Positions 1-64,000 of a DNA stretch of 64,000 nt are shown here, piece by piece. Made by a program: the position numbers and the translations under genes. The stretch's first letter is position 1. The number at the start of each line of letters is the position of its first letter. The stretch spans positions 62,001 through 126,000 of the forward strand of contig PQAM01000018.1 in NCBI GenBank assembly GCA_003104975.1, read 5' to 3'. The notes beneath the pieces are model-generated. The model saw only the letters and a list, made by a program, of their open reading frames with translations, made no database searches and had not been told where the DNA came from. This DNA is from Candidatus Methylomirabilota bacterium (GTDB lineage: Bacteria; Methylomirabilota; Methylomirabilia; Methylomirabilales; Methylomirabilaceae).

Positions 1-297
1 TACGATCTCCCCATCGAGGTTCGATTCTTCGACCTCCCGGTTCTACCGGCCCCAACGAGCGCGCCCGGCGGCAAGTTTACGATCGAGATCCCGGAACAGG
101 GAATCTCCTTTGAGGCGCTGGAGCGCGACCTGATTCTGCAGGCGATGGAGAGGTCCGACTGGGTGATCACCAAGGCGGCGCGTCTCTTGGGGCTCAGTTA
201 CCGGACACTGCAGTATCGTTTGGAAAAATTTCAGATCAAGCGGGACCCGAAAACCGCTCCTCTCGCGTCCGAGAGCGGATCAACCAGGCAGTTCTAA
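1..297 (+). CDS. C-terminal end of a sigma-54-dependent (NtrC-family) activator, partial
   Basis: Only the last 98 codons are in the window; the 5' end lies off the left edge. The visible part is the linker after the AAA+ core followed by a Fis-type helix-turn-helix, with the hallmark ITKAARLLGLSYRTLQYRL at about residues 56-74 of the fragment. In this family the segment dimerises and binds an upstream enhancer-like site. The receiver and ATPase modules cannot be seen, so the signal is unknown. The tail after the HTH is short and polar. The gene ends in TAA, 21 bases before the next, unrelated small gene. Identification as NtrC-family is confident from the Fis HTH; the subfamily is not determinable. 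Confidence 0.85.
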   Translation, partial: YDLPIEVRFFDLPVLPAPTSAPGGKFTIEIPEQGISFEALERDLILQAMERSDWVITKAARLLGLSYRTLQYRLEKFQIKRDPKTAPLASESGSTRQF

Positions 298-318
298 CGA
301 CAGAAAGGGGGAATGTGA

Positions 319-414
319 GTGGGAAGCGTGGTCAAGAAGCGCCGACAAAAGATGAGTAAACATAAGCACAAGAAGCTGCTGAAGCGGACCAGGCACCAGC
401 GTCGGAAGAAGTAG
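319..414 (+). CDS. bS22-like / AURKAIP1-COX24 domain mini ribosomal protein
   Basis: A 31-residue, extremely basic protein starting at GTG and reading VGSVVKKRRQKMSKHKHKK followed by LLKRTRHQRRKK. This matches from memory the AURKAIP1/COX24 (DUF1713) family, whose actinobacterial members were identified as ribosomal protein bS22 on the 30S subunit near an intersubunit bridge. A purine-rich Shine-Dalgarno (AAAGGGGG, 304-311) sits 7 bases before the GTG; an in-frame TGA directly before it fixes the start. An inner ATG at 352 would remove the conserved N-terminus. It is too short for standard gene callers. The role in 30S assembly or translation is inferred from the family. Confidence 0.8.
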   Translation: MGSVVKKRRQKMSKHKHKKLLKRTRHQRRKK

Positions 415-545
415 AACCGGACATTAAACGTTCGAGCGGTTCGGTCGTTCTAAGGAATAGATTCGGGATGACGTGCTCTGCAAGAGTGCCGTTGCTGGGC
501 CGGACCGGTCGGACGGGGGATGATTCCTGGTGAGAGACAAAGGCC

Positions 546-1097
546 TTGCGCGAGGCAGATTTCGAACTGATCGATCGATTCTTGCAGGGCGATGGGACGG
601 CATTCGACGAACTGGTCCGGAGGCGCCAGCGGGAAGTATATAATTTGGCCTACCGAATGACCAGACATGCGGAAGATGCACGGGACATTTCGCAGGAGGC
701 CTTCTTGCAGGTGTACCGAAACTTGAATCGATTTGATCGCCGCTCCAGTCTCTCGACGTGGCTGTATCGGATCGTCGTGAATCTCTGCCTCAATCATTTG
801 AGTCGGGGCTCTCGGAAGCTCTATACGACGGGCGACCAGCATCCCGATCCGACCGATGCGTCGGAGGGGTCGCTCGCGCTCCTGGAGGACAGAGAGCGGA
901 ACGATGCACTGGCCCGTGCCATCGAGACGTTGCCGCCGCAACAGCGGGCGAGCCTGACGTTACGGGTGCATCATCACCTTGCGCACCGGGAGATCGCCGA
1001 AATTCTGGGGGTCTCTGAGGCAACGGCCAAGGTGCACTATTTTCACGCTGTGCAGGCGCTGCGGCGCAAGCTGGCGGACTGGCGCGAAGTCCCGTAA
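546..1097 (+). CDS. ECF RNA polymerase sigma factor (RpoE-like)
   Basis: A 183-residue group 4 (ECF) sigma factor. Region 2 is clear at about residues 20-85 (DELVRRRQREVYNLAYRMT, ARDISQEAFLQVYRNL, STWLYRIVVNLCLNHL) and region 4 at about 125-178 (LPPQQRASLTLR then HREIAEILGVSEATAKVHYF). Region 2 contacts the -10 element and core polymerase; region 4 binds the -35. The only usable in-frame start after an upstream stop (TGA 531-533) is TTG at 546, so the start is not certain. It is followed 22 bases later by a zinc-finger anti-sigma gene and a Spy-like periplasmic gene, a layout typical of an envelope-stress regulon. Confidence 0.93.
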   Translation: MREADFELIDRFLQGDGTAFDELVRRRQREVYNLAYRMTRHAEDARDISQEAFLQVYRNLNRFDRRSSLSTWLYRIVVNLCLNHLSRGSRKLYTTGDQHPDPTDASEGSLALLEDRERNDALARAIETLPPQQRASLTLRVHHHLAHREIAEILGVSEATAKVHYFHAVQALRRKLADWREVP

Positions 1098-1119
1098 GGG
1101 AAAAAGGACGGCTATCGTC

Positions 1120-1827
1120 ATGCGATGCGAGGATGTCGAGTGTACGCTGCTCGGGTTGATCGAGGGTGAGTTGCCGGCGGTGCAGCGCACTGAGGTGCTC
1201 GGCCATCTTGACGGCTGTACGGCGTGTACCGCCGACCTCTCCGCCTATCGCGCTCTCCTGGCGCGCGTCGAGGTCGACTCGGTCCCCGAGCCGTCGCCAC
1301 GCTACTGGGAAGAGTTTCTACCTTCTCTGAAGCGGCGTATCCGGCAAGAGGCATACGAACGCACGCCGACACCCGGTAGCCGGTGGACCCATGCGGGATC
1401 ATGGTTGACCTTCAGGCCGCGCCTGATAGCCGGTCTGGCGGTCGCGGCGGTGTCACTTTTTGTGGTGGTCAGACTCCCGGGCCTTCTACCTGGAGGGGTG
1501 TCCTTTCAGAGGACACCGGTTGCGACCGAAAAGGTCGCAGGGGAGCACGGTAAACGATACACAGGGGCGATGGCGCCTCATCCAAATGGCGGGAATCAAC
1601 AGTCCGGCGAACCGCTTATGGTAGCGGGAGAGGTCGTCGACGAGCCGTCGGTCCTGGTGGCGGCGCTGCAGCGGCTTGGCTGGGCGGATGAGGTTGGGGA
1701 TCAACTTGAGACGGCCTGGATCCTACGGCCGGAATCCGACCCGGCAGACTCGTTCGCCTCGCTGGATGAAAAGGAGCGGCAGCTTCTGCTGGAACACCTG
1801 AACCAGCTTCAATGGTCGGAATCATGA
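1120..1827 (+). CDS. Zinc-finger anti-sigma factor, membrane-anchored
   Basis: A 235-residue protein with an N-terminal ZAS domain: the H-x3-C-x2-C motif is H29, C33 and C36 (HLDGCTAC). One membrane span lies at about residues 102-118 and a periplasmic C-terminal domain of about 115 residues follows. Family knowledge: such proteins hold the cognate ECF sigma inactive until proteolysis or redox change releases it. I chose ATG 1120 because it starts just before the ZAS domain and has AAAAAGGA upstream; the open frame extends to 979 but that part overlaps the sigma gene. It overlaps the next gene by ATGA. The signal sensed is unknown. Confidence 0.85.
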   Translation: MRCEDVECTLLGLIEGELPAVQRTEVLGHLDGCTACTADLSAYRALLARVEVDSVPEPSPRYWEEFLPSLKRRIRQEAYERTPTPGSRWTHAGSWLTFRPRLIAGLAVAAVSLFVVVRLPGLLPGGVSFQRTPVATEKVAGEHGKRYTGAMAPHPNGGNQQSGEPLMVAGEVVDEPSVLVAALQRLGWADEVGDQLETAWILRPESDPADSFASLDEKERQLLLEHLNQLQWSES

Positions 1828-2438
1828 CACAGTCACAGGGATACCGTTCGGTCCGATCGTGGTCGGTCCCGCTGGTCGTTGTTGGGCTGCTCCGGCTGGC
1901 GGGTCCGTCCCCCGACGCCACGGCGCAGCCGTTTGCGCCCGGTCCGCCACGGTCGCCCGATGCCCCAGAGGGACGGCGCCTAATTGAGACCATCAAGATT
2001 TGGAAGATGACCGAGGCGCTCAATCTGGATGAAGGCCAGGCTGCCAAGCTGTTCCCGAAATTGGCCCAATTGGAGGCATCGCGCCGCGAATTCTTCAGGC
2101 GTCAGCGCATACTTCGAAATGAGTTGGCAGAGCTGTTAAAGCAGCACCCCCCGCAGGATGAAGAGATCAAGGCAAGACTTGACCAGTTGGATCGCGCTGA
2201 GGCCGATTTCAGGGGACGCGAACAGGCCATCAAGGGAGGGCTGCGGTCTATCTTGAGTCCGGAGCAACAGGCTCGTTTCGCGCTGTTCGAAGATCGATTC
2301 GACACCGAGATGCGCCGTACCATCCAGGACCTTCGACAGCGGCGTCGGCGCTTGCCGCCTGCCGCCGGCCAAGGCGTCGAGTCGCCGGTCAAGGGGCAAT
2401 CCCCGGTCCCCCTGGAAGGCGATCAGCCGAGCCGGTAA
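1824..2438 (+). CDS. Spy/CpxP-like periplasmic protein (LTXXQ-type helical)
   Basis: A 204-residue exported protein: a signal peptide with hydrophobic core around residues 16-28 and a probable Ala-Gln cleavage near residue 38, then a mostly helical charged domain (about 60-160). Segments such as EALNLDEGQAAKLFPKL and RSILSPEQQARFALFEDRF resemble the two LTxxQ-like repeats of Spy/CpxP/heavy-metal-resistance proteins, which act as periplasmic chaperones or metal binders. The start ATG at 1824 overlaps the anti-sigma stop (ATGA), implying translational coupling; an ATG at 1812 is possible. It is the likely output gene of the upstream sigma/anti-sigma switch. The exact function is inferred. Confidence 0.7.
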   Translation: MTQSQGYRSVRSWSVPLVVVGLLRLAGPSPDATAQPFAPGPPRSPDAPEGRRLIETIKIWKMTEALNLDEGQAAKLFPKLAQLEASRREFFRRQRILRNELAELLKQHPPQDEEIKARLDQLDRAEADFRGREQAIKGGLRSILSPEQQARFALFEDRFDTEMRRTIQDLRQRRRRLPPAAGQGVESPVKGQSPVPLEGDQPSR

Positions 2439-2454
2439 CGATGACATCCGATCG

Positions 2455-2802
2455 TTGCAGCGAAGGCCTCATGTAGATCTGTCGACCGCTGCCCCGTTCG
2501 GGTTTCGTCGTCCTGGTCCCAGATTTTCTGGTGTTGAAGTCGCTTCGACTGCGGCCCTTCAATCTGCGTTCACTATCATCGTGCACTCCGATCCTGATCC
2601 CTTCATTCCCCATACGGAAAGTCTCGCCCTGGCGGAGGCCCTGCGTCATAAGGGGGAGGTCCGCCTGGCGATTCTTCGTCTCTTTCGGCATGTGGAGCCC
2701 GAGATTCCCGGCCTGACGTCCGACACTACGCTGAAGCTCCATCTCCCCGAGGGCTGGAAGATCTATCGGCTGATATTTGAGCCGCTGCGTCAGCGGCGGT
2801 GA
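2455..2802 (+). pseudogene. C-terminal remnant of an alpha/beta-hydrolase-like gene
   Basis: The open frame has no good start or Shine-Dalgarno. From about 2560 it reads like the C-terminal third of an alpha/beta hydrolase: IIVHSDPDPFIPHTESLALA corresponds to the strand carrying the catalytic Asp and LRLFRHVEP to the loop carrying the catalytic His. The nucleophile-elbow half is absent upstream, where the Spy-like gene ends at 2438. I therefore read it as a decayed fragment; a short stand-alone hypothetical protein is the alternative. Family assignment is from motif spacing only. Confidence 0.45.
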
Positions 2803-2967
2803 GGCGAACGCCTCGGGCCTGTAGGACATACCCCGTCAACGACCTCCTCACAGTCTGACATAAGAATCAGACGCCTGCCGATACCGCTTTCCTCCGTGAG
2901 GCGCCATTGTGTTTGCGAGGAACGATGGTGATCCCAATAGCCCAGGTTGTTCACGGGGGGTCGTAAG

Positions 2968-4947
2968 ATGCGCTTGCTTCGGGATGTTCCAATTCGGACA
3001 AAGCTGGCGCGCATTACCCAGCTCGCCCTGGCCGCGGCGTTAGGAACGGGTACCGTGATCCTGCTGGCGGTGGAATTCCAGATGTACCGGTCGGCCATGA
3101 CGACAGAGATGCGCAGCATGGCCGACGTCATCGGAACGAACAGCCGGGCGGCGCTGGCCTTCCGGGATCGCGCCGCCGGCGAGCGGACCCTGGCGGCCTT
3201 GGGCGCCGACCCGCGGATTATGGCCGCGCGCCTCTACACGCAGGAGGGGCGGGTTTTCGCCACCTACCGTCGCAGTGACGTCAATCCGGATCTGATTCCC
3301 GCTGCCGCTCCCGCCGATGGCCTATCCCTTCGGGCGAGGAGCCTGACCCTTGTCCAGCCGATTCGCCTGGATGCCGAGCGGATCGGCACGATCTGGCTCC
3401 AGTTCGGTATGGCCACCTTATACAATTTCCTCCTGAAGCATGCGCTCATTGTGATTGCGGTGCTGGGATTCGCCTCGCTGGCGGCCTTGGCCCTTTCATC
3501 TCGACTCCAGGGGATGATCGCGGGACCGGTCGCCCATCTCGCACAGATGGTCAAGGTCGTGACGGAGAGATACGACTACTCGGCTCGGGCGATCAAATCC
3601 GGTCAGGACGAACTGGGCCTGCTCACCGACGGATTCAACGAGATGCTGGCCCGGATCCAGGAGCGGGACGCCGCGCTCCAGCAAGCGCGTGAGGAGCTCG
3701 AAGAGCGGGTCGCCCTCCGCACACACGAGCTCCAACTCGAGATCGTCGAGCGGAGGCGGGCGGAAGAGACGCTCAGAAAACTCTCCAGCGCCGTCGAGCA
3801 GACAGCCGACAGCGTGCTGATCACCGATCGAGAAGGCGTCATCGAGTACGTCAACCCCGCCTTTGAGCGACTTACCGGCTACTCGCGGGATGAGGCGGTC
3901 GGCCGGACGCCACGGCTCCTGAAGTCGGGCCTGCACGATCAGCAGTTTTATGAGCGGCTCTGGACGACGATTCTTTCCGGCAAGCCCTTCCGCGCCGTGT
4001 TCATCAACCGGAAGAAGGATGGAACTCTCTATTATGACGACAAGACCCTCACCCCGCTCACCAACAGTCAAGGCCAGATTACTCATTTCCTTTCTGCCGG
4101 GCGTGACATCACCGAGCGCATGCAGGCAGAGGAGGCGTTGCGACGCTCGCGGGAACAGCTTCGCGCGCTGGCCGCCCATCTGGAATCGGTGCGTGAGGAT
4201 GAGCGGACCAGAATCGCCCGCGAGATCCACGACGAACTGGGGCAGATGTTGACGGGCCTGAAGTTCGACCTCTCTTCGGTGGCGGCCAGACTTCCTCACA
4301 ACCAGGCAGCCTTGTTGGAAAGGATGCAGGCGATGGAGCAGCTCATCGGGGCCACGATCCAATCCGTGCAGCGGATCTCCACGGAGTTGCGGCCAGGTAT
4401 CCTTGATCGCCTGGGACTGGTGGCAGCCATGAAATGGCAGACCCGGGAGTTCCAGACCCGGACCGGGATACGGTGTCAACTGGACGTCGGTCTGGACGGG
4501 TATGAGCCGGACCGCGAGACGTCGACGACGCTCTTCCGGATTCTCCAGGAAGCCCTGACCAATGTCGTCCGGCATGCGGGCGCGACGGCCGTCAATATCA
4601 GCCTCATACTGGACCAGGACCGCCTCATCCTGGCTGTCGTCGATAACGGCCGCGGCATTACGGAACAAGAGATGACCGACAGCAACGCACTCGGGCTGCT
4701 GGGCATGCGAGAACGCGCCCTGCTCTTCGGAGGCGAGGTAACCATTACGGGGAGTCCCAAAGGCGGTACCACCGTCATGGTGACGATTCCGCTCCAACAG
4801 CCGACGTCTCTGAAATCACTCGACACTGAACCCGTTCGGGCTGAGCCCTTGGACACCGTTCGTCCTGAGCCTGTCGAAGGAACGAACGGTGCTCAGGCCA
4901 GGCCTGTCGAAGCCCGACACACACACCCTTCGACAAGCTCAGGGTGA
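2968..4947 (+). CDS. Membrane sensor histidine kinase, NarL-partner type (CHASE8-like/HAMP/PAS/HisKA_3)
   Basis: 659 residues. In order: TM1 (about 15-37), periplasmic CHASE8-like sensor (about 40-150, with IGTNSRAALAFRD), TM2 (about 155-176), HAMP (178-232), coiled coil, PAS (275-395), HisKA_3 dimerisation box with H421 in REIHDELGQMLTGLKFDL, and HATPase (520-610) with N-box NVVRHAGA, G1 DNGRGI and GLLGMRERA. This is the NarX/DegS class, partner of the NarL-type regulator at 5035. ATG 2968 is preferred over TTG 2947 because a G-rich SD lies 8 bases upstream. The last 40 or so residues are not part of the fold: they are encoded by a dispersed repeat (4824-4953). The ligand is unknown. Confidence 0.92.
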   Translation: MRLLRDVPIRTKLARITQLALAAALGTGTVILLAVEFQMYRSAMTTEMRSMADVIGTNSRAALAFRDRAAGERTLAALGADPRIMAARLYTQEGRVFATYRRSDVNPDLIPAAAPADGLSLRARSLTLVQPIRLDAERIGTIWLQFGMATLYNFLLKHALIVIAVLGFASLAALALSSRLQGMIAGPVAHLAQMVKVVTERYDYSARAIKSGQDELGLLTDGFNEMLARIQERDAALQQAREELEERVALRTHELQLEIVERRRAEETLRKLSSAVEQTADSVLITDREGVIEYVNPAFERLTGYSRDEAVGRTPRLLKSGLHDQQFYERLWTTILSGKPFRAVFINRKKDGTLYYDDKTLTPLTNSQGQITHFLSAGRDITERMQAEEALRRSREQLRALAAHLESVREDERTRIAREIHDELGQMLTGLKFDLSSVAARLPHNQAALLERMQAMEQLIGATIQSVQRISTELRPGILDRLGLVAAMKWQTREFQTRTGIRCQLDVGLDGYEPDRETSTTLFRILQEALTNVVRHAGATAVNISLILDQDRLILAVVDNGRGITEQEMTDSNALGLLGMRERALLFGGEVTITGSPKGGTTVMVTIPLQQPTSLKSLDTEPVRAEPLDTVRPEPVEGTNGAQARPVEARHTHPSTSSG

Positions 4948-4953
4948 ACGGAA
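4824..4953. repeat. Dispersed 'TTCGACAAGCTCAGG' repeat forming the 3' end of the sensor kinase
   Basis: Several alternating direct and inverted copies of a short unit are visible: CCGTTCGTCCTGAGCCTGTC at 4857-4876, then CTCAGGCCAGGCCTGTCGAA, then CTTCGACAAGCTCAGGGTGA at 4928-4947. This is a well-known type of small interspersed repeat in many environmental genomes. Here it runs through the last 40 codons and the stop codon of the kinase gene, so the C-terminal tail (PEPVEG-type residues) comes from the repeat. Confidence 0.75.
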
Positions 4954-5034
4954 TGTGTAAACGAATTTACGAATCGTTGTACTGTTACATGAGGGTGCGG
5001 TACAGATGGTTAAGACCATAGCGGAAGCACGGCT

Positions 5035-5670
5035 ATGATACGGGTCGTCATCGCAGATGATCACGCCGTGGTACGTAAGGGATTGGTCTACATCCTGAGC
5101 GACGAACACGATATGACGGTGGTGGGCGAGGCGAGCAATGCCCAGGAGCTGCTCGCGACGGTCCGGAACCGGCGTTGTGATGTCGTGATCCTGGATATCT
5201 CCATGCCGGGGAGGAGTGGACTCGATGCCTTACAGGAATTAAAACAGGAACACCCCCACCTGCCTGTTCTGGTGTTGACCATGTATCCCGAGGACCAGTT
5301 TGCGGTGCAGGCCGTGAAAAAGGGCGCTGCGGCCTATATGACCAAGGAGAGCGCCACCCGAGAGGAGCTGATCAGGGCCATTCGGAAGGTTGTGAGCGGG
5401 GGGCGATATATAAGCCCGAGCCTGGCCGAGCAACTCGCCTCTCACGTTGCAAACGAGACCGAGAAGCCGCCCCATGAGGCGCTGTCCAACCGTGAGTATC
5501 AGGTGCTGTGCAGGATGGCTGCCGGGAAAACAATTACGGAGATCGCCGCCGACCTGTCGCTCAGCGTCAATACCATCAGTACATATCGGGCCAGAATCCT
5601 TGAGAAGATGTCGATGAAGACCACCGCCGACCTCATCGCCTACGCCATCCACCACCGGCTGCTGGACTAA
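5035..5670 (+). CDS. NarL/FixJ-family response regulator
   Basis: 211 residues with an N-terminal receiver: acidic pocket D8-D9, phospho-acceptor D54 in VVILDISMPG, switch Thr in LVLTMYP and conserved Lys in YMTKES. A C-terminal LuxR-type HTH follows at about 150-205 (LSNREYQVLCRMAAGKTITE, then LSLSVNTISTYRARI). It lies 87 bases after the NarX-type kinase and is its obvious partner. Phosphorylation is expected to promote dimerisation and DNA binding; the targets are not known. The copper-oxidase genes that follow could be regulated by it, but no binding site was recognised. Confidence 0.95.
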   Translation: MIRVVIADDHAVVRKGLVYILSDEHDMTVVGEASNAQELLATVRNRRCDVVILDISMPGRSGLDALQELKQEHPHLPVLVLTMYPEDQFAVQAVKKGAAAYMTKESATREELIRAIRKVVSGGRYISPSLAEQLASHVANETEKPPHEALSNREYQVLCRMAAGKTITEIAADLSLSVNTISTYRARILEKMSMKTTADLIAYAIHHRLLD

Positions 5671-5671
5671 A

Positions 5672-5825
5672 AAGCAGGGTATAGGGTTTAGGGGGTAGGG
5701 TTTAGGGTTTCAAAAACCTATACCTTGCAGCCCCATACCTTCTACCTGACACCTTCCACCCTGTTTTCACCTCTTCCATGTCTTTCAGACCCTATACCCT
5801 ACACCCTATACCCTCGACCCTGTCT
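5672..5825. repeat. Telomere-like CCCTATACCCT intergenic repeat (family B), largest copy
   Basis: The stretch between the regulator and the copper oxidase is filled with degenerate heptamer-like units: GGGTATAGGGTTTAGGG on the left half and its inverse ACCCTATACCCTACACCCTA on the right half, with related ACCTTCTACCTGACACCTTC between. The two halves are inverted relative to each other. Shorter copies occur at about 16303, 26878, 32338, 59168 and 63671. No gene is visible here. Confidence 0.8.
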
Positions 5826-5885
5826 TTTATGCCTCGCACGCATCCCCTTTGTAGGACGAACTCCGACAATGCGGGGGATAAAAGT

Positions 5886-5914
5886 TTGACACAACAATCA
5901 CAGTTTCGTCGATT
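5886..5914 (+). promoter_or_regulatory. Candidate sigma-70 promoter for the copper oxidase operon
   Basis: TTGACA (5886-5891), exactly 17 bases, then TCGATT (5909-5914). The -35 is perfect and the -10 is weak (3 of 6). It lies 115 bases before the chosen start of the multicopper oxidase. Position and spacing support it; nothing else does. Confidence 0.35.
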
Positions 5915-6028
5915 TCCCCTCAGCCAGCGAAGGACCATGCTGTGGGTGAAGGCTGAAGCAGACCCATAGGATCGAATGCCACAATGCATGACAGCACCAT
6001 GCGACCAGAAAAATGGGGGGGAACAGCC

Positions 6029-8251
<2,223 letters not shown>

Positions 8252-8267
8252 GACAGGAGAAATGACC

Positions 8268-9227
8268 ATGTGGCAGCCCATCGGAGGGAGGCTCGTGGCC
8301 CTTGCTGCCCTGTTCCTGGCCACGGCGATCGTCGGCCTCAGTCCTGCCGTGGCCGACCCACAGGGCTCCCGTTGGGGAGCGGACTACTTCCCCAATGTCC
8401 CCCTGGTCACCCAGGACGGGCAGACGGTCCACTTCTACGAAGACCTGCTCAAGGGCAAGGCCGTGGCGATCAACCTCATCTACACCCACTGCAAGGATGC
8501 CTGCCCACTGGAGACCGCCCGGTTGGTCCAGGTGCAGCGGCTTTTGGGCGACCGGGTGGGCAGGGAGATCTTCTTTTACTCGATCAGCATCGACCCCGCA
8601 CGGGATACGCCCGCGGTGCTCAAGGCCTACACGAAGAAGTTTCATGTCGGTCCCGGCTGGCTCTTCCTTACCGGCAAGAAGGCGGACATCGACCTGCTGA
8701 GCAAGAAGCTGGGACTCTCGTCCCGTACCGATGCCGACAGTCCGGACGGCCACCAGACGAGCCTCATGCTCGGCCACGAGCCGACCGGCCAATGGATGCG
8801 GCACTCAGCGGAGGACAACTCGCGGTTCCTCGCCGTGGCAATCGAGAATCTCCTGGGCAAATCCCGGCAGCCGAGGAAGAGTTACGCGGAGGCGCGCCCG
8901 CTCACGGTCGATGAGGGGCAGCACCTTTTCCAGATGCGGTGCGCCGCCTGCCACAGCATCGGCAAGGGGGACGGCGTCGGTCCGGACCTCTTGGGCGTGA
9001 CCCGCCGTCGCGACCGGACCTGGCTCACTCGGATGATCGCCACACCGGACACGCTGCTGGCCGAAGGCGATCCCCTCGCCACGACCCTCTTCAACACGTA
9101 CAAGCAGGTGCGGATGCCCAACCTCGGGCTGACCGAGGCCCAAGTGGGGCTGCTGATCGAGTATCTGGAGGCTCAGGGTGCCACACGCCAACGACCAGAG
9201 TCACGGGATTCCGTCATTGCCCAATGA
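8268..9227 (+). CDS. SCO1/SenC copper chaperone fused to a cytochrome c domain
   Basis: 319 residues: signal peptide (to about 29, cleavage near AVA-D), SCO1/SenC thioredoxin-like domain with copper-binding C75-x3-C79 (CKDACP) and a partner His in the SPDGHQTSLMLGH stretch, then from about residue 205 a monohaem cytochrome c domain (CAACH near 225-229, distal Met probably in RMPNLGL). SCO1 proteins deliver copper to oxidases; the attached haem could supply or remove electrons for the cysteines. AGGAG at 8255-8259 sits 8 bases before ATG 8268, better than ATG 8262. It lies 16 bases after the copper oxidase and is surely in its operon. Confidence 0.9.
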   Translation: MWQPIGGRLVALAALFLATAIVGLSPAVADPQGSRWGADYFPNVPLVTQDGQTVHFYEDLLKGKAVAINLIYTHCKDACPLETARLVQVQRLLGDRVGREIFFYSISIDPARDTPAVLKAYTKKFHVGPGWLFLTGKKADIDLLSKKLGLSSRTDADSPDGHQTSLMLGHEPTGQWMRHSAEDNSRFLAVAIENLLGKSRQPRKSYAEARPLTVDEGQHLFQMRCAACHSIGKGDGVGPDLLGVTRRRDRTWLTRMIATPDTLLAEGDPLATTLFNTYKQVRMPNLGLTEAQVGLLIEYLEAQGATRQRPESRDSVIAQ

Positions 9228-9513
9228 CGCTCCGCCGCACAGCACGCGGCAACGTCCGACCAAACGTCGCATCGACACCCACTACCAGATCCGCTGGAAT
9301 ACCTTAGAATGCTGTGATACACTGTGCGTGCATCCGGCACAGGCGGCACCTCTATTGTATTCGGTCCTCAGTGCAGCACCCGAGCGCCAGGAGCCTACCT
9401 CAGCAGATGCGCGTTTTGGAGCTGCCCATAGCATTCCGTCAAAAGCCGATCGTTGATAATGTGCGTCAAGCTCTAATGCTCACTCGTCGGGTTTCTGCGA
9501 CAGGAGGAGGTAG

Positions 9514-10515
9514 ATGGCACAAAAGTACGGACCGCCCTTAGGACTGATTGTTCTTACAATAGTCTTCGCGCTGCTGGCCATAGAACCGGAGGCGTGGGCC
9601 CGAGCAGGTGGTGGTCGTAGCTTCGGCAGCCGTGGTTTCCGCAGCTACTCTAGCCCAAGCCGTAACTACTACAGCCCAAGACCGCCGGCTCAATCGCAGA
9701 CCGAGCCGAGGAATCCCTATGCGGCCCCGATGTCGCCATCACTATCCGGAGGCGGATTCATGCGGGGCCTGGCGGGAGGCATGCTGGGCGGGTTGCTCGG
9801 CGGGATGCTGTTCCGAAGTCTGGGCTTTGCGGGTTACGGCGGTATGGGCGGAGGGTTCGGCTTGATGGACATGGTGATCCTGGGCACCATCGGCTTGGTC
9901 ATTTACTGGGTGGTCAGACGGCGGCCGCAACCGGCGCCGACCGAGGGACCATATCAGCGTCGGTCGGTCGGCCAGCCGGGCGTTGCGTGGGATGAACGTG
10001 AGCCGGAACGCTACCAGGGCGCGGCGTCACAGGCAACGATGACGCAAGAGGCGGATCTGGACCAGGGATTGGCCCACATCCGACAGATGGACCACGGTTT
10101 TGAGGAAGAACGCTTCCGGGAGGCCTGCACCGATCTTTTTTTCAAGGTCCAGGCGGCCTGGGCCAATCGTGATCTTGAGCCGGTCCGCGCGATCCTCACG
10201 TCCGAGATGTATGCGCAACTCGGCGCCGATGTGATGCGACTGAAGCATGAACGACGGATCAACCGCCTGGAAAACATTGCGGTCCGCTCCGTCGAATTGA
10301 CGGAGGCCTGGCAGGAGCAGGGACAGGATTACGTCACCGTGCGGTTCCTGGCCAATCTGCTTGATTACACCGTCGACGAAACGACGGGGCAGGTTGTGGA
10401 AGGCAGCCGTACGGACCCGGTGAAGTTCGAAGAGTACTGGACGGTCACGCGTCCGGTCGGCCCGAATGCGTGGCGCCTTACAGCCATCAATCAGGCTGTG
10501 CAGGGGGGCAAGTAA
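9514..10515 (+). CDS. Tim44-like domain membrane protein
   Basis: 333 residues. N-terminal signal or anchor (about 9-28), a Gly/Ser/Tyr-rich low-complexity segment (RAGGGRSFGSRGFRSYSS), a glycine-zipper hydrophobic stretch (about 84-112, GGMLGGLLGGMLF), one further TM (about 118-136), then a C-terminal Tim44-like domain (about 190-330) that ends in WRLTAINQA. Bacterial Tim44-like proteins of this architecture are widespread and their job is unknown; the domain binds membranes or partner proteins. ATG 9514 has CAGGAGG 8 bases upstream. The gene is followed by a strong terminator and stands alone. Bases 9228-9513 upstream hold no gene I can support. Confidence 0.8.
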   Translation: MAQKYGPPLGLIVLTIVFALLAIEPEAWARAGGGRSFGSRGFRSYSSPSRNYYSPRPPAQSQTEPRNPYAAPMSPSLSGGGFMRGLAGGMLGGLLGGMLFRSLGFAGYGGMGGGFGLMDMVILGTIGLVIYWVVRRRPQPAPTEGPYQRRSVGQPGVAWDEREPERYQGAASQATMTQEADLDQGLAHIRQMDHGFEEERFREACTDLFFKVQAAWANRDLEPVRAILTSEMYAQLGADVMRLKHERRINRLENIAVRSVELTEAWQEQGQDYVTVRFLANLLDYTVDETTGQVVEGSRTDPVKFEEYWTVTRPVGPNAWRLTAINQAVQGGK

Positions 10516-10540
10516 GCAATCGCCTCACATTTTACAGAAC

Positions 10541-10571
10541 AGCCCCTGCGAGTAACCTCGCAGGGGCTTTT
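10541..10571 (+). terminator. Rho-independent terminator
   Basis: AGCCCCTGCGAG, loop TAAC, CTCGCAGGGGCT, then TTTTGC. The 12-bp GC-rich stem lies 25 bases after the Tim44-like gene. It also lies downstream of the convergent cold-shock gene but the T-run favours the + strand. Confidence 0.85.
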
Positions 10572-10594
10572 GCTATACGTACAACAAGCGAACA

Positions 10595-10807
10595 TTACAG
10601 TCTGGTGACGTTCGCAGCCTGCTTTCCCTTTGGGCCATCGACAACTTCAAACTCAACCGCCTGCCCCTCGGCCAGCGTCCGAAAGCCTGAGCCCTGGATA
10701 GCGGAATAATGGACAAAGACGTCGTCTCCATCCGTTCGCTCGATAAAGCCATACCCCTTGCTGTCATTGAACCACTTGACCTTACCGGTTAACCGCACTT
10801 CCCTCAT
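10595..10807 (-). CDS. Cold-shock domain protein (CspA family)
   Basis: 70 residues; single OB-fold cold-shock domain with RNP1 KGYGFI and RNP2 VFVHYS and the typical ending [11 protein letters not shown]. It binds single-stranded RNA and DNA and melts mRNA structure. The start is uncertain: ATG 10807 abuts AGGAGG with a 1-base gap, whereas GTG 10798 has ideal spacing; a TTG at 10846 also exists. A good promoter (10997-11025) implies a 5' leader of about 180 bases, as in classical cspA genes. It stands alone, convergent to the Tim44-like gene. Confidence 0.93.
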
Positions 10808-10996
10808 CCCTCCTTTGTCATTCTCATGGCTCTGCGGGGTCGCCAATCGTCATATGCGACAACGCCCCCCATGTCCGAACCGATGATGGTTTCTCCCAAC
10901 GCGCACAACCCACCGGCTGCACCAGCGCACCGCGCGACAGCGGGTCCACCGAACCATCTGCGGCCTGCCATGGGAACCGTACCCGAAAACGCCGAC

Positions 10997-11025
10997 ATGT
11001 AACCATACTCAACGGGGCGTGTCAA
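10997..11025 (-). promoter_or_regulatory. Candidate promoter of the cold-shock gene
   Basis: On the minus strand TTGACA (11025-11020), 17 bases, TTACAT (11002-10997). The -35 is perfect. The predicted start of transcription near 10990 leaves about 180 bases of untranslated leader before the gene. Confidence 0.5.
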
Positions 11026-11086
11026 TACGCCAAATGACGTATGCCGAAACTAAGGCGACGACATCGAGAGGATCAACGCGTGTCGG

Positions 11087-13369
11087 TCACGGTTGCGGCA
11101 TCCTCGCGCTCTTTCGACGAATGGATGCAAAGAGGCTTCGCGCGAACGCCGTAGTCAGGAGCAGCTCTTTGAAGCAGGTCACCGCAAGCCCGGAAAATTG
11201 GATTTGCCAGAATCGGAGCCCGCTCAGGTGTTCTCGTGTTCTCCCCCAAAACCTCCTGAGATCCTGGCGAGAACAGACAATACGATTGCTCAAGGCATCA
11301 TACCGGGCATAGAGCCGATCCAGTCGTGATGGGGGCTGCCCCTGGATTTCGGAGTAGACCTCTTGCCATTCTCGGACCTTTATCCCCTGCCAGGTGTCGC
11401 GATGGAGCGCATACAGGTGCTCAAGCCATTTCTTGGCCGGCCCCTCCCCCCACATCCATGAGCGATGGAGCGCCTGGATCTTGCTCTGGAGATCCCCCCA
11501 CCTCTCGAGGAAGGTATTCAGATCGTGGCGGCTGAGCAACATCTTGGAGGGAAGTTCCTCAAATGGATCGAGCAGGGCCCGAACCTTCGCCGGCAACGCC
11601 GTCTTGGCGTCACTGTAGGCCTTTTGCCACTCGGGAATCCTCAGGGTCTGCCAGATCTCGCCTTGAATCCGTTGCGCCTCATCAAAAAACCGGATTTCCC
11701 GCTCGCTCCGCGGACGGGTCTGGAGCCAGATCTCTTCCATCTCTTTGATGAAGCGGGCCCACGCCACAAACAGGCGACATACCTCTTTCGTGCGTTTCCA
11801 GAGATGGACCGGTATCGGATCGATCGCATATCCCGGTCGCCTTGCCAATCGATCCTTCAGGCGGAAAAAACCCGCCACCATCGGATGCTGCTTCTCAATC
11901 AAGGCAGCGTTCTTGTACCACAGATATACATTGATGAGGTTCCAGTACATCCACGGATTGTGGCGCCACCGCGCCAGGATATTGACCATATTCTCTTTGC
12001 TGTAAAATGCCCGCCAGGCCCCTTGATACGCGGCGGTCCACTCCTCGGCAGTCATGTGGGGGTGTGTGGTCGTGGCGTGGAACGAATCCCGCTTGTTCAG
12101 ATCGGGATCCATCCACTCTCCGCGCGCCCTCATCTCCCGATGATCCTCTGAACCCGGCAGCGGCGTCAGCATAAAGAAGGAGGCCTGATCCGGCTGAATG
12201 ACCTCCGTCAGGTATTGAATATCCCGACCGACCTGCTCCTTGGTATCGAAGGGGAGGCCGATGATATAGGCGGCGTGGACGACGACGCCGGCTTCGTGCC
12301 ACTCGTGAATGGCGTTAACATACTCCTCGACCTTATTCTGCCCCTTCCCCTGCGACTTGAGGTTCTCCGGATTGACGCTCTCCAGGCCGACAAACACCTG
12401 GCTGCAGCCGGCCTCGGCAGCGAGACGCACGAAGTCCTTCGGTTTGCGGGCCAAGTCCACCTGCATCATGAAGGTGATGTTGATCCCTTCGCCGCGCAGC
12501 GTAATGATCGCCTCAAAGGTCTCGCGCCACAGCTTCTTGCGTGCAAAATTGTCGTCCGTCAGGAAGTAGAAATTGATGCCGCGTTCCCGGTAATTTCGCC
12601 GAATGAGTTCGGCGATCGCCTCCGGAGAGCGCTCCCGCATCATCCGACCCTGTACATTGATAATGGTGCAGAAGGAGCAGGAAAACGGACAGCCGCGCGA
12701 GGTCTCCACGGTCCCAAAGTTGGGCCTGGCAAAATGCTTCATCGTTTTGGGGCTCGTGACGGGGAGCGGGGCGTCTGCAATGTCAACCAGGTTCTTGAGA
12801 TCGTCGGCAAAGGAGTAGAGCGGCTTCAATTGCCCGTTCAGGACATCGGTCAGTATCTCGCCCCAGTGTCCTTCAACCTCGCCGGCAACGACCACGATCG
12901 ACTGCCGATACAGTTCCTGAATATCCGGATCCTGGTCGCCGAGCATATTGACGGTGCCGCTGGTATGGAATCCCCCGACAATGACGTCAATCCCGTGCGC
13001 GCGAAACTGCTTGCCGAAATCGAGCGCTCGCGGAAACTGAGGGGTTTGGACCCCGACCAGACAGACCACCAGCTTGGTGTCGGATTGACGGCTCCATCTC
13101 ATGATTTGCCTGACCGGAACCTTTTGCGCCACCTCATCGAAGGTGTCGAGTCGAATGGCAATATCACCCAGGACGCCGCGCCTTTCGACGTCTTCGGTCA
13201 GGCCGCGCAGTACGCTGAGGGTATTGCTGGGCAGGACGCCCTTCCAGAAACGGATGACGTAACCGTCATCATCGTACTGTGAGGGTTTGATAAAGACGAT
13301 TCGAAGGGTCCTGTACTGACGAGCTTGGGGTGGGAGCAGCGCCTGCAGCGATTCCGAATATTCGCGCAT
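11087..13369 (-). CDS. Cobalamin-binding radical SAM protein with a duplicated C-terminal helical module
   Basis: 760 residues. An N-terminal B12-binding-like Rossmann domain (about 20-190, with VIVGGFHTSG) is followed by a radical SAM barrel with C227-x3-C231-x2-C234 (SRGCPFSCSFC) that would bind the 4Fe-4S/SAM cluster. Class members methylate or rearrange unactivated carbons, for example hopanoid or bacteriochlorophyll enzymes, but the substrate here is unknown. After about 540 comes a long extension not typical of the family. It contains two copies of a helical unit (about 576-625 and 663-712) with identical spacing from EWQ to SR-x-DL. The gene stands alone, flanked by a divergent 166-base gap on its 5' side. 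Annotation beyond superfamily is not justified. Confidence 0.85.
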   Translation of the reverse strand: MREYSESLQALLPPQARQYRTLRIVFIKPSQYDDDGYVIRFWKGVLPSNTLSVLRGLTEDVERRGVLGDIAIRLDTFDEVAQKVPVRQIMRWSRQSDTKLVVCLVGVQTPQFPRALDFGKQFRAHGIDVIVGGFHTSGTVNMLGDQDPDIQELYRQSIVVVAGEVEGHWGEILTDVLNGQLKPLYSFADDLKNLVDIADAPLPVTSPKTMKHFARPNFGTVETSRGCPFSCSFCTIINVQGRMMRERSPEAIAELIRRNYRERGINFYFLTDDNFARKKLWRETFEAIITLRGEGINITFMMQVDLARKPKDFVRLAAEAGCSQVFVGLESVNPENLKSQGKGQNKVEEYVNAIHEWHEAGVVVHAAYIIGLPFDTKEQVGRDIQYLTEVIQPDQASFFMLTPLPGSEDHREMRARGEWMDPDLNKRDSFHATTTHPHMTAEEWTAAYQGAWRAFYSKENMVNILARWRHNPWMYWNLINVYLWYKNAALIEKQHPMVAGFFRLKDRLARRPGYAIDPIPVHLWKRTKEVCRLFVAWARFIKEMEEIWLQTRPRSEREIRFFDEAQRIQGEIWQTLRIPEWQKAYSDAKTALPAKVRALLDPFEELPSKMLLSRHDLNTFLERWGDLQSKIQALHRSWMWGEGPAKKWLEHLYALHRDTWQGIKVREWQEVYSEIQGQPPSRLDRLYARYDALSNRIVCSRQDLRRFWGRTREHLSGLRFWQIQFSGLAVTCFKELLLTTAFARSLFASIRRKSARMPQP

Positions 13370-13535
13370 AGATTCCTTCGTGGCTGGCGATGCGCGTGAA
13401 TCAAGCGTTGCTCTCTCCGCGCCTCACGTTCGTCGCCACCATGCTTCCGAGTACGTACAGATCACGCCAACACCGACGCGGCGTGTCAGCCTACCTCAGA
13501 CTGCTCATTCCTGTCAACGAAAAAAGCGAGCGCGA

Positions 13536-14531
13536 TCAGATCGCCAGAACCCCGGCGCCGCTGAACCGGCTGTCTTTCAGGAGGTGAAGCGCGTTGTTGG
13601 CCTCTTCGAGCGGGAAGGTACGAACCTCGGTCCGGATCGGAATCTCGGCTGCAAGGCGCAAGAGATCCACAACATCCCGCCGGGTGCTGTTGGCGATGCT
13701 CCGAATGGTCCGCTCCTGGTACAGCAGGGTGTAGTCAAGTTCCGGGATTCGGCTCATTGTGATGCCGGCCGTGGCGATCGTCCCGCCCTTTCTGAGGACC
13801 CGAAGCGCATCCGGTACCAGCCGCCCGACCGGCGCAAAGATCACCGCAGCATCAAGCCGCCCGGGCGGATGATCCTCGGCCCGGCCCACCCAGTGGGCGC
13901 CCAGTTCGCGGGCCAGCGTACGGTGCGCCTCGCTTCGCGTAAAGACCCACACCTCACACCCCCAATGGACGGCCACCTGGATGGCAATGTGCGCCGAGCC
14001 GCCGAACCCATACAGCCCGAGTCGCCCGCCCGGCTTGATCCCGCTCAATCGAAGGGCGCGGAAGCCGATCACCCCTGCGCAGAGTAAGGGCGCGGCGTGG
14101 ACCGTCGGGATGTCGGGCGGGAGCGGATACGCAAATGCCTCGTGCACGACCATGAACTCCGCATACCCGCCGTTCACATGGTAGCCGGTAAAGCGGGCGG
14201 CGTCGCAGAGGTTTTCCTGATCATTCCGGCAGAAGGCGCACCGGCCACAGGTGGAGTACAGCCAGGGCACCCCCAGCCGATCACCCACCCGGAAGCGCGA
14301 CGCGCCCTCGCCGACCCGATCGACCACGCCGACAACCTGGTGGCCGGGCACGATAGGAAGCGTGGGGAGCGACAGGTCGCCTTCGATGATATGCAGGTCG
14401 GTTCGGCACAGACCGCAGGCCTCAACCTTAAGACGGAGTTCACCCGGACCGGGGACCGGCATCGGCAACTCGACCGGCTGGAGCGGATGTTCTTCGACAG
14501 GCCGCGCATGGGTCAGGTACAGCGCGCGCAT
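13536..14531 (-). CDS. Zinc-dependent alcohol dehydrogenase (MDR family)
   Basis: 331 residues of the medium-chain dehydrogenase/reductase family. The catalytic zinc site is visible as ACGLCRTDLH (Cys and following His) plus GH in IVPGHQVVG. The structural zinc Cys set is C-x2-C-x2-C...C in CGRCAFCRNDQENLC. The NAD(P) Rossmann fold carries GLYGFGGSAHIA. It should oxidise a primary alcohol or reduce an aldehyde; similar proteins are annotated AdhA or YahK-like. It lies 22 bases upstream of recO's stop in the same orientation and could be cotranscribed with it, though a functional link is not obvious. The start ATG 14531 fits family length. Confidence 0.88.
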   Translation of the reverse strand: MRALYLTHARPVEEHPLQPVELPMPVPGPGELRLKVEACGLCRTDLHIIEGDLSLPTLPIVPGHQVVGVVDRVGEGASRFRVGDRLGVPWLYSTCGRCAFCRNDQENLCDAARFTGYHVNGGYAEFMVVHEAFAYPLPPDIPTVHAAPLLCAGVIGFRALRLSGIKPGGRLGLYGFGGSAHIAIQVAVHWGCEVWVFTRSEAHRTLARELGAHWVGRAEDHPPGRLDAAVIFAPVGRLVPDALRVLRKGGTIATAGITMSRIPELDYTLLYQERTIRSIANSTRRDVVDLLRLAAEIPIRTEVRTFPLEEANNALHLLKDSRFSGAGVLAI

Positions 14532-14553
14532 CTACGCCTCCACCACTACCCGG

Positions 14554-15303
14554 TTACTCAACAAGCGACAGGAAGGCGAGAGACCGGAGTCGTTTGCCGA
14601 AAAAGTGGGCGATGCACGCTCTTAAGACCTCTTGGAGATTCGTCGCGTGAGGAGGGGCGAGCGGCAGCGCCAACGATCGCTTCAGGTTGTCGTGCAAACT
14701 CTCTCGAAGAAATCCCAATGATCCTAACCAGATCGAGATGCCGTCCGGCGCCCGGGGCAGGCACCCGGGGCAGACCAGGCCGCCGCGGGTCGGGCTGATG
14801 GCGGGTTCGGCGCCGGTCCCCAGCGCAGACCGGCATACCAGGCAACGATACAACTCCAGCAGGTAGCCGACGATCCTGAGGAGGCGAATCTCGAACGCCC
14901 TGAGCAGGCGCGGGTCGTCATGTAACACAAGGAGCGTCAGGGCATCGCGCAGCAGGAGAAAGATCTCCTCATTCACCTCCCCATCCTCGACTGATGCGCC
15001 CGCCAACTCCACAAGGTAGGCCCCACGGCTCAGCCTCCCCAGATCGGCCTTGAGTGCGGCGAACGAGTCGACGACGGAGAACTCATTGATCTTATGAAGG
15101 GTCCGGTTGGGCGACTCAAAGAAGACAAGCTGGCCGAGCGTGAACAGCTCGAGGGTCCCGCCGTATCGGCTGCGAAGCCGCCTGGCCCCCTTCGCTACCG
15201 CCCGGACCTTGCCCAGCCTTCGCGTGAAGAACGGGATGATGCGATCGGCCTCGCCAAGATTGTATCCACCGATCACAATCGCTTCGGTTGTGTGCAGGGG
15301 CAT
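14554..15303 (-). CDS. recO: DNA repair protein RecO
   Basis: 249 residues, normal for RecO: N-terminal OB fold (TEAIVIGGYNLGEADRIIPF) that binds DNA and SSB, helical C-terminal domain with a four-cysteine zinc site (CLVC ... CPGC at about 150-180). It helps load RecA at gaps with RecR/RecF. ATG 15303 is chosen because residues before it are encoded in a repeat-like intergenic stretch. It is transcribed with era just upstream (67 bases), the common bacterial era-recO neighbourhood. Confidence 0.93.
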   Translation of the reverse strand: MPLHTTEAIVIGGYNLGEADRIIPFFTRRLGKVRAVAKGARRLRSRYGGTLELFTLGQLVFFESPNRTLHKINEFSVVDSFAALKADLGRLSRGAYLVELAGASVEDGEVNEEIFLLLRDALTLLVLHDDPRLLRAFEIRLLRIVGYLLELYRCLVCRSALGTGAEPAISPTRGGLVCPGCLPRAPDGISIWLGSLGFLRESLHDNLKRSLALPLAPPHATNLQEVLRACIAHFFGKRLRSLAFLSLVE

Positions 15304-15365
15304 GTGTCGAGTCCCGGGTGTCGGGCAACGGGTTGGGGGTTTCGACGCTCGCAACTCGAAACCCA
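15304..15365. repeat. Intergenic GAGTCCCGGGTGTCGGG / TTTCGACGCTCGCAACTCG repeat-like spacer
   Basis: The gap between era and recO is a low-complexity mix of GTGTCGGG, GGGTTTCGACG and CGCAACTCGAAACCC units, similar in style to the spacers at 16333-16363 (CGACGCCCGACGCCCGACG) and 27850-27958. No gene or terminator is evident. Confidence 0.4.
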
Positions 15366-15370
15366 CAACG

Positions 15371-16267
15371 TTATTGTTGCAGGTAGCCGAGCCGCCTCAG
15401 CGCCTCGTCGTCTTTCTGCCAATCGCTGCGAACCTTGACCCACAGCTTCAAAAAGACCTGGGTGCCGAGCAGCCTCTCGATCTCCGGTCTGGCCGACTCC
15501 CCGATCCGCTTCAACATCGTTCCCCCATGCCCGATAATGATCGCCTTCTGCGAGTCCTTCTCGACGTAAATGGTGGCCTCGACGTCGGTCAGCGCCCGCC
15601 CCTCCCGCGCCCGGACCTTTTCGACCAATACGGCTACTGCGTACGGAACCTCCTGATAGACGGAGCGGAATATCCGCTCGCGGATCAGTTCGGCAATGAC
15701 AAACCGCTCCGGCTGGTCGGTCACCTGCTCGGGGGGATAGAGCGGGGGTCCCTCCCGAAGATAATGGACCAGCAGCGACTCCAGGAGCGGCACGTTGTCG
15801 CCTGCCGTGGCGGAGATCGGCACAATCTCGGCAAATGGCAGCAGAGATCTGAAGCGGTCGATCGTAGGGAGCAGGCTTTCTTTCCCGACGAGATCGACCT
15901 TATTGATGGCGAGCAGAATCGGCGACCCGACCCGCTTCAGCATCTCGAGAATCAGTTTGTCGCCCTGAGAAAGCGGATCGGGGGCCTCTACGATCCAGAG
16001 GATCAGATCCGCCCCCTCCAGGCTGTTGGTAGCGGTTTTAACCATCAATCGGTGAAAGTAACCGCCGGACTTGTCGATCCCCGGCGTATCCAGGAAGATC
16101 AGTTGCGCGCCGGGCAGATTCTTGATCCCCAGGACCTTGGTTCTGGTCGTCTGCGGCCTGGGAGAGACAATCGACACCCTCTGCCCCAACAGCCGGTTCA
16201 TCAGGGTCGATTTGCCCACATTGGGGCGGCCGATAATGGCGATGAAACCGGACTTGAAACTGGTCAT
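15371..16267 (-). CDS. era: GTPase Era
   Basis: 298 residues. G1 GRPNVGKST, G2 region PQTTRTKV, G3 DTPG, G4 NKVD, G5 SATAGDN, then a C-terminal KH domain with IIIGHGGTMLKRIGESAR that binds the 3' end of 16S rRNA. Era is needed for 30S maturation. ATG 16267 gives the canonical N-terminus (MTSFKSGFIAIIGRPNVGKS); the longer open frame runs through dgkA and is discarded. It follows dgkA by only 7 bases and precedes recO. The order ybeY-dgkA-era-recO matches the common cluster. Confidence 0.96.
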   Translation of the reverse strand: MTSFKSGFIAIIGRPNVGKSTLMNRLLGQRVSIVSPRPQTTRTKVLGIKNLPGAQLIFLDTPGIDKSGGYFHRLMVKTATNSLEGADLILWIVEAPDPLSQGDKLILEMLKRVGSPILLAINKVDLVGKESLLPTIDRFRSLLPFAEIVPISATAGDNVPLLESLLVHYLREGPPLYPPEQVTDQPERFVIAELIRERIFRSVYQEVPYAVAVLVEKVRAREGRALTDVEATIYVEKDSQKAIIIGHGGTMLKRIGESARPEIERLLGTQVFLKLWVKVRSDWQKDDEALRRLGYLQQ

Positions 16268-16274
16268 ACCTGTG

Positions 16275-16808
16275 TCACCGTTGAGAAGCGTTTTTGGAGT
16301 CTTGGGTGAAGGGTGCGGGGTGTAGGGTGTGGCGCGACTCGACGCCCGACGCCCGACGCCGCGTGGGGCGCGGCAAAAGCGCAGTGACAATACTCCCTGC
16401 CAGTCCAATGGCGGTGGCTGCCAGCATGGCCGACCGCGCCGAAAGCGGGCTCGCGACGAGGGCCTGAAACAGCGGGGGCGCAAGGATGACGGTGCCGACG
16501 ACAGCCGCAACCGATGCGGCGACCAGGACCGCGCCGGCGGCAATATCCTTTGCCCGTCCGGCGATCGTGTGCATACCGGGCGATACCAGGTCCACACTCA
16601 ACTCTATCGCCGTATTCAGCAGCTCCGCGATGATCACCAACGCGATGATTATCAGCAGGAGCACGAGGTCGATATACGACAACTGCAGCAGCAGCCCAAA
16701 CAGCGCAATGAAGGCGGCGATCACGAGATGCGTGCGCAGGTGCCGTTGCGTGGCGATCGCATCCTCCAGCCCTTTCAACGCACAGCGAAACGGATGTATT
16801 GAACCCAC
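16275..16808 (-). CDS. dgkA: Diacylglycerol/undecaprenol kinase
   Basis: 177 residues, three membrane spans. Signature AELLNTAIE, then D...H and GRAKDIAAGAVL, the active site of prokaryotic DgkA. In species with the ybeY-dgkA-era arrangement this enzyme usually phosphorylates undecaprenol. The protein is longer than the usual 120-130 residues: an extra hydrophobic segment (about 115-145), and the last 25 or so residues come from a repeat-like stretch (16303-16363), so the tail is probably not functional. It starts 5 bases after the ybeY stop. Confidence 0.9.
   Translation of the reverse strand: MGSIHPFRCALKGLEDAIATQRHLRTHLVIAAFIALFGLLLQLSYIDLVLLLIIIALVIIAELLNTAIELSVDLVSPGMHTIAGRAKDIAAGAVLVAASVAAVVGTVILAPPLFQALVASPLSARSAMLAATAIGLAGSIVTALLPRPTRRRASGVESRHTLHPAPFTQDSKNASQR
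16303..16363. repeat. Family B repeat plus CGACGCCCGACGCC tract inside the dgkA 3' end
   Basis: GTGAAGGGTGCGGGGTGTAG plus GGTGTGG (16307-16332) is a degenerate copy of the CCCTACACCCT repeat, followed by three CGACGCCCGA-like units. The stretch codes for the tail of DgkA, whose reading frame continues through it to a stop at 16275. Confidence 0.6.
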
Positions 16809-16813
16809 AATGC

Positions 16814-17257
16814 CTACCTGCCCTCAGCCTCAATGAATGGGAGGCCGTATCGCCGTTCAAGGCGCTTCATGCGCCTCGCCTCCGACGGCGTCTGATGATC
16901 ATAACCAAGAAGATGGAGGATCCCGTGGATCAGCAGCGCAACCAGCTCGTCTCGAAGGGAGCGACCCGAGGCCCTGGCCTGTCGCTCGGCCGTCTCGGTC
17001 GAGATCACGACATCCCCAAGCAGATCCGGCGACAACGATGCAAACGATCCCTCGCGCATGGGGAACGAGAGGACGTCCGTCGGGCCGGTCTTCCCTCGAT
17101 AGTACCGATTCAGGCGGGCCATGGTTCGGTCGCCTACCAGCACCAGCCCGCACTCGGCCTCGTCACACCCTGCCTGGACGAGAGTGCGCTGTCCGACCCT
17201 TTTTAGAAAGCTCGTGTCGAGCCTGATCTTCCTTTGTCGGTTTGTGACCTGTATCAA
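16814..17257 (-). CDS. ybeY: Endoribonuclease YbeY
   Basis: 147 residues. The zinc motif H-x3-H-x5-H is present as HGILHLLGYDH, and the conserved TDVLSFPM precedes it. YbeY processes the 16S rRNA 3' end and acts in ribosome quality control. No ATG precedes the conserved N-terminus (IQVTNRQRKIRLDTSFLKR), so TTG 17257 is taken as start. This makes the gene overlap the 3' end of the HD phosphohydrolase gene by 95 bases. Upstream neighbours HD phosphohydrolase and phoH complete the standard phoH-pgpH-ybeY-dgkA-era cluster. Confidence 0.92.
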   Translation of the reverse strand: MIQVTNRQRKIRLDTSFLKRVGQRTLVQAGCDEAECGLVLVGDRTMARLNRYYRGKTGPTDVLSFPMREGSFASLSPDLLGDVVISTETAERQARASGRSLRDELVALLIHGILHLLGYDHQTPSEARRMKRLERRYGLPFIEAEGR

Positions 17258-18809
17258 CGTTGGCGCCCCGCCTGCCCGCGGACTCCTCAAAGTCAAACCC
17301 CGGATACTCCACCCGTCGATGGTAGATCCCGCACAGGATCCGGACAAAGCTCTCCTCAATCAGACGAAGCTCGCTGAAGGTCAGCTCGCATTCACGGAGC
17401 TGCCCATCGACAACAATGGCATTGACGATCTTCGCGACCAGCGCCTGAAACCGGCCGGGTGTCGGTTCGGTCAGGGTTCGCGATGCCGCCTCTACGGCGT
17501 CGGCCAGCATCAGGATGGCCGCCTCCTTGGTCTGGGGTTTGGGTCCCGGATATCGAAATCGCTCCTCATGAACCTCGCCCTGGTCGCTGTCCTCCAGATC
17601 CTTGGCCCTCTGGTAAAAGAAGAACGTCAGCCTGGTGCCGTGGTGCTGCGGGATCATCTCCAGCACTGCCGGCGGCAGGCCGTAGGTCCGGCCCAACTCT
17701 ATGCCCGCCTTGACGTGCGAGACGATGATCAGGTTGCTGAGATTCGGCCCAAGCTTGTCATGCCGACTCTTCACATTCGGCTGATTTTCAACAAAGTATG
17801 ACGGTTTGGTAATCTTGCCGATGTCATGATAGTACGCGCCTACCCGGCACAGCATCGCATTCGCGCCGATCGCCTCTGCGGCCGCCTCGGTCAGCGTCCC
17901 CACCATCACGCTATGATGATACGTACCCGGCGCCTTCAGGATCATCTCTTTCAGGAGCGGATGGTTCAGGTTGCACAGTTCCACCAATCGAAAATCGGTG
18001 GCGACCTCGAACAGATATTCAAAGAGGGGGAGCAGGCCCAGCGAGAGCATCGCGACCAGCAGGCCGCCGATCAGGCCGCACAGCAGGTGAAAGCCGAGCC
18101 GCTCCGTCGACCCGGACAGTAGCGACCATGCCAGAACCGAGTACAGGTTGGCCAACCCGACCGCCACCCCCGCCTTCAGGAAGATGGTTCGATCCTTTCG
18201 ACCGACGAGGGCAAAGATCGCTACCAGGTTGCTGACAAGGCTGTACAGAAAGAAGCGAAACCCGTCGGCCGTGAGCAGCGAGGCAAGAATGTTGATGGCG
18301 AGGGCGCCCGCAAAGGCCAGGCGACTGTTGAAGAGAATCGCCAGAAGCAGACCCCCAATGGCGACAGGAATCGTGTATTCGAGGGCGCTCGCCGGCACAG
18401 TGGGGAGCGTCTGATGAACGGAGGGAAGAAAGAGGACAAATAAGCGGGTGACGGCGACCGTCAAGAGGATGACTGAGGTCAGCAGGAGCAGAGATTTCGG
18501 TTGTCGCAGCGGCTTAGGTTGGAGCGTCCAGATGTACAGGTAGAGGCTGCCTAACAGGAAGCCGACCAGCAGGCAGATCCCGAGGAGCGTGAGGATCCCC
18601 GGCGGAAGCACCGGCGAAGACGCAACGACCAACACGATCGCGACGACCGCCAGACCGCAGAGCGCATAGAGTGCGCCCGGATGGGCCTCAAGACGTCCCG
18701 TCGCCCAATGAAACCACGCGGACACCACGCGCGGCACGCTCAACAGTCGGCCCGCAGCCGGCGACGGCGCGCTGATCACGGTACTGCTGCCGTTCCTATA
18801 GGGCGCCAT
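17163..18809 (-). CDS. HDIG-domain membrane phosphohydrolase, PgpH-like, without the usual extracellular domain
   Basis: 548 residues. About eight hydrophobic segments between 47 and 285, then a cytosolic HD domain (about 310-500) with HHSVMVG, YYHDIGK (catalytic HD), SHVKAG and HHGT metal ligands. Family knowledge: 7TMR-HD proteins such as Listeria PgpH degrade c-di-AMP. Typical members (700-800 residues) carry a 200-300-residue extracellular 7TMR-HDED domain after TM1. Here TM1 (about 47-64) is followed by TM2 within a few residues, so that sensor is missing. The C-terminus overlaps ybeY by 95 bases and the last 40 residues are charged and probably disordered. The c-di-AMP role is inference. 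Confidence 0.85.
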   Translation of the reverse strand: MAPYRNGSSTVISAPSPAAGRLLSVPRVVSAWFHWATGRLEAHPGALYALCGLAVVAIVLVVASSPVLPPGILTLLGICLLVGFLLGSLYLYIWTLQPKPLRQPKSLLLLTSVILLTVAVTRLFVLFLPSVHQTLPTVPASALEYTIPVAIGGLLLAILFNSRLAFAGALAINILASLLTADGFRFFLYSLVSNLVAIFALVGRKDRTIFLKAGVAVGLANLYSVLAWSLLSGSTERLGFHLLCGLIGGLLVAMLSLGLLPLFEYLFEVATDFRLVELCNLNHPLLKEMILKAPGTYHHSVMVGTLTEAAAEAIGANAMLCRVGAYYHDIGKITKPSYFVENQPNVKSRHDKLGPNLSNLIIVSHVKAGIELGRTYGLPPAVLEMIPQHHGTRLTFFFYQRAKDLEDSDQGEVHEERFRYPGPKPQTKEAAILMLADAVEAASRTLTEPTPGRFQALVAKIVNAIVVDGQLRECELTFSELRLIEESFVRILCGIYHRRVEYPGFDFEESAGRRGANVDTGHKPTKEDQARHELSKKGRTAHSRPGRV

Positions 18810-18820
18810 CGGGCGCCTTC

Positions 18821-19813
18821 CTATCGCCCCTCGGCCGGTACTGTCGAGGCCTGATATGCATCGTACGCCCTGACGATCTGCTGTACCAACTCATGTCGCA
18901 CAACGTCCTCCTCGCCAAAATAGGCGAATCTGATCCCCTCGATTCCCTTCAGGATGCGCTGCACCTCGATCAGACCGGACAGTCGGCCGCTCGGCAGATC
19001 GACCTGGGTGATGTCGCCGGTGATGACGGTCTTTGAACCGAAGCCGAGGCGCGTCAGAAACATCTTCATCTGCTCCGAGGTCGTGTTCTGCGCCTCGTCC
19101 AGGATGATAAAGGAATCGTTCAGCGTCCGGCCTCGCATGAAGGCCAGCGGTGCGATCTCGATGGTGCCCATCTCGATCAGACGGGTGACGCGCTCCAGTT
19201 CGATCATATCGTACAGCGCATCGTACAGGGGTCGAAGGTAGGGATTAATCTTTTCGTAGAGGGTGCCCGGTAGAAACCCCAACTTTTCCCCCGCCTCTAC
19301 GGCGGGTCTCGTCAGGATAATCCGGTTGACCTCGTGCTTCAACAGGGCCGATACGGCCATCGCCATAGCGAGATAGGTCTTGCCGGTCCCGGCCGGCCCG
19401 ATGGCAAAGACAATGTCGTGATGGCGGATCGCCTCGATATACCGTCGCTGACCGGGACCCTTCGGCCGGACCGACCGCTTCTTTGACGAAACCTCGATGA
19501 CCTCACCCTGGATCCGCCTGAACTCCTCCTCTTCTTTCTTCACAAACAGTCGCAGCGCCAGCTTGACGTCCTGTGGCGTCACCCGCTCACCGCGTGTCAA
19601 TTGCGAGATCAACTCCGAGACAACCTGCTCTGCCACCGCCACATTCGACGCCTCGCCGTGGATACTCACGAGGCCGTCACGCGCGACCAGCTTGACCTGC
19701 AATGCCTCTTCGATAAGCCTCCTGACCTCGTCCTTGCGGCCGAATAGTTGCCGGATCTCTTCCCCGACGGGCAGAGAGACCTTCGTGTCCGGTCGAACCT
19801 GCTCCCCCGTCAT
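18821..19813 (-). CDS. phoH: PhoH-like ATPase
   Basis: 330 residues: small N-terminal KH-like region (about 20-100), then the PhoH P-loop ATPase with Walker A GPAGTGKT and Walker B FIILDEAQN, plus TRPAVEAGEKLGFLPG. PhoH proteins (YbeZ-like) work with YbeY in rRNA metabolism; the gene is the head of the phoH-HD-ybeY-dgkA-era-recO series. ATG 19813 with GGGGAG just upstream is preferred to TTG 19843. It starts 12 bases or so before the next gene's start region, so cotranscription is likely. The 5' side contains repeats. Confidence 0.94.
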   Translation of the reverse strand: MTGEQVRPDTKVSLPVGEEIRQLFGRKDEVRRLIEEALQVKLVARDGLVSIHGEASNVAVAEQVVSELISQLTRGERVTPQDVKLALRLFVKKEEEEFRRIQGEVIEVSSKKRSVRPKGPGQRRYIEAIRHHDIVFAIGPAGTGKTYLAMAMAVSALLKHEVNRIILTRPAVEAGEKLGFLPGTLYEKINPYLRPLYDALYDMIELERVTRLIEMGTIEIAPLAFMRGRTLNDSFIILDEAQNTTSEQMKMFLTRLGFGSKTVITGDITQVDLPSGRLSGLIEVQRILKGIEGIRFAYFGEEDVVRHELVQQIVRAYDAYQASTVPAEGR

Positions 19814-19951
19814 CTCCCCGCTTCGCTGCTCATTATTCAGCAATCAGTCGTCAGCCATCAGCAGCCGGCTATGAGCTGGAGGCTGCTCCCGTGTCCTGCA
19901 TTCAGCATATTCCCGTCTCGGCCGGCTGTCAACGCTGCCCTCTTTGCCCCT

Positions 19952-20043
19952 GTCATTGCGAGCGACCGAAGGGAGCACGGCAATCTCACCGTCGTTACCC
20001 CGAAAGACCGTGAGATTGCTTCGGCTTCGCCTCGCAACGACAC
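19952..20043. repeat. Palindromic GTCATTGCGAG repeat (family A), copy 1
   Basis: Left arm GTCATTGCGAGCGACCGAAG ... GCAATCTCAC, centre CGTCGTTACC, right arm GTGAGATTGCTTCGGC ... CTCGCAACGACAC. The arms are imperfect inverted repeats of about 38 bases. It lies between aspS and phoH, flanked by pieces of a CAGCCATCAGCAATCAGC repeat (about 19838-19875 and 20050-20073). Confidence 0.85.
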
Positions 20044-20076
20044 CAGTGGCTTCACTGATAGCTGAAAGCTGTCTTG

Positions 20077-21858
20077 TCAGTCCAGATCCAGCTTGATCCG
20101 CAGCTCCCTGAGTTGCCGTGCGTCGACAGGCGCGGGGGCCTGCGTCATCAGGTCCTGCGCCTTTTGGGTCTTGGGGAAGGCGATCACGTCCCGGATTGAG
20201 GTGGTCCCTGCCAGGAGCGCAATGATCCGGTCCAGGCCGAACGCGAGCCCGCCGTGGGGCGGGGCGCCGTATTCAAGCGCGTCCATGAGGAACCCGAACT
20301 TGGCCCTCGCCTCATCCGCTCCGAGCCCCAGCGCGGCAAACATCCGGCTCTGGACGTCCCGGCGGTGGATCCTGATGCTGCCGCCCCCCAGTTCCTGTCC
20401 GTTGACCACCAGGTCATAGGCCTTGGCGCGGATGCGTCCGGGGTCGGTGTCGAAGAGCGGGAGGTCCTCGTCCAGCGGCGCCGTAAAGGGGTGGTGCATC
20501 GCCTGCCATCGCCCCTGTTCCGGATCGTAGTCAAGGAGCGGGAAGTCGACCACCCAGGTTACCGCCAGCGCGCCCTCGTCGATCAGCTTCAGCTCGCGAC
20601 CCAGCTTGACCCGCAGGCGCCCCAGCGATTCGGCCGCCGTCTTCGCCTGATCGGCAACCAGCAACAGCAGATCCCCCTCCTCCCCTTTCAGCCGCTCAGC
20701 CAGACGTTCGAGGACGATCGATCCGAGGAATTTAGCCAGGGGCGACTGGAGTCCATCTGCGGCCACCTTGAACCAGGCCAGGCCCTTGGCGCCAAACCCC
20801 TTGGCGTAATCAACGAGCCCGTCGATCTGCGTTCGAGAGAATGCGCCGCACCCTTTGGCGTTGATCCCCTTGACGACGCCGCCCCGGGCAATCGACTCGG
20901 CGAATGCCTTTACCTCAACCCCGCGCAAGATATCGGTCAGATCGGCCAGCTCCATCCCGAACCGGGTGTCGGGCGCATCGAGACCGAATCGGTCCATCGC
21001 CTCAGCATACGTCAGTCTGGGAAAGGGTCTGGGCGGGACGGGTTTACCGGCCGCCTCAAAGAGCGCCGCCACCAGCCCTTCCGTCACCTCGAGCACCTCG
21101 TCCCGATTCATAAACGACATCTCGAGGTCGATCTGGGTAAACTCTGCCTGCCGGTCGGCCCGCTGATCCTCATCTCGAAAACACCGGACGATCTGATAGT
21201 ATCGATCGAGTCCTGCGACCATAAGGAGCTGCTTGAAGAGCTGGGGCGACTGCGGCAGGGCGTAAAACTCACCGGGGTTCAGCCGACTGGGGACCAGATA
21301 GTCCCTGGCCCCTTCCGGTGTGCTTCGGGTCAGCATAGGGGTCTCCACCTCCACAAACCCGTGTCGGTCCAGATAACCGCGGACGGCCTGACACGCCTTG
21401 TGGCGCAGACGCAGATTGCGCAGCATCGAGGGGCGACGGAGGTCCAGATATCGATAGGTCAGCCGGATCTCTTCAGCAACATCGGTCTGCTCCTCAATCG
21501 GAAAGACCGGCGGCTTGGCCTCATTCAGAATCTGCGCCTGTTCCACCACCACCTCAATGGTTCCGGTGGGCAACAGGGTATTCTCAGTTCCCGACGGGCG
21601 AGGCTGGACCCGGCCGCTGATCGCCACGACGAACTCGGTGCGCATCCGTCGGGCAATCTCATGGGCCTCCGGATGGAACTCGGGATTGAAGACCGTCTGA
21701 ATGATCCCTTCGCGGTCTCGAAGATCGATGAAGATAAGGCCGCCGTGGTCGCGCCGCCGATGCACCCACCCCATCAGGACGACAACCCTCCCCACATCGT
21801 GCGGTCGCAACAGACCACAGTACTCGGTTCGTTTGAGGCCACCCATGCCCCTGATCAC
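20077..21858 (-). CDS. aspS: Aspartyl-tRNA synthetase
   Basis: 593 residues, bacterial-type class II enzyme: OB-fold anticodon-binding domain (about 10-110), catalytic core with motif 2 FRDEDQRADRQAEFTQIDLE, a GAD insertion (about 310-420) and motif 3 GLAFGLDRIIALLAG. It charges tRNA-Asp, and possibly tRNA-Asn if the enzyme is non-discriminating, which cannot be told here. GTG 21858 overlaps the hisS stop as GTGA, a coupling signal with GGAGGGGG nearby; ATG 21846 is the alternative. hisS-aspS is a common pair. Confidence 0.96.
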   Translation of the reverse strand: MIRGMGGLKRTEYCGLLRPHDVGRVVVLMGWVHRRRDHGGLIFIDLRDREGIIQTVFNPEFHPEAHEIARRMRTEFVVAISGRVQPRPSGTENTLLPTGTIEVVVEQAQILNEAKPPVFPIEEQTDVAEEIRLTYRYLDLRRPSMLRNLRLRHKACQAVRGYLDRHGFVEVETPMLTRSTPEGARDYLVPSRLNPGEFYALPQSPQLFKQLLMVAGLDRYYQIVRCFRDEDQRADRQAEFTQIDLEMSFMNRDEVLEVTEGLVAALFEAAGKPVPPRPFPRLTYAEAMDRFGLDAPDTRFGMELADLTDILRGVEVKAFAESIARGGVVKGINAKGCGAFSRTQIDGLVDYAKGFGAKGLAWFKVAADGLQSPLAKFLGSIVLERLAERLKGEEGDLLLLVADQAKTAAESLGRLRVKLGRELKLIDEGALAVTWVVDFPLLDYDPEQGRWQAMHHPFTAPLDEDLPLFDTDPGRIRAKAYDLVVNGQELGGGSIRIHRRDVQSRMFAALGLGADEARAKFGFLMDALEYGAPPHGGLAFGLDRIIALLAGTTSIRDVIAFPKTQKAQDLMTQAPAPVDARQLRELRIKLDLD

Positions 21859-23117
21859 ACCCCCTCCAGCCCTATCAGGCGTTCAACAATCTGATCCAGC
21901 GCGACGGCGGTCTGGTCCGCCTTCACCATATCCCGCAGCGTCGCCTGGCCTCGCTTCAACTCCTCATCGCCCACAATCACACAGTACCGGACCCGCTCCT
22001 TATTGGCCTGGCGCATCTGCCCCTTGAGACTGCGCATCTCAAGATCCATCAGGCCGCGCGCGCCGCGGCGACGCAGCTCTTGCAGAAGCCCCATCCCGGT
22101 CCGCCGCGCTTCCGGTCCCAGGGTCGCGACATAGACCCCCCGCAGGGCACTCGCCTCCCCGATCAGCGGAAGCGACGCGATGACCCGCTCCAACCCCACC
22201 GCAAAGCCCATCGCCGGGGTCGTGGGCCCGCCCATCGATTCGATCAGACCGTCATAGCGCCCGCCGCCGGCCAGTGCGTTTTGCGCGCCAAGCCGAGGAT
22301 TGATCAGTTCGAAGGCCGTCTTTGTGTAATATTCAAGGCCGCGAACCAATCGCTCATCGATGATATAGGGGATCTTCAGCAGATCCAGCAAATGCCGAAC
22401 CTCGGCGAAATGCGCCGCACAGGCGTCGCACAGGCTCTCGAGCGGTTTCGGCGCGTCCGCAACCAGACGCTGGCAGCCCGCCTGCTTACAGTCCATGATC
22501 CGGAGCGGATTGCGCTTCAATCGTCCCTGGCAATCCGTACAAAGCTCCGACGATCGATCCGCCATATAGTGCGCGAGGCGATCGCGAATCGCGGGCCGGC
22601 AGACGGCGTCACCGATGGAGTTCAGGCGAAGCTGCAGATCGGGGATCCCAAACGCCTCCACGATCAGCGCCCACAACAGGTCGATCACCTCCGCATCCAC
22701 CGCCGGCTGGTCGGAGCCGATCGCCTCGACGCCGATCTGGTGAAACTGCCGGTAGCGTCCCGATTGCGGCCGTTCCCGACGAAACATCGGACCGAGGTAA
22801 TAGACCTTTACGAGGGGGGACTGGGCGGCCATTTGATGTTCAAGGTAGGCTCGGACGACCGGCGCGGTCCCCTCAGGTCGAAGCGTAAGACTGACGTCAC
22901 CCTGGTCGGTGAAGGTGTACATCTCCTTTTCGACGATGTCGGTTCCCTCACCGATGCCACGGATGAACAGTTCCGTCCGTTCGAAGGCCGGGGTCCGGAT
23001 TTCCGCGTAGCCGTACCGCTGCAGGAGCGAACGCGTGGCCGCCTCTATGCGCTGCCATGTTGCGGACTCATTCGGCAAGAGGTCCGGCGCCCCCCGCACA
23101 CCCTTGAACTTCATCAT
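21855..23117 (-). CDS. hisS: Histidyl-tRNA synthetase
   Basis: 420 residues, the normal length. Motif 2 LRPEGTAPVVRAYL, HisA-type loops RYDGLIESMGG and motif 3 GFAVGLERVI are visible; the C-terminal anticodon domain follows (about 325-420). N-terminus MMKFKGVRGAPDLLP is the canonical K-x-RG start. It is first in a two-gene unit with aspS, overlapping by 4 bases. A repeat-rich stretch precedes it. Confidence 0.96.
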   Translation of the reverse strand: MMKFKGVRGAPDLLPNESATWQRIEAATRSLLQRYGYAEIRTPAFERTELFIRGIGEGTDIVEKEMYTFTDQGDVSLTLRPEGTAPVVRAYLEHQMAAQSPLVKVYYLGPMFRRERPQSGRYRQFHQIGVEAIGSDQPAVDAEVIDLLWALIVEAFGIPDLQLRLNSIGDAVCRPAIRDRLAHYMADRSSELCTDCQGRLKRNPLRIMDCKQAGCQRLVADAPKPLESLCDACAAHFAEVRHLLDLLKIPYIIDERLVRGLEYYTKTAFELINPRLGAQNALAGGGRYDGLIESMGGPTTPAMGFAVGLERVIASLPLIGEASALRGVYVATLGPEARRTGMGLLQELRRRGARGLMDLEMRSLKGQMRQANKERVRYCVIVGDEELKRGQATLRDMVKADQTAVALDQIVERLIGLEGV

Positions 23118-23119
23118 CG

Positions 23120-23243
23120 CAGCTATCAGCTTTCAGCCATCAGCAATCAGCTTCCGGCAATTGCTGTAGGGGCGGGGCTTGCCCTGCCCAAAGGGGCGCA
23201 GCAAGCAGCGCCCCTACATCGCTGACGGCTGATGGCTGGCCGA
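23120..23243. repeat. Composite repeat: CAGCCATCAGCAATCAGC arms around a GTAGGGGCGGGG palindrome
   Basis: Outer arms: AGCTATCAGCTTTCAGCCAT at 23121-23140 and CGCTGACGGCTGATGGCTGG at 23220-23239, inverted. Inner palindrome (family D): GTAGGGGCGGGGCTTGCCCT from 23166 to the inverse end CAGCGCCCCTAC at about 23217. It fills the hisS-glpX gap. Other family D copies are at 41391 and 59115. Confidence 0.8.
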
Positions 23244-23266
23244 CCAAAGACATGCTCAATGCGGGC

Positions 23267-24229
23267 CTACGAGACCGCCTTCCGGTCAAAACGGTGAGTT
23301 GATTCAATGAAGCGGACGGTCGCCGATCTCGAGCGCATGACGAGGGAATGGGTCTGCGCGCCCCCGCCGAAGAAGCGGACCCCCTTCAAGAGATCCCCAT
23401 CGGTGACCCCGGTCGCGGCGCACATAATGTCGATCTCTCCGCCTCCCGTCAGATCGGCGATCGTAAATACCCGGTCCAGATCGCGGATCCCCATTCTCAG
23501 CGCCTGCTCTGCCTCTTCCTCCGTCAGCGGTTTCAGTCGACCCTGCATGTCGCCACCGATACACTGCAGCGCCGTCGCCGCCAACGCGCCCTCTCGCGCC
23601 CCCCCGACCCCCATCAGAACGTCGACGCCCGTTCCCTCAAACGCCACCGCCATCGTCGCGGAGAGATCGCCGTCCTGAATCAGCTTGATGCGCGCGCCGA
23701 TCCCGCGGACCTGTCGCACCAGATCGGCATGGCGCGGTCGGTCAAGGATGACCACCGTCACATCCTCAACCGAACGGTTCATCGCTTCGGCGATGGCGCG
23801 AAGATTCTTCTCCGGGGGGGCGGTGATATCAATCACCCCGGCCGCCTTGGGTCCGACGGCGATCTTTTCCATATGGGCGTCGGGCACCTGATGCAACGAC
23901 CCCTTCTCGGCGGCAGCAATGACAGAAATAGCATTCGGGCGGCCATGTGCCACAATCGCGCCGCTTTCCACGGCATCAAGTGCGATATCGACTTCTGGGC
24001 TGTTGCCCTGGCCGAGCACCTCGCCGACGTAGAGGGTCGGGGCCTTCCCGTGCTCGCCCTTGCCGATGACAATCGAGCCCTTGAAGCTCACATGGTCGAA
24101 GGCGTGGCGCATCGCGTCGATCGCCGCCTGCTCCGCCGCGCTCGGGTTGCCCAATCCCATCCAGCGAGCCGACGAGATGGCGGCCATCTCGGTGGCTCGC
24201 ACCAACTCCAGCGCCAGATTCCGGTCCAT
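23267..24229 (-). CDS. glpX: Class II fructose-1,6-bisphosphatase GlpX
   Basis: 320 residues, matching GlpX. Visible: ELVRATEMAAISSARWMG at the N-terminus, the metal-binding region VIGKGEHGKAP, DPLEG-equivalent region around ESGAIVAHGRPNAISVIAA, and GVGGAREGALAATALQCIGG. It hydrolyses fructose-1,6-bisphosphate in gluconeogenesis and in the Calvin or ribulose-monophosphate type cycles. ATG 24229 has AAAAAAGGAAC upstream. The open frame extends to 24292 without a better start. It stands alone between repeats and the DUF167 gene. Confidence 0.95.
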   Translation of the reverse strand: MDRNLALELVRATEMAAISSARWMGLGNPSAAEQAAIDAMRHAFDHVSFKGSIVIGKGEHGKAPTLYVGEVLGQGNSPEVDIALDAVESGAIVAHGRPNAISVIAAAEKGSLHQVPDAHMEKIAVGPKAAGVIDITAPPEKNLRAIAEAMNRSVEDVTVVILDRPRHADLVRQVRGIGARIKLIQDGDLSATMAVAFEGTGVDVLMGVGGAREGALAATALQCIGGDMQGRLKPLTEEEAEQALRMGIRDLDRVFTIADLTGGGEIDIMCAATGVTDGDLLKGVRFFGGGAQTHSLVMRSRSATVRFIESTHRFDRKAVS

Positions 24230-24371
24230 CGTTCCTTTTTTCTCAGTCGGTCTGAAACTGCAGGCGGCTCGGGCCCGCCCATCCCCACTCACCCCCGAAA
24301 ACCGACAGAAGTATAGGAAATACGGGGATTCCAGTCAAGCCCAACTTCTGTGATCCGACAGAGGCAGGAGG

Positions 24372-24677
24372 CTAACGCGGGCGTCCCAGCAGGTCGCTGA
24401 GCGCGGTACGCAGGAGGTCTGCCGAGGCGCCGGCGACCCGGATCGTTTTTACGCGGGCATGCTCGCCGACGGCGATTTGCAGGCGAGAGACCGGCAGGTC
24501 GAGCGCCTTTGACAACAGGCGGAGACAGGCCTCGTTAGCTCGTCCTTCTACCGGAGGCGCGGTGACCCGGAGCCGCAAGATACCGTCGACCTCGCCGACA
24601 ATCGCTTCGCGAGAGGCCTTCGGCTGAAGCTGAATACGAAAGGAGGCGGTCGTGCCCGCCTGCCGAACCAGAACCAT
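24372..24677 (-). CDS. DUF167 / YggU family protein
   Basis: 101 residues with the DUF167 core: RIQLQPKASREAIVGEVDG, LRLRVTAPPVEGRANEA and LPVSRLQIAVGEHARVKTIRV. The family is small, widespread and of unknown function, usually beside yggT and proC as here. Its ATG overlaps the yggT stop in TAATG, so translation is coupled. Confidence 0.92.
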   Translation of the reverse strand: MVLVRQAGTTASFRIQLQPKASREAIVGEVDGILRLRVTAPPVEGRANEACLRLLSKALDLPVSRLQIAVGEHARVKTIRVAGASADLLRTALSDLLGRPR

Positions 24678-24976
24678 TAACGAAGGTTCCACGCAATCTC
24701 TTGAAGCGAAGGCACAAGCCACCGCTGGATAAACTGGAGCGCCAGGATGGCGATAATGGGGGAAATATCTATGCCTAATCGCCACATCGGAATCATCTGC
24801 TGAATCGGCCGCAGTACCGGGTCGGTGACGCGAGCGAGGAACTGGACGATCGGATTCCAAGGATCCGGATTGACCCATGAGAGCAGCGCCCGGATGATAA
24901 ACAGCCACGTGTACACCCATAATACGGTATTCAGAATGGACGCGAACGCGTCGATGAAGTACGCAAGAAACGGCAT
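24677..24976 (-). CDS. YggT family membrane protein
   Basis: 99 residues, two membrane spans (about 8-30 and 68-90) flanking the family motif IIRALLSWVNPDPWNP and DPVLRPIQQMIP. The family is linked to osmotic or cell-division functions; SepF-region homologues are known in Gram-positives. It lies 5 bases after proC's stop and is coupled to the DUF167 gene. Confidence 0.92.
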   Translation of the reverse strand: MPFLAYFIDAFASILNTVLWVYTWLFIIRALLSWVNPDPWNPIVQFLARVTDPVLRPIQQMIPMWRLGIDISPIIAILALQFIQRWLVPSLQEIAWNLR

Positions 24977-24981
24977 GACAA

Positions 24982-25797
24982 TTATCTCCTGCCCAGTTCC
25001 CGGGATCGGATCGTGGCCGCCTCAACCGCCTCCATCAGGATCCCACGCAATCCGCCGCGCTCCAGGGCATACAGCCCGGCAATAGTCGTTCCGCCCGGAG
25101 AGGTCACCATATCCTTTAACGCTGCCGGATGACGCCCACTCTCAAGCACCATCTTGGCGGCGCCCAGGACGGTCTGGGCAGCCAGCAGCCCGGCGACATC
25201 CCGCGCAAGCCCCACTTTCACACCGGCGTCGGTCAGCGCTTCAATACACAGAAATACGTAGGCGGGACCGCTGGCGCTGAGTCCCGTCACGGCATCCAGA
25301 TGCTTTTCCTCTACGACGACCGCTTTTCCGACCGCCGCAAAAATTGCTTCTGCAATCTGCACGTCCTCGGCTGTGGCGTGCTCGCCCTTCGTGATGCCGG
25401 CGGCGCCGGCCAGCACCATAACCGGGGCATTGGGCATGGCGCGAACGATCCGCGCCCCGGCAGGCAGCCGCTCGCCGATAAAGGCGATGGTGATGCCTGC
25501 GGCGATCGAGATGACCGTCTTCGTCTGATCCACTGAAGCGGCGATCCCATGTAGCGCCGCCTCCATGTCCTGGGGTTTGACGGCCAGGATCAGGATCGAC
25601 GCCTTCAGGCCGACATCGCGGCCTCCAGCCACGGTCTGAATGCCGTAGCGGAGATGGATCTGCTCTCGTTTCGCCTCGGCGATATCCGACGCAATGATCT
25701 GGTCGGCGGTCACCAGCCTGGCTTCGAGCAGGCCGCGGATCATCGCCTCGGCCATATTGCCGGCCCCAATGAACCCGATCGTCCGCCCGTGCAGCAT
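24982..25797 (-). CDS. proC: Pyrroline-5-carboxylate reductase
   Basis: 271 residues: N-terminal NAD(P) fold IGFIGAGNMAEAMIRGLL, then VKPQDMEAAL, RAMPNAPVMVLAGAA and the C-terminal signature ALKDMVTSPGGTTIAGLYAL. It catalyses the last step of proline synthesis. ATG 25797 has AGGAG 6 bases upstream and gives the usual N-terminus; ATG 25818 and 25881 are in frame but unneeded. First gene of proC-yggT-DUF167. Confidence 0.95.
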   Translation of the reverse strand: MLHGRTIGFIGAGNMAEAMIRGLLEARLVTADQIIASDIAEAKREQIHLRYGIQTVAGGRDVGLKASILILAVKPQDMEAALHGIAASVDQTKTVISIAAGITIAFIGERLPAGARIVRAMPNAPVMVLAGAAGITKGEHATAEDVQIAEAIFAAVGKAVVVEEKHLDAVTGLSASGPAYVFLCIEALTDAGVKVGLARDVAGLLAAQTVLGAAKMVLESGRHPAALKDMVTSPGGTTIAGLYALERGGLRGILMEAVEAATIRSRELGRR

Positions 25798-25887
25798 GCT
25801 GTGCTCCTGACGTCTCATAGAATAGACCTGTCGTCTTATAGCGTCAAACCTGAGGCGAGTCAAGGGGATTCGGACACCCAAAACCTA

Positions 25888-25916
25888 TTGACTTTTCATA
25901 GGATTCCGGTTAGGTT
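25888..25916 (+). promoter_or_regulatory. Candidate promoter of ilvE
   Basis: TTGACT (25888-25893), 17 bases, TAGGTT (25911-25916), 46 bases before the ilvE start, in the divergent proC-ilvE gap. The -35 is 5 of 6, the -10 is 3 of 6. Confidence 0.4.
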
Positions 25917-25962
25917 GAGCCCGGCAGTCGGACTTACGCGCCGGGGCAGCGAGAGACACATC

Positions 25963-26874
25963 ATGACGTACGCCTATTTCAAGGGACAGATCGTTCCGTT
26001 AGATCAGGCCAAGGTCAGCATCCAGAACAATACGTTCCAGTATGGGACTGGGATCTTCGAGGGGATCCGGGCCTACTGGAATCTGGATGAACGGCAGCTC
26101 TACGTCTTTCGCTTGGCGGAACACTACCTCCGGCTGCTCAGGAACTGCCGGGTCCTGAAGCTGAATATCGGCAAGGATGTCAAAGAGCTGTCGGAGATCA
26201 CCCTCGAACTGCTCAGGCGCAACCGTCCGGAAACCGACACTTACATCCGGCCGATTGCCTATGTCGATTCGGATGGGATCGGTCCCAAGTTCATCGGGTA
26301 TCCGAGCAGCATTGCCATGTACACGCTGCCGCTTGGCGACTACATCAACGTCTCCAGCGGGATCAAGGTGGGCTTTTCTTCCTGGCGACGGATTCACGAC
26401 AATACGATCCCGGCACGGTGTAAGGTCACCGGCGGGTATGTCAACTCCGCCCTGGCCAAAACGGAGGCCCTCGAACATGGCTACGATGAGGCGATCTTCC
26501 TCACTGAAGAGGGCTGTATCTCTGAAGGCTCGGCGGAGAATATCTTCCTCATCAGGGACGGCAAGTTAATTACGCCCGCCCTATCGGAGGATATCCTGGA
26601 AGGGATTACGCGAGAAACGGTCATCCAACTGGCTCGAGAGGAATTGGGGATCGAGACAATTGAGCGGCCTATCGGCAGGACAGAGCTGTATGTCGCCGAC
26701 GAGGCGTTCCTCTGCGGGACCGGCGCCCAGGTGTCGCCCATCATTGAAGTAGACAAACGGCTGCTGGGTAGCGGCCGGATAGGGCCCATCACGGAGAAGA
26801 TTCAAGCCCTCTATTTCGACGTGGTGAAGGGTAAAGAGAAGCGGTACGCGCACTGGTTGACGCCGGTCTACTAA
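25963..26874 (+). CDS. ilvE: Branched-chain amino acid aminotransferase
   Basis: 303 residues, PLP fold-type IV. The Schiff-base lysine is in ARCKVTGGYVNSALAKTEA, and EGCISEGSAENIFLI plus FLCGTGAQVSPI are signature segments. It interconverts Val, Leu and Ile with their 2-oxo acids using glutamate/2-oxoglutarate. ATG 25963 gives the standard YFKGQIVPLDQAKVSI start. It is a monocistronic + strand gene between - strand clusters; a family B repeat follows the stop. Confidence 0.95.
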   Translation: MTYAYFKGQIVPLDQAKVSIQNNTFQYGTGIFEGIRAYWNLDERQLYVFRLAEHYLRLLRNCRVLKLNIGKDVKELSEITLELLRRNRPETDTYIRPIAYVDSDGIGPKFIGYPSSIAMYTLPLGDYINVSSGIKVGFSSWRRIHDNTIPARCKVTGGYVNSALAKTEALEHGYDEAIFLTEEGCISEGSAENIFLIRDGKLITPALSEDILEGITRETVIQLAREELGIETIERPIGRTELYVADEAFLCGTGAQVSPIIEVDKRLLGSGRIGPITEKIQALYFDVVKGKEKRYAHWLTPVY

Positions 26875-26877
26875 ATA

Positions 26878-26904
26878 CAGGGGATAGGGGTTAGGGTCTA
26901 GGGT
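26878..26904. repeat. Family B repeat, short copy
   Basis: AGGGGATAGGGGTTAGGG then TCTAGGG, between the convergent ilvE and uxs stops. Same heptamer-like pattern as 5672-5825. Confidence 0.6.
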
Positions 26905-27849
26905 TCAGCAAGATTTCCCCGACCGCTGACGGAAGTAGTCGATGGTCAGCGCCAGTCCTTCAGCAATCTGCAACGTCGGCTCCCAGCCTAGTTTCATTCT
27001 TGCCAGATCAATATCCGGTTGACGAACACGAGGGTCGTCCATCGGCAACGGACGGAACTCAATAACGGATGGGCCGCCAACCGCCCCCAGAACCATATGG
27101 GCAAGGTCGAGCACCGTAAACTCTTTGGGGTTGCCGATGTTCACCGGGTTCACCTCGTCCGACATCAGCAGACGATACAGTCCCTCAACCAAATCGGTGA
27201 CGTAGCAGAAGCTTCGCGTCTGAGAACCGTCCCCGTACACCGTCAAGGGCTCGCCGCGAAGTGCCTGATTGATGAAGTTCGAGACCACCCGGCCGTCGTT
27301 CGGTCGCATCCGCGGTCCATACGTGTTGAAGATCCTGGCAATCCGCGTATCAAGTCCGTGATATCGGTGATAGGCCATGGTCATCGCCTCGGCAAATCGC
27401 TTTGCCTCGTCGTACACCCCACGGGGGCCGACCGGATTGACGTTACCCCAGTATTCCTCCCGCTGGGGATGGATCACCGGATCACCATAGACCTCTGAGG
27501 TCGAGGCAAGGAGAAGTCGCGCGCCCTTGGCCTTCGCCAATCCCAGCGCCTTATGGGTACCGAGAGATCCCACCTTCAACGTCTGGATCGGCAGGCGCTG
27601 ATAATCCACAGGGCTGGCCGGAGAGGCGAAATGGAGGACGTAGTCCAGCGGGCCTTCGACATACAGGTACTCGGTGACATCCAGTCTGACAAAACGGAAG
27701 GCGTCGTGTCCGATCAGATGGGCGACGTTGTCCATTGAACCGGTGATCAGGTTGTCAAGGCAGATGACCTGATGCCCCTCCTCGATCAATCGATCGCAGA
27801 GGTGGGAACCAAGGAATCCGGCGCCTCCGGTAATCAGTGTGCGAGGCAT
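26905..27849 (-). CDS. uxs: UDP-glucuronate decarboxylase (UDP-xylose synthase)
   Basis: 314 residues, short-chain dehydrogenase fold. NAD motif GGAGFLGSH, then [12 protein letters not shown], catalytic TSEVYGDP and Y-x3-K in VYDEAKR, and [12 protein letters not shown], which together are specific to UXS. It converts UDP-glucuronate to UDP-xylose. The substrate is made by the UDP-glucose dehydrogenase immediately upstream, so the pair forms a short pathway. ATG 27849 is chosen; the longer frame runs into a repeat-like spacer. Confidence 0.92.
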
Positions 27850-27958
27850 GATGAGAGTCCCGAGCGTAGAGTGCTGAGTGTCGAGTTCATGGCCTGCCAG
27901 ATTCCTCTCCTTCGAACGTCTCTCCAACTCGACACCTGGCACTTGAGACTTGACACTG
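27850..27958. repeat. Repeat-like spacer (GAGTGCTGAGTGTCGAG / CTCGACACCTGGCACTTGAG)
   Basis: Two inverted low-complexity pieces, 27865-27884 and 27929-27948, separated by 44 bases, between uxs and ugd. Such spacers in this window all use GAGT/ACTC-type words. No gene. Confidence 0.45.
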
Positions 27959-27961
27959 TTT

Positions 27962-29305
27962 TCATCGTCCCATCCCGAGGTATTCGAATCCCATCGCCGT
28001 CATCTGTTGTCGATCGAACAGATTGCGCCCATCCAGCAGTATGGGTCGCCGCATCAGGCCTCTCACCCGAGTCAGGTCAAGGTCGGCAAACTCTTTCCAC
28101 TCTGTCGCCACCACCAACGCATCGGCGCCGGTAGCCGCCTCATACGGATCCTGGCAATAGGTGAGTGTGGGAAGTTGGCGCCGCACCCGTTCCATCGCCT
28201 TCGGGTCGTAGGCCTTGACGACCGCACCCTCCGCCAGAAGCCGATTGATCAGGGCCAGTGCGGGGGAGTACCGCACATCGTCCGTCTCCGGCTTGAACGC
28301 GAGCCCCCATACGCCGACAGTCTTATCCTTGAGGATCCAGAGCTGATCCTTAAGTTTCCTGACAGCTTGTGAGATCCTGGATTGATTAATCCGGTCAATC
28401 TCTCGAAGCAGACCAAAATCGTACCCATATTTCTCCGCAATCTTGACAAACGCCTGCAGATCCTTCGGAAAGCAGAACCCCCCAAAGCCGAGTCCTGCCT
28501 TTAAAAAGCTGCGCCCGATCCGTCGATCAAGCCCCATCCCCTGCGCCACCAGCTCGACATCGGCGCCGACCAGCTCGCACAGATCCGCCACGCTGTTGAT
28601 GAAGGAGATCTTTGTGGCCAGAAATGAGTTCGAGGCGTGTTTGATCAATTCGGCGCTCGTGATGTCGGTCACCAGAAACGGAACGGGCCCCGTCTCAGCG
28701 CACCTGCTGTGAATCGGACACGTGAAGGTGCGGTTCACAATCGGCTCATACAGCTCCCGCAACAGCCGCTCTGCCCGGGGGTGCTCGACGCCCACTACGA
28801 TCCTGTCGGGATGCAGGAAATCCTCGACGGCGGAGCCTTCCCGAAGGAACTCGGGATTGGAGGCGACGTCGAACCGTATCTCCTTATCCCCCTTATACAC
28901 CTGGAGCGTCTTCTCGATCCACATGCCCGTTTGTACGGGTACCGTGCTCTTCTCGACTACCAGCTTGTGACCGGACGCCAGCTCGCCGATCCGGCGCGCC
29001 ACCTGCTCGACCGACGAGAGATCGGCATCCCCGTCTTCCAGCGGCGGCGTCCCCACACAGATAAAGATAACCGTTGCCGCCCCGATCCCTTCCTGCAGGT
29101 CGGTGGTGAAGAAGAGCCGACCCGCCTGCCGGTTCCGCACAATCAGGTGATCAAGACCGGGCTCAAAGATGGGCATCTGCCCGTGTTGCAGGCCCGCAAT
29201 CTTGTCGACGTCGTCATCCACGCAGACGACTCGGTGACCTACCTCTGCGAAACAGGCCCCGGTCACAAGGCCGACGTATCCGGTTCCGACAATACAAATG
29301 TCCAC
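27962..29305 (-). CDS. ugd: UDP-glucose 6-dehydrogenase
   Basis: 447 residues. N-terminal Rossmann fold [30 protein letters not shown], and catalytic cysteine in [15 protein letters not shown]-terminal domain with [16 protein letters not shown]. It oxidises UDP-glucose to UDP-glucuronate in two NAD-dependent steps. Start GTG 29305 overlaps the manC stop as TAGTG, with GGGGGG about 9 bases upstream. It feeds the uxs gene downstream. Confidence 0.95.
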
Positions 29306-30381
29306 TAGGAACGCCCCCCGCCCAGCTTTCTGACGTCCTGAGCCCGTCCCTTTGGACACACAAGGACGCCGTTATGGGATGCGACCACAATGATCTCCGA
29401 CAGTCCGATCACGGCGACCGGCAGCCCGGCGGAGACGACCACCGAGCGGCTGGTATCCACCAGTTGCGTCTGACCCACAGTCACGTTACCGCTATCGTCT
29501 ACAGGTTGTACCCGAGCCAATGCATCCCACGCCCCCAGATCATCCCAGGCGAAATCGGCCCTGACCATCACAATCCCGCTCTCTATCCGCTCCAACACGC
29601 CGTAGTCTACCGACTGCCGTTGAAAGGCGCTGTACTCGCGGGCCAGCGTCTCCCGCACCCCCCACGCCTCGCGAATGCGGCACAGGCCGGCCCACAGGTC
29701 GGGCATATACCGGGCAATCAGACTCTGGATGGCGCGATTATGCCAGAGGAAGATGCCGCTGTTCCAGTAGTGCAACCCGCCTGTGACCAGGCGCTCGGCC
29801 GTAGGCCGATCGGGTTTCTCAAGGAATCGACGAATATAGAACGCATCGGAGATTGCGGACAGCGACTCCCCGACCTCCAGATATCCGTATCCGGTCTCCG
29901 GTCTGGCAGGAGGGACTCCGATCATCACGACCCGGTCCGGATGCGACGCGAGCAGCCCACAAGCCCGCCGCAAGGTCGCTATAAATGTCTCATCGTCCGA
30001 CACATAGTGATCGGCCGGCAGGGCGATCATCAGAGCGTCCGGGTCGAGCCGCTCAAGCAGCAATGAGGCCAACCCGATCGCGGCCGCGGTGTCTCTGCCC
30101 TGCGGTTCGAGCACAAGATTGGCTGCGGGAAGTTCCGGGAGCTGCGACCGCACCAGCTCGGCATGCGTCTGGCCGACCACGACGGCGATCTGGGACCACG
30201 GCAGCAGTCGCCGCATCCGTCGGACCGTCGCCTGCAACAACGACTCGCTTCCGACCAGGCGAAGAAAGGCCTTGGGCCGGACATCTGTGCTGATCGGCCA
30301 GAAGCGCTCGCCCCTGCCGCCGGCAAGCACTACCGCGTAGACGGATGGAACGCTCCGGTCACTCTCCGTCGCCTCGCCCAT
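29305..30381 (-). CDS. manC: Mannose-1-phosphate guanylyltransferase
   Basis: 358 residues. Nucleotidyltransferase signature VVLAGGRGERFWPIS, PKAFLRLVG, LEPQGRDTAAAIGLAS, ALPADHYV and RFLEKPD. It makes GDP-mannose from mannose-1-phosphate and GTP. The usual type II enzyme is fused to a cupin phosphomannose isomerase domain; here that domain is a separate upstream gene that overlaps this one by 23 bases. ATG 30381 has AGG at 6 bases; ATG 30387 is possible. Confidence 0.92.
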   Translation of the reverse strand: MGEATESDRSVPSVYAVVLAGGRGERFWPISTDVRPKAFLRLVGSESLLQATVRRMRRLLPWSQIAVVVGQTHAELVRSQLPELPAANLVLEPQGRDTAAAIGLASLLLERLDPDALMIALPADHYVSDDETFIATLRRACGLLASHPDRVVMIGVPPARPETGYGYLEVGESLSAISDAFYIRRFLEKPDRPTAERLVTGGLHYWNSGIFLWHNRAIQSLIARYMPDLWAGLCRIREAWGVRETLAREYSAFQRQSVDYGVLERIESGIVMVRADFAWDDLGAWDALARVQPVDDSGNVTVGQTQLVDTSRSVVVSAGLPVAVIGLSEIIVVASHNGVLVCPKGRAQDVRKLGGGRS

Positions 30382-30718
30382 AATCATCCTGGAATCGGAC
30401 AATATCGTCCTCGCCAAGGTAGCGGCCGTTTTGAATTTCAATGATGACAAGGGGCTCCGGCCCCGGGTTCTCGATCCGGTGAGCGACCCCTGCCGGCACA
30501 AATGTCGATTCCTGGGCACCGATGATCGAGGCGCGCTCGCCAATAACGATTTTCGCTGTACCGGCCACGATCACCCAATGTTCACTGCGATGAGTGTGGC
30601 ACTGCAGACTCAACCGATGGCCCGGATTGACCTCAATCCGTTTCACCTTGTACCCGTTCCCCTCCTCAAGGACCGTCCAGCCGCCCCAGGGGCGTATTCC
30701 GGTCAGCGCTGTAGGCAT
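30359..30718 (-). CDS. Cupin, phosphomannose-isomerase type II C-terminal-like
   Basis: 119 residues, single cupin. WGGWTVLEEGNGYKVKRIEV, metal-site motif QCHTHRSEHWVIVAGTA, second motif FVPAGVAHRIENPG and IIEIQNGRYLGEDDIVRFQD are exactly those of the C-terminal isomerase domain of bifunctional ManC/AlgA enzymes. It is expected to interconvert fructose-6-phosphate and mannose-6-phosphate. It overlaps manC by 23 bases and precedes it, the reverse of the fused domain order. ATG 30718 has a GGAAAGAGG SD. Confidence 0.88.
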   Translation of the reverse strand: MPTALTGIRPWGGWTVLEEGNGYKVKRIEVNPGHRLSLQCHTHRSEHWVIVAGTAKIVIGERASIIGAQESTFVPAGVAHRIENPGPEPLVIIEIQNGRYLGEDDIVRFQDDYGRGDGE

Positions 30719-30842
30719 ATCCTCTTTCCCTGCGGTGCAGCGGCACACCCGCAATGAACAACAACCGATCGCGGGGCAACGGTTGTTGCGGGCCGGTCAC
30801 TACTGAGCGGGCTCTACCGCGGGCCGTATCACCATCGTGACG

Positions 30843-31865
30843 TTACGGTAAGGCACACGAAAGATCTCCATAGGTTCTGCGGTAATGCTCCCGGTACTGA
30901 CCCCCTTTGACGCGGGTCCACCAGGTCGTATGGTGCTGATACCAACGGACCGTCTCCTCAAGCCCGGTCTCAAAAGGAATTCGGGGCTTCCAACCCTGGG
31001 TCCGCTCAATCTTGGCGGTATCAAGGGCATACCGCCGATCGTGGCCAAGGCGGTCTTTCACGCGCGTAATCAACGCCTCAGGTTTGCCAAGCGCGCTCAG
31101 GATGAGCCGCGCCACATCGATGTTGGGCCGCTCGCAGTGACCGCCGATATTGTAGATCTCTCCGGCAACCCCGCGCCTGAGAACCAGGGCCAGCGCCTCA
31201 CAATGGTCCTGTACGTGTATCCAATCGCGGACGTGAAGGCCGTCGCCATACAATGGGAGCGGCTCATCGGCAAGGGCGTTGGTGATAAACAGCGGGATAA
31301 ACTTTTCCGGAAACTGGTGGGGGCCATAGTTATTGGAGCTCCGAGTGATGATGACCGGCAACCCGTAGGTGCGAAAGTAGGCCGAGGCCAGAAGGTCCGC
31401 CGCCGCCTTACTGGCCGCATAGGGACTGTTGGGATGCAGAGGGCTCTCTTCGGTAAAGTAACCGGATGGTCCCAAGGAACCGTACACCTCGTCGGTAGAC
31501 ACCTGCAGCATTCTGGGGATACTGTGCCGGCGACACGCCTCCAGCAGGGTGTGCGTCCCGACCGCATTGGTCTCCGTAAACGCCCTCGCATCCTGGATAC
31601 TTCGATCCACGTGCGATTCCGCTGCCAGGTTGATCAGCGCATCAAACCCTTGCCCTGCCAGTTCGTCCACCAATCGGTCATCGCAGATACTCCCCCTGAC
31701 AAACCGGTATCGCGGATCGTCCTCAACGTCGGCCAGGTTTTCAAGATTGCCCGCATAGGTCAGCTTGTCGAGATTGACGATACGACAGGCCGTATCCGTC
31801 GCCAGCAGATGGCGTACGAGGTTCGACCCGATAAACCCGGCCCCGCCGGTCACGAGGATTCGCAC
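30843..31865 (-). CDS. rfbB: dTDP-glucose 4,6-dehydratase
   Basis: 340 residues. TGGAGFIGSNLVRHLL (NAD), AAESHVDRSI, STDEVYGSLG, Y-x3-K in YAASKAAADLL and TRSSNNYGPHQFPEKFIP are signature motifs of RmlB. It makes dTDP-4-keto-6-deoxyglucose. GTG 31865 follows the stop of the 3,5-epimerase-like gene by 2 bases. The rfbA product upstream supplies dTDP-glucose. No rfbD reductase is in the window, so the final sugar may not be rhamnose. Confidence 0.95.
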   Translation of the reverse strand: MRILVTGGAGFIGSNLVRHLLATDTACRIVNLDKLTYAGNLENLADVEDDPRYRFVRGSICDDRLVDELAGQGFDALINLAAESHVDRSIQDARAFTETNAVGTHTLLEACRRHSIPRMLQVSTDEVYGSLGPSGYFTEESPLHPNSPYAASKAAADLLASAYFRTYGLPVIITRSSNNYGPHQFPEKFIPLFITNALADEPLPLYGDGLHVRDWIHVQDHCEALALVLRRGVAGEIYNIGGHCERPNIDVARLILSALGKPEALITRVKDRLGHDRRYALDTAKIERTQGWKPRIPFETGLEETVRWYQHHTTWWTRVKGGQYREHYRRTYGDLSCALP

Positions 31866-31867
31866 GG

Positions 31868-32329
31868 TCAACCCAGCCTTACCGCCCAATCGTACGGAAT
31901 ATCCGGACTATCGGGGGGAATTCGAAATTCATCAGGCTCTTGATAGTTGTAGAGCTCGGTCGGAAAATTCACGATCGCCGACATCCGATCACCTACCGCC
32001 TTGTACCCGTGGATCACCAGGGGTGGGATCTTTACCAGCATCGGGTTCTGCTCGCCGATGAAGAACTCGTTGATGCGGCCTTTCGTGGGCGAGTCGTCGC
32101 GGGCATCAAACAAGACGACCTTGGACATGCCCAGGACGCCGACAAAGTGGTCGGTCTGTTTCTTGTGATAATGCCATCCCTTCACCACGCCCGGATAGGC
32201 GGCCGTAATATAGGCCTGTCCGAATCGCTCAAACTCTTCCCAGTCGCTGCGCAACATCTCTGTCAGGAATCCCCGCTCATCGGGGACCCTGCGCAACTGC
32301 CTGGTCTTAACGCCGTCAATAAGGTTCAT
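31868..32329 (-). CDS. dTDP-4-dehydrorhamnose 3,5-epimerase-like cupin
   Basis: 153 residues, RmlC-type cupin but shorter than RmlC (about 180). GVVKGWHYHKKQTDHFVGVL carries the probable catalytic histidine region; RGFLTEMLRSD and PPLVIHGYKAVGD are also visible. It may be a 3- or 3,5-epimerase acting on the RfbB product; the exact reaction is not certain because the canonical RmlC motif GLHYQ is replaced. It lies 2 bases before rfbB. Confidence 0.8.
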   Translation of the reverse strand: MNLIDGVKTRQLRRVPDERGFLTEMLRSDWEEFERFGQAYITAAYPGVVKGWHYHKKQTDHFVGVLGMSKVVLFDARDDSPTKGRINEFFIGEQNPMLVKIPPLVIHGYKAVGDRMSAIVNFPTELYNYQEPDEFRIPPDSPDIPYDWAVRLG

Positions 32330-32337
32330 CCGTCCCC

Positions 32338-32386
32338 ACGCCCTGCACCCAACACCCTACACCCTGTTTTTCTGTCTCTTACTTCG
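32338..32386. repeat. Family B repeat, short copy
   Basis: CGCCCTGCACCCAACACCCT then ACACCCTG, between rfbA and the epimerase-like gene, followed by TTTTTCTGTCTCTTAC. Same CACCCTACACCCT style as other copies. Confidence 0.55.
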
Positions 32387-32393
32387 CGTACCC

Positions 32394-33458
32394 TCAGACC
32401 AACCCCACCTGGCTGCTGTCCCCCAGCATCAGGCGGTAGGCCTTCGGTTTCCCATCGGACCGGAAGACCTCAACGTTTTTTCCGATAAGACTATCCTCCA
32501 ATCGCCCATCGATATCCGTAATCCGACACTGGTCAAGAATGATGCTGTGTTCGATCTCGCTATTGCGAACGAGCGTATCGTGGTAGATCGACGTGAACGG
32601 TCCGATGTAGGAGCTGATAATCTGACAGCGCTTACCGATGATGACGGGGCCTCGTATCGTGCTGGCGGTGACGTTGGCCCCCTCCTCGACGATGACCTTG
32701 CCGATCAGGTTGGAGGCGCCATCAACATCCCCTTCCACCCGAGGGGTAATCGCCTCCAGCATGATCCGATTGGCCTCGAGCATATCCTCCAGTTTCCCGG
32801 TATCTTTCCACCAGCCGCTGATCACGTGAGGATGGACCCGGTATCCGTTATCGATCAGAAACTGAATGGCATCGGTAATTTCCAACTCGCCGCGGTATGA
32901 GGGGTGAATTGCGTTGACCGCCCGGAAGATCGTGCGATCGAACATATAGACGCCGACCAGCGCCAGGTCGCTCTTGGGGTGTGCCGGCTTCTCCTCCAGG
33001 GAGATGATCCGCCCATGTTGCAATTCCGCCACGCCGAACCGCTGCGGGTCGCGAACCTTCGCCAGGAGGATGTGCGAGTTGGCACCTAACCGCGTAAACT
33101 CTTCAACTAACGAACAGATTCCATCCTTGACGAGGTTATCCCCCAGATACATCACGAACGGGTCAATCCCCAGAAACGGTTCGGCGATCTTGACCGCATG
33201 GGCCAGCCCGAGCGGCGCCTCTTGTTCGATGTAGGTCACGTCGAGGCCCCATGGCGCCCCATCCCCCACCGCGCCCCGAATCTCCTGCCTGGTGTCGCCC
33301 ACCACGATCCCAACCTGCTGGATCTTCGCCTCCGCCATGGCTTCCAGCGCGTAGAACAGGATCGGTTTATTGGCGACAGGAACGAGTTGTTTGGCGCTCG
33401 TATGGGTAATCGGACGCAGGCGGGTCCCTTTGCCTCCGCTCAAGATCAAAGCCTTCAC
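32394..33458 (-). CDS. rfbA: Glucose-1-phosphate thymidylyltransferase, long form
   Basis: 354 residues. Nucleotidyltransferase LILSGGKGTRLRPITHTSAK, EAPLGLAHAVKIAEPFLG, GDNLVKDGI, EEKPAHPKSDLALVGVYMFD; then a C-terminal left-handed beta-helix (about 245-350, repeats such as GKVIVEEGANVTASTIRGPV). This long class (RmlA-long/StrD-like) makes dTDP-glucose for antibiotic or surface deoxysugars. It starts the dTDP-sugar unit rfbA-epimerase-rfbB. Confidence 0.93.
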   Translation of the reverse strand: MKALILSGGKGTRLRPITHTSAKQLVPVANKPILFYALEAMAEAKIQQVGIVVGDTRQEIRGAVGDGAPWGLDVTYIEQEAPLGLAHAVKIAEPFLGIDPFVMYLGDNLVKDGICSLVEEFTRLGANSHILLAKVRDPQRFGVAELQHGRIISLEEKPAHPKSDLALVGVYMFDRTIFRAVNAIHPSYRGELEITDAIQFLIDNGYRVHPHVISGWWKDTGKLEDMLEANRIMLEAITPRVEGDVDGASNLIGKVIVEEGANVTASTIRGPVIIGKRCQIISSYIGPFTSIYHDTLVRNSEIEHSIILDQCRITDIDGRLEDSLIGKNVEVFRSDGKPKAYRLMLGDSSQVGLV

Positions 33459-33773
33459 AGCATGTCCTTACTGAAGCTCGGCACTATTCCGATCTATGGG
33501 CCAATGCGCAGCTCGATCTGCAGATGTCGACGTCCCAACCGGCAAGCAGATGTCATGGGTGGTGTAAGTTGAAAGGAATTGTACGGAAGGATCCTCGGGT
33601 TGTCAAATTCGAAATCGCCTGCCGACTCAGCCGTTACCTGTGCTTGCCGGGTACAGCACAAACCGCGACGGCGCCGGACAGGACACCCCCCCTTCGTCCT
33701 GATCCGGACGACGGTCTATCCGGCAATAACTTTCCCTTGACGGCGCTGAAGGAGGACGGCTAAAGTTCTATTC
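33459..33773. other. Divergent intergenic region between rfbA and the NtrB-type kinase
   Basis: 315 bases. I see no gene I can support. A GGAGG (33751-33755) lies 18 bases before the kinase ATG, too far for an ideal SD. No clear sigma-70 or sigma-54 promoter or repeat family was recognised. Confidence 0.5.
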
Positions 33774-35312
33774 ATGAAGTTTCAACGCAAGTTGCTGCTC
33801 GGTTTCGCGCTCATGGTGCTCCCGGTGCTCCTGATCGGCGCGCAGGCCGTCTGGAACAACCGGGAGGAACGAGCAGCCCTCAGCGCGCTCGGCGAAAGCA
33901 TGGCCCGAACCCGGACCTATGCCGAACTCGAAACAGTCCTGTTCCGCCAGAGCCGTCAAGTCTGGGGATTTCTGACCGGAATCGACCCTGAGGCGCAGGC
34001 GGAGTTCTTTCGACTGGAAACGGACATCGCGGAACGGCTTCGCCGGTGGAGGCTGACGCTCGCGCCTGATGAAGCGGATCTCGCCACCGGCGTTGAGCAG
34101 CTTCACGCCCAGATGTTCGACGTCGGCAGGCGTATCATCTCCCTGTACCAGGCCGGGCAGCACAAGGCCGCGCTCACCTTGGCCAACACGGAGTTGAAGG
34201 GCCGCCTGCTCCCTGCCCTCAGCGCAAAGAATAAGGAGGTGTACGGCGCGGCCCGCGCCCACAGCCTGCAGCGGGCCTATACCAGGCTCGAGGAGATCCT
34301 GCGGGCCGAACAGAACCTGCTGCTGCTGATCCTCCTGCTGTCCCTGGTCCTGGGGATCGCCGCCTCGATCCTCATCTCCAGAGGGCTGGCGCGTCCGATC
34401 CACCAGCTCAAGGCGGCGATGGAGGTGGTGGGGGCCGGTCATCTCGATCACGAGATCGCCGTCCGCTCAAGAGATGAGATCGGCGAGTTGGCCCGGACGT
34501 TCGCCGGGATGACCGAGAACCTGAAGCGTTCCCATGAGGCGATGGCCCGCCTCAATCACGAATTGGAGGCCAAGATCAAGAAACTGGAAGAGACCCAGGC
34601 GCAACTCATTCAATCGGAGAAATTAGCCTCGATCGGCGAGATGTCCGCCGCGGTGGCCCACGGTCTGCGCAACCCCCTGGCGAGTCTGCGCGCGGCGGCC
34701 CAAGTGACTCTTCGTCATGTGGCCGACAACTCGGTGGCACAAGCACATCTCAAGATGGTGATCGCCGAGGTAGACCGCCTGGATCGCCGGATCACCCACC
34801 TGCTTGCGTTCTCTCGACCCGGACGTTTCCGTCCCCTGTCGGAACAGCCGTCCAGGCTGATTGACGGCGTATTGCCCACCGTTGCCGGATCGATCAAGGA
34901 TCACGGTATCCGACTTGAGCGTAACCTGCCGAGCCATCTCCCGGACGTCTACGTCGATCCGATCCAGGTAGAGCAGGCGCTTGGCGAGATCATCTCCAAC
35001 GCCCTGGACGCGATGCCTGAGGGCGGGTCGCTCACGATTCGCGGACGCTACCAACCCGCACACGACAACGCGGGATCGGTCGTCGTTGAGATCACCGACA
35101 CCGGCGGCGGGATCGCCCCACAGATTCTTCCGTCGGTCTGCGATCCATTTTTCACGACACGGGCAGAAGGCACCGGTCTTGGCCTCGCCATCGCGAAACG
35201 GTATGTGGCGCAGAATGGCGGACAGTTGGATATCGCCAGCAGGCCTGGCGTCGGAACCACGGTGAGCATTACGTTGCCCGTCTCATCGGGCGACCGGGAC
35301 AGTACGATATGA
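33774..35312 (+). CDS. Membrane sensor histidine kinase (NtrB/AtoS-like)
   Basis: 512 residues: TM1 (about 8-25), a periplasmic four-helix-type domain (about 30-180), TM2 (about 182-203), HAMP (205-257), coiled coil, HisKA with the H-box VAHGLRNPLASLRAAAQ, and HATPase (about 395-505) with N-box EIISNALDAMPEGG, DTGGGI and GTGLGLAIAKR. The H-box has Gly where most kinases have Glu after the phospho-His. It overlaps the NtrC-type regulator gene as ATGA and is its partner. The signal is unknown. Confidence 0.92.
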   Translation: MKFQRKLLLGFALMVLPVLLIGAQAVWNNREERAALSALGESMARTRTYAELETVLFRQSRQVWGFLTGIDPEAQAEFFRLETDIAERLRRWRLTLAPDEADLATGVEQLHAQMFDVGRRIISLYQAGQHKAALTLANTELKGRLLPALSAKNKEVYGAARAHSLQRAYTRLEEILRAEQNLLLLILLLSLVLGIAASILISRGLARPIHQLKAAMEVVGAGHLDHEIAVRSRDEIGELARTFAGMTENLKRSHEAMARLNHELEAKIKKLEETQAQLIQSEKLASIGEMSAAVAHGLRNPLASLRAAAQVTLRHVADNSVAQAHLKMVIAEVDRLDRRITHLLAFSRPGRFRPLSEQPSRLIDGVLPTVAGSIKDHGIRLERNLPSHLPDVYVDPIQVEQALGEIISNALDAMPEGGSLTIRGRYQPAHDNAGSVVVEITDTGGGIAPQILPSVCDPFFTTRAEGTGLGLAIAKRYVAQNGGQLDIASRPGVGTTVSITLPVSSGDRDSTI

Positions 35313-36703
35313 ACCCCTCGACGCTGTTGATCGTCGACGACGAGCGCACCCTCGCCCGCTCGATTAAACTGTTCATGACCGAGCAGGGGTACGAGACCGA
35401 GGTCGCCGACAACGCCGATGCCGCGCTTGAGCTCTTGGACCGCCTCCGCCCCGACCTGATCTTCCTCGACGTCTGCCTGCCGGGTCAAAACGGTATGGAG
35501 CTGTTGCGCAGAATCAAAGAGTTCGACCGGAATATTGCCGTCATTATGATGACCGCGTACGGTTCCATCGAAGGGGCGGTGGAGGCGGTCAAGCTGGGGG
35601 CGTTCGACTACATCAAAAAACCGGTCGATCTGGACGAGTTGAAGCTGCTGGCCGACCGGGCGTGCGCAAGCGCGCGGCTGCAACAGGAGCTCTCCTACTA
35701 TCGGGAACGGGAGACGCGCGAGATTCCCTTCATGGGGATTATCGGCAAATGCGACGCGATCCGCGAGATCATCGCCAGGGTTACGCAGATCGCCGCGCTG
35801 GAGGACTCGCCCCCGATTCTCATTGCCGGAGAGACGGGAACCGGAAAAGGGTTGGTGGCGCGCACCCTGCACCGTCACAGCCGGCGGGCGTCGCGCGCCT
35901 TCATCGAGGTCAACTGCACGGCGCTCCCCGCTACGCTGATGGAGGCGGAACTGTTCGGGTACGAACGCGGGGCATTTACTGATGCGAAGGAATCGAAGAT
36001 GGGGCTCTTCGAGGCCGCCGATGAGGGCTTCCTCTACCTGGACGAGGTGGGGGATCTCGAACTCCCTCTCCAGGGGAAGCTGCTTCGCGCCGTCGAGGAG
36101 CGGGTCATCCGCCGGGTCGGGGGGTTGCGGGATCGACGGGTGGACGTCACCATCGTCGCCGCCACCCATCGGGATCTCGACACCGAGGTCAAGGCCACCC
36201 GATTCAGGAAGGACCTCTACTATCGGCTGGCCGTCATCACCATCGATCTGCCGCCGTTGCGCGAGCGCGGCGAGGATATCCTGCTGCTCGCCGGCCATTT
36301 CCTGGATACGTTCAATGCGAAGTACGGGAAGACGATCCTCGCCATCGACGACCGGGCCGCCCGCACCCTCATGGACTATCCCTGGCCCGGCAATATCCGG
36401 GAACTGAGCCATGTCATCGAGCGGGCCGTCCTGTGGAGTCATGGTGATCGGCTGTCGGTCGACCAACTCTCCCTGACCCCCCACTCGCCGCCGAACAGGC
36501 CGGCAGATCCGACACCGGCGACGAGTCTGACGTATGGCGCGCTTTCGCCGGAGGGAATCGACCTGGCGGCGTGGGAACGCTCGCTGGTCGAGCAGGCGTT
36601 ACGAGCCAGCGGCGGCAATCAGACAAAGGCGGCCAGGCTGCTTGGCCTCAGCCGAGACACCCTCCGCTATCGACTGAAGAAGTTCGGCCTCTCCAGGCCC
36701 TGA
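35309..36703 (+). CDS. NtrC-type sigma-54-dependent response regulator
   Basis: 464 residues: receiver (phospho-Asp in LIFLDVCLPG), AAA+ domain with Walker A GETGTGKG, loop 1 GAFTDA instead of the canonical GAFTGA, Walker B FLYLDEVGD, sensor and R-finger segment RFRKDLYYRLAV, then Fis HTH (about 425-460, NQTKAARLLGLSRDTLRYRL). It activates RNA polymerase-sigma-54 when phosphorylated by the overlapping kinase. Targets are unknown; the adjacent permease gene is a candidate but no -24/-12 site was seen there. Confidence 0.94.
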   Translation: MNPSTLLIVDDERTLARSIKLFMTEQGYETEVADNADAALELLDRLRPDLIFLDVCLPGQNGMELLRRIKEFDRNIAVIMMTAYGSIEGAVEAVKLGAFDYIKKPVDLDELKLLADRACASARLQQELSYYRERETREIPFMGIIGKCDAIREIIARVTQIAALEDSPPILIAGETGTGKGLVARTLHRHSRRASRAFIEVNCTALPATLMEAELFGYERGAFTDAKESKMGLFEAADEGFLYLDEVGDLELPLQGKLLRAVEERVIRRVGGLRDRRVDVTIVAATHRDLDTEVKATRFRKDLYYRLAVITIDLPPLRERGEDILLLAGHFLDTFNAKYGKTILAIDDRAARTLMDYPWPGNIRELSHVIERAVLWSHGDRLSVDQLSLTPHSPPNRPADPTPATSLTYGALSPEGIDLAAWERSLVEQALRASGGNQTKAARLLGLSRDTLRYRLKKFGLSRP

Positions 36704-36775
36704 GTCGTCATCGGGCGGTCGATCACGAGAGGATTTGTGGCAGGCACACCGACTCCGCCAAAAAGGAAAAAGACC

Positions 36776-37279
36776 ATGGATACCGACGTCCTTATCATGG
36801 GGGGTCTCACCATCCTGGTCGCCGTGTTGGCCTTTACCAAAGGCAGGGATCTGCCGCTGCGGGGCCTGCAGACCGGATTAGGGCTGCTCCGGGAGGTCTG
36901 GCTGCCGCTGCTGTTCGGCTTCTGTCTGGCCGGCCTCTTTGAGGTAGTCGTCCCCAGAGAGTTACTGGTCAAATGGATGGGCGCGGAGTCGGGCGTCAAG
37001 GGCATCCTCATCGGGTGGCTGGTGGGCCTGCTGATGCCGGGCGGACCGTACGTCGTTTTCCCTCTGACCGCATCGCTGTTGAGGGACGGCATCGGGGTCG
37101 GGCCATTACTCACTTTCATCACCGCAAAGTTGCTTCTCTCGCCGATCCGATTGTTCACGTGGGAGATTCCCTTCCTCGGGTGGGCCTTTGTCACGGCCAG
37201 AACGGTTCCGAGTCTGCTCCTCCCCCCGATCGTCGGCCTCATCGGCCAGCGCCTGTACTCCCTGTTTCCACGATTGTAA
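36776..37279 (+). CDS. Half-size permease (ArsP_1 / DUF318-like)
   Basis: 167 residues, about four or five membrane segments. The conserved LLMPGGPYVVFPLTASLLRD and FITAKLLLSPIRL resemble the DUF318/ArsP_1 (YraQ) permease family, full members of which have about 300-350 residues with two such halves. A single half suggests homodimerisation. The substrate is unknown; relatives export organoarsenicals or are found near metal genes. ATG 36776 has AAGGAAA upstream; ATG-like codons from 36737 are upstream in frame. It sits 72 bases after the NtrC-type regulator. Confidence 0.7.
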   Translation: MDTDVLIMGGLTILVAVLAFTKGRDLPLRGLQTGLGLLREVWLPLLFGFCLAGLFEVVVPRELLVKWMGAESGVKGILIGWLVGLLMPGGPYVVFPLTASLLRDGIGVGPLLTFITAKLLLSPIRLFTWEIPFLGWAFVTARTVPSLLLPPIVGLIGQRLYSLFPRL

Positions 37280-37323
37280 CCTCTCAATGGGCTGTGAGGC
37301 TTAATGGGAGGGAATTCGACCGC

Positions 37324-38496
37324 TTAGCCATTCAGCGTCTCAGCTCTCGGTGGTAAGAATGCCAGGATAAGCTCCTTACATGCACGAAGGCCACCCGACT
37401 CTTGCACTAGGAGCCCCATCTGGATTAAAGCCCTCACATCGCGGGACAGAGTTTTAGTTGTCTTACGGGCATAGGCAGCCGCCATACGCGGGCTGACCTC
37501 AGGAAGCTTTGAGAAAGGAAGTGGTGTGGCACTTTGTGAAAGGTCCAGAACGAGGTGCCGACGTCGCGCATCGCTGGGACTTTTCTTTTCAGTGAACGCC
37601 TCATGTACATAATTGCGCCAAGCTACATCCAACTGCTGAACCCTGATGTCTTGCAACTGGGACTGAAGCCCATCCAACAGACCCTGCGTTGCATAGGGTA
37701 CAAATGGCAATACGTCGCCGTTGGAGCAGCTCGCTTGATCGAGTTGACGATAATACTCGGTCCGAGTTTGATTATAGTAATTGCTAAGAAGGTGGGCGGC
37801 CGGGGCAGGTACGCCGGAAGCGATCAAGATCTGAAACTCAACTAGCCGCGCGGTTCGGCCGTTTCCATCCCCGAATGGGTGAATCCACGCCAGATAGAGG
37901 TGTGCCAACACGGCCTTGAGAATCGCATACACGATCACCATCTCCGGCTGTGGATTAAAGGTCTCACTATTAAGCCACTCGCAGAGGCGATCCAGCAGGT
38001 ATTCGCACTCCTGCGCCGGAGGGGCTTGATAACGCCCAACGCCAACCGCATGCCGCCTGATCTCGCCAGGCACCACCTCATCGTCTAACTTCAGCTTATC
38101 CAAGACAATCCGATTCAGCTTCTTGACCATACCAGAGGTCAGGGCAGGGGCTCTGCCCACCTTTATATCTGATAGTATAAGGTTACATCCAGCAACCACG
38201 TTATCTATCTCCTGCGCGAGGTATTCGCGCGAGGGTGGAAGCTTAAGCGTACCCTGCAAGTGTCGCAGAACCTCCTCTTCAGAGAGCGTGTTGCCTTCGA
38301 TAGCGGTGGTCCCAAGGACGCCCTTGGCCAAATACAATTGGTAAAGTTTCTTTGCTGTATCCGGACGCAAAGGAACGCCCGCAATATGCTCGCACTTGGA
38401 TTGGCATTCCCCCAGCATAATCCACAAACGACTTGGAGCGCGGCTGAGGTCAACTGAAAATGTCAACCAAGGATGTGTCTGCTTCCATGTCCTCAT
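37324..38496 (-). CDS. Fic/DOC family protein (probable AMPylase)
   Basis: 390 residues. Fic core HPFGDGNGRTAR (catalytic His, Gly-rich anion loop, Arg) at about 215-226, with an N-terminal inhibitory helix motif TAIEGN near residues 63-68, making it a class II Fic protein with self-inhibition. A C-terminal winged-helix-like region (about 300-380) may bind DNA or a partner. It transfers AMP or another nucleotide to a hydroxyl of a target protein; the target is unknown. Base composition is more AT-rich than the neighbours, and it stands alone, which suggests acquisition. Confidence 0.9.
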   Translation of the reverse strand: MRTWKQTHPWLTFSVDLSRAPSRLWIMLGECQSKCEHIAGVPLRPDTAKKLYQLYLAKGVLGTTAIEGNTLSEEEVLRHLQGTLKLPPSREYLAQEIDNVVAGCNLILSDIKVGRAPALTSGMVKKLNRIVLDKLKLDDEVVPGEIRRHAVGVGRYQAPPAQECEYLLDRLCEWLNSETFNPQPEMVIVYAILKAVLAHLYLAWIHPFGDGNGRTARLVEFQILIASGVPAPAAHLLSNYYNQTRTEYYRQLDQASCSNGDVLPFVPYATQGLLDGLQSQLQDIRVQQLDVAWRNYVHEAFTEKKSPSDARRRHLVLDLSQSATPLPFSKLPEVSPRMAAAYARKTTKTLSRDVRALIQMGLLVQESGGLRACKELILAFLPPRAETLNG

Positions 38497-38711
38497 TCGT
38501 GTCCCTTATTCATCGTTATTTTACAACTTGATATAGTGATTGTGTCCGTTATGGTATCTACTTGCATGTCCATATTATTGTAGAAGCCCATAAATGTCAA
38601 TGCAGGGGTACCCGAAGTAAATGTGGACGCTTCCGAGAGAAGAGGGCTTGACACCCAAGAATCACCTGCCTAGGATAGCCCCAACAGAAGGGGACACCAG
38701 GAGGGGCGCGA

Positions 38712-38993
38712 ATGCCACCAAAAGGGCGAGCGGCAGCAAAGAAAGGCCAGAATTCGAAAGATCCCCAAGCGTATGACCACAAGAAGGGGAAGGAACAGCT
38801 CCTCCTGCGACTCGATGTCGGGCTGCAGGCGCAGTTCAGGCAGAAGAAGCCGCCTGCACACTATCGCTACAATCCCAGCTTCGATCCGTCTCTGTCATGG
38901 GATGTGAGCGCCGACCGCGAGCGGGCCGAAGCCATTCGATCTGCGATCGAGGAGCTTACCGGGGTTGATGTGAGAAATGGCGAGCGTGGGTGA
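38712..38993 (+). CDS. Small basic protein resembling the N-terminal segment of a type III-like DNA methyltransferase
   Basis: 93 residues with a strong SD (AGGAGGGG, 5 bases before ATG 38712), so it is very probably translated. Sequence KKPPAHYRYNPSFDPSLSWD and DVGLQAQFRQKKPP recall, from memory, the region just before the catalytic part of site-specific adenine methyltransferases of the Mod type. The catalytic motifs themselves are absent, so it is either a remnant or an independent domain. It overlaps the Smr gene by 17 bases. The similarity should be tested; function unknown. Confidence 0.6.
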   Translation: MPPKGRAAAKKGQNSKDPQAYDHKKGKEQLLLRLDVGLQAQFRQKKPPAHYRYNPSFDPSLSWDVSADRERAEAIRSAIEELTGVDVRNGERG

Positions 38994-39288
38994 GGTGGCG
39001 AGAATCACGCCAGAGGAGCCGTTTGAGCAACCGGTGAGGCTACCGATCGAGGACGTCCTCGATCTGCACACCTTTGCGCCGAAGGAGATCGCCTCGGTTG
39101 TCGAAGAGTATCTGGCACAGTGCCGTCAGATGGGAATATCCGAGGTGCGGCTGATTCACGGGAAGGGCACAGGGACCCAGCGAGCGATCGTCAGGCGGCT
39201 CCTGAAAAACCATCCTGATGTCCTGTCGTTTGCCGATGCGCCGTCAGAGGCCGGGGGATGGGGAGCCACTATTGTTCGGCTCAGGTAG
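38977..39288 (+). CDS. Smr/MutS2-type domain protein
   Basis: 103 residues, almost only an Smr domain: DLHTFAPKEIASVVEEYLAQ, LIHGKGTGTQRAIVRRLL and ATIVRLR. Smr domains are small nucleases or nucleic-acid binders, as in MutS2 C-termini. The start ATG 38977 lies inside the upstream gene; a GTG a few codons later is possible. The two form a tiny operon with the SD of the first. Substrate unknown. Confidence 0.9.
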   Translation: MASVGEVARITPEEPFEQPVRLPIEDVLDLHTFAPKEIASVVEEYLAQCRQMGISEVRLIHGKGTGTQRAIVRRLLKNHPDVLSFADAPSEAGGWGATIVRLR

Positions 39289-39320
39289 GGGCGTCATGTA
39301 TTGCGCCCTCGCTGTCCTGT

Positions 39321-40028
39321 CTAACGAAGGTTCTCGCAGAAGTGCGAGAAGAGAATCCGAGCCCGCCGATTGAGGTCGTCGATCCCGGCCGGCAGTCGCT
39401 CGAGAATCGCCTCCGGCCGGATATAGTCTTTGACGCCGTCCAACTCCCGCGCAAACGTACGGACCCAGCCTGAGACCATCAACGACGTCACCTCCAAATG
39501 AAACAGCAGGCCGTAGACGTGGCGGCCGAGGGAGAAGGCCTGGCACTCATAGAGTGCTGATCTGGCAAGATTGACGGCTCCGGGCGGCGTATCGAAATAT
39601 TCACCATGCCACTCGAACACCTCGATCGATTCCGGAAAGAGGCTGAACAGCCGATCATGGCGCGCCGCGTTGGTGAACTGGACCGGGTACCAGCCGATCT
39701 CCTTGCGCGGCCCCCGGCGGACCGTCGCGCCGGCTGCCTTGGCGATAAGCTGTGAGCCAAGACAGATGCCTAGCGTGGGAAAATTGAGCGCCAGCGCCTC
39801 CTTCAGGAGCCGATCCTCCGCCCGCAACCACGGGTAGTCCGCCTCGTCGTTGACACTCATGGGCCCGCCCATGACCAGCAGCCCGGAATACGGCGACAGG
39901 TTAGCCGGCGCCTGCTCACCCTCATACAACCTTACCGTCTCCGTGGGGCGCTGCTGCGCCTGAAGGACATCAAGAAAGATGCCCGGGGTCTCACACCCGA
40001 TGTGCTGCAACACCAGAAGCGGTTTCAT
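39321..40028 (-). CDS. Class I glutamine amidotransferase-like protein
   Basis: 235 residues, GMP-synthase-like GATase1 fold. Nucleophile Cys in TLGICLGSQLIAKA, oxyanion-type GGPMSVNDE, EVFEWHGEYFDTP, and the His-Glu part of the triad as LLFHLEV rather than the usual HPE. Stand-alone proteins of this class often use gamma-glutamyl compounds or glutamine. ATG 40028 follows GGAGGACGCAA, a good SD. Convergent with the Smr gene. Confidence 0.85.
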   Translation of the reverse strand: MKPLLVLQHIGCETPGIFLDVLQAQQRPTETVRLYEGEQAPANLSPYSGLLVMGGPMSVNDEADYPWLRAEDRLLKEALALNFPTLGICLGSQLIAKAAGATVRRGPRKEIGWYPVQFTNAARHDRLFSLFPESIEVFEWHGEYFDTPPGAVNLARSALYECQAFSLGRHVYGLLFHLEVTSLMVSGWVRTFARELDGVKDYIRPEAILERLPAGIDDLNRRARILFSHFCENLR

Positions 40029-40188
40029 TTGCGTCCTCCGATTCAGATGTACCATGCGCCGTCATCTTACCGTAACCCTTCGAGGATCGCCAGAGCATTG
40101 ATATGGCACAGGCGCTTGGCGTGCCGGCGAAAATCGATTGTCGATGACACGGATCATGTTAGGATGGGGCACAACAGGAGACCAAGAA

Positions 40189-41394
40189 ATGATAGTACGT
40201 GAGGACAGTACGAGCGGACGACAACCGGTACGGGGCGCCCTTATCCATTACCACGAGATCGCCCTCAAGGGGAAAAACCGGCGCTTCTTTCTGAAGCAGC
40301 TTGAGGCCAATCTTCTGGCAGCCACTCGCGACCTTGACTGCGGTCCGCTCCTACGACCCACCGGTCGGCTGTTCCTGACGCTGCGCGAGGAGAGTTCGTG
40401 GGAGGTTGTACGGCAGCGACTAAGCCGCATCTTTGGTATCGCGAATTTCGCCTACGCCTTTATGATGACACCCAATCTGGAGTTGCTCGCGCAGCGGATC
40501 GAGGCCGAGATCTCCGGTCGTACGTTCCGCAGCTTTCGCGTGGCGGCGCGACGCGCCTTCAAAACCTTTCCGCAGACCTCTCAGCAGATCAACGAGATGA
40601 TCGGGGCGAGGGTGCAGCGCGTATGTGATGCGCGCGTCGACTTGACCAACCCGGAACTCACCATCGCCATCGAGGTCCTTCCCAATGAGGCGTTTGTCCA
40701 CTTCGACAAGCTTCCCGGTCCGGGGGGCTTACCGGTAGGGACCGGCGGAACGCTCGCGTGTCTGCTGTCGGGCGGGATCGATTCTCCGGTGGCGGCGTAC
40801 CGGATGATGAAGCGGGGCTGCCGGATCGTCTTTGTCCACTTTCACAGCCAGCCGTTCGCCGACCGTACCTCACAAGACAAGGCGATCGAGCTGGTGCGGC
40901 TGCTCACCCGGTACCAGTTCACCTCGCGCCTCTATCTGGTGCCCTTCGGCGAGATCCAGCAGGAGGTCGTGGCTCGCGTTACGGGGCGCCTGAGGGTCCT
41001 TCTGTATCGACGGCTCATGCTGCGGATCGCCGAACGGATCGGCCGCAAGGAGGGCGCCCAAGCGCTGGTGACCGGTGAAAGCCTTGGCCAGGTATCGTCA
41101 CAGACCATTGAAAACATCGCGGCCATCGGACAGATCTCGACCCTGCCGATTTTACGGCCGTTGATCGGCATGGATAAGGACGAGATCACACAGCAGGCGC
41201 AACAGATCGGCAGCTACGATGTCTCTATTATCCCCGATCAGGACTGCTGCTCAATGTTTCTCCCGCGACAGGTCGCCACGCATGCAACTCACCACGAGCT
41301 CGAATTCGCCGAGCGTGCCCTTGACCTGGATCGGCTTACGGCGCAGGGTCAGGCCGCTGCCTACACCATTGAGCTGTCGTTTCCTGGTCGGTAG
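40189..41394 (+). CDS. thiI: tRNA 4-thiouridine synthetase ThiI, without rhodanese domain
   Basis: 401 residues: ferredoxin-like N-terminus, THUMP domain (about 50-160), PP-loop ATPase with LLSGGIDSPVAAYRMMKRG and TGESLGQVSSQT. E. coli ThiI is 482 residues with a C-terminal rhodanese domain carrying an essential Cys; this one lacks it, like many bacterial ThiI, so it takes sulfur directly from a cysteine desulfurase. It makes s4U8 in tRNA and may serve thiazole synthesis. ATG 40189 has AGGAG 8 bases upstream. Its TAG stop lies in a palindromic repeat. Confidence 0.93.
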   Translation: MIVREDSTSGRQPVRGALIHYHEIALKGKNRRFFLKQLEANLLAATRDLDCGPLLRPTGRLFLTLREESSWEVVRQRLSRIFGIANFAYAFMMTPNLELLAQRIEAEISGRTFRSFRVAARRAFKTFPQTSQQINEMIGARVQRVCDARVDLTNPELTIAIEVLPNEAFVHFDKLPGPGGLPVGTGGTLACLLSGGIDSPVAAYRMMKRGCRIVFVHFHSQPFADRTSQDKAIELVRLLTRYQFTSRLYLVPFGEIQQEVVARVTGRLRVLLYRRLMLRIAERIGRKEGAQALVTGESLGQVSSQTIENIAAIGQISTLPILRPLIGMDKDEITQQAQQIGSYDVSIIPDQDCCSMFLPRQVATHATHHELEFAERALDLDRLTAQGQAAAYTIELSFPGR

Positions 41395-41418
41395 GGGTAC
41401 GTTGCAACGTGCCCCTAC
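41391..41418. repeat. Family D palindrome supplying stop codons to two convergent genes
   Basis: GTAGGGG, a 14-base centre containing ACGTTGCAACGT, CCCCTAC: a complete palindrome. Because it begins with GTAG and ends with CTAC, it places TAG in frame for thiI on the + strand (41392-41394) and for the cytochrome on the - strand (41417-41415). It could also fold as a bidirectional terminator, though T-runs are weak. Confidence 0.8.
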
Positions 41419-41804
41419 TTCTTCGGCTGGTACTTCGGAACGGCCAGCGAACGGATATAGGCGACGATATCCTTGATCTCCTTGTCGTTCATCATGCTGC
41501 CGTAGCCGGTCATCAGCGGGCTCAACTTCTCGGCTGCGCTGCCGTTCTTAATGACATTGGTCAGTTGTGCGTCGGTCCTGCCGTTCATATACTTGCCGTC
41601 GGCAAAGTTTCGCGGCTTGGGATTCAAAGAGGCGGCCGCTAACCCGTCCCCCTTACCAGCCGGACCGTGACACGGCACACAAAAGGTCATGAACTTCTCG
41701 GGGGCCTTCAGTTCAGTACCCGCAGCCCCGGCCGCCCAGGCCCCTGTGGAGCTGGCAACCAACGCGGTTAGCGCCATCACGTGAAGGGTCACTTTTCTCG
41801 CCAT
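41415..41804 (-). CDS. Exported class I cytochrome c
   Basis: 129 residues: signal peptide (about 1-24, ending AWA), then a monohaem domain with CVPCH at about residues 42-46, distal Met probably in LSPLMTGYGSMM, and the C-terminal helix DKEIKDIVAYIRSLA. It carries electrons in the periplasm, for example to a terminal oxidase. ATG 41804 has AGGAGG 5 bases upstream. It is single, divergent from thrB. Confidence 0.93.
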   Translation of the reverse strand: MARKVTLHVMALTALVASSTGAWAAGAAGTELKAPEKFMTFCVPCHGPAGKGDGLAAASLNPKPRNFADGKYMNGRTDAQLTNVIKNGSAAEKLSPLMTGYGSMMNDKEIKDIVAYIRSLAVPKYQPKK

Positions 41805-41929
41805 CGATGCCTCCTGTGAACTCGGTTCTGTCTGATCTGTATGCTGTATCACCAACTGCCTGTTAGATGTTGCACGCCGCCTTATCCCCTGTCAAGGGAA
41901 AGTTGACGTATTTAACCGGATACTACTCC

Positions 41930-41958
41930 TTGCGAGGATCCGCAACTTACGGTATATG
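41930..41958 (+). promoter_or_regulatory. Candidate promoter of thrB
   Basis: TTGCGA (41930-41935), 17 bases, TATATG (41953-41958), 49 bases before the gene. Both boxes match 4 of 6. Confidence 0.45.
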
Positions 41959-42007
41959 GTGGGGGCGAGCGACACCGACCGGAGAAGCCATATAAGGAGA
42001 GTGATCG

Positions 42008-42916
42008 ATGAGACGAGTGAGGGTGCGGGTGCCGGCCTCAACGGCCAATCTGGGTCCGGGGTTCGACACACTGGGAATGGCGTTGGGCCTGTATAACGAG
42101 GTGGAGCTCAGCAATGAGGGTGAGGGGCTTCAGCTTCAGGTGGAAGGAGAGGGGAGGGTCGAGCTGGAGCGGGCGGGCGAACGCAATCTGTCGGTACGAG
42201 CGGCGCAGGACACGCTGCGAGATTTGGGCTATCAGCCGTCCGGGTTACGGATTCGGCAGATCAACAGGATTCCGCTGGGCCGCGGCCTTGGCAGTAGCGC
42301 CGCTGCCTGCCTCGCCGGGATCGCCGCTGCCGGCCGACTGGCCGACGCCCGGCTTTCGACGGATGAGCTCCTCGCCAGGGCGCTGCCGTTCGAAGGACAC
42401 CCCGACAACGTGACGCCGGCTGTACTGGGGGGGCTGACGGCATCTGCCGTCGTCGCAGGCCGCATCGTAGCCGCCACGGTCCCCGTCCCCACCTATTTGA
42501 AGGCCGTGGTCGTCATCCCGGAGCTTATACTCCCGACGAAGCGCGCGCGGGAGGTCCTTCCCCGACAGGTCCCGTTCGCCGACGCCGTCTTCAACCTGAC
42601 TCGCCTGGCCCTCCTGCTCACCGGTCTCGCTACCGATCGCCCAGAACTGCTCGCGCCGGGAACCGAAGACCGCCTCCACCAACCCTACCGGGCCTCACTG
42701 CTCCCCGGGATGGACGCGATTCTGGAAGAGGGGCGACAGGCGGGCGCGCTGGCTACCTGTTTAAGCGGCGCAGGCTCCTCGCTCCTTGCGCTGGTCAACA
42801 CAGACGGCGAGCGGATCGGGCAACGCATGAGCGAACGCTGGCGGCGCGAGTTCGGGATCGAAAACCGCGCGCTGCCTCTCGAGATCGACCGTCAGGGCCT
42901 CACTTACCTGGAGTAG
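42008..42916 (+). CDS. thrB: Homoserine kinase
   Basis: 302 residues, GHMP kinase: N-terminal VRVPASTANLGPGFDTLGMA, ATP loop IPLGRGLGSSAAACLAGIA, HPDNVTPAVLGGL, and C-terminal LSGAGSSLLALV. It phosphorylates homoserine in threonine synthesis. AAGGAGAGTGATCG precedes ATG 42008, an ideal SD. The end overlaps the convergent SlyD-like gene by 17 bases. Confidence 0.95.
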   Translation: MRRVRVRVPASTANLGPGFDTLGMALGLYNEVELSNEGEGLQLQVEGEGRVELERAGERNLSVRAAQDTLRDLGYQPSGLRIRQINRIPLGRGLGSSAAACLAGIAAAGRLADARLSTDELLARALPFEGHPDNVTPAVLGGLTASAVVAGRIVAATVPVPTYLKAVVVIPELILPTKRAREVLPRQVPFADAVFNLTRLALLLTGLATDRPELLAPGTEDRLHQPYRASLLPGMDAILEEGRQAGALATCLSGAGSSLLALVNTDGERIGQRMSERWRREFGIENRALPLEIDRQGLTYLE

Positions 42917-43496
42917 ATGTTGTGGGCTCTACGGCTTGTTGCGGGCTCTGGGCGGGCTCGATACCGATCACCCTGACGTCGAAGGTGAGGGTCTTGCCGG
43001 CCAAGGGATGATTGGTGTTCAGGACGATGGTCTTCTCCTTGATCTCTTTCACGAAGGCGTGGCGCGTCTGTCCGTTCTGGCCTTGGGCGACAAGATGCGC
43101 CCCAATGGTATGGAATTTCTCCGGAATGCGTTCTTTGGGGACCTCAACGAATGCCTCCGGCCTGATCGGACCGTAGGCCTCCTCGGACGGGACGACCACA
43201 TGCTTTGTATCGCCGACATGAAGGCCACCCAGCGCCTTTTCCAATCCCGGAATGATCTGTCCCTGTCCATGAGTGTAGACCAGGGGGTCGCCTCCCTCAT
43301 TCGTATCCAGGGCTGTCCCCTTTTCATCGGTCAGTCTGTACTCAAGCTGCACGGTGGAGCCGTTATCGATCACAAGCCCGGTCTTGGCCTGGGCCGGCGC
43401 GGTTGCCTTAGTCTCAGCCATAGCAATCCCTGCCGTCATAGCAAGGACCATGATCGAGCCGGCCGAAAGAAACGATGCGTATCGGGTTGTCTGCAT
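42900..43496 (-). CDS. Exported SlyD-like FKBP peptidyl-prolyl isomerase
   Basis: 198 residues: a signal peptide (about 1-27, ending AMA) followed by a FKBP/SlyD domain with YTHGQGQIIPGLEKALGGLH and the IF-type insertion (about 105-155), ending NTNHPLAGKTLTFDVRVIGI. It would catalyse proline isomerisation and chaperone folding. SlyD is usually cytosolic; the leader here predicts a periplasmic form, without the His-rich metal tail. It overlaps thrB's 3' end by 17 bases. Confidence 0.9.
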   Translation of the reverse strand: MQTTRYASFLSAGSIMVLAMTAGIAMAETKATAPAQAKTGLVIDNGSTVQLEYRLTDEKGTALDTNEGGDPLVYTHGQGQIIPGLEKALGGLHVGDTKHVVVPSEEAYGPIRPEAFVEVPKERIPEKFHTIGAHLVAQGQNGQTRHAFVKEIKEKTIVLNTNHPLAGKTLTFDVRVIGIEPAQSPQQAVEPTTSTPGK

Positions 43497-43648
43497 GCTA
43501 CCTCCTCCAGGTCTATTAGGCTACCAATGAAACCGCTCACGCGCGTGCCTGTCGCACACGATGGCCATGGGCACATATTGACAGATGGTACGCCTCGCAC
43601 GCCTGTGGTGCAACCACAAAGTCTGCCCACCTCGACACAGGAACCTGT

Positions 43649-43677
43649 TTGACGAATCGTTGACTTTGCGATACACT
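43649..43677 (+). promoter_or_regulatory. Candidate sigma-70 promoter of typA
   Basis: TTGACG (43649-43654), 17 bases, TACACT (43672-43677); 5 of 6 and 4 of 6. Transcription from about 43684 would give a leader of about 207 bases before the gene. Confidence 0.55.
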
Positions 43678-43702
43678 CTCGTCGTTTGTGAGGTGATTGA
43701 TT

Positions 43703-43793
43703 TACGCCGTTTCAGCGTGACTTGATGTGTCACATCCGGTGAAACGGCCTCAGCAGGTCCGCAGGCGGTTTCCCTTCGGGCTCTGACCTTTTT
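43703..43793 (+). promoter_or_regulatory. Structured leader of typA: nested hairpin, then terminator-like hairpin
   Basis: Hairpin 1 has arms GCCGTTTCA (43706-43714) and TGAAACGGC (43740-43748), with an inner stem GTGAC/GTCAC. Hairpin 2 has AGGTC (43755-43759) with GACCT (43785-43789) and inner CCC/GGG around TTC, then TTTTT. It could be a cis-regulatory or attenuator element; I recognise no known riboswitch class. Confidence 0.4.
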
Positions 43794-43890
43794 ACGCCTC
43801 CCCCACTGGTTTCGAGTGTAAGGCAGGTGATCTGCGTTTGTGGCGCCTACTACCGGTACGACGCAGTCGATAACCGCATCAAAAGGCATG

Positions 43891-45720
43891 ATGACACAGC
43901 AGCGTACGGATCTGAGGAATCTGGCCATCATTGCGCATGTCGACCACGGCAAGACAACGCTTGTGGACGCCATGCTGAAGCAGAGCCGCATCTTCCGAGA
44001 TAATCAGGCGGTGATGACACGGGTCATGGACTCCAACCCGCTCGAGCGGGAGCGCGGCATCACGATCCTGGCCAAGAACACCGCCGTGACCTTTGGGGGC
44101 GTAAAGATCAATATCGTGGATACCCCCGGGCATGCCGACTTTGGGGGTGAGGTCGAGCGGGTACTGAATATGGTGGACGGGGTGCTGTTGTTGGTGGATG
44201 CCGTGGAGGGGCCGATGCCGCAGACCCGGTTCGTGCTGCGCAAGGCCCTGGCGCTTCAGCACCGGGTCGTCGTCGTGGTCAACAAGATCGACCGGGCCAA
44301 TGCCAGGACCGACTATGCCGTCAACGCGACCTTTGATCTGTTTATCGATCTCGGCGCCACCGAGGAGCAGGCGGATTTCCCGATCGTCTATACCGACGCT
44401 CTCCGAGGACAGGCCGGCTATGCGCCGACCGCCATGGCGTCTGACCTGCGACCGCTGTTCGACACCATCCTTACGTCTTTACCGCCTCCTGTGGTTGAGC
44501 CGGATGGCCCTACGCAGATGCTGGCGAATCTCCTGGCCTACGATGATTATAAAGGCCGGATCGCCATCGGTCGCCTGTACGCCGGCTCCCTGCGCCGAGC
44601 CCAGGAGGTCATCCGGATCGCGAAGGATGGGAGCTTCCACCCCGGTAAGGTGGCTCAGGTCTTTGTCCATCAGGGGCTGGACCGCATCGAGGTCGAGGAG
44701 GCCATGGCCGGTGAGATCGTTGCGGTAACGGGGCTTGAAGAGATAGGAATCGGGGAAACCATCGCCGATAAGGACAACCCGCTGGCGCTTCCTCCGATCC
44801 GGGTCGACGAGCCGACGGTCCAGATGACCTTCAGCGTCAACACCAGCCCCTTTGCGGGACGCGAGGGGCGTTGGAGCTCGAGTCGCAGCCTGCGCGAGCG
44901 CCTGTTCAAGGAACTGGAGCACAATGTCAGCTTGAGAGTGAACGATACCGACAGCCCCGACACCTTTCTGGTGGCCGGACGTGGCGAGCTACACCTGGTC
45001 GTCCTGATTGAGACGATGCGGCGCGAGGGGTATGAACTTCAGGTGTCGAGACCCGAGGTTATCTTTCAGACCGACCCGCAGACCGGGCAGCGGCTGGAGC
45101 CGTTCGAACAGGTCAGTATCGAGGTCCCGGAGGAGCAGGCCGGGTTGGTGATGGAAATGCTGGGCGGGCGGCGAGGGCGGTTGATGGATATGCGGACGGG
45201 CGATCAGGGGCTGGTCCACTACGAGTTCATCGTTCCGACGCGGGGGTTGCTGGGATTTCGGCAGGCATTCCTGACCGCGACGCGCGGGACCGGGCAACTG
45301 CACAGTCTGTTCGCCGGCTACGAACCGATGGTCGGGGAGATCCGCGGGCGCGACCGCGGGTCGCTGGTCGCCTGGGAGGCGGGGCTGGCCACGTCCTATG
45401 GCCTGGCGAATGCGGAGGGAAGCGGAATCCTGTTCTTCGGACCGGGAACCGAGGTCTATGAAGGAATGGTCGTCGGTGAGGCGGCCAAGGAGCGGGATCT
45501 GGAGGTCAATGTCGCCAAGCGGAAGCACCTGACGAATATCCGGTCGTCGACCTCCGATATCGCCGTGCGCCTGACCCCCCCCAGACAGATGAGTCTCGAC
45601 AACTGCGTCGAGTATCTGGCGGAAGACGAGTTGCTGGAGGTCACGCCGAAGAGCCTGCGCCTTCGCAAGAAGGTGCTGGACCGGCACGAGCGGAAGCGGG
45701 TTCGGATCGCGGGACGATGA
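43891..45720 (+). CDS. typA: Translational GTPase TypA/BipA
   Basis: 609 residues, EF-G-like: G1 [15 protein letters not shown], switch [14 protein letters not shown]3 [17 protein letters not shown]4 NKIDR, then EF-G-like domains and the BipA C-terminal domain ([20 protein letters not shown]). It binds ribosomes and helps late 50S assembly and stress or cold growth. AAAAGG (43881-43886) favours ATG 43891 over 43888; a GTG at 43840 is upstream in frame. It follows the structured leader. Confidence 0.95.
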
Positions 45721-45740
45721 CGCGCTGACGCCGCCCGGCG

Positions 45741-45926
45741 CTATGCCTCCGGCTCGAGGGGCGGCTCTTCGGCGGCCGGCAGCTCTTCTTCCGGTTCGCT
45801 TTCCCCGACAGGTGTCGTACTCTCTTTCCGTTCCAGTTTTTTTCGAAGTTTCTCTTCTTGCTTGGCCTTTCGTGCGGCCTCCTTCCGTCGCTTCTCCCCT
45901 CGGTACGGTTGGAATTTTCCCGCCAT
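45741..45926 (-). CDS. Small charged protein, conserved-looking, unknown
   Basis: 61 residues: a basic half (MAGKFQPYRGEKRRKEAARK, then KQEEKLRKKLERKE) and an acidic half rich in Glu and Pro. It has an excellent SD (AAAGGAGCGGTGA before ATG 45926), so it is probably translated. Similar short KFQPYRGEKRRKE proteins exist in several Gram-negatives as hypothetical proteins. It is convergent to typA and divergent from uvrC. No function can be stated. Confidence 0.7.
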   Translation of the reverse strand: MAGKFQPYRGEKRRKEAARKAKQEEKLRKKLERKESTTPVGESEPEEELPAAEEPPLEPEA

Positions 45927-46090
45927 TCACCGCTCCTTTCTGCAATTGTTTCTTTCTCTGACGCAGCCGTGTCGCGGCCATGAAAGCTACGCACAGCCTA
46001 CGCCCTCAGAATAATGCTGTCAAGGGCCTTGAGGAACGCGCAGCAGCCCGTCTTGACAGGCTCCAGTGGCTGTGACATGTTGTAACTGCC

Positions 46091-47893
46091 ATGCAGGCGA
46101 TCGACCGACTTCAAGAAAAGGTGAAGGATCTTCCGGACGTACCGGGCGTCTACCTGTTCCGTGATAGGCGAGGCCATGTGCTGTATATCGGCAAGGCGCT
46201 CTCGCTGAGGAAGCGTGTCGGCTCCTACTTTACAGAAGCCGCGGACGCCCCAGATCGGCCTCTGATCCGACCCATGGCGGAGCAGATTGCCGACCTGGAG
46301 TTCATCATCACGGCGAACGAACTGGAGGCCCTCATCCTCGAAAGCAACCTGATCAAGAGCCACAAGCCGCGCTACAACATTCTGCTCAAAGACGATAAAC
46401 ATTACCCCTTCCTCAAGCTCGACCTGAACGACCCGTTTCCCTGGGTACAGGTGGTCCGTCGCATCAAGGATGATGGCGCACTCTATTGGGGGCCGTATGT
46501 CCCGGCTACTGCCATGTGGGACGTCCTCGCCCTTGTCAACAAAACGATCCCGCTCCGCAAGTGCCGGTCCATCAAGGGTCGGCGACTGTGTCTCGAATAC
46601 CACCTGGGCCGTTGCCTGGGTCCCTGTGAAGGCCTCATCAGCCAGCAGGCGTACGGAGAGCTGGTGGATCAGGCGCGTCTGCTGTTGGACGGTAAGGATC
46701 AGGAGCTGGCGAGGCGCCTCGAGGCACGGATGCAGCAGGCGGCCGAGGCGCTTGAATATGAGCGGGCCGCCAAATATCGTGATCAACTCGCGTCGCTCCG
46801 CCAGGTATTTGAGCGTCAGCGGGTCATTTCGCCAAGGGAAGAAGACCAGGATGTCTTCGGCCTCGCGGCGGAGGGCGGGGAGGCTCAGGTCCAGCTTTTC
46901 CTGATCCGGCGAGGCCGGCTGATCGGTCGCGAGACCTTTACCTTTGAGCTGAAGGCCGAGACGGTGGGCGAATTGCTGTCCGCGCTGCTTAAGCAGTTCT
47001 ACCTCCGCACACGGGATATCCCGCGTGAGATTCTGCTGTCTCACCCTGTGGAAGACGCACCGCTGATTGCGGCCTGGCTGTCGTCGCGGGCCAATCGTCA
47101 AATCGAGCTGGTGGTCCCGCAGCGCGGCCGTAAGGCGCGGTTGATCCAACTGGCGCTGACCAACGCGCAGGAGGCTTTGGCGCTGTCACTGCGATCCTCC
47201 CAGAGTCGCGAGCAGGCGTTGAAAGAACTACAGGCGGCGCTGGATCTCCCCGCGCCGCCGAGACGGATTGAGGCCTACGACGTCTCCAATATCTCGGGAA
47301 CATTGGCGGTCGGGTCCCAGGTGGTCTGGGAGGACGGCCGGCCAAAGAAATCCGCTTACAAACGCTACAAGATCAAGACGGTTGATGGGCCGGACGACTT
47401 CGCCATGCTGGCCGAGGTGGTGCGGCGGCGGTTGCACAAGGTCGAGGAGATGCCGCCTCCGGACCTCATGCTGCTTGATGGCGGCCGCGGCCAGCTTAAC
47501 GCCGCGCTCGGCGTCGCACAGGAACTGGGGCTGTACGCGGTGCCGATGGTAAGCTTGGCCAAGGAGGAGGAGTTGGTCTTTCGGCCGGGCAAGGCGACGC
47601 CGATTGCACTCCCGGAGCGGTCACGCGCCAGACAACTGCTGCAACAGATTCGCGACGAGTCGCATCGGTTTGCCATCACCTATCATCGGGCGCTACGAGG
47701 GAAGTCGGCCATTCGCTCGCTGCTGGACGACGTCCCCGGGATCGGCGCCAAGCGGCGGCGGGCGTTGCTCACCCGATTCGGGAGCCTCCGCCGCCTGCGT
47801 GAGGCCAGTATCGATGAGCTGCGACACGCGGCCGGCATCTCTGAGTCGCTCGCCACGACTATTCATGATGTCGTCGGCGCCATCAGCGCGTGA
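46091..47893 (+). CDS. uvrC: Excinuclease ABC subunit C
   Basis: 600 residues: N-terminal GIY-YIG nuclease (PGVYLFRDRRGHVLYIGKAL), UVR motif (about 200-235, EYERAAKYRDQLASLRQV), C-terminal RNase H-like nuclease (EAYDVSNISG, DLMLLDGGRGQLNAAL) and helix-hairpin-helix (DDVPGIGAKRRRALLTRFGS). It makes both incisions in nucleotide excision repair. Only ATG 46091 fits family length. Confidence 0.97.
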   Translation: MQAIDRLQEKVKDLPDVPGVYLFRDRRGHVLYIGKALSLRKRVGSYFTEAADAPDRPLIRPMAEQIADLEFIITANELEALILESNLIKSHKPRYNILLKDDKHYPFLKLDLNDPFPWVQVVRRIKDDGALYWGPYVPATAMWDVLALVNKTIPLRKCRSIKGRRLCLEYHLGRCLGPCEGLISQQAYGELVDQARLLLDGKDQELARRLEARMQQAAEALEYERAAKYRDQLASLRQVFERQRVISPREEDQDVFGLAAEGGEAQVQLFLIRRGRLIGRETFTFELKAETVGELLSALLKQFYLRTRDIPREILLSHPVEDAPLIAAWLSSRANRQIELVVPQRGRKARLIQLALTNAQEALALSLRSSQSREQALKELQAALDLPAPPRRIEAYDVSNISGTLAVGSQVVWEDGRPKKSAYKRYKIKTVDGPDDFAMLAEVVRRRLHKVEEMPPPDLMLLDGGRGQLNAALGVAQELGLYAVPMVSLAKEEELVFRPGKATPIALPERSRARQLLQQIRDESHRFAITYHRALRGKSAIRSLLDDVPGIGAKRRRALLTRFGSLRRLREASIDELRHAAGISESLATTIHDVVGAISA

Positions 47894-47925
47894 GGCACCG
47901 AAACGTTGATCAACATCGGCGTTCC

Positions 47926-48026
47926 GTCATTGCGAGCGACCGAAGGGAGCGCGGCAATCTAATCGTTTTGCTTTCCCTGATACCGAAGAACGGTGAGATT
48001 GCTTCGCCTTCGGCTCGCAATGACAC
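47926..48026. repeat. Palindromic GTCATTGCGAG repeat (family A), copy 2
   Basis: GTCATTGCGAGCGACCGAAG ... GCAATCT, centre, GTGAGATTGCTTCGCC ... CTCGCAATGACAC. It fills the uvrC-ridA gap. Confidence 0.85.
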
Positions 48027-48082
48027 GCCAAATGAGGGGTCGGAGAGCTAACGTCGAGAATTTAAATCGAAAGGAGCATACG

Positions 48083-48463
48083 TTGCGGGAAGTTGTGAGC
48101 ACCGAAAAGGCGCCCAGGGCAATCGGACCCTACGAGCAGGCCATTAAATGTAACGGCCTGCTCTTCACATCCGGCCAGATCGCGCTGGACCCAACCACCG
48201 GCACACTGATTGACGGCGACGTCACGGCCCAGACCCGCCAGGCCCTGGAAAACCTCAAGGCTGTCCTGGAGGCTGGGGGCAGCTCCCTCGAGCACGTGAT
48301 CAAGGCCACGGTCTACCTGACCGATCTGAACAACTTCGCCAAGATGAACGAGGTCTACGCCGAATACCTGGGAAAGGTCAAACCGGCTCGCTCGACGGTC
48401 GGCGTCGCCACCCTCCCCCGAGGCGCCAGTGTCGAGATTGATTTGGTGGCGACGACACAATAG
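48083..48463 (+). CDS. ridA: RidA family enamine/imine deaminase
   Basis: 126 residues: GPYEQAIKCNGLLFTSGQIA, QTRQALENLKAVLEAGGSSL, and PARSTVGVATLPRGASVEID with the active-site Arg. RidA hydrolyses reactive 2-aminoacrylate and related imines from PLP enzymes. Start TTG 48083 has AAAGGAG 6 bases upstream; the open frame extending to 47993 lies in a repeat. It stands alone. Confidence 0.93.
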   Translation: MREVVSTEKAPRAIGPYEQAIKCNGLLFTSGQIALDPTTGTLIDGDVTAQTRQALENLKAVLEAGGSSLEHVIKATVYLTDLNNFAKMNEVYAEYLGKVKPARSTVGVATLPRGASVEIDLVATTQ

Positions 48464-48537
48464 GTGTCCATTGCGGACGCGGCCCGCAATGACCTGCAAC
48501 CGACTTGTATATTCTCGATCTAAAGACAGAGTGAAAC

Positions 48538-48996
48538 TTAAGGATACCGAGGTGCAATCGCCCCCTGAAGGACTTCGTCGGCGAAGTGTGCCGCCGAACG
48601 CTGGTTTAGTGAAGGGAAATTGCCGGGAAGATAATCCCCGTGGTCCGAATCTCTGCCGTCCGGACTTTGCAGATGATAGATCTCATCCGGAATAGCATGC
48701 TCACCGGCGGGTTTTGGACCGTGGTAACCGAGCGCCAACCCGACCTCATCCTTCCAGAGGAAGATAAAGGCTTGTAAGAGATCGCCGGCCGAATACGCAC
48801 CCTTCAATACCTTATCCCTGCGCGAGGCCAGCACGGCCGTGCGCTGGGCCAAAGCTACCGCCTTCCGGTACTCCTCGGGATCGGCCAAACTGAAATCGTC
48901 GATGGCCGCAGCCATCAAGCAAACCTGTCGAAGGCTGTTCCGCTCACGGGTCGACGGGCTCACCATGACCGGAACGAAGGCACCCATAACCTCCAT
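48538..48996 (-). CDS. Hypothetical protein, 152 residues
   Basis: The frame has codon use like the neighbouring genes and the protein looks globular: helical stretches such as DDFSLADPEEYRKAVALAQR and GDLLQAFIFLWKDEVGLALG, then an Asp/His-rich segment (GRDSDHGDYLPGN). I do not recognise the family. There is no convincing SD and several ATGs (48996, 48963, 48916) are possible. It could be a fragment of a larger gene. The 5' side (48997-49278) holds no gene I can support. Confidence 0.45.
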   Translation of the reverse strand: MEVMGAFVPVMVSPSTRERNSLRQVCLMAAAIDDFSLADPEEYRKAVALAQRTAVLASRRDKVLKGAYSAGDLLQAFIFLWKDEVGLALGYHGPKPAGEHAIPDEIYHLQSPDGRDSDHGDYLPGNFPSLNQRSAAHFADEVLQGAIAPRYP

Positions 48997-49278
48997 TACT
49001 TATGCAAGACTCAATAAGAATTGAGTGAGATGAATCACCGAATTGCTCCACGCCTATTGGTTGTGCGCCTTGTCAGTCCGTTTTCGATGAACCATAGTAA
49101 TAAAGGTAGTCCAAGTTTTCGGTTTGTATACCGGAAGTTCTTCTGACCGAGTTGTCAGGAGACGTGAAGTAACCGCGGCTGTTCGCGTAATTCGGCCAAG
49201 TGGGGTTGGTTTGAAGAGGACCTGCTAACACTCTCCGCCGACGAAAGCGGCGAATGACAAAAAAGAGAGGAAAGAGCG

Positions 49279-49824
49279 ATGAAACGCAGCGCAGCACTTA
49301 CAGTCATCATGGCATTGGCGCTGGGGGCGCTCCTGAGTCTCGGATCTCCAGTGCTGGCAGAAGCTCAGGTTTTTCCCCTGTTCTTCGAGGGGGGGGTCGG
49401 GGTTATCCCCGTCTCAAGTGGCGTAGGTCAGGAGCCGACCGCTGATATCGTGAACCGGAATATTGTCCGCGGCGTCCAGCCCGCCGGCCAGATCTGGGTG
49501 ATCACCGATCTTAGCGCCGACGTGGAGGCCGACGGACGGATCCGGGTCGACGGACAGGGGTTGCTGCTGGGTGGGGGCAATAACATTGGGAGGAACGCTA
49601 ACGCGAGTGTGTTTGCAACGCTGATTTGCGAAACAGTAGCCCCGTTTACGGAGCGGAACACAGACGCTGCCGGTGTACCGCTGGAAGCCAACGGCGATTT
49701 TCGGATCGACGATATGCTGACGCCGTGGCCACCGGAGGATTGCGCCAGCCCGACACTCCTCATCCGCAATGCGAGCAACCGGGGCTGGTTCGCAGCCGGT
49801 ATTCCCGAAGCCCCGGACATGTAA
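49279..49824 (+). CDS. Exported hypothetical protein
   Basis: 181 residues: signal peptide (about 1-27, ending VLA-EA), followed by a beta-rich polar domain with two Cys (about 115 and 153) that could form a disulfide. It starts at ATG 49279 with GAGGAAAGAGCG upstream and is followed by a strong terminator, so it is a single-gene unit. I recognise no family. Confidence 0.7.
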   Translation: MKRSAALTVIMALALGALLSLGSPVLAEAQVFPLFFEGGVGVIPVSSGVGQEPTADIVNRNIVRGVQPAGQIWVITDLSADVEADGRIRVDGQGLLLGGGNNIGRNANASVFATLICETVAPFTERNTDAAGVPLEANGDFRIDDMLTPWPPEDCASPTLLIRNASNRGWFAAGIPEAPDM

Positions 49825-49836
49825 TCGTCCTGGCGC

Positions 49837-49883
49837 GTCCGATGGGTGCCGAAGGGGCCTCGGCGCCCATCGGACTTTCTCAT
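49837..49883 (+). terminator. Rho-independent terminator after the exported protein
   Basis: GTCCGATGGGTGCCGA, loop AGGGGCC, TCGGCGCCCATCGGAC, then TTTCTCATTT. The 16-bp stem has one G-T pair. Confidence 0.85.
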
Positions 49884-49911
49884 TTGTCTGTCATTACGAG
49901 CACCTGAAGGC

Positions 49912-50105
49912 TGGGCGGCTCGAAGGCCCCTCCTCGCAGGACTGTAGCCTCGGCTGCTTTGACCGCCTCGGCGGTCGGCAGCATCTGCGTCTCACCGTCC
50001 ACGGAGCAGGGACCGGCCATGACCACGACTGCCGGTCCGTCGATCTCCAGATCGCCCACCCGGACGATGCTTTTGTCGCCCTCGATCCTTCGCTGCCAGT
50101 GTTGG
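49912..50105 (-). pseudogene. Internal fragment of a DAHP synthase (aroF) copy
   Basis: On the minus strand this codes for [20 protein letters not shown], then CSVDGETQML and [13 protein letters not shown], matching the region of the intact aroF at about 55792-55985. Both ends of the gene are missing here. A piece of the CATTACGAG repeat lies at its left edge. It is out of order with the aroF 3' fragment at 50689. Confidence 0.8.
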
Positions 50106-50141
50106 CGCGCCCAGGAGGATCACAGAACGCGTCGTTGGCGC

Positions 50142-50471
50142 TTAGAAGAGCGCTCCGAGAGCCGCCCCGACCACCCGGAAGGGGAAGGCAATGATCGAGC
50201 CAATCGTCCTAAAGGCATTAGTGAGAATGCCATCAGATTCCTTCTCCTTTTCCGTTGTTGTGGTGGTGGTAGTCGTGATCTCCTCAGTCTGCCGGGGCGC
50301 TGGAGCGTCGGATGGTGCAGCGGCGGCAGGCGTCTCGGGGACGATTGCGCGGTGCGTCTCGGTCCTGACCGTTGTGGTCTTTACCGTACTCGCACACCCC
50401 ATTGCGATCCACATCATCAACAACGCCGGGGTCACCCAACGGACCCCCTGGCGATTTATCCAATTGGCCAT
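50142..50471 (-). CDS. Putative small lipoprotein with a poly-threonine tract
   Basis: 109 residues. N-terminal hydrophobic segment followed by a Cys in WIAMGCAST (lipobox-like, position about 26), Pro/Ala-rich linker, then eight consecutive Thr before EKEKESDG, and an amphipathic/hydrophobic C-terminus. ATG 50471 has AAGGAGG 5 bases upstream. The Thr run is coded by a GTG/GTC-type microsatellite on the + strand, which can slip. It lies between the two aroF fragments. Function unknown. Confidence 0.65.
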   Translation of the reverse strand: MANWINRQGVRWVTPALLMMWIAMGCASTVKTTTVRTETHRAIVPETPAAAAPSDAPAPRQTEEITTTTTTTTEKEKESDGILTNAFRTIGSIIAFPFRVVGAALGALF

Positions 50472-50632
50472 GGCTACCTCCTTACTGCGGGCGTTCCGTA
50501 AGAACCGACCCGAGGGCTGTCGCAGCCCTGGCCGGCAATCTAGTCCTGGTGGGCCGGCCCCTGCTTCCACCGTGCGAAGACCACGCCCGTTTCACCTTTT
50601 CAATATGGTATACGATTCATAGGAGGTCAACT

Positions 50633-50692
50633 ATGTATTCAGCAAATGCCCTATTTGTAAGGGCGTTCCTTGGATTGGGAGGTGCGCTTTAG
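50633..50692 (+). CDS. 19-codon ORF with a strong ribosome binding site
   Basis: AGGAGG (50621-50626) sits 6 bases before ATG, and the ORF codes for MYSANALFVRAFLGLGGAL, a short hydrophobic peptide, ending in TAG that belongs to the aroF 3' fragment. A TATACGAT-like -10 lies just upstream (50608-50615). It could be a truncated gene start left by the rearrangement, a leader peptide or a small membrane toxin. Confidence 0.35.
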   Translation: MYSANALFVRAFLGLGGAL

Positions 50693-50935
50693 ATCCGGCG
50701 GCCGACAGCGAGGGCGATGGGGCGCAACTCGTCCATGAGCTGTTGGAACGTGGTGAGTTTCAGCGATTGCCGCCCGTCCGACTGGGCGGTTTCCGGGGTG
50801 GGGTGGACCTCGATAAGCAAGCCGTCGGCCCCGCAGGCCACAGAGGCTTTGTCCATTGGCGCCACATACTCCCAGTGGCCGGTCCCGTGGCTGGGGTCTG
50901 GAACCAACTGGATGGCTTTAGTAAAATGGAGCAGG
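50689..50935 (-). pseudogene. 3' fragment of a DAHP synthase (aroF) copy
   Basis: Codes on the minus strand for [20 protein letters not shown] and on to MDELRPIALAVGRRI. The last 69 residues differ from the intact aroF product at five positions, while the DNA differs at many more, mostly silent, sites. Upstream of about 50935 similarity ends and an unrelated sequence begins. It therefore lacks most of the enzyme. Confidence 0.88.
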
Positions 50936-51218
50936 TCTGCTAAGTGTCTACCGTCGGTCGAACCCACCCGCTCCACGGTGGGCGAAGGTACGCCTCCACG
51001 CAACGGCAGCATCGAAATCGACCGGATAGCAACGAATGAAAAAGCAAGGGCTTCCCCCACTCTCCAGGGGACAGTGCACTTTCGTCTTTTACGTCTCAAT
51101 AAGACCAGCCGGTTTCAGATGAATCGATTTGCACAGGATTTAGTTGGACAGTCTGACGATTCTGCTTGCACTGACAGGTCCGTTGGTGTAAATAAGCCAA
51201 TCAAGAGGAGGGATACCA

Positions 51219-51416
51219 ATGACAAAGAAAAAGGCAAAACGCGTCGTCGTCAAGCCTCTCGAGGCCGTTGGCTGGCTCGGCACTTCCGGGTATCAGACAA
51301 TTGTAGCTCGTGAGGTAATCGTGGCTGGCCCAACCGCAAAACACCCGGGGAAGGTAACGGCTAGGTCCTTACTAACCGTTCCTCGATCCGCAGCGGTAAT
51401 CATGCGACAGAAATAA
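51219..51416 (+). CDS. Small basic hypothetical protein
   Basis: 65 residues, start MTKKKAKRVVVKPLEAVGWL, with an ideal SD (GAGGAGGG, 6 bases) and a weak promoter candidate (TTGCAC, 17 bases, TAAATA) at about 51165-51193. It is basic, without recognisable domain. It ends 16 bases before the stop of the convergent deaminase gene, inside the accessory island, so a link with that gene is possible but unproven. Confidence 0.6.
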   Translation: MTKKKAKRVVVKPLEAVGWLGTSGYQTIVAREVIVAGPTAKHPGKVTARSLLTVPRSAAVIMRQK

Positions 51417-51432
51417 TTAAGTAAGAAGCTCC

Positions 51433-52752
51433 CTATCCCTGCTGCTCTTTCCGGTTTGTCGCTAAAATGGTTCTCTGCCGCGCGATATAGGGACGGGCAC
51501 GAGAAAAAATCTCGTCAAAGCGGCCAGACCTAATCCCTTCAAAACGTGTGACCTCGATATTAGCGATCTTGAGGCGATCTGCCGCGCGGATATCGGGGTA
51601 CACCTCGTTGAAGACGATCGATCCAACGCCCGCCTGCGTAATTTTCTCCGCACACTGGAAGCACGGAAACGTTGTGGTATATAAGGTCGCACCTCGTGCC
51701 CTGAGCCCAGCGATTAATAGTGCAGCAACTTCGGCGTGGATCGCGGTGCACCAGCTCATCGCCCGCTCCGGCCAAAAATACTTTTCCAGATTTGAACCGC
51801 AGCACACGCACTTCCAGGGTGGCTCCTCCGTTCTAGGCTCCGCGATGGCCCTGCCACAGTTGGGACATCTTGCTCTTTGATTTGCAAGAGTACGATATGA
51901 GTCGTAACGCACGATATCGCGATAACACCTGCCGGGAACGCCATTTTTAAGGTCGGCACCATACCCCGGCTCCTCGACACAAGGCATGGTCACGCTTGGA
52001 TTTTCGTTGAAGCCTTGGCCGACAACTTCCCCCAGTTGCGAGGGTGGGGCATCCACAAGGACCGCTCCTACCTGACGCTTCAAGCACTTGGAGCCGTGCG
52101 ATGCAGAGTACGCCAGATTCATCAGAATCTCCTCCGGCCGCGCGTACCGAGGCGATTCACCGGTCAACAGGTTGACGTAATCCACCAGCTTAGAACGCAG
52201 ACGTGTGAGAGTCACTGAATTATCGTTGTTGATCAGAACATCAGAGTTATCAACACACAGCTCTACTTGCTGTCCAAACGGATCTTCTTGGTCGCGGTCC
52301 CGTTCATTATCAGCAGTGAACTTCTCGAAGGCGTCCTCACCCTGATAAACATTCGGCAAGCGATCAAAACGATCCGAGGTTGTGCAATCAAGTGCAATGA
52401 GATAAAAATTGCGCCCAAAGTGCTCTCGTAAGGTTTGAATCTCTCCGATATTACGAATACCGTCAACGACTATCTTGTCGTAAGTGGTACCTGATTCGAG
52501 GTTTGTTAGCATCCGCCCAGCTAGCTCTCCAGGGTTGTGCGCGCTTATGCGAATCTCATTGCCGAGCGCCTGCAAATCGGATCGTTGAGGGCGCCTTCTA
52601 GGGTAACGCCTCTTCCATTCGTCACGAATTATGTCGGACAGCACAAATACAGAATAGCCGAGGCGGTCCCTTAGGATTCCCGCGGCAGTGGAGCAACCAC
52701 TCCCAAAAGGGGCCGTGAGACCAATCGCAACACTACGGCTGGAAAGGCTCAT
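51433..52752 (-). CDS. Anti-phage dCTP/dCMP deaminase, AvcD-like
   Basis: 439 residues. N-terminal P-loop kinase-like domain (GLTAPFGSGCSTAAGILRDR, about 11-30; DKIVVDGIRNIGEIQTL) followed by a zinc cytidine/deoxycytidylate deaminase domain: H339-A-E341 (CTAIHAEVAALL), C364-x2-C367 (PCFQC). An inserted zinc ribbon is CPNCGRAI ... CVCCGSN. This two-domain layout is that of AvcD, which deaminates dCTP/dCMP on phage infection and starves replication; in Vibrio it is held in check by an RNA, AvcI, encoded beside it. The gene is preceded by a hairpin-rich 218-base gap. Lower GC than the core genes. The function is inferred from domain layout. Confidence 0.85.
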   Translation of the reverse strand: MSLSSRSVAIGLTAPFGSGCSTAAGILRDRLGYSVFVLSDIIRDEWKRRYPRRRPQRSDLQALGNEIRISAHNPGELAGRMLTNLESGTTYDKIVVDGIRNIGEIQTLREHFGRNFYLIALDCTTSDRFDRLPNVYQGEDAFEKFTADNERDRDQEDPFGQQVELCVDNSDVLINNDNSVTLTRLRSKLVDYVNLLTGESPRYARPEEILMNLAYSASHGSKCLKRQVGAVLVDAPPSQLGEVVGQGFNENPSVTMPCVEEPGYGADLKNGVPGRCYRDIVRYDSYRTLANQRARCPNCGRAIAEPRTEEPPWKCVCCGSNLEKYFWPERAMSWCTAIHAEVAALLIAGLRARGATLYTTTFPCFQCAEKITQAGVGSIVFNEVYPDIRAADRLKIANIEVTRFEGIRSGRFDEIFSRARPYIARQRTILATNRKEQQG

Positions 52753-52831
52753 CGACTACTCCTTGCATTGTACTGGTTGTGACACTGTCGCTGACGTACA
52801 CCCGGCTAGGACGGGCGAAGGCCGTCTAGCG

Positions 52832-52982
52832 CTATGCCGATAAACGCCGAACAAAAAGCGGGGGATAATCCGCAAACCGCTGTGGGACCTCCCCCATGCG
52901 GTCGTCTGACGCCTGGGCTGCAGTGGCTGACACATGCCAGCGCCGGCCACTGCAGCCCTTAGTTGGGTGTTTATGCAGATAG
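52832..52982. other. Structured intergenic element with terminal inverted repeats (attC-like, or RNA-antitoxin candidate)
   Basis: Imperfect inverted ends: 52832-52852 (contains ATAAACGCCGAAC) and 52962-52982 (contains GTTGGGTGTTTAT), 15 of 21 matching. Inside are a perfect 13-bp stem (GGGCTGCAGTGGC 52915-52927 with 52946-52958, 18-base loop) and a second hairpin ACCGC/GCGGT (52876-52880 with 52898-52902). The right end contains the AIPR stop codon. Confidence 0.55.
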
Positions 52983-54143
52983 CTTCTTGTATATCGATGT
53001 GATTTGGTACAAGGCAGAATAGCAAGCTTTACTCTTGCCCATATTCCAGGGATTATGGTTGGCAATTTCCTGATAGACGGCTTTTGCTGCTCGTATTAGC
53101 TCATCTTCAGAAAAAAAGTGTGGAGGGTCGATTCGCCAACCAATGGGGGTTTTCTTGGCGAAGGCCGACAGGGAGGCAATAATCGGGAAGATAATGCCAT
53201 CCGGAACCTCCTTAATCTCCCTGCCATCTCTTTCAATTGCGCGTATACCAGTGCCGACGAAACCCTGATGGGACTTCCACTTGTCGTAAATTTCAAGGGC
53301 CTGAGCCGCGATATCCAAGTAGAACTGATATAGTTCGACATACTTACCTTGTTCTGGATCTGACGGGTCAGTCTTTCTCTTGTAGATCTCCTGAAAATCT
53401 TTCAAGCACTTAGTCTTCATGCTGTAGGTATAGACCTTGTTCATATCACCGGGCTTGAACCACAGTTCTTCTGGGACTAGAGCAGTTATGACTTGCAGGA
53501 GTCTCTCCGTCTTGATGTAATCATCTGAAAGCTTAGTCTCAGACTTTTGGAGCTTGGCATCGGGCAGTTTAGCCTGGAGGCTCTGTTCAAGCTCATCCAA
53601 TTGTCCGAGCCTTCCTGCGATTGAAATAGTCATAACATCATTCTGGAAGTTCCGGGCAATCGAGATCTCAGCAATGAGGTCTTCGTTGTCCGATACCACA
53701 ACTTCAAACTTTATGTGAGAGGGGAATACATCTTCGGGATTCCTGTTCTTAAGGAAATCCCTGATCACTCCTTGAGTCTGAGAGCCATTAATTATGCTTG
53801 GCCTCCGCAGAATAAGATATTTGTCTTTTTCGTTAATTTCACAGTCTCGTGCAACTATCACTATTCCACTATTTAATACAGAGAAGTTGTGGGGGTTGTT
53901 TTCCAGGGTATCTTGAATGGCTTTATGCACTTGAGTCGGTCTCCGCTTCTTCCTGCCCTCTGCTTCGAGAAGATAGTCGCGAACGTTTTCATCGGTAGGA
54001 AGGTCTATTGCAGCAGAGATGGGGGCATGACCAACATAAATACGTCTATTGTTGTCGATGTCTTCTGGGGAGCTAATGTGACGGACGCTGTGGAAGGGGA
54101 AATGAACTTCTTTGCTCTGCTGCGCTGCTGTGAGCCTAGGCAT
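52971..54143 (-). CDS. AIPR (abortive infection phage resistance) family protein
   Basis: 390 residues. The AIPR-type core is visible at about 95-180: FSVLNSGIVIVARD, RRPSIINGSQTQGVIRDFL and DLIAEISIARNFQNDV, the last resembling the N-Q/N-D segment of the family. Members confer phage resistance by abortive infection through an unknown biochemical activity. ATG 54143 has AAAAGGAGGAG 4 bases upstream. Base composition is AT-rich relative to the core genome. Its 3' end lies in the structured element and the AvcD-like gene follows in the same direction, suggesting a defence unit. Confidence 0.8.
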   Translation of the reverse strand: MPRLTAAQQSKEVHFPFHSVRHISSPEDIDNNRRIYVGHAPISAAIDLPTDENVRDYLLEAEGRKKRRPTQVHKAIQDTLENNPHNFSVLNSGIVIVARDCEINEKDKYLILRRPSIINGSQTQGVIRDFLKNRNPEDVFPSHIKFEVVVSDNEDLIAEISIARNFQNDVMTISIAGRLGQLDELEQSLQAKLPDAKLQKSETKLSDDYIKTERLLQVITALVPEELWFKPGDMNKVYTYSMKTKCLKDFQEIYKRKTDPSDPEQGKYVELYQFYLDIAAQALEIYDKWKSHQGFVGTGIRAIERDGREIKEVPDGIIFPIIASLSAFAKKTPIGWRIDPPHFFSEDELIRAAKAVYQEIANHNPWNMGKSKACYSALYQITSIYKKLSA

Positions 54144-54521
54144 GGCACTCCTCCTTTTGTTCAGTTGAGGCCATCCATTCAAGGCCACCAGAACCATTCT
54201 GGGGCAGGATGAGCCAACTAGAAGCAATTGTACGTGCCGCATGAAGGATGTCAAGGAAAATCGAACGCCTAACTATTCTCCCTCTACAATGATCAGCCTC
54301 TCCCAAACTGCTTTCTTTTCAGCCGAGGCAGACGGCACAGTGTTCGCTCTTGCTTGGCAGCGAATTCCCATGGACTCTGACTATGGTGTGAGCAGCTCAA
54401 AATATGGACATAGATCCTCGAAGTGTGTATATCGCTGCGCCTCAGGGGCGTTTACAGGATACGGATACTGTTATCGCCATTTTCAACAAATACGCGAAGG
54501 ACTGGTGCGTCGCTAGGCCGT
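54144..54521. other. Intergenic, AT-rich, no supported gene
   Basis: 378 bases upstream of the AIPR gene. An open frame at 54241-54516 (+) would code for 91 residues with several Cys but has no SD and reads like non-coding sequence, so I leave it out. The AIPR promoter should be here; no clear boxes were seen. Confidence 0.4.
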
Positions 54522-54761
54522 CTATGTGGCTAGCAGACTCTCTACCTCTATATCCTCATCAACCTGTGGCCAGTGGATGCCGATACCGTCACCGATCAGT
54601 TCCCACTGGGCGCGCTGTTCAGCAGTTGCCCCCAAGAGGCGAGGAAACCACTGAAGCGGCGCGGAGATCTCTCGCCCATCAGCCAGCAGCACACGCAGGG
54701 CGTCCTCGGTAAAGGATACCTCCCTGGCAAGCGGCTCAAGTTTCTCTACCAAAGTGCGCAT
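54522..54761 (-). CDS. DUF2442 family protein
   Basis: 79 residues with the family pattern VSFTEDALRVLLADGREISA, PLQWFPRLLGAT and GIGIHWPQVDEDIEVESLL. Such proteins lie beside DUF4160 genes, as here, and the pair is suspected to be a toxin-antitoxin-like module. ATG 54761 has GGAG 5 bases upstream. It overlaps the DUF4160 gene by 26 bases. Confidence 0.88.
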   Translation of the reverse strand: MRTLVEKLEPLAREVSFTEDALRVLLADGREISAPLQWFPRLLGATAEQRAQWELIGDGIGIHWPQVDEDIEVESLLAT

Positions 54762-54981
54762 ACCATCTCCTTTCAATCTCGGCCCTATTGTCCTCGATCA
54801 GCCTAGCGATCTCCTGCAATTCGTGGCTACGAAAGTTGCGGGAACGCGCAAGCTTGAGCGGTCGCATCCAATACTTCGCGTATCCTCGATCCTTTGCGAC
54901 ATGTACGTGCATCGGCTCGCCGCGATCAGGGCTGAAAAAGAAGATGCGATACCCTCGTAGGTTATGGAAAATTGTGGGCAT
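54736..54981 (-). CDS. DUF4160 family protein
   Basis: 81 residues: PTIFHNLRGYRIFFFSPDRG, EPMHVHVAKDRGYAKYW and a helical C-terminus (LQEIARLIEDNRAEIERRW). DUF4160 proteins are small and usually partnered with DUF2442. The HVHV motif could bind metal. The gene precedes and overlaps its partner. Function unproven. Confidence 0.88.
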   Translation of the reverse strand: MPTIFHNLRGYRIFFFSPDRGEPMHVHVAKDRGYAKYWMRPLKLARSRNFRSHELQEIARLIEDNRAEIERRWYAHFGRET

Positions 54982-55175
54982 ATCGGCAGCTTACCTCTAC
55001 CCTCACCTCTCCGCATGGCAGCGACAAGAACCTGACCTACCGACCTCCCTGTCATAGTCGAATCCGTTACACGAAACGGGGGAACGTATCAACGCGACCC
55101 GATGCTAATCCGCAGGTTAGTTGAATGTCAAGGATAAGGTGGAGGTGGACGACTGGGCGCGCCGAAAGCGCGAAG

Positions 55176-56192
55176 CTAGATCCGGCGGCCGACGGCCGAG
55201 GCGAGGGGGCGCAGCTCGTCCATGAGCTGCTGGAACGTATTGAGCTTGAGCGACTGCAGCCCATCCGACTGAGCCGTCTCCGGCGTCGGGTGGACCTCGA
55301 TCAGGAGGCCGTCGGCCCCGCAGGCCACAGAGGCCTTGGCCATCGGCGCCACATACTCCCAGTGGCCCGTGCCGTGGCTGGGATCGATGACGACCGGCAG
55401 GTGGGTCAGTTTGTTCAGGACCGGGACCGCACTCAGGTCGAGGGTAAAACGGGTGCTGGTCTCGAAGGTCCGAATCCCGCGCTCGCAGAGGGCGACGTTG
55501 TAGTTGCCCTCGGACAGGATATACTCGGCCGCCATGAGGAACTCCTTGATGGTAGTCGCCATCCCGCGCTTGAGCAGGACCGGCTTGCCGACCTCGCCGA
55601 CCCGCTTGAGCAGGGCGAAGTTCTGGACGTTGCGGGCGCCGATCTGCAGGATATCGGCATAGGCCGCGACCAGGTCCACGTCGTTGGGGTTGACCACCTC
55701 GGTGATGATCTTCAGCCCGGTGGCCGCCCGCGCGGTATCCAGGAACTTGAGCCCCTCCTCGGCGAGTCCCTGAAAGGCATAGGGCGAGGTGCGCGGCTTG
55801 AACGCCCCGCCCCGCAGGACGGTGGCGCCGGCCGCCTTCACCGACCGGGCGGTCTGCACCATCTGTGCCTCGCTCTCCACCGAGCAGGGGCCGGCCATGA
55901 CGACAACGGCCGGTCCGCCGATCTCCAGCTCGCCCACCCGGACGATGCTCTTGCCGCCCTTGACCTCACGGCTGGCCAGCTTGAACGGCTGGAGGATCGG
56001 AACGACCGTATCGACGCCCGGCATGACCTCGAGCGACTGCAGGCGATCCTTGCCCCGCTCATCCCCGACAGCCCCGATAACCGTCCGCTGCGTCCCCTCA
56101 ATGATATGGGCCTGGTAGCCAAGCTCCTCGATCCGCCGAATGACCTCTCGGATCTCGCTTTCGTGGGCCCCCGTTTTCATAACGATAATCAT
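55176..56192 (-). CDS. aroF: 3-deoxy-7-phosphoheptulonate synthase (DAHP synthase), class I beta
   Basis: 338 residues. N-terminal ACT/ferredoxin-like domain (about 1-70, starting [14 protein letters not shown]), then the TIM barrel: [65 protein letters not shown] and DPSHGTGH. This is the Thermotoga/Bacillus-like type, often feedback regulated through the extra domain. It makes DAHP from PEP and erythrose-4-phosphate, the first step of aromatic synthesis. It follows atpC by 7 bases in the same direction. Two broken copies of the gene lie at 49912 and 50689. Confidence 0.95.
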
Positions 56193-56199
56193 ACCGGTC

Positions 56200-56634
56200 T
56201 CATTGTTCCGACGGTCGTCCCTTGGCGGCGACCGCCATCCGGGCCAGCGCCCGCTCAAGGGCGACCTGCGCCCTGGCATGATCGATGGCCTCATCCCCAA
56301 AGCGGCGCAGCCGCTCCTCGGCCCGCGCCTTAGCCTCTTTGGCCCTGGCCACGTCGATTTCTTCCGGCCGCTCCGCCGACTCCACCAGGATGATCACCTT
56401 GTCGGGGCGAACCTCGGCGTACCCCCAGTCAACGGCCAGAAACCGCTCCTTCCGACCTCGGGTGTAGGACAGCTCGCCGATCTTCAGCGTCGTCATAAAC
56501 GGGGTATGGCCTGGCCAGACGCCGAAATACCCCTCCTGGCCGGGGGCCATCAGCTCTTCGACCTCTTCGCTGATAATCAACCGCTGAGGCGTCACCACCT
56601 CGAGCATGAATGTGTAACCGCGCTGTTCTGCCAT
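56200..56634 (-). CDS. atpC: F-type ATP synthase epsilon subunit
   Basis: 144 residues: N-terminal beta barrel ([24 protein letters not shown]-like [19 protein letters not shown]) and C-terminal helical hairpin (about 90-140). It inhibits ATP hydrolysis and is part of the rotor stalk. Last gene of the atp cluster; aroF follows. ATG 56634 is taken, an inner ATG exists at 56607. Confidence 0.94.
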
Positions 56635-56661
56635 GACGTGAGGATGCCTTATGCGGCGGGA

Positions 56662-58187
<1,526 letters not shown>

Positions 58188-58228
58188 GGCATGTTCTAAT
58201 CCTTCAGCGCCCCACGCACTATGCACCT

Positions 58229-59101
58229 CTACCCGCGGGCCGCCCGCAATGCCTCGGCCCCACCGACCACCTCGAGCAACTCCTTCGTGATCCGTTCCTG
58301 TCGCGCCTTGTTGAACTGAAGCGTCAGCAGGTCGATCATCTCGGAGGCGTTCTTGCTCGCCGCATCCATGGCCGTCATCCGGGCGCCGTACTCGCCGGCC
58401 AGCGATTCCATAAGCGCCCGATAGACCTGCACCTCAACATGCTTGGGGAGCAGCCCCTCCAGGATCGCCTGGGGCGACGGCTCGTAGATAAAGTCGAGGG
58501 CGGCTATATCCTCCGGGGCCTGTAGCGGCTCGATGGGGAGGAGCCGCTCCACGATGACCCGCTGGGTGGCGACCGACTTAAACTCATTATAGATCAATTG
58601 GATCTCGTCCGCCTCCTCGGCGATATAGGCGTTGGCCAGCTCCCGGCCCAAGGCGGCCGCATGGCTGTACGCCAGACGATCGAAAAAGCCAACCTGCTCC
58701 GACCGGATGGTGTAGGGGCGTCGTCGATAGAAATCGCGCGTCTTACGCCCGACCACCATCAGCGTGACGGTGGTGTCGCCGGGCGTGTTGCGGAGAAGGT
58801 CGAGCGACCGGCGCATGATGTTCGCGTTAAACCCGCCGCAGAGCCCCTTGTCGGCGGCGATGATGACGACCATCTTCTTGCCGGTTTCGCGCCGGCAGAG
58901 GAGCGGATGATACGTGGGGTCGGCCCTCAGCGCCAGGCTGGCGAGCACCTCCTGCATCTTGTAGGCGTAGGGGCGGGCCTCCAGGATCCGGTCCTGGGCG
59001 CGGCGCAGCTTGGCCGCCGCCACCAGCTTCATCGCCTTGGTGATCTGCTGGGTGCTCTTGACCGATGTGATGCGCCGCTTAATATCGCGTAGTGTCGCCA
59101 T
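58229..59101 (-). CDS. atpG: F-type ATP synthase gamma subunit
   Basis: 290 residues. Coiled-coil ends ATLRDIKRRITSVKSTQQIT (N) and MTAMDAASKNASEMIDLLTL (C), with TDKGLCGGFN-like core (AADKGLCGGFNANI). It is the central rotor shaft. Upstream neighbour atpA is separated by a repeat-filled 90-base gap. Confidence 0.97.
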   Translation of the reverse strand: MATLRDIKRRITSVKSTQQITKAMKLVAAAKLRRAQDRILEARPYAYKMQEVLASLALRADPTYHPLLCRRETGKKMVVIIAADKGLCGGFNANIMRRSLDLLRNTPGDTTVTLMVVGRKTRDFYRRRPYTIRSEQVGFFDRLAYSHAAALGRELANAYIAEEADEIQLIYNEFKSVATQRVIVERLLPIEPLQAPEDIAALDFIYEPSPQAILEGLLPKHVEVQVYRALMESLAGEYGARMTAMDAASKNASEMIDLLTLQFNKARQERITKELLEVVGGAEALRAARG

Positions 59102-59114
59102 GTATCTTTTGTGC

Positions 59115-59191
59115 GTAGGGGCGCTGCTCGCTGCGCCCTCACCGGGCAGGGCAAGCCCTGCCCCTACACCCTATACCCTATCCCCTGTCTT
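59115..59191. repeat. Family D palindrome followed by a family B run, inside the atp cluster
   Basis: GTAGGGGCGCTGCTCGCTGC ... GGCAAGCCCTGCCCCTAC (59115-59167), then ACCCTATACCCTATCCCCTG (59168-59187), directly against the atpA stop. Two dispersed repeats lie side by side. Confidence 0.8.
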
Positions 59192-60718
<1,527 letters not shown>

Positions 60719-60736
60719 TCCGCTACCCTTTCAGTA

Positions 60737-61288
60737 TCAGCGATACTCGCTCTTCAGCAGGTGTTCGCGTACCCTTTTCAGTTGTGTCCTGACGGATCCA
60801 TCGTAGATGGTGCTGCCGATCTGCGCCACAAAACCGCCCACAATGGCAGGGTCGACCTGCGCCTCCAGATAGATCTCTTTCCCGGTTGCGGCCTTCAGGC
60901 GCTCCTTCAGTCCCCGCATGATCGGTTCGGGCAGCGGGGCCGCTGAGGTGACGGTTGCCTTCCCGCGGCCCAGCCGCTCGTCGGTCAGTTCCTCATACGC
61001 GAGGACGATCTCGCCGAGGTGCGCGAACCGTCGTTTTTCCAGGATGAGATTCAGAAAATTCGCGGTGAGCGGCTTCACGCCGGTCCCCTCCGCAATCGTG
61101 TGGAGAACGCGCCGCTTATCGGTCAGCGGGACGGCGGGGCTTGCGAAGAAGATCGTGATCTCGCGCGTCCGCTTGATGGTCTCGACCACGGTATGGAGAT
61201 CGCGTCCGACCGCCTCCAGCAGGTGCTGGTCCGACGCGACATCGGCCAGCGCCTTGGCATATCGTCTGGCGAGACCGGCGGCCCTCAC
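60737..61288 (-). CDS. atpH: F-type ATP synthase delta subunit
   Basis: 183 residues: helical N-terminus (LARRYAKALADVASDQ), C-terminal DPAIVGGFVAQIGSTIYDGS signature. It links F1 to the b stalk. GTG 61288 overlaps the atpF stop (GTGA). Confidence 0.95.
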   Translation of the reverse strand: MRAAGLARRYAKALADVASDQHLLEAVGRDLHTVVETIKRTREITIFFASPAVPLTDKRRVLHTIAEGTGVKPLTANFLNLILEKRRFAHLGEIVLAYEELTDERLGRGKATVTSAAPLPEPIMRGLKERLKAATGKEIYLEAQVDPAIVGGFVAQIGSTIYDGSVRTQLKRVREHLLKSEYR

Positions 61289-61890
61289 CGGCCGCTCCCG
61301 ATTTCGGCCATCACCTGCTCGGCCAGGCGACGGTGATCATCGGTCGTCAGGCTGCGGGCGATGACGCGCTCGGCGACACCGAGAGAGAGCCCGACCACCT
61401 CCTGGCGAAGCTCGGCCTTGGCCCGTTTGACCTCCTGCTCGATCTGCGCCTTGGCCTCGGTGACCAGACGGGCGGCCTCGTCACGCGATGCCTTGAGCAG
61501 ACGCTGCCGCTCCTCCTCCACCTCGCGGACCGCAGCCTCTCGCATGGCGGCCGCCTCCCGGCGAGTCGCCAGAATCTGCGCCTCGTACTCCTTCTGCGCC
61601 TGGGCGGCGGCCTCTTTCGCCGTCTTGGCCTCCTCCAGCGAGCGCTTGATCCCGTCGGCCCGCGTGGCCAGGAACTGGGTGAGCGGCTTAAACAGGAACT
61701 TGTACAGTACGGTGATCAGGATCAGGAAGTTCACCACCTGAATAAGCAGTGTCATATTCAGGTTGATGATCCCGGGCTGCTCCCCGCCCCCATGGGCCTC
61801 CTCGGCGGCCCAGACAGGGAGGGCCGCGACAAGCGACAGGCCGAGGCAACAGGCGACTGCCGCAACAAGTCGAATACGATCCTTCATCAT
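61285..61890 (-). CDS. atpF: F-type ATP synthase b subunit with an extra N-terminal hydrophobic leader
   Basis: 201 residues. A signal-peptide-like stretch (about 8-29, ending VWA-A) precedes the normal membrane anchor (about 45-66, LIQVVNFLILITVLYKFLFK), then a long coiled coil (about 70-180). Most b subunits have only the second span. It is the peripheral stalk of F1Fo. ATG 61890 or 61887. On its 5' side comes a repeat and then atpI; the a and c subunits are not present. Confidence 0.92.
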   Translation of the reverse strand: MMKDRIRLVAAVACCLGLSLVAALPVWAAEEAHGGGEQPGIINLNMTLLIQVVNFLILITVLYKFLFKPLTQFLATRADGIKRSLEEAKTAKEAAAQAQKEYEAQILATRREAAAMREAAVREVEEERQRLLKASRDEAARLVTEAKAQIEQEVKRAKAELRQEVVGLSLGVAERVIARSLTTDDHRRLAEQVMAEIGSGR

Positions 61891-61917
61891 GGTTTTCGTT
61901 CCCCCATATTTAACCCT

Positions 61918-62011
61918 GTCATTGCGAGCGACCAGAGGGAGCGCGGCAATCCCACCGTTCTCCTCCAGAAACATTACGAGATGGCTTCGTCGCTCCGCTC
62001 CTCGCAATGAC
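61918..62011. repeat. Palindromic GTCATTGCGAG repeat (family A), copy 4
   Basis: GTCATTGCGAGCGACCAGAG ... GCAATCCCACC, centre, ACGAGATGGCTTC ... CTCCTCGCAATGAC. It lies between atpI and atpF, exactly where atpB and atpE would be. Confidence 0.85.
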
Positions 62012-62016
62012 GATTG

Positions 62017-62421
62017 TTATTTCTGTTCTTGGCTGGCGGCATTCGTGTCCGGCAGCGACGAACGAACGATGAAGTAGCCGCCCATGCCAAGCTGAACGAC
62101 AAGCAGGCCGAGCGCCATTCCGATCAGATTCACAGGCAGGTAGACGATCGCGAGAAACACGATGAGGGCGACCCCAAGGAGCCTCAGAATGGATCGGACC
62201 CACCAGTACCGCTGACCACGCGATCGGGGCGTCGAGCGCTCCGTGAGACGGACCACCGTGAGAACAATCAGCCTGAAACTGAACAGGCTAACGAGGGCGC
62301 CGACGGCCAGGCCCAGGGCCCAATCCCACTTCCCGAACAGTCCGAAACCGACGAGCCCGGCCGCGATAAGGCCAAGCGCGCCAACCTGCGTGCCCCGGAC
62401 GAACTGCTCCCGCTCGTTCAT
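62017..62421 (-). CDS. ATP synthase-associated membrane protein, AtpI-like
   Basis: 134 residues with four predicted membrane spans (about 13-30, 35-58, 80-102, 105-125). It resembles ATP synthase subunit I/AtpI by position and topology; sequence motifs in that family are poor. AtpI helps assemble the c-ring. ATG 62421 is chosen; a GTG at 62442 is possible. Confidence 0.75.
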   Translation of the reverse strand: MNEREQFVRGTQVGALGLIAAGLVGFGLFGKWDWALGLAVGALVSLFSFRLIVLTVVRLTERSTPRSRGQRYWWVRSILRLLGVALIVFLAIVYLPVNLIGMALGLLVVQLGMGGYFIVRSSLPDTNAASQEQK

Positions 62422-62500
62422 ACCACCAGTAAAAGACGCCACCGGGCCCCTTGAGTCGAATCCGGCAGCCCTCTACACGCCAAAGACCCCTTAGCTTGCC

Positions 62501-63643
62501 CTATCGTTCACAATCTGTCAAGCCTTTTTTGCCCACAACGCCACAGCCGACCTCGGCATCGGCCGCGACGATGGCGCCGCCCACGAGCAGGTCGGGCTCG
62601 GACGCATCGTAGAACACGGCCGCCTGGCCCGGCGCGGGTGCGGGCTGGGGTTCCTCCCACCGGACCCGGACCCGCCCGTCGCCAAGGGGACTCACCGTTG
62701 CCGGCATCGCGGCCTGCCGAGAGCGAACCTTCACAAAGACGGGCCGCTCGTCGTTCAAGCGGTCCCACGCGATCAGGTTGAGCCGGTCGGCCACAAATTC
62801 ATGCCGCTGCAACTCATCCCGTCTGCCCACGACGACCGCGTTGGCCGTCGGGTCAAGCCGGATGACGTAAAAAGGGCCCCCCGCCATCCCGAGGCCGTTG
62901 CGCTGACCGACGGTGTAGAGCGCCAGGCCCCGGTGCTGTCCGAGAATCCGGCCGCCGCTATCGGTAATGGGGCCGGGTCGCAGACGGTCCCCGCACTGTT
63001 CCCGAAGGTAGGTCCGGTAATCGCGGCCGACAAAGCAGAGGTCCTGACTGTCGGCCTTGTCGGCGATCCGCAGGCCATAGGCCGACGCCCATTCCCGGAC
63101 CTGGATCTTAGTCATCTGACCAACGGGAAATGAGAGTCTTGCGAGCTGGTCCTGGGTCAGACTGTAAAGAAAGTAGCTCTGGTCCCGCTCGTTGTCGATT
63201 CCGCGGCGCAGCAGGTAACGACCCCCAGGTCCTCGCGTAACCCACGCATAATGTCCGGTCGCCAGTTGCGCGGCCCCCAACCCCACCGCCTGCTGCAGCA
63301 GGGAGCCGAATTTGATCGTCTCATTACAGCGCACGCAGGGATTCGGGGTCAGTCCGCTGAGATACGCTTCTGTAAACTCGCGGATCACGTCGCGATGAAA
63401 CTGCGACTCATAATTCAAGACGTAATAGGGGATGCCCAGTTGCGAGGCCACACACCTCGCGTCCTCGGCGTCCTTCGCGGAGCAGCAGCGGTCGGCCCGC
63501 TCCGAGCCGTTCCCGGCGTCTCGAGGCAACAGCCTCAGGCTGATCCCGACAACCTCATACCCCTGCTCCATGAGCAGCGCAGCGGCAACGGCGCTGTCGA
63601 CCCCGCCGCTCATCGCCACAACAACTCTCGGTTTGCGCTTCAT
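62501..63643 (-). CDS. mnmA: tRNA-specific 2-thiouridylase MnmA
   Basis: 380 residues. PP-loop MSGGVDSAVAA, catalytic Cys in LTPNPCVRCNETIKFG and in the later QDLCFVG, GHYAWV, and KADSQDLCF plus the C-terminal beta domain. It thiolates U34 of Lys, Glu and Gln tRNAs. The cysteine desulfurase gene lies directly upstream and probably supplies the sulfur. Confidence 0.96.
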   Translation of the reverse strand: MKRKPRVVVAMSGGVDSAVAAALLMEQGYEVVGISLRLLPRDAGNGSERADRCCSAKDAEDARCVASQLGIPYYVLNYESQFHRDVIREFTEAYLSGLTPNPCVRCNETIKFGSLLQQAVGLGAAQLATGHYAWVTRGPGGRYLLRRGIDNERDQSYFLYSLTQDQLARLSFPVGQMTKIQVREWASAYGLRIADKADSQDLCFVGRDYRTYLREQCGDRLRPGPITDSGGRILGQHRGLALYTVGQRNGLGMAGGPFYVIRLDPTANAVVVGRRDELQRHEFVADRLNLIAWDRLNDERPVFVKVRSRQAAMPATVSPLGDGRVRVRWEEPQPAPAPGQAAVFYDASEPDLLVGGAIVAADAEVGCGVVGKKGLTDCER

Positions 63644-63670
63644 GGATTTGATCCTTGTCTTTTCCGCTCT

Positions 63671-63700
63671 TACCCTATCCCCTAACCCTTATCCCCTGTG
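63671..63700. repeat. Family B repeat forming the end of the desulfurase gene
   Basis: TACCCTATCCCCTAACCCTT then ATCCCCTGTG. It carries the desulfurase stop codon and the last few codons (GIRVRG). Confidence 0.7.
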
Positions 63701-64000
63701 CTTGTGCGGCGCGGACCCGTGCCACCAGCGGCGGCAAGAGCTCGATGACGCGCTCGACCTCCACCTCCGTCGTCCCGGCGCCCAGGGAAAACCGGATCCC
63801 GCCCCCGTCGATCTCCGGCGTTCGGCCCATCGCCTGCAGCACATGTGACGATTCAAGCGAGCCCGCGGCGCAGGCGGCACCCGCGGAGGCCTCGACCCCC
63901 TCCAGATCCAGGGCGACCATCAGTAAGTCCGCCCGAATCCCCTGAAACGAGATGTTGGAGGTGTTGGGCAGCCGTCGGTTCGGGTCGCCGTTCCGCCGCG
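63675..64000 (-). CDS. Cysteine desulfurase (NifS/IscS family), partial
   Basis: The last 108 codons are visible; the gene continues beyond the right edge. Seen: RRLPNTSNISFQGIRADLL, the Cys-loop GVEASAGAACAAGSLESS (catalytic Cys) and SHVLQAMGRTPEID. The PLP lysine is off the window. It should donate sulfur for mnmA and thiI and for Fe-S clusters. The final codons come from a family B repeat. Confidence 0.93.
   Translation of the reverse strand, partial: RRNGDPNRRLPNTSNISFQGIRADLLMVALDLEGVEASAGAACAAGSLESSHVLQAMGRTPEIDGGGIRFSLGAGTTEVEVERVIELLPPLVARVRAAQAQGIRVRG

Follow-up and report, generated by a model that had tools for sequence, protein, structure and literature searches.

A compact AvcD-like deaminase and a short AIPR protein as probable separate defence candidates at a variable ridA-aroF site in a Candidatus Methylomirabilota genome

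Anti-phage dCTP deaminases of the AvcD kind (AvcID; PADLOC dCTPase; NCBIfam NF041025) combine in one chain a P-loop kinase-like domain and a zinc deaminase domain with HAE and PCxxC motifs, and in V. cholerae AvcI has been placed upstream of avcD (PMC9455884; PMC10511110). The ComEB-type dCMP deaminases, such as those of T4, S. mutans and human, share the deaminase fold but have no P-loop domain. Proteins of the AIPR/AbiU family (PF10592; AbiU and MzaE in PADLOC) have been reported in association with restriction systems, and a HEPN domain has been reported in their long N-terminal part (PMC3506569). We found no paper linking an AIPR protein with an AvcD-like deaminase in the literature searched, coverage of which was partial.

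One gene of each kind is found in the window analysed here, a stretch of 64,000 nucleotides from a Candidatus Methylomirabilota bacterium. The deaminase gene (51433-52752) and the AIPR gene (52971-54143) both lie on the minus strand, 218 bp apart, within an island of lower GC content. A preliminary description had combined them into a single anti-phage system, perhaps with an RNA antitoxin in the gap between them. Its open reading frames, its family assignments and the low GC content of the two genes (53% for the deaminase and 46% for AIPR, against 66% for the neighbouring aroF) are all borne out by our analysis; the joint system and the antitoxin are not. We are fairly confident that each gene is a single-gene defence cargo independent of the other, that both are stacked at a variable site between ridA and aroF, and that they do not encode one system as an operon. 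Because each gene occurs without the other in every relative that was found, we read them as separate defence genes of known types rather than as a new two-gene system. The deaminase is of a known kind, in which it falls into a compact subclade, and the AIPR protein belongs to a short mobile subfamily. As judged from family membership, both are most likely separate defence candidates, either of which would protect against phage. A false lead is thereby removed, and the case illustrates that adjacency in a single genome can mislead.

The deaminase is a single chain of 439 residues with an N-terminal P-loop kinase-like domain and a C-terminal zinc deaminase domain. The latter is recognized by Pfam (PF00383, E 2.2e-12), while the AAA_18/AAA_17 matches to the P-loop are weak and under their cut-offs. 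The kinase-like domain is present in the predicted structure, an AlphaFold model with a mean pLDDT of 88 that matches both dCMP deaminases, including those of the ComEB type, and an AMP-bound adenylate-kinase-like protein from Sulfolobus. The PADLOC dCTPase profile matches residues 4-422, nearly the full length (270.8 bits, E 7.6e-81). The NCBIfam NF041025 model ("antiphage_deaminase") scores 185 bits, under its equivalog cut-off of 400 bits, as expected of a relative rather than an equivalog, and the ComEB model (TIGR02571) scores 38.9 bits, under its cut-off of 219. Given the full-length PADLOC match, the intermediate NF041025 score and the low ComEB score, we place the protein as an AvcD-type relative, neither a housekeeping ComEB enzyme nor a near copy of the characterised proteins.

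The deaminase motif set is intact: H339, A340, E341, P363, C364 and C367, which make up HAE and PCxxC, are invariant among 24 aligned sequences. The same alignment contains the P-loop variant (A/G)PFGSGC(S/T), without the Walker A lysine, which in the window protein reads APFGSGCST. Unlike AvcD, the window protein thus lacks the Walker A lysine, and it also has extra CxxC pairs, a CxxC...CxxC ribbon inserted in the deaminase domain of the window/Acidobacteriota group. It is 25-29% identical to the classical members aligned. The enzyme would most likely act as AvcD does, converting dCTP/dCMP to dUTP/dUMP upon phage infection and so depriving the phage of dC nucleotides. Having no Walker A lysine, the kinase-like domain would probably bind nucleotide and regulate activity rather than phosphorylate.

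Relatives of the deaminase were gathered with an alignment query against genome contigs, and the best 80 of 538 were kept. Among these the closest are three Acidobacteriota proteins with 55-57% identity, followed by a second group, mainly from Clostridia, with 29-34%; the remainder are classical or long forms with ~24-32%. In a maximum-likelihood tree the window protein groups with the three Acidobacteriota proteins with a support of 100/100. The Clostridia group, which includes one long branch, joins them less securely and apart from the classical AvcD clade. The compact deaminases have 386-431 residues (439 in the window), compared with roughly 500-620 for most other relatives. This delineates a clade of compact AvcD-like proteins whose genes lack the classical upstream element discussed below, and its members can be tested as single genes. 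One could take the clade for enzymes of nucleotide metabolism with no role in defence, a reading that we consider rather unlikely. By eye, some of its members do have ordinary neighbours, such as an NrdJ-like reductase (L032), glnB/glnD-like genes (L033) and translation factor genes (L038), and the window protein, ~100 residues shorter at its C terminus, is without the C-terminal extension of classical AvcD. However, others lie in surroundings that by eye are mobile or defence-like (L035, L041 and L045), the PADLOC dCTPase match is full-length, the tested clade members scoring 266-318 bits, and presence is patchy, the gene being absent from the other genus members searched.

Two of the Clostridia deaminase loci have in common a small cysteine-rich open reading frame that shares 4 bases with the end of the deaminase gene (L040:7137-7349 and L042:7167-7409). 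No other neighbour was seen to recur in the compact clade, with the exception of one hydrolase-like match.

The AIPR protein has 390 residues from its ATG and matches PF10592 over residues 52-362 (94.9 bits against a cut-off of 25, E 9.7e-27), with the INGSQT motif of the family; no second Pfam domain is found in the 390 residues. In contrast to AbiU and MzaE, it lacks the long N-terminal region: the PADLOC AbiU profile (E 3.5e-17) matches only ~165 residues, starting at position 217 of 537, and the first ~215 profile positions have no counterpart. The MzaE profile gives 27 bits against a cut-off of 1050. Unlike in the MZA system, no MutL or Z1 partners are seen, the neighbours being the deaminase and the DUF2442/DUF4160 genes described below. 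An AlphaFold model of the protein (mean pLDDT 67) has no PDB match at E <= 0.001. Five close relatives were found, four of them on IMG/VR (virus-like) contigs (65, 54, 52 and 45% identity) and one on a Tritonibacter plasmid (50%). The viral contigs yielded relatives to alignment queries and none to single-sequence queries, and within this sample of five, L025 and L146 are closely similar and some records are short fragments. From names given by eye to translations, the relatives lie in a portal/terminase context (L145), in a Mu-like head gene context (L146), next to a reverse transcriptase (L025) and among a NotI-like endonuclease, a Dam-like methylase and an integrase (L144). These relatives delineate a short AIPR subfamily whose members come mainly from virus-like contigs and can likewise be tested as single genes. 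The protein would most likely cause abortive infection by itself, with a promoter of its own driving expression. A sigma-70-like candidate (TTGACA-16-TACAAT, 54227-54254, minus strand) precedes the gene; it is a consensus match only, of a kind no commoner here than in shuffled sequence.

At L144:1485-8424, the end of an IMG/VR contig, the NotI-like endonuclease, the Dam-like methylase, the compact AIPR gene and the integrase, all named by eye, lie inside 7 kb.

The gap between the two genes (52753-52970, minus strand; GC 61%) had been described as 218 bases rich in hairpins. The length is correct and the sequence does fold better than its own shuffles (z -3.2), but largely because of one GC-rich hairpin with a 13-bp stem (52915-52958, minus strand), which starts ~13 nt past the AIPR stop codon. 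In the five AIPR relatives the longest stems within 75 nt of the stop are 9, 13, 12, 11 and 12 bp. A stem of at least 11 bp within this distance follows five of the six AIPR genes and ~7% of 566 control ORF ends, in a comparison where two closely similar relatives bring the effective n to ~5 and long stop-to-stop frames, not curated genes, serve as controls. Since hairpins of a similar kind are found past the AIPR stop codon in the relatives, the one in the gap probably belongs to the AIPR gene; it is probably a structure at the 3' end of the AIPR transcript, which it would close or stabilise. The AIPR-associated hairpins are devoid of U tracts, and a consensus scan finds no terminator-like site between the genes. 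Read-through co-transcription is possible for this reason, and because the genes are co-oriented and 218 bp apart.

The hairpin also bears on the proposal that the deaminase is an AvcID-type toxin whose RNA antitoxin is encoded in the gap, as suggested by the folding score and by the location of AvcI in V. cholerae. We judge this improbable, as the fold is dominated by a type of hairpin that also follows AIPR genes at deaminase-free loci. Moreover, the regions upstream of three near deaminase relatives (L031-L033) have z values between 0.3 and -0.9 against a mononucleotide shuffle, close to zero, and no clear structure in common with the window, and an Rfam search of the gap gives no match near the gathering threshold. 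Classical avcD loci have a small open reading frame, mostly of 52-63 codons and ending in (L/I)xW, shortly upstream of avcD; it is missing from the window gap and from the compact clade as sampled. For 14 classical avcD upstream regions, whose sequences are too divergent, RNAalifold returns no consensus. The gap may hold an RNA regulator of another, divergent type. A broader model, which we entertain tentatively and with some doubt, is that the compact deaminase clade (the window, Acidobacteriota and perhaps Clostridia) would be an AvcI-free variant of AvcD under the control of its kinase-like domain, joined in the window/Acidobacteriota branch by the zinc-ribbon insert, and that the compact AIPR gene with its 3' hairpin would constitute a single-gene defence module that phages and mobile islands disseminate.

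The (L/I)xW frame occupies the region where the AvcI RNA has been placed in V. cholerae. It is found 12-74 nt upstream of avcD at L026, L027, L028, L030, L064, L068, L079, L085, L090, L098, L108 and L109. For the L064/L090 pair pS is 0.30 and pN 0.05, which suggests that the frame may encode a real small protein; for the L026/L098 pair the values are 0.08 and 0.05, which is less clear. Two other identities were considered for the gap. A palindrome (ACCCAAC ... GTCAGAC) resembles an integron attC site by eye, but the near-invariant GTT is here GTC and the resemblance was judged to be chance. A repeat element is ruled out by the presence of the gap sequence as a single copy in the genome.

The pairing itself is not seen elsewhere in the genomes sampled, an outcome that the preliminary description had named as counting against it. 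No AIPR gene adjoins any of the 80 deaminase loci (the best 80 of 538) among flanking open reading frames up to 6 kb away, with the window AIPR protein and its Tritonibacter relative as queries. In the three nearest relatives, from Acidobacteriota, the deaminase gene stands alone amid unrelated genes. Conversely, no deaminase is found on the records of the five close AIPR relatives (45-65% identity), some of which are short or partial; the samples of close relatives, three deaminases and five AIPR proteins, are small. Sixteen of the 80 deaminase genomes (13 of 50 and 3 of 30) do contain a PF10592 gene, yet in none of the 16 does its locus overlap the deaminase locus, and the sole stretch common to the two kinds of loci is a dispersed repeat of ~50 bp on a different contig. 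Neither gene is found in full in the other genomes of the genus that were searched. That the pair is nonetheless a genuine two-gene system recently assembled in this lineage, in which, for example, the AIPR protein senses or restrains and the deaminase depletes nucleotides, is very improbable: the common strand, the short spacing, the promoter-like site upstream of AIPR, the missing consensus terminator and the defence-type families of both proteins accord with it, but no second genome has the pair among the 80 deaminase loci or the five AIPR relatives, base composition differs between the genes and the hairpin past AIPR suggests that the AIPR unit ends there.

The independent single-gene cargos that we favour lie in an island of mosaic structure. 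The ridA-aroF interval spans 6.7 kb in the window (48464-55175), compared with ~260 bp in one single-contig relative from the genus and 1.6-2.6 kb in others. The two genes differ from each other in GC3 (56% for the deaminase and 51% for AIPR) as they do in GC, with aroF at 88%, and these differences are consistent with the genes having arrived separately at a variable site.

The interval is a variable insertion site in the genus, and duplicated fragments of both flanking genes lie inside the island. A diverged duplicate of the aroF 3' end is found at the island edge (50690-50898, minus strand; 87% to the intact copy at 55176-56300), with a further aroF fragment at 49912-50085. A decayed duplicate of the ridA 3' end follows (50957-51032, plus strand; TRSTVGEGTPPRNGSIEIDRIATNE vs ARSTVGVATLPRGASVEIDLVATTQ). 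The order, aroF end and then ridA end, is what would be expected of a remnant of tandem duplication or of recombination with an imported ridA-aroF segment. The genome also has a gene that scores above the cut-off set for the ammonia/methane monooxygenase subunit A family, which suggests that the host oxidises methane or ammonia. Between the AIPR gene and aroF, the island carries a DUF4160 gene (54736-54981, minus strand) and, as the second gene of the pair, a DUF2442 gene (54522-54776, minus strand), both identified with Pfam. The two overlap by 41 bases and are possibly a toxin-antitoxin-like module.
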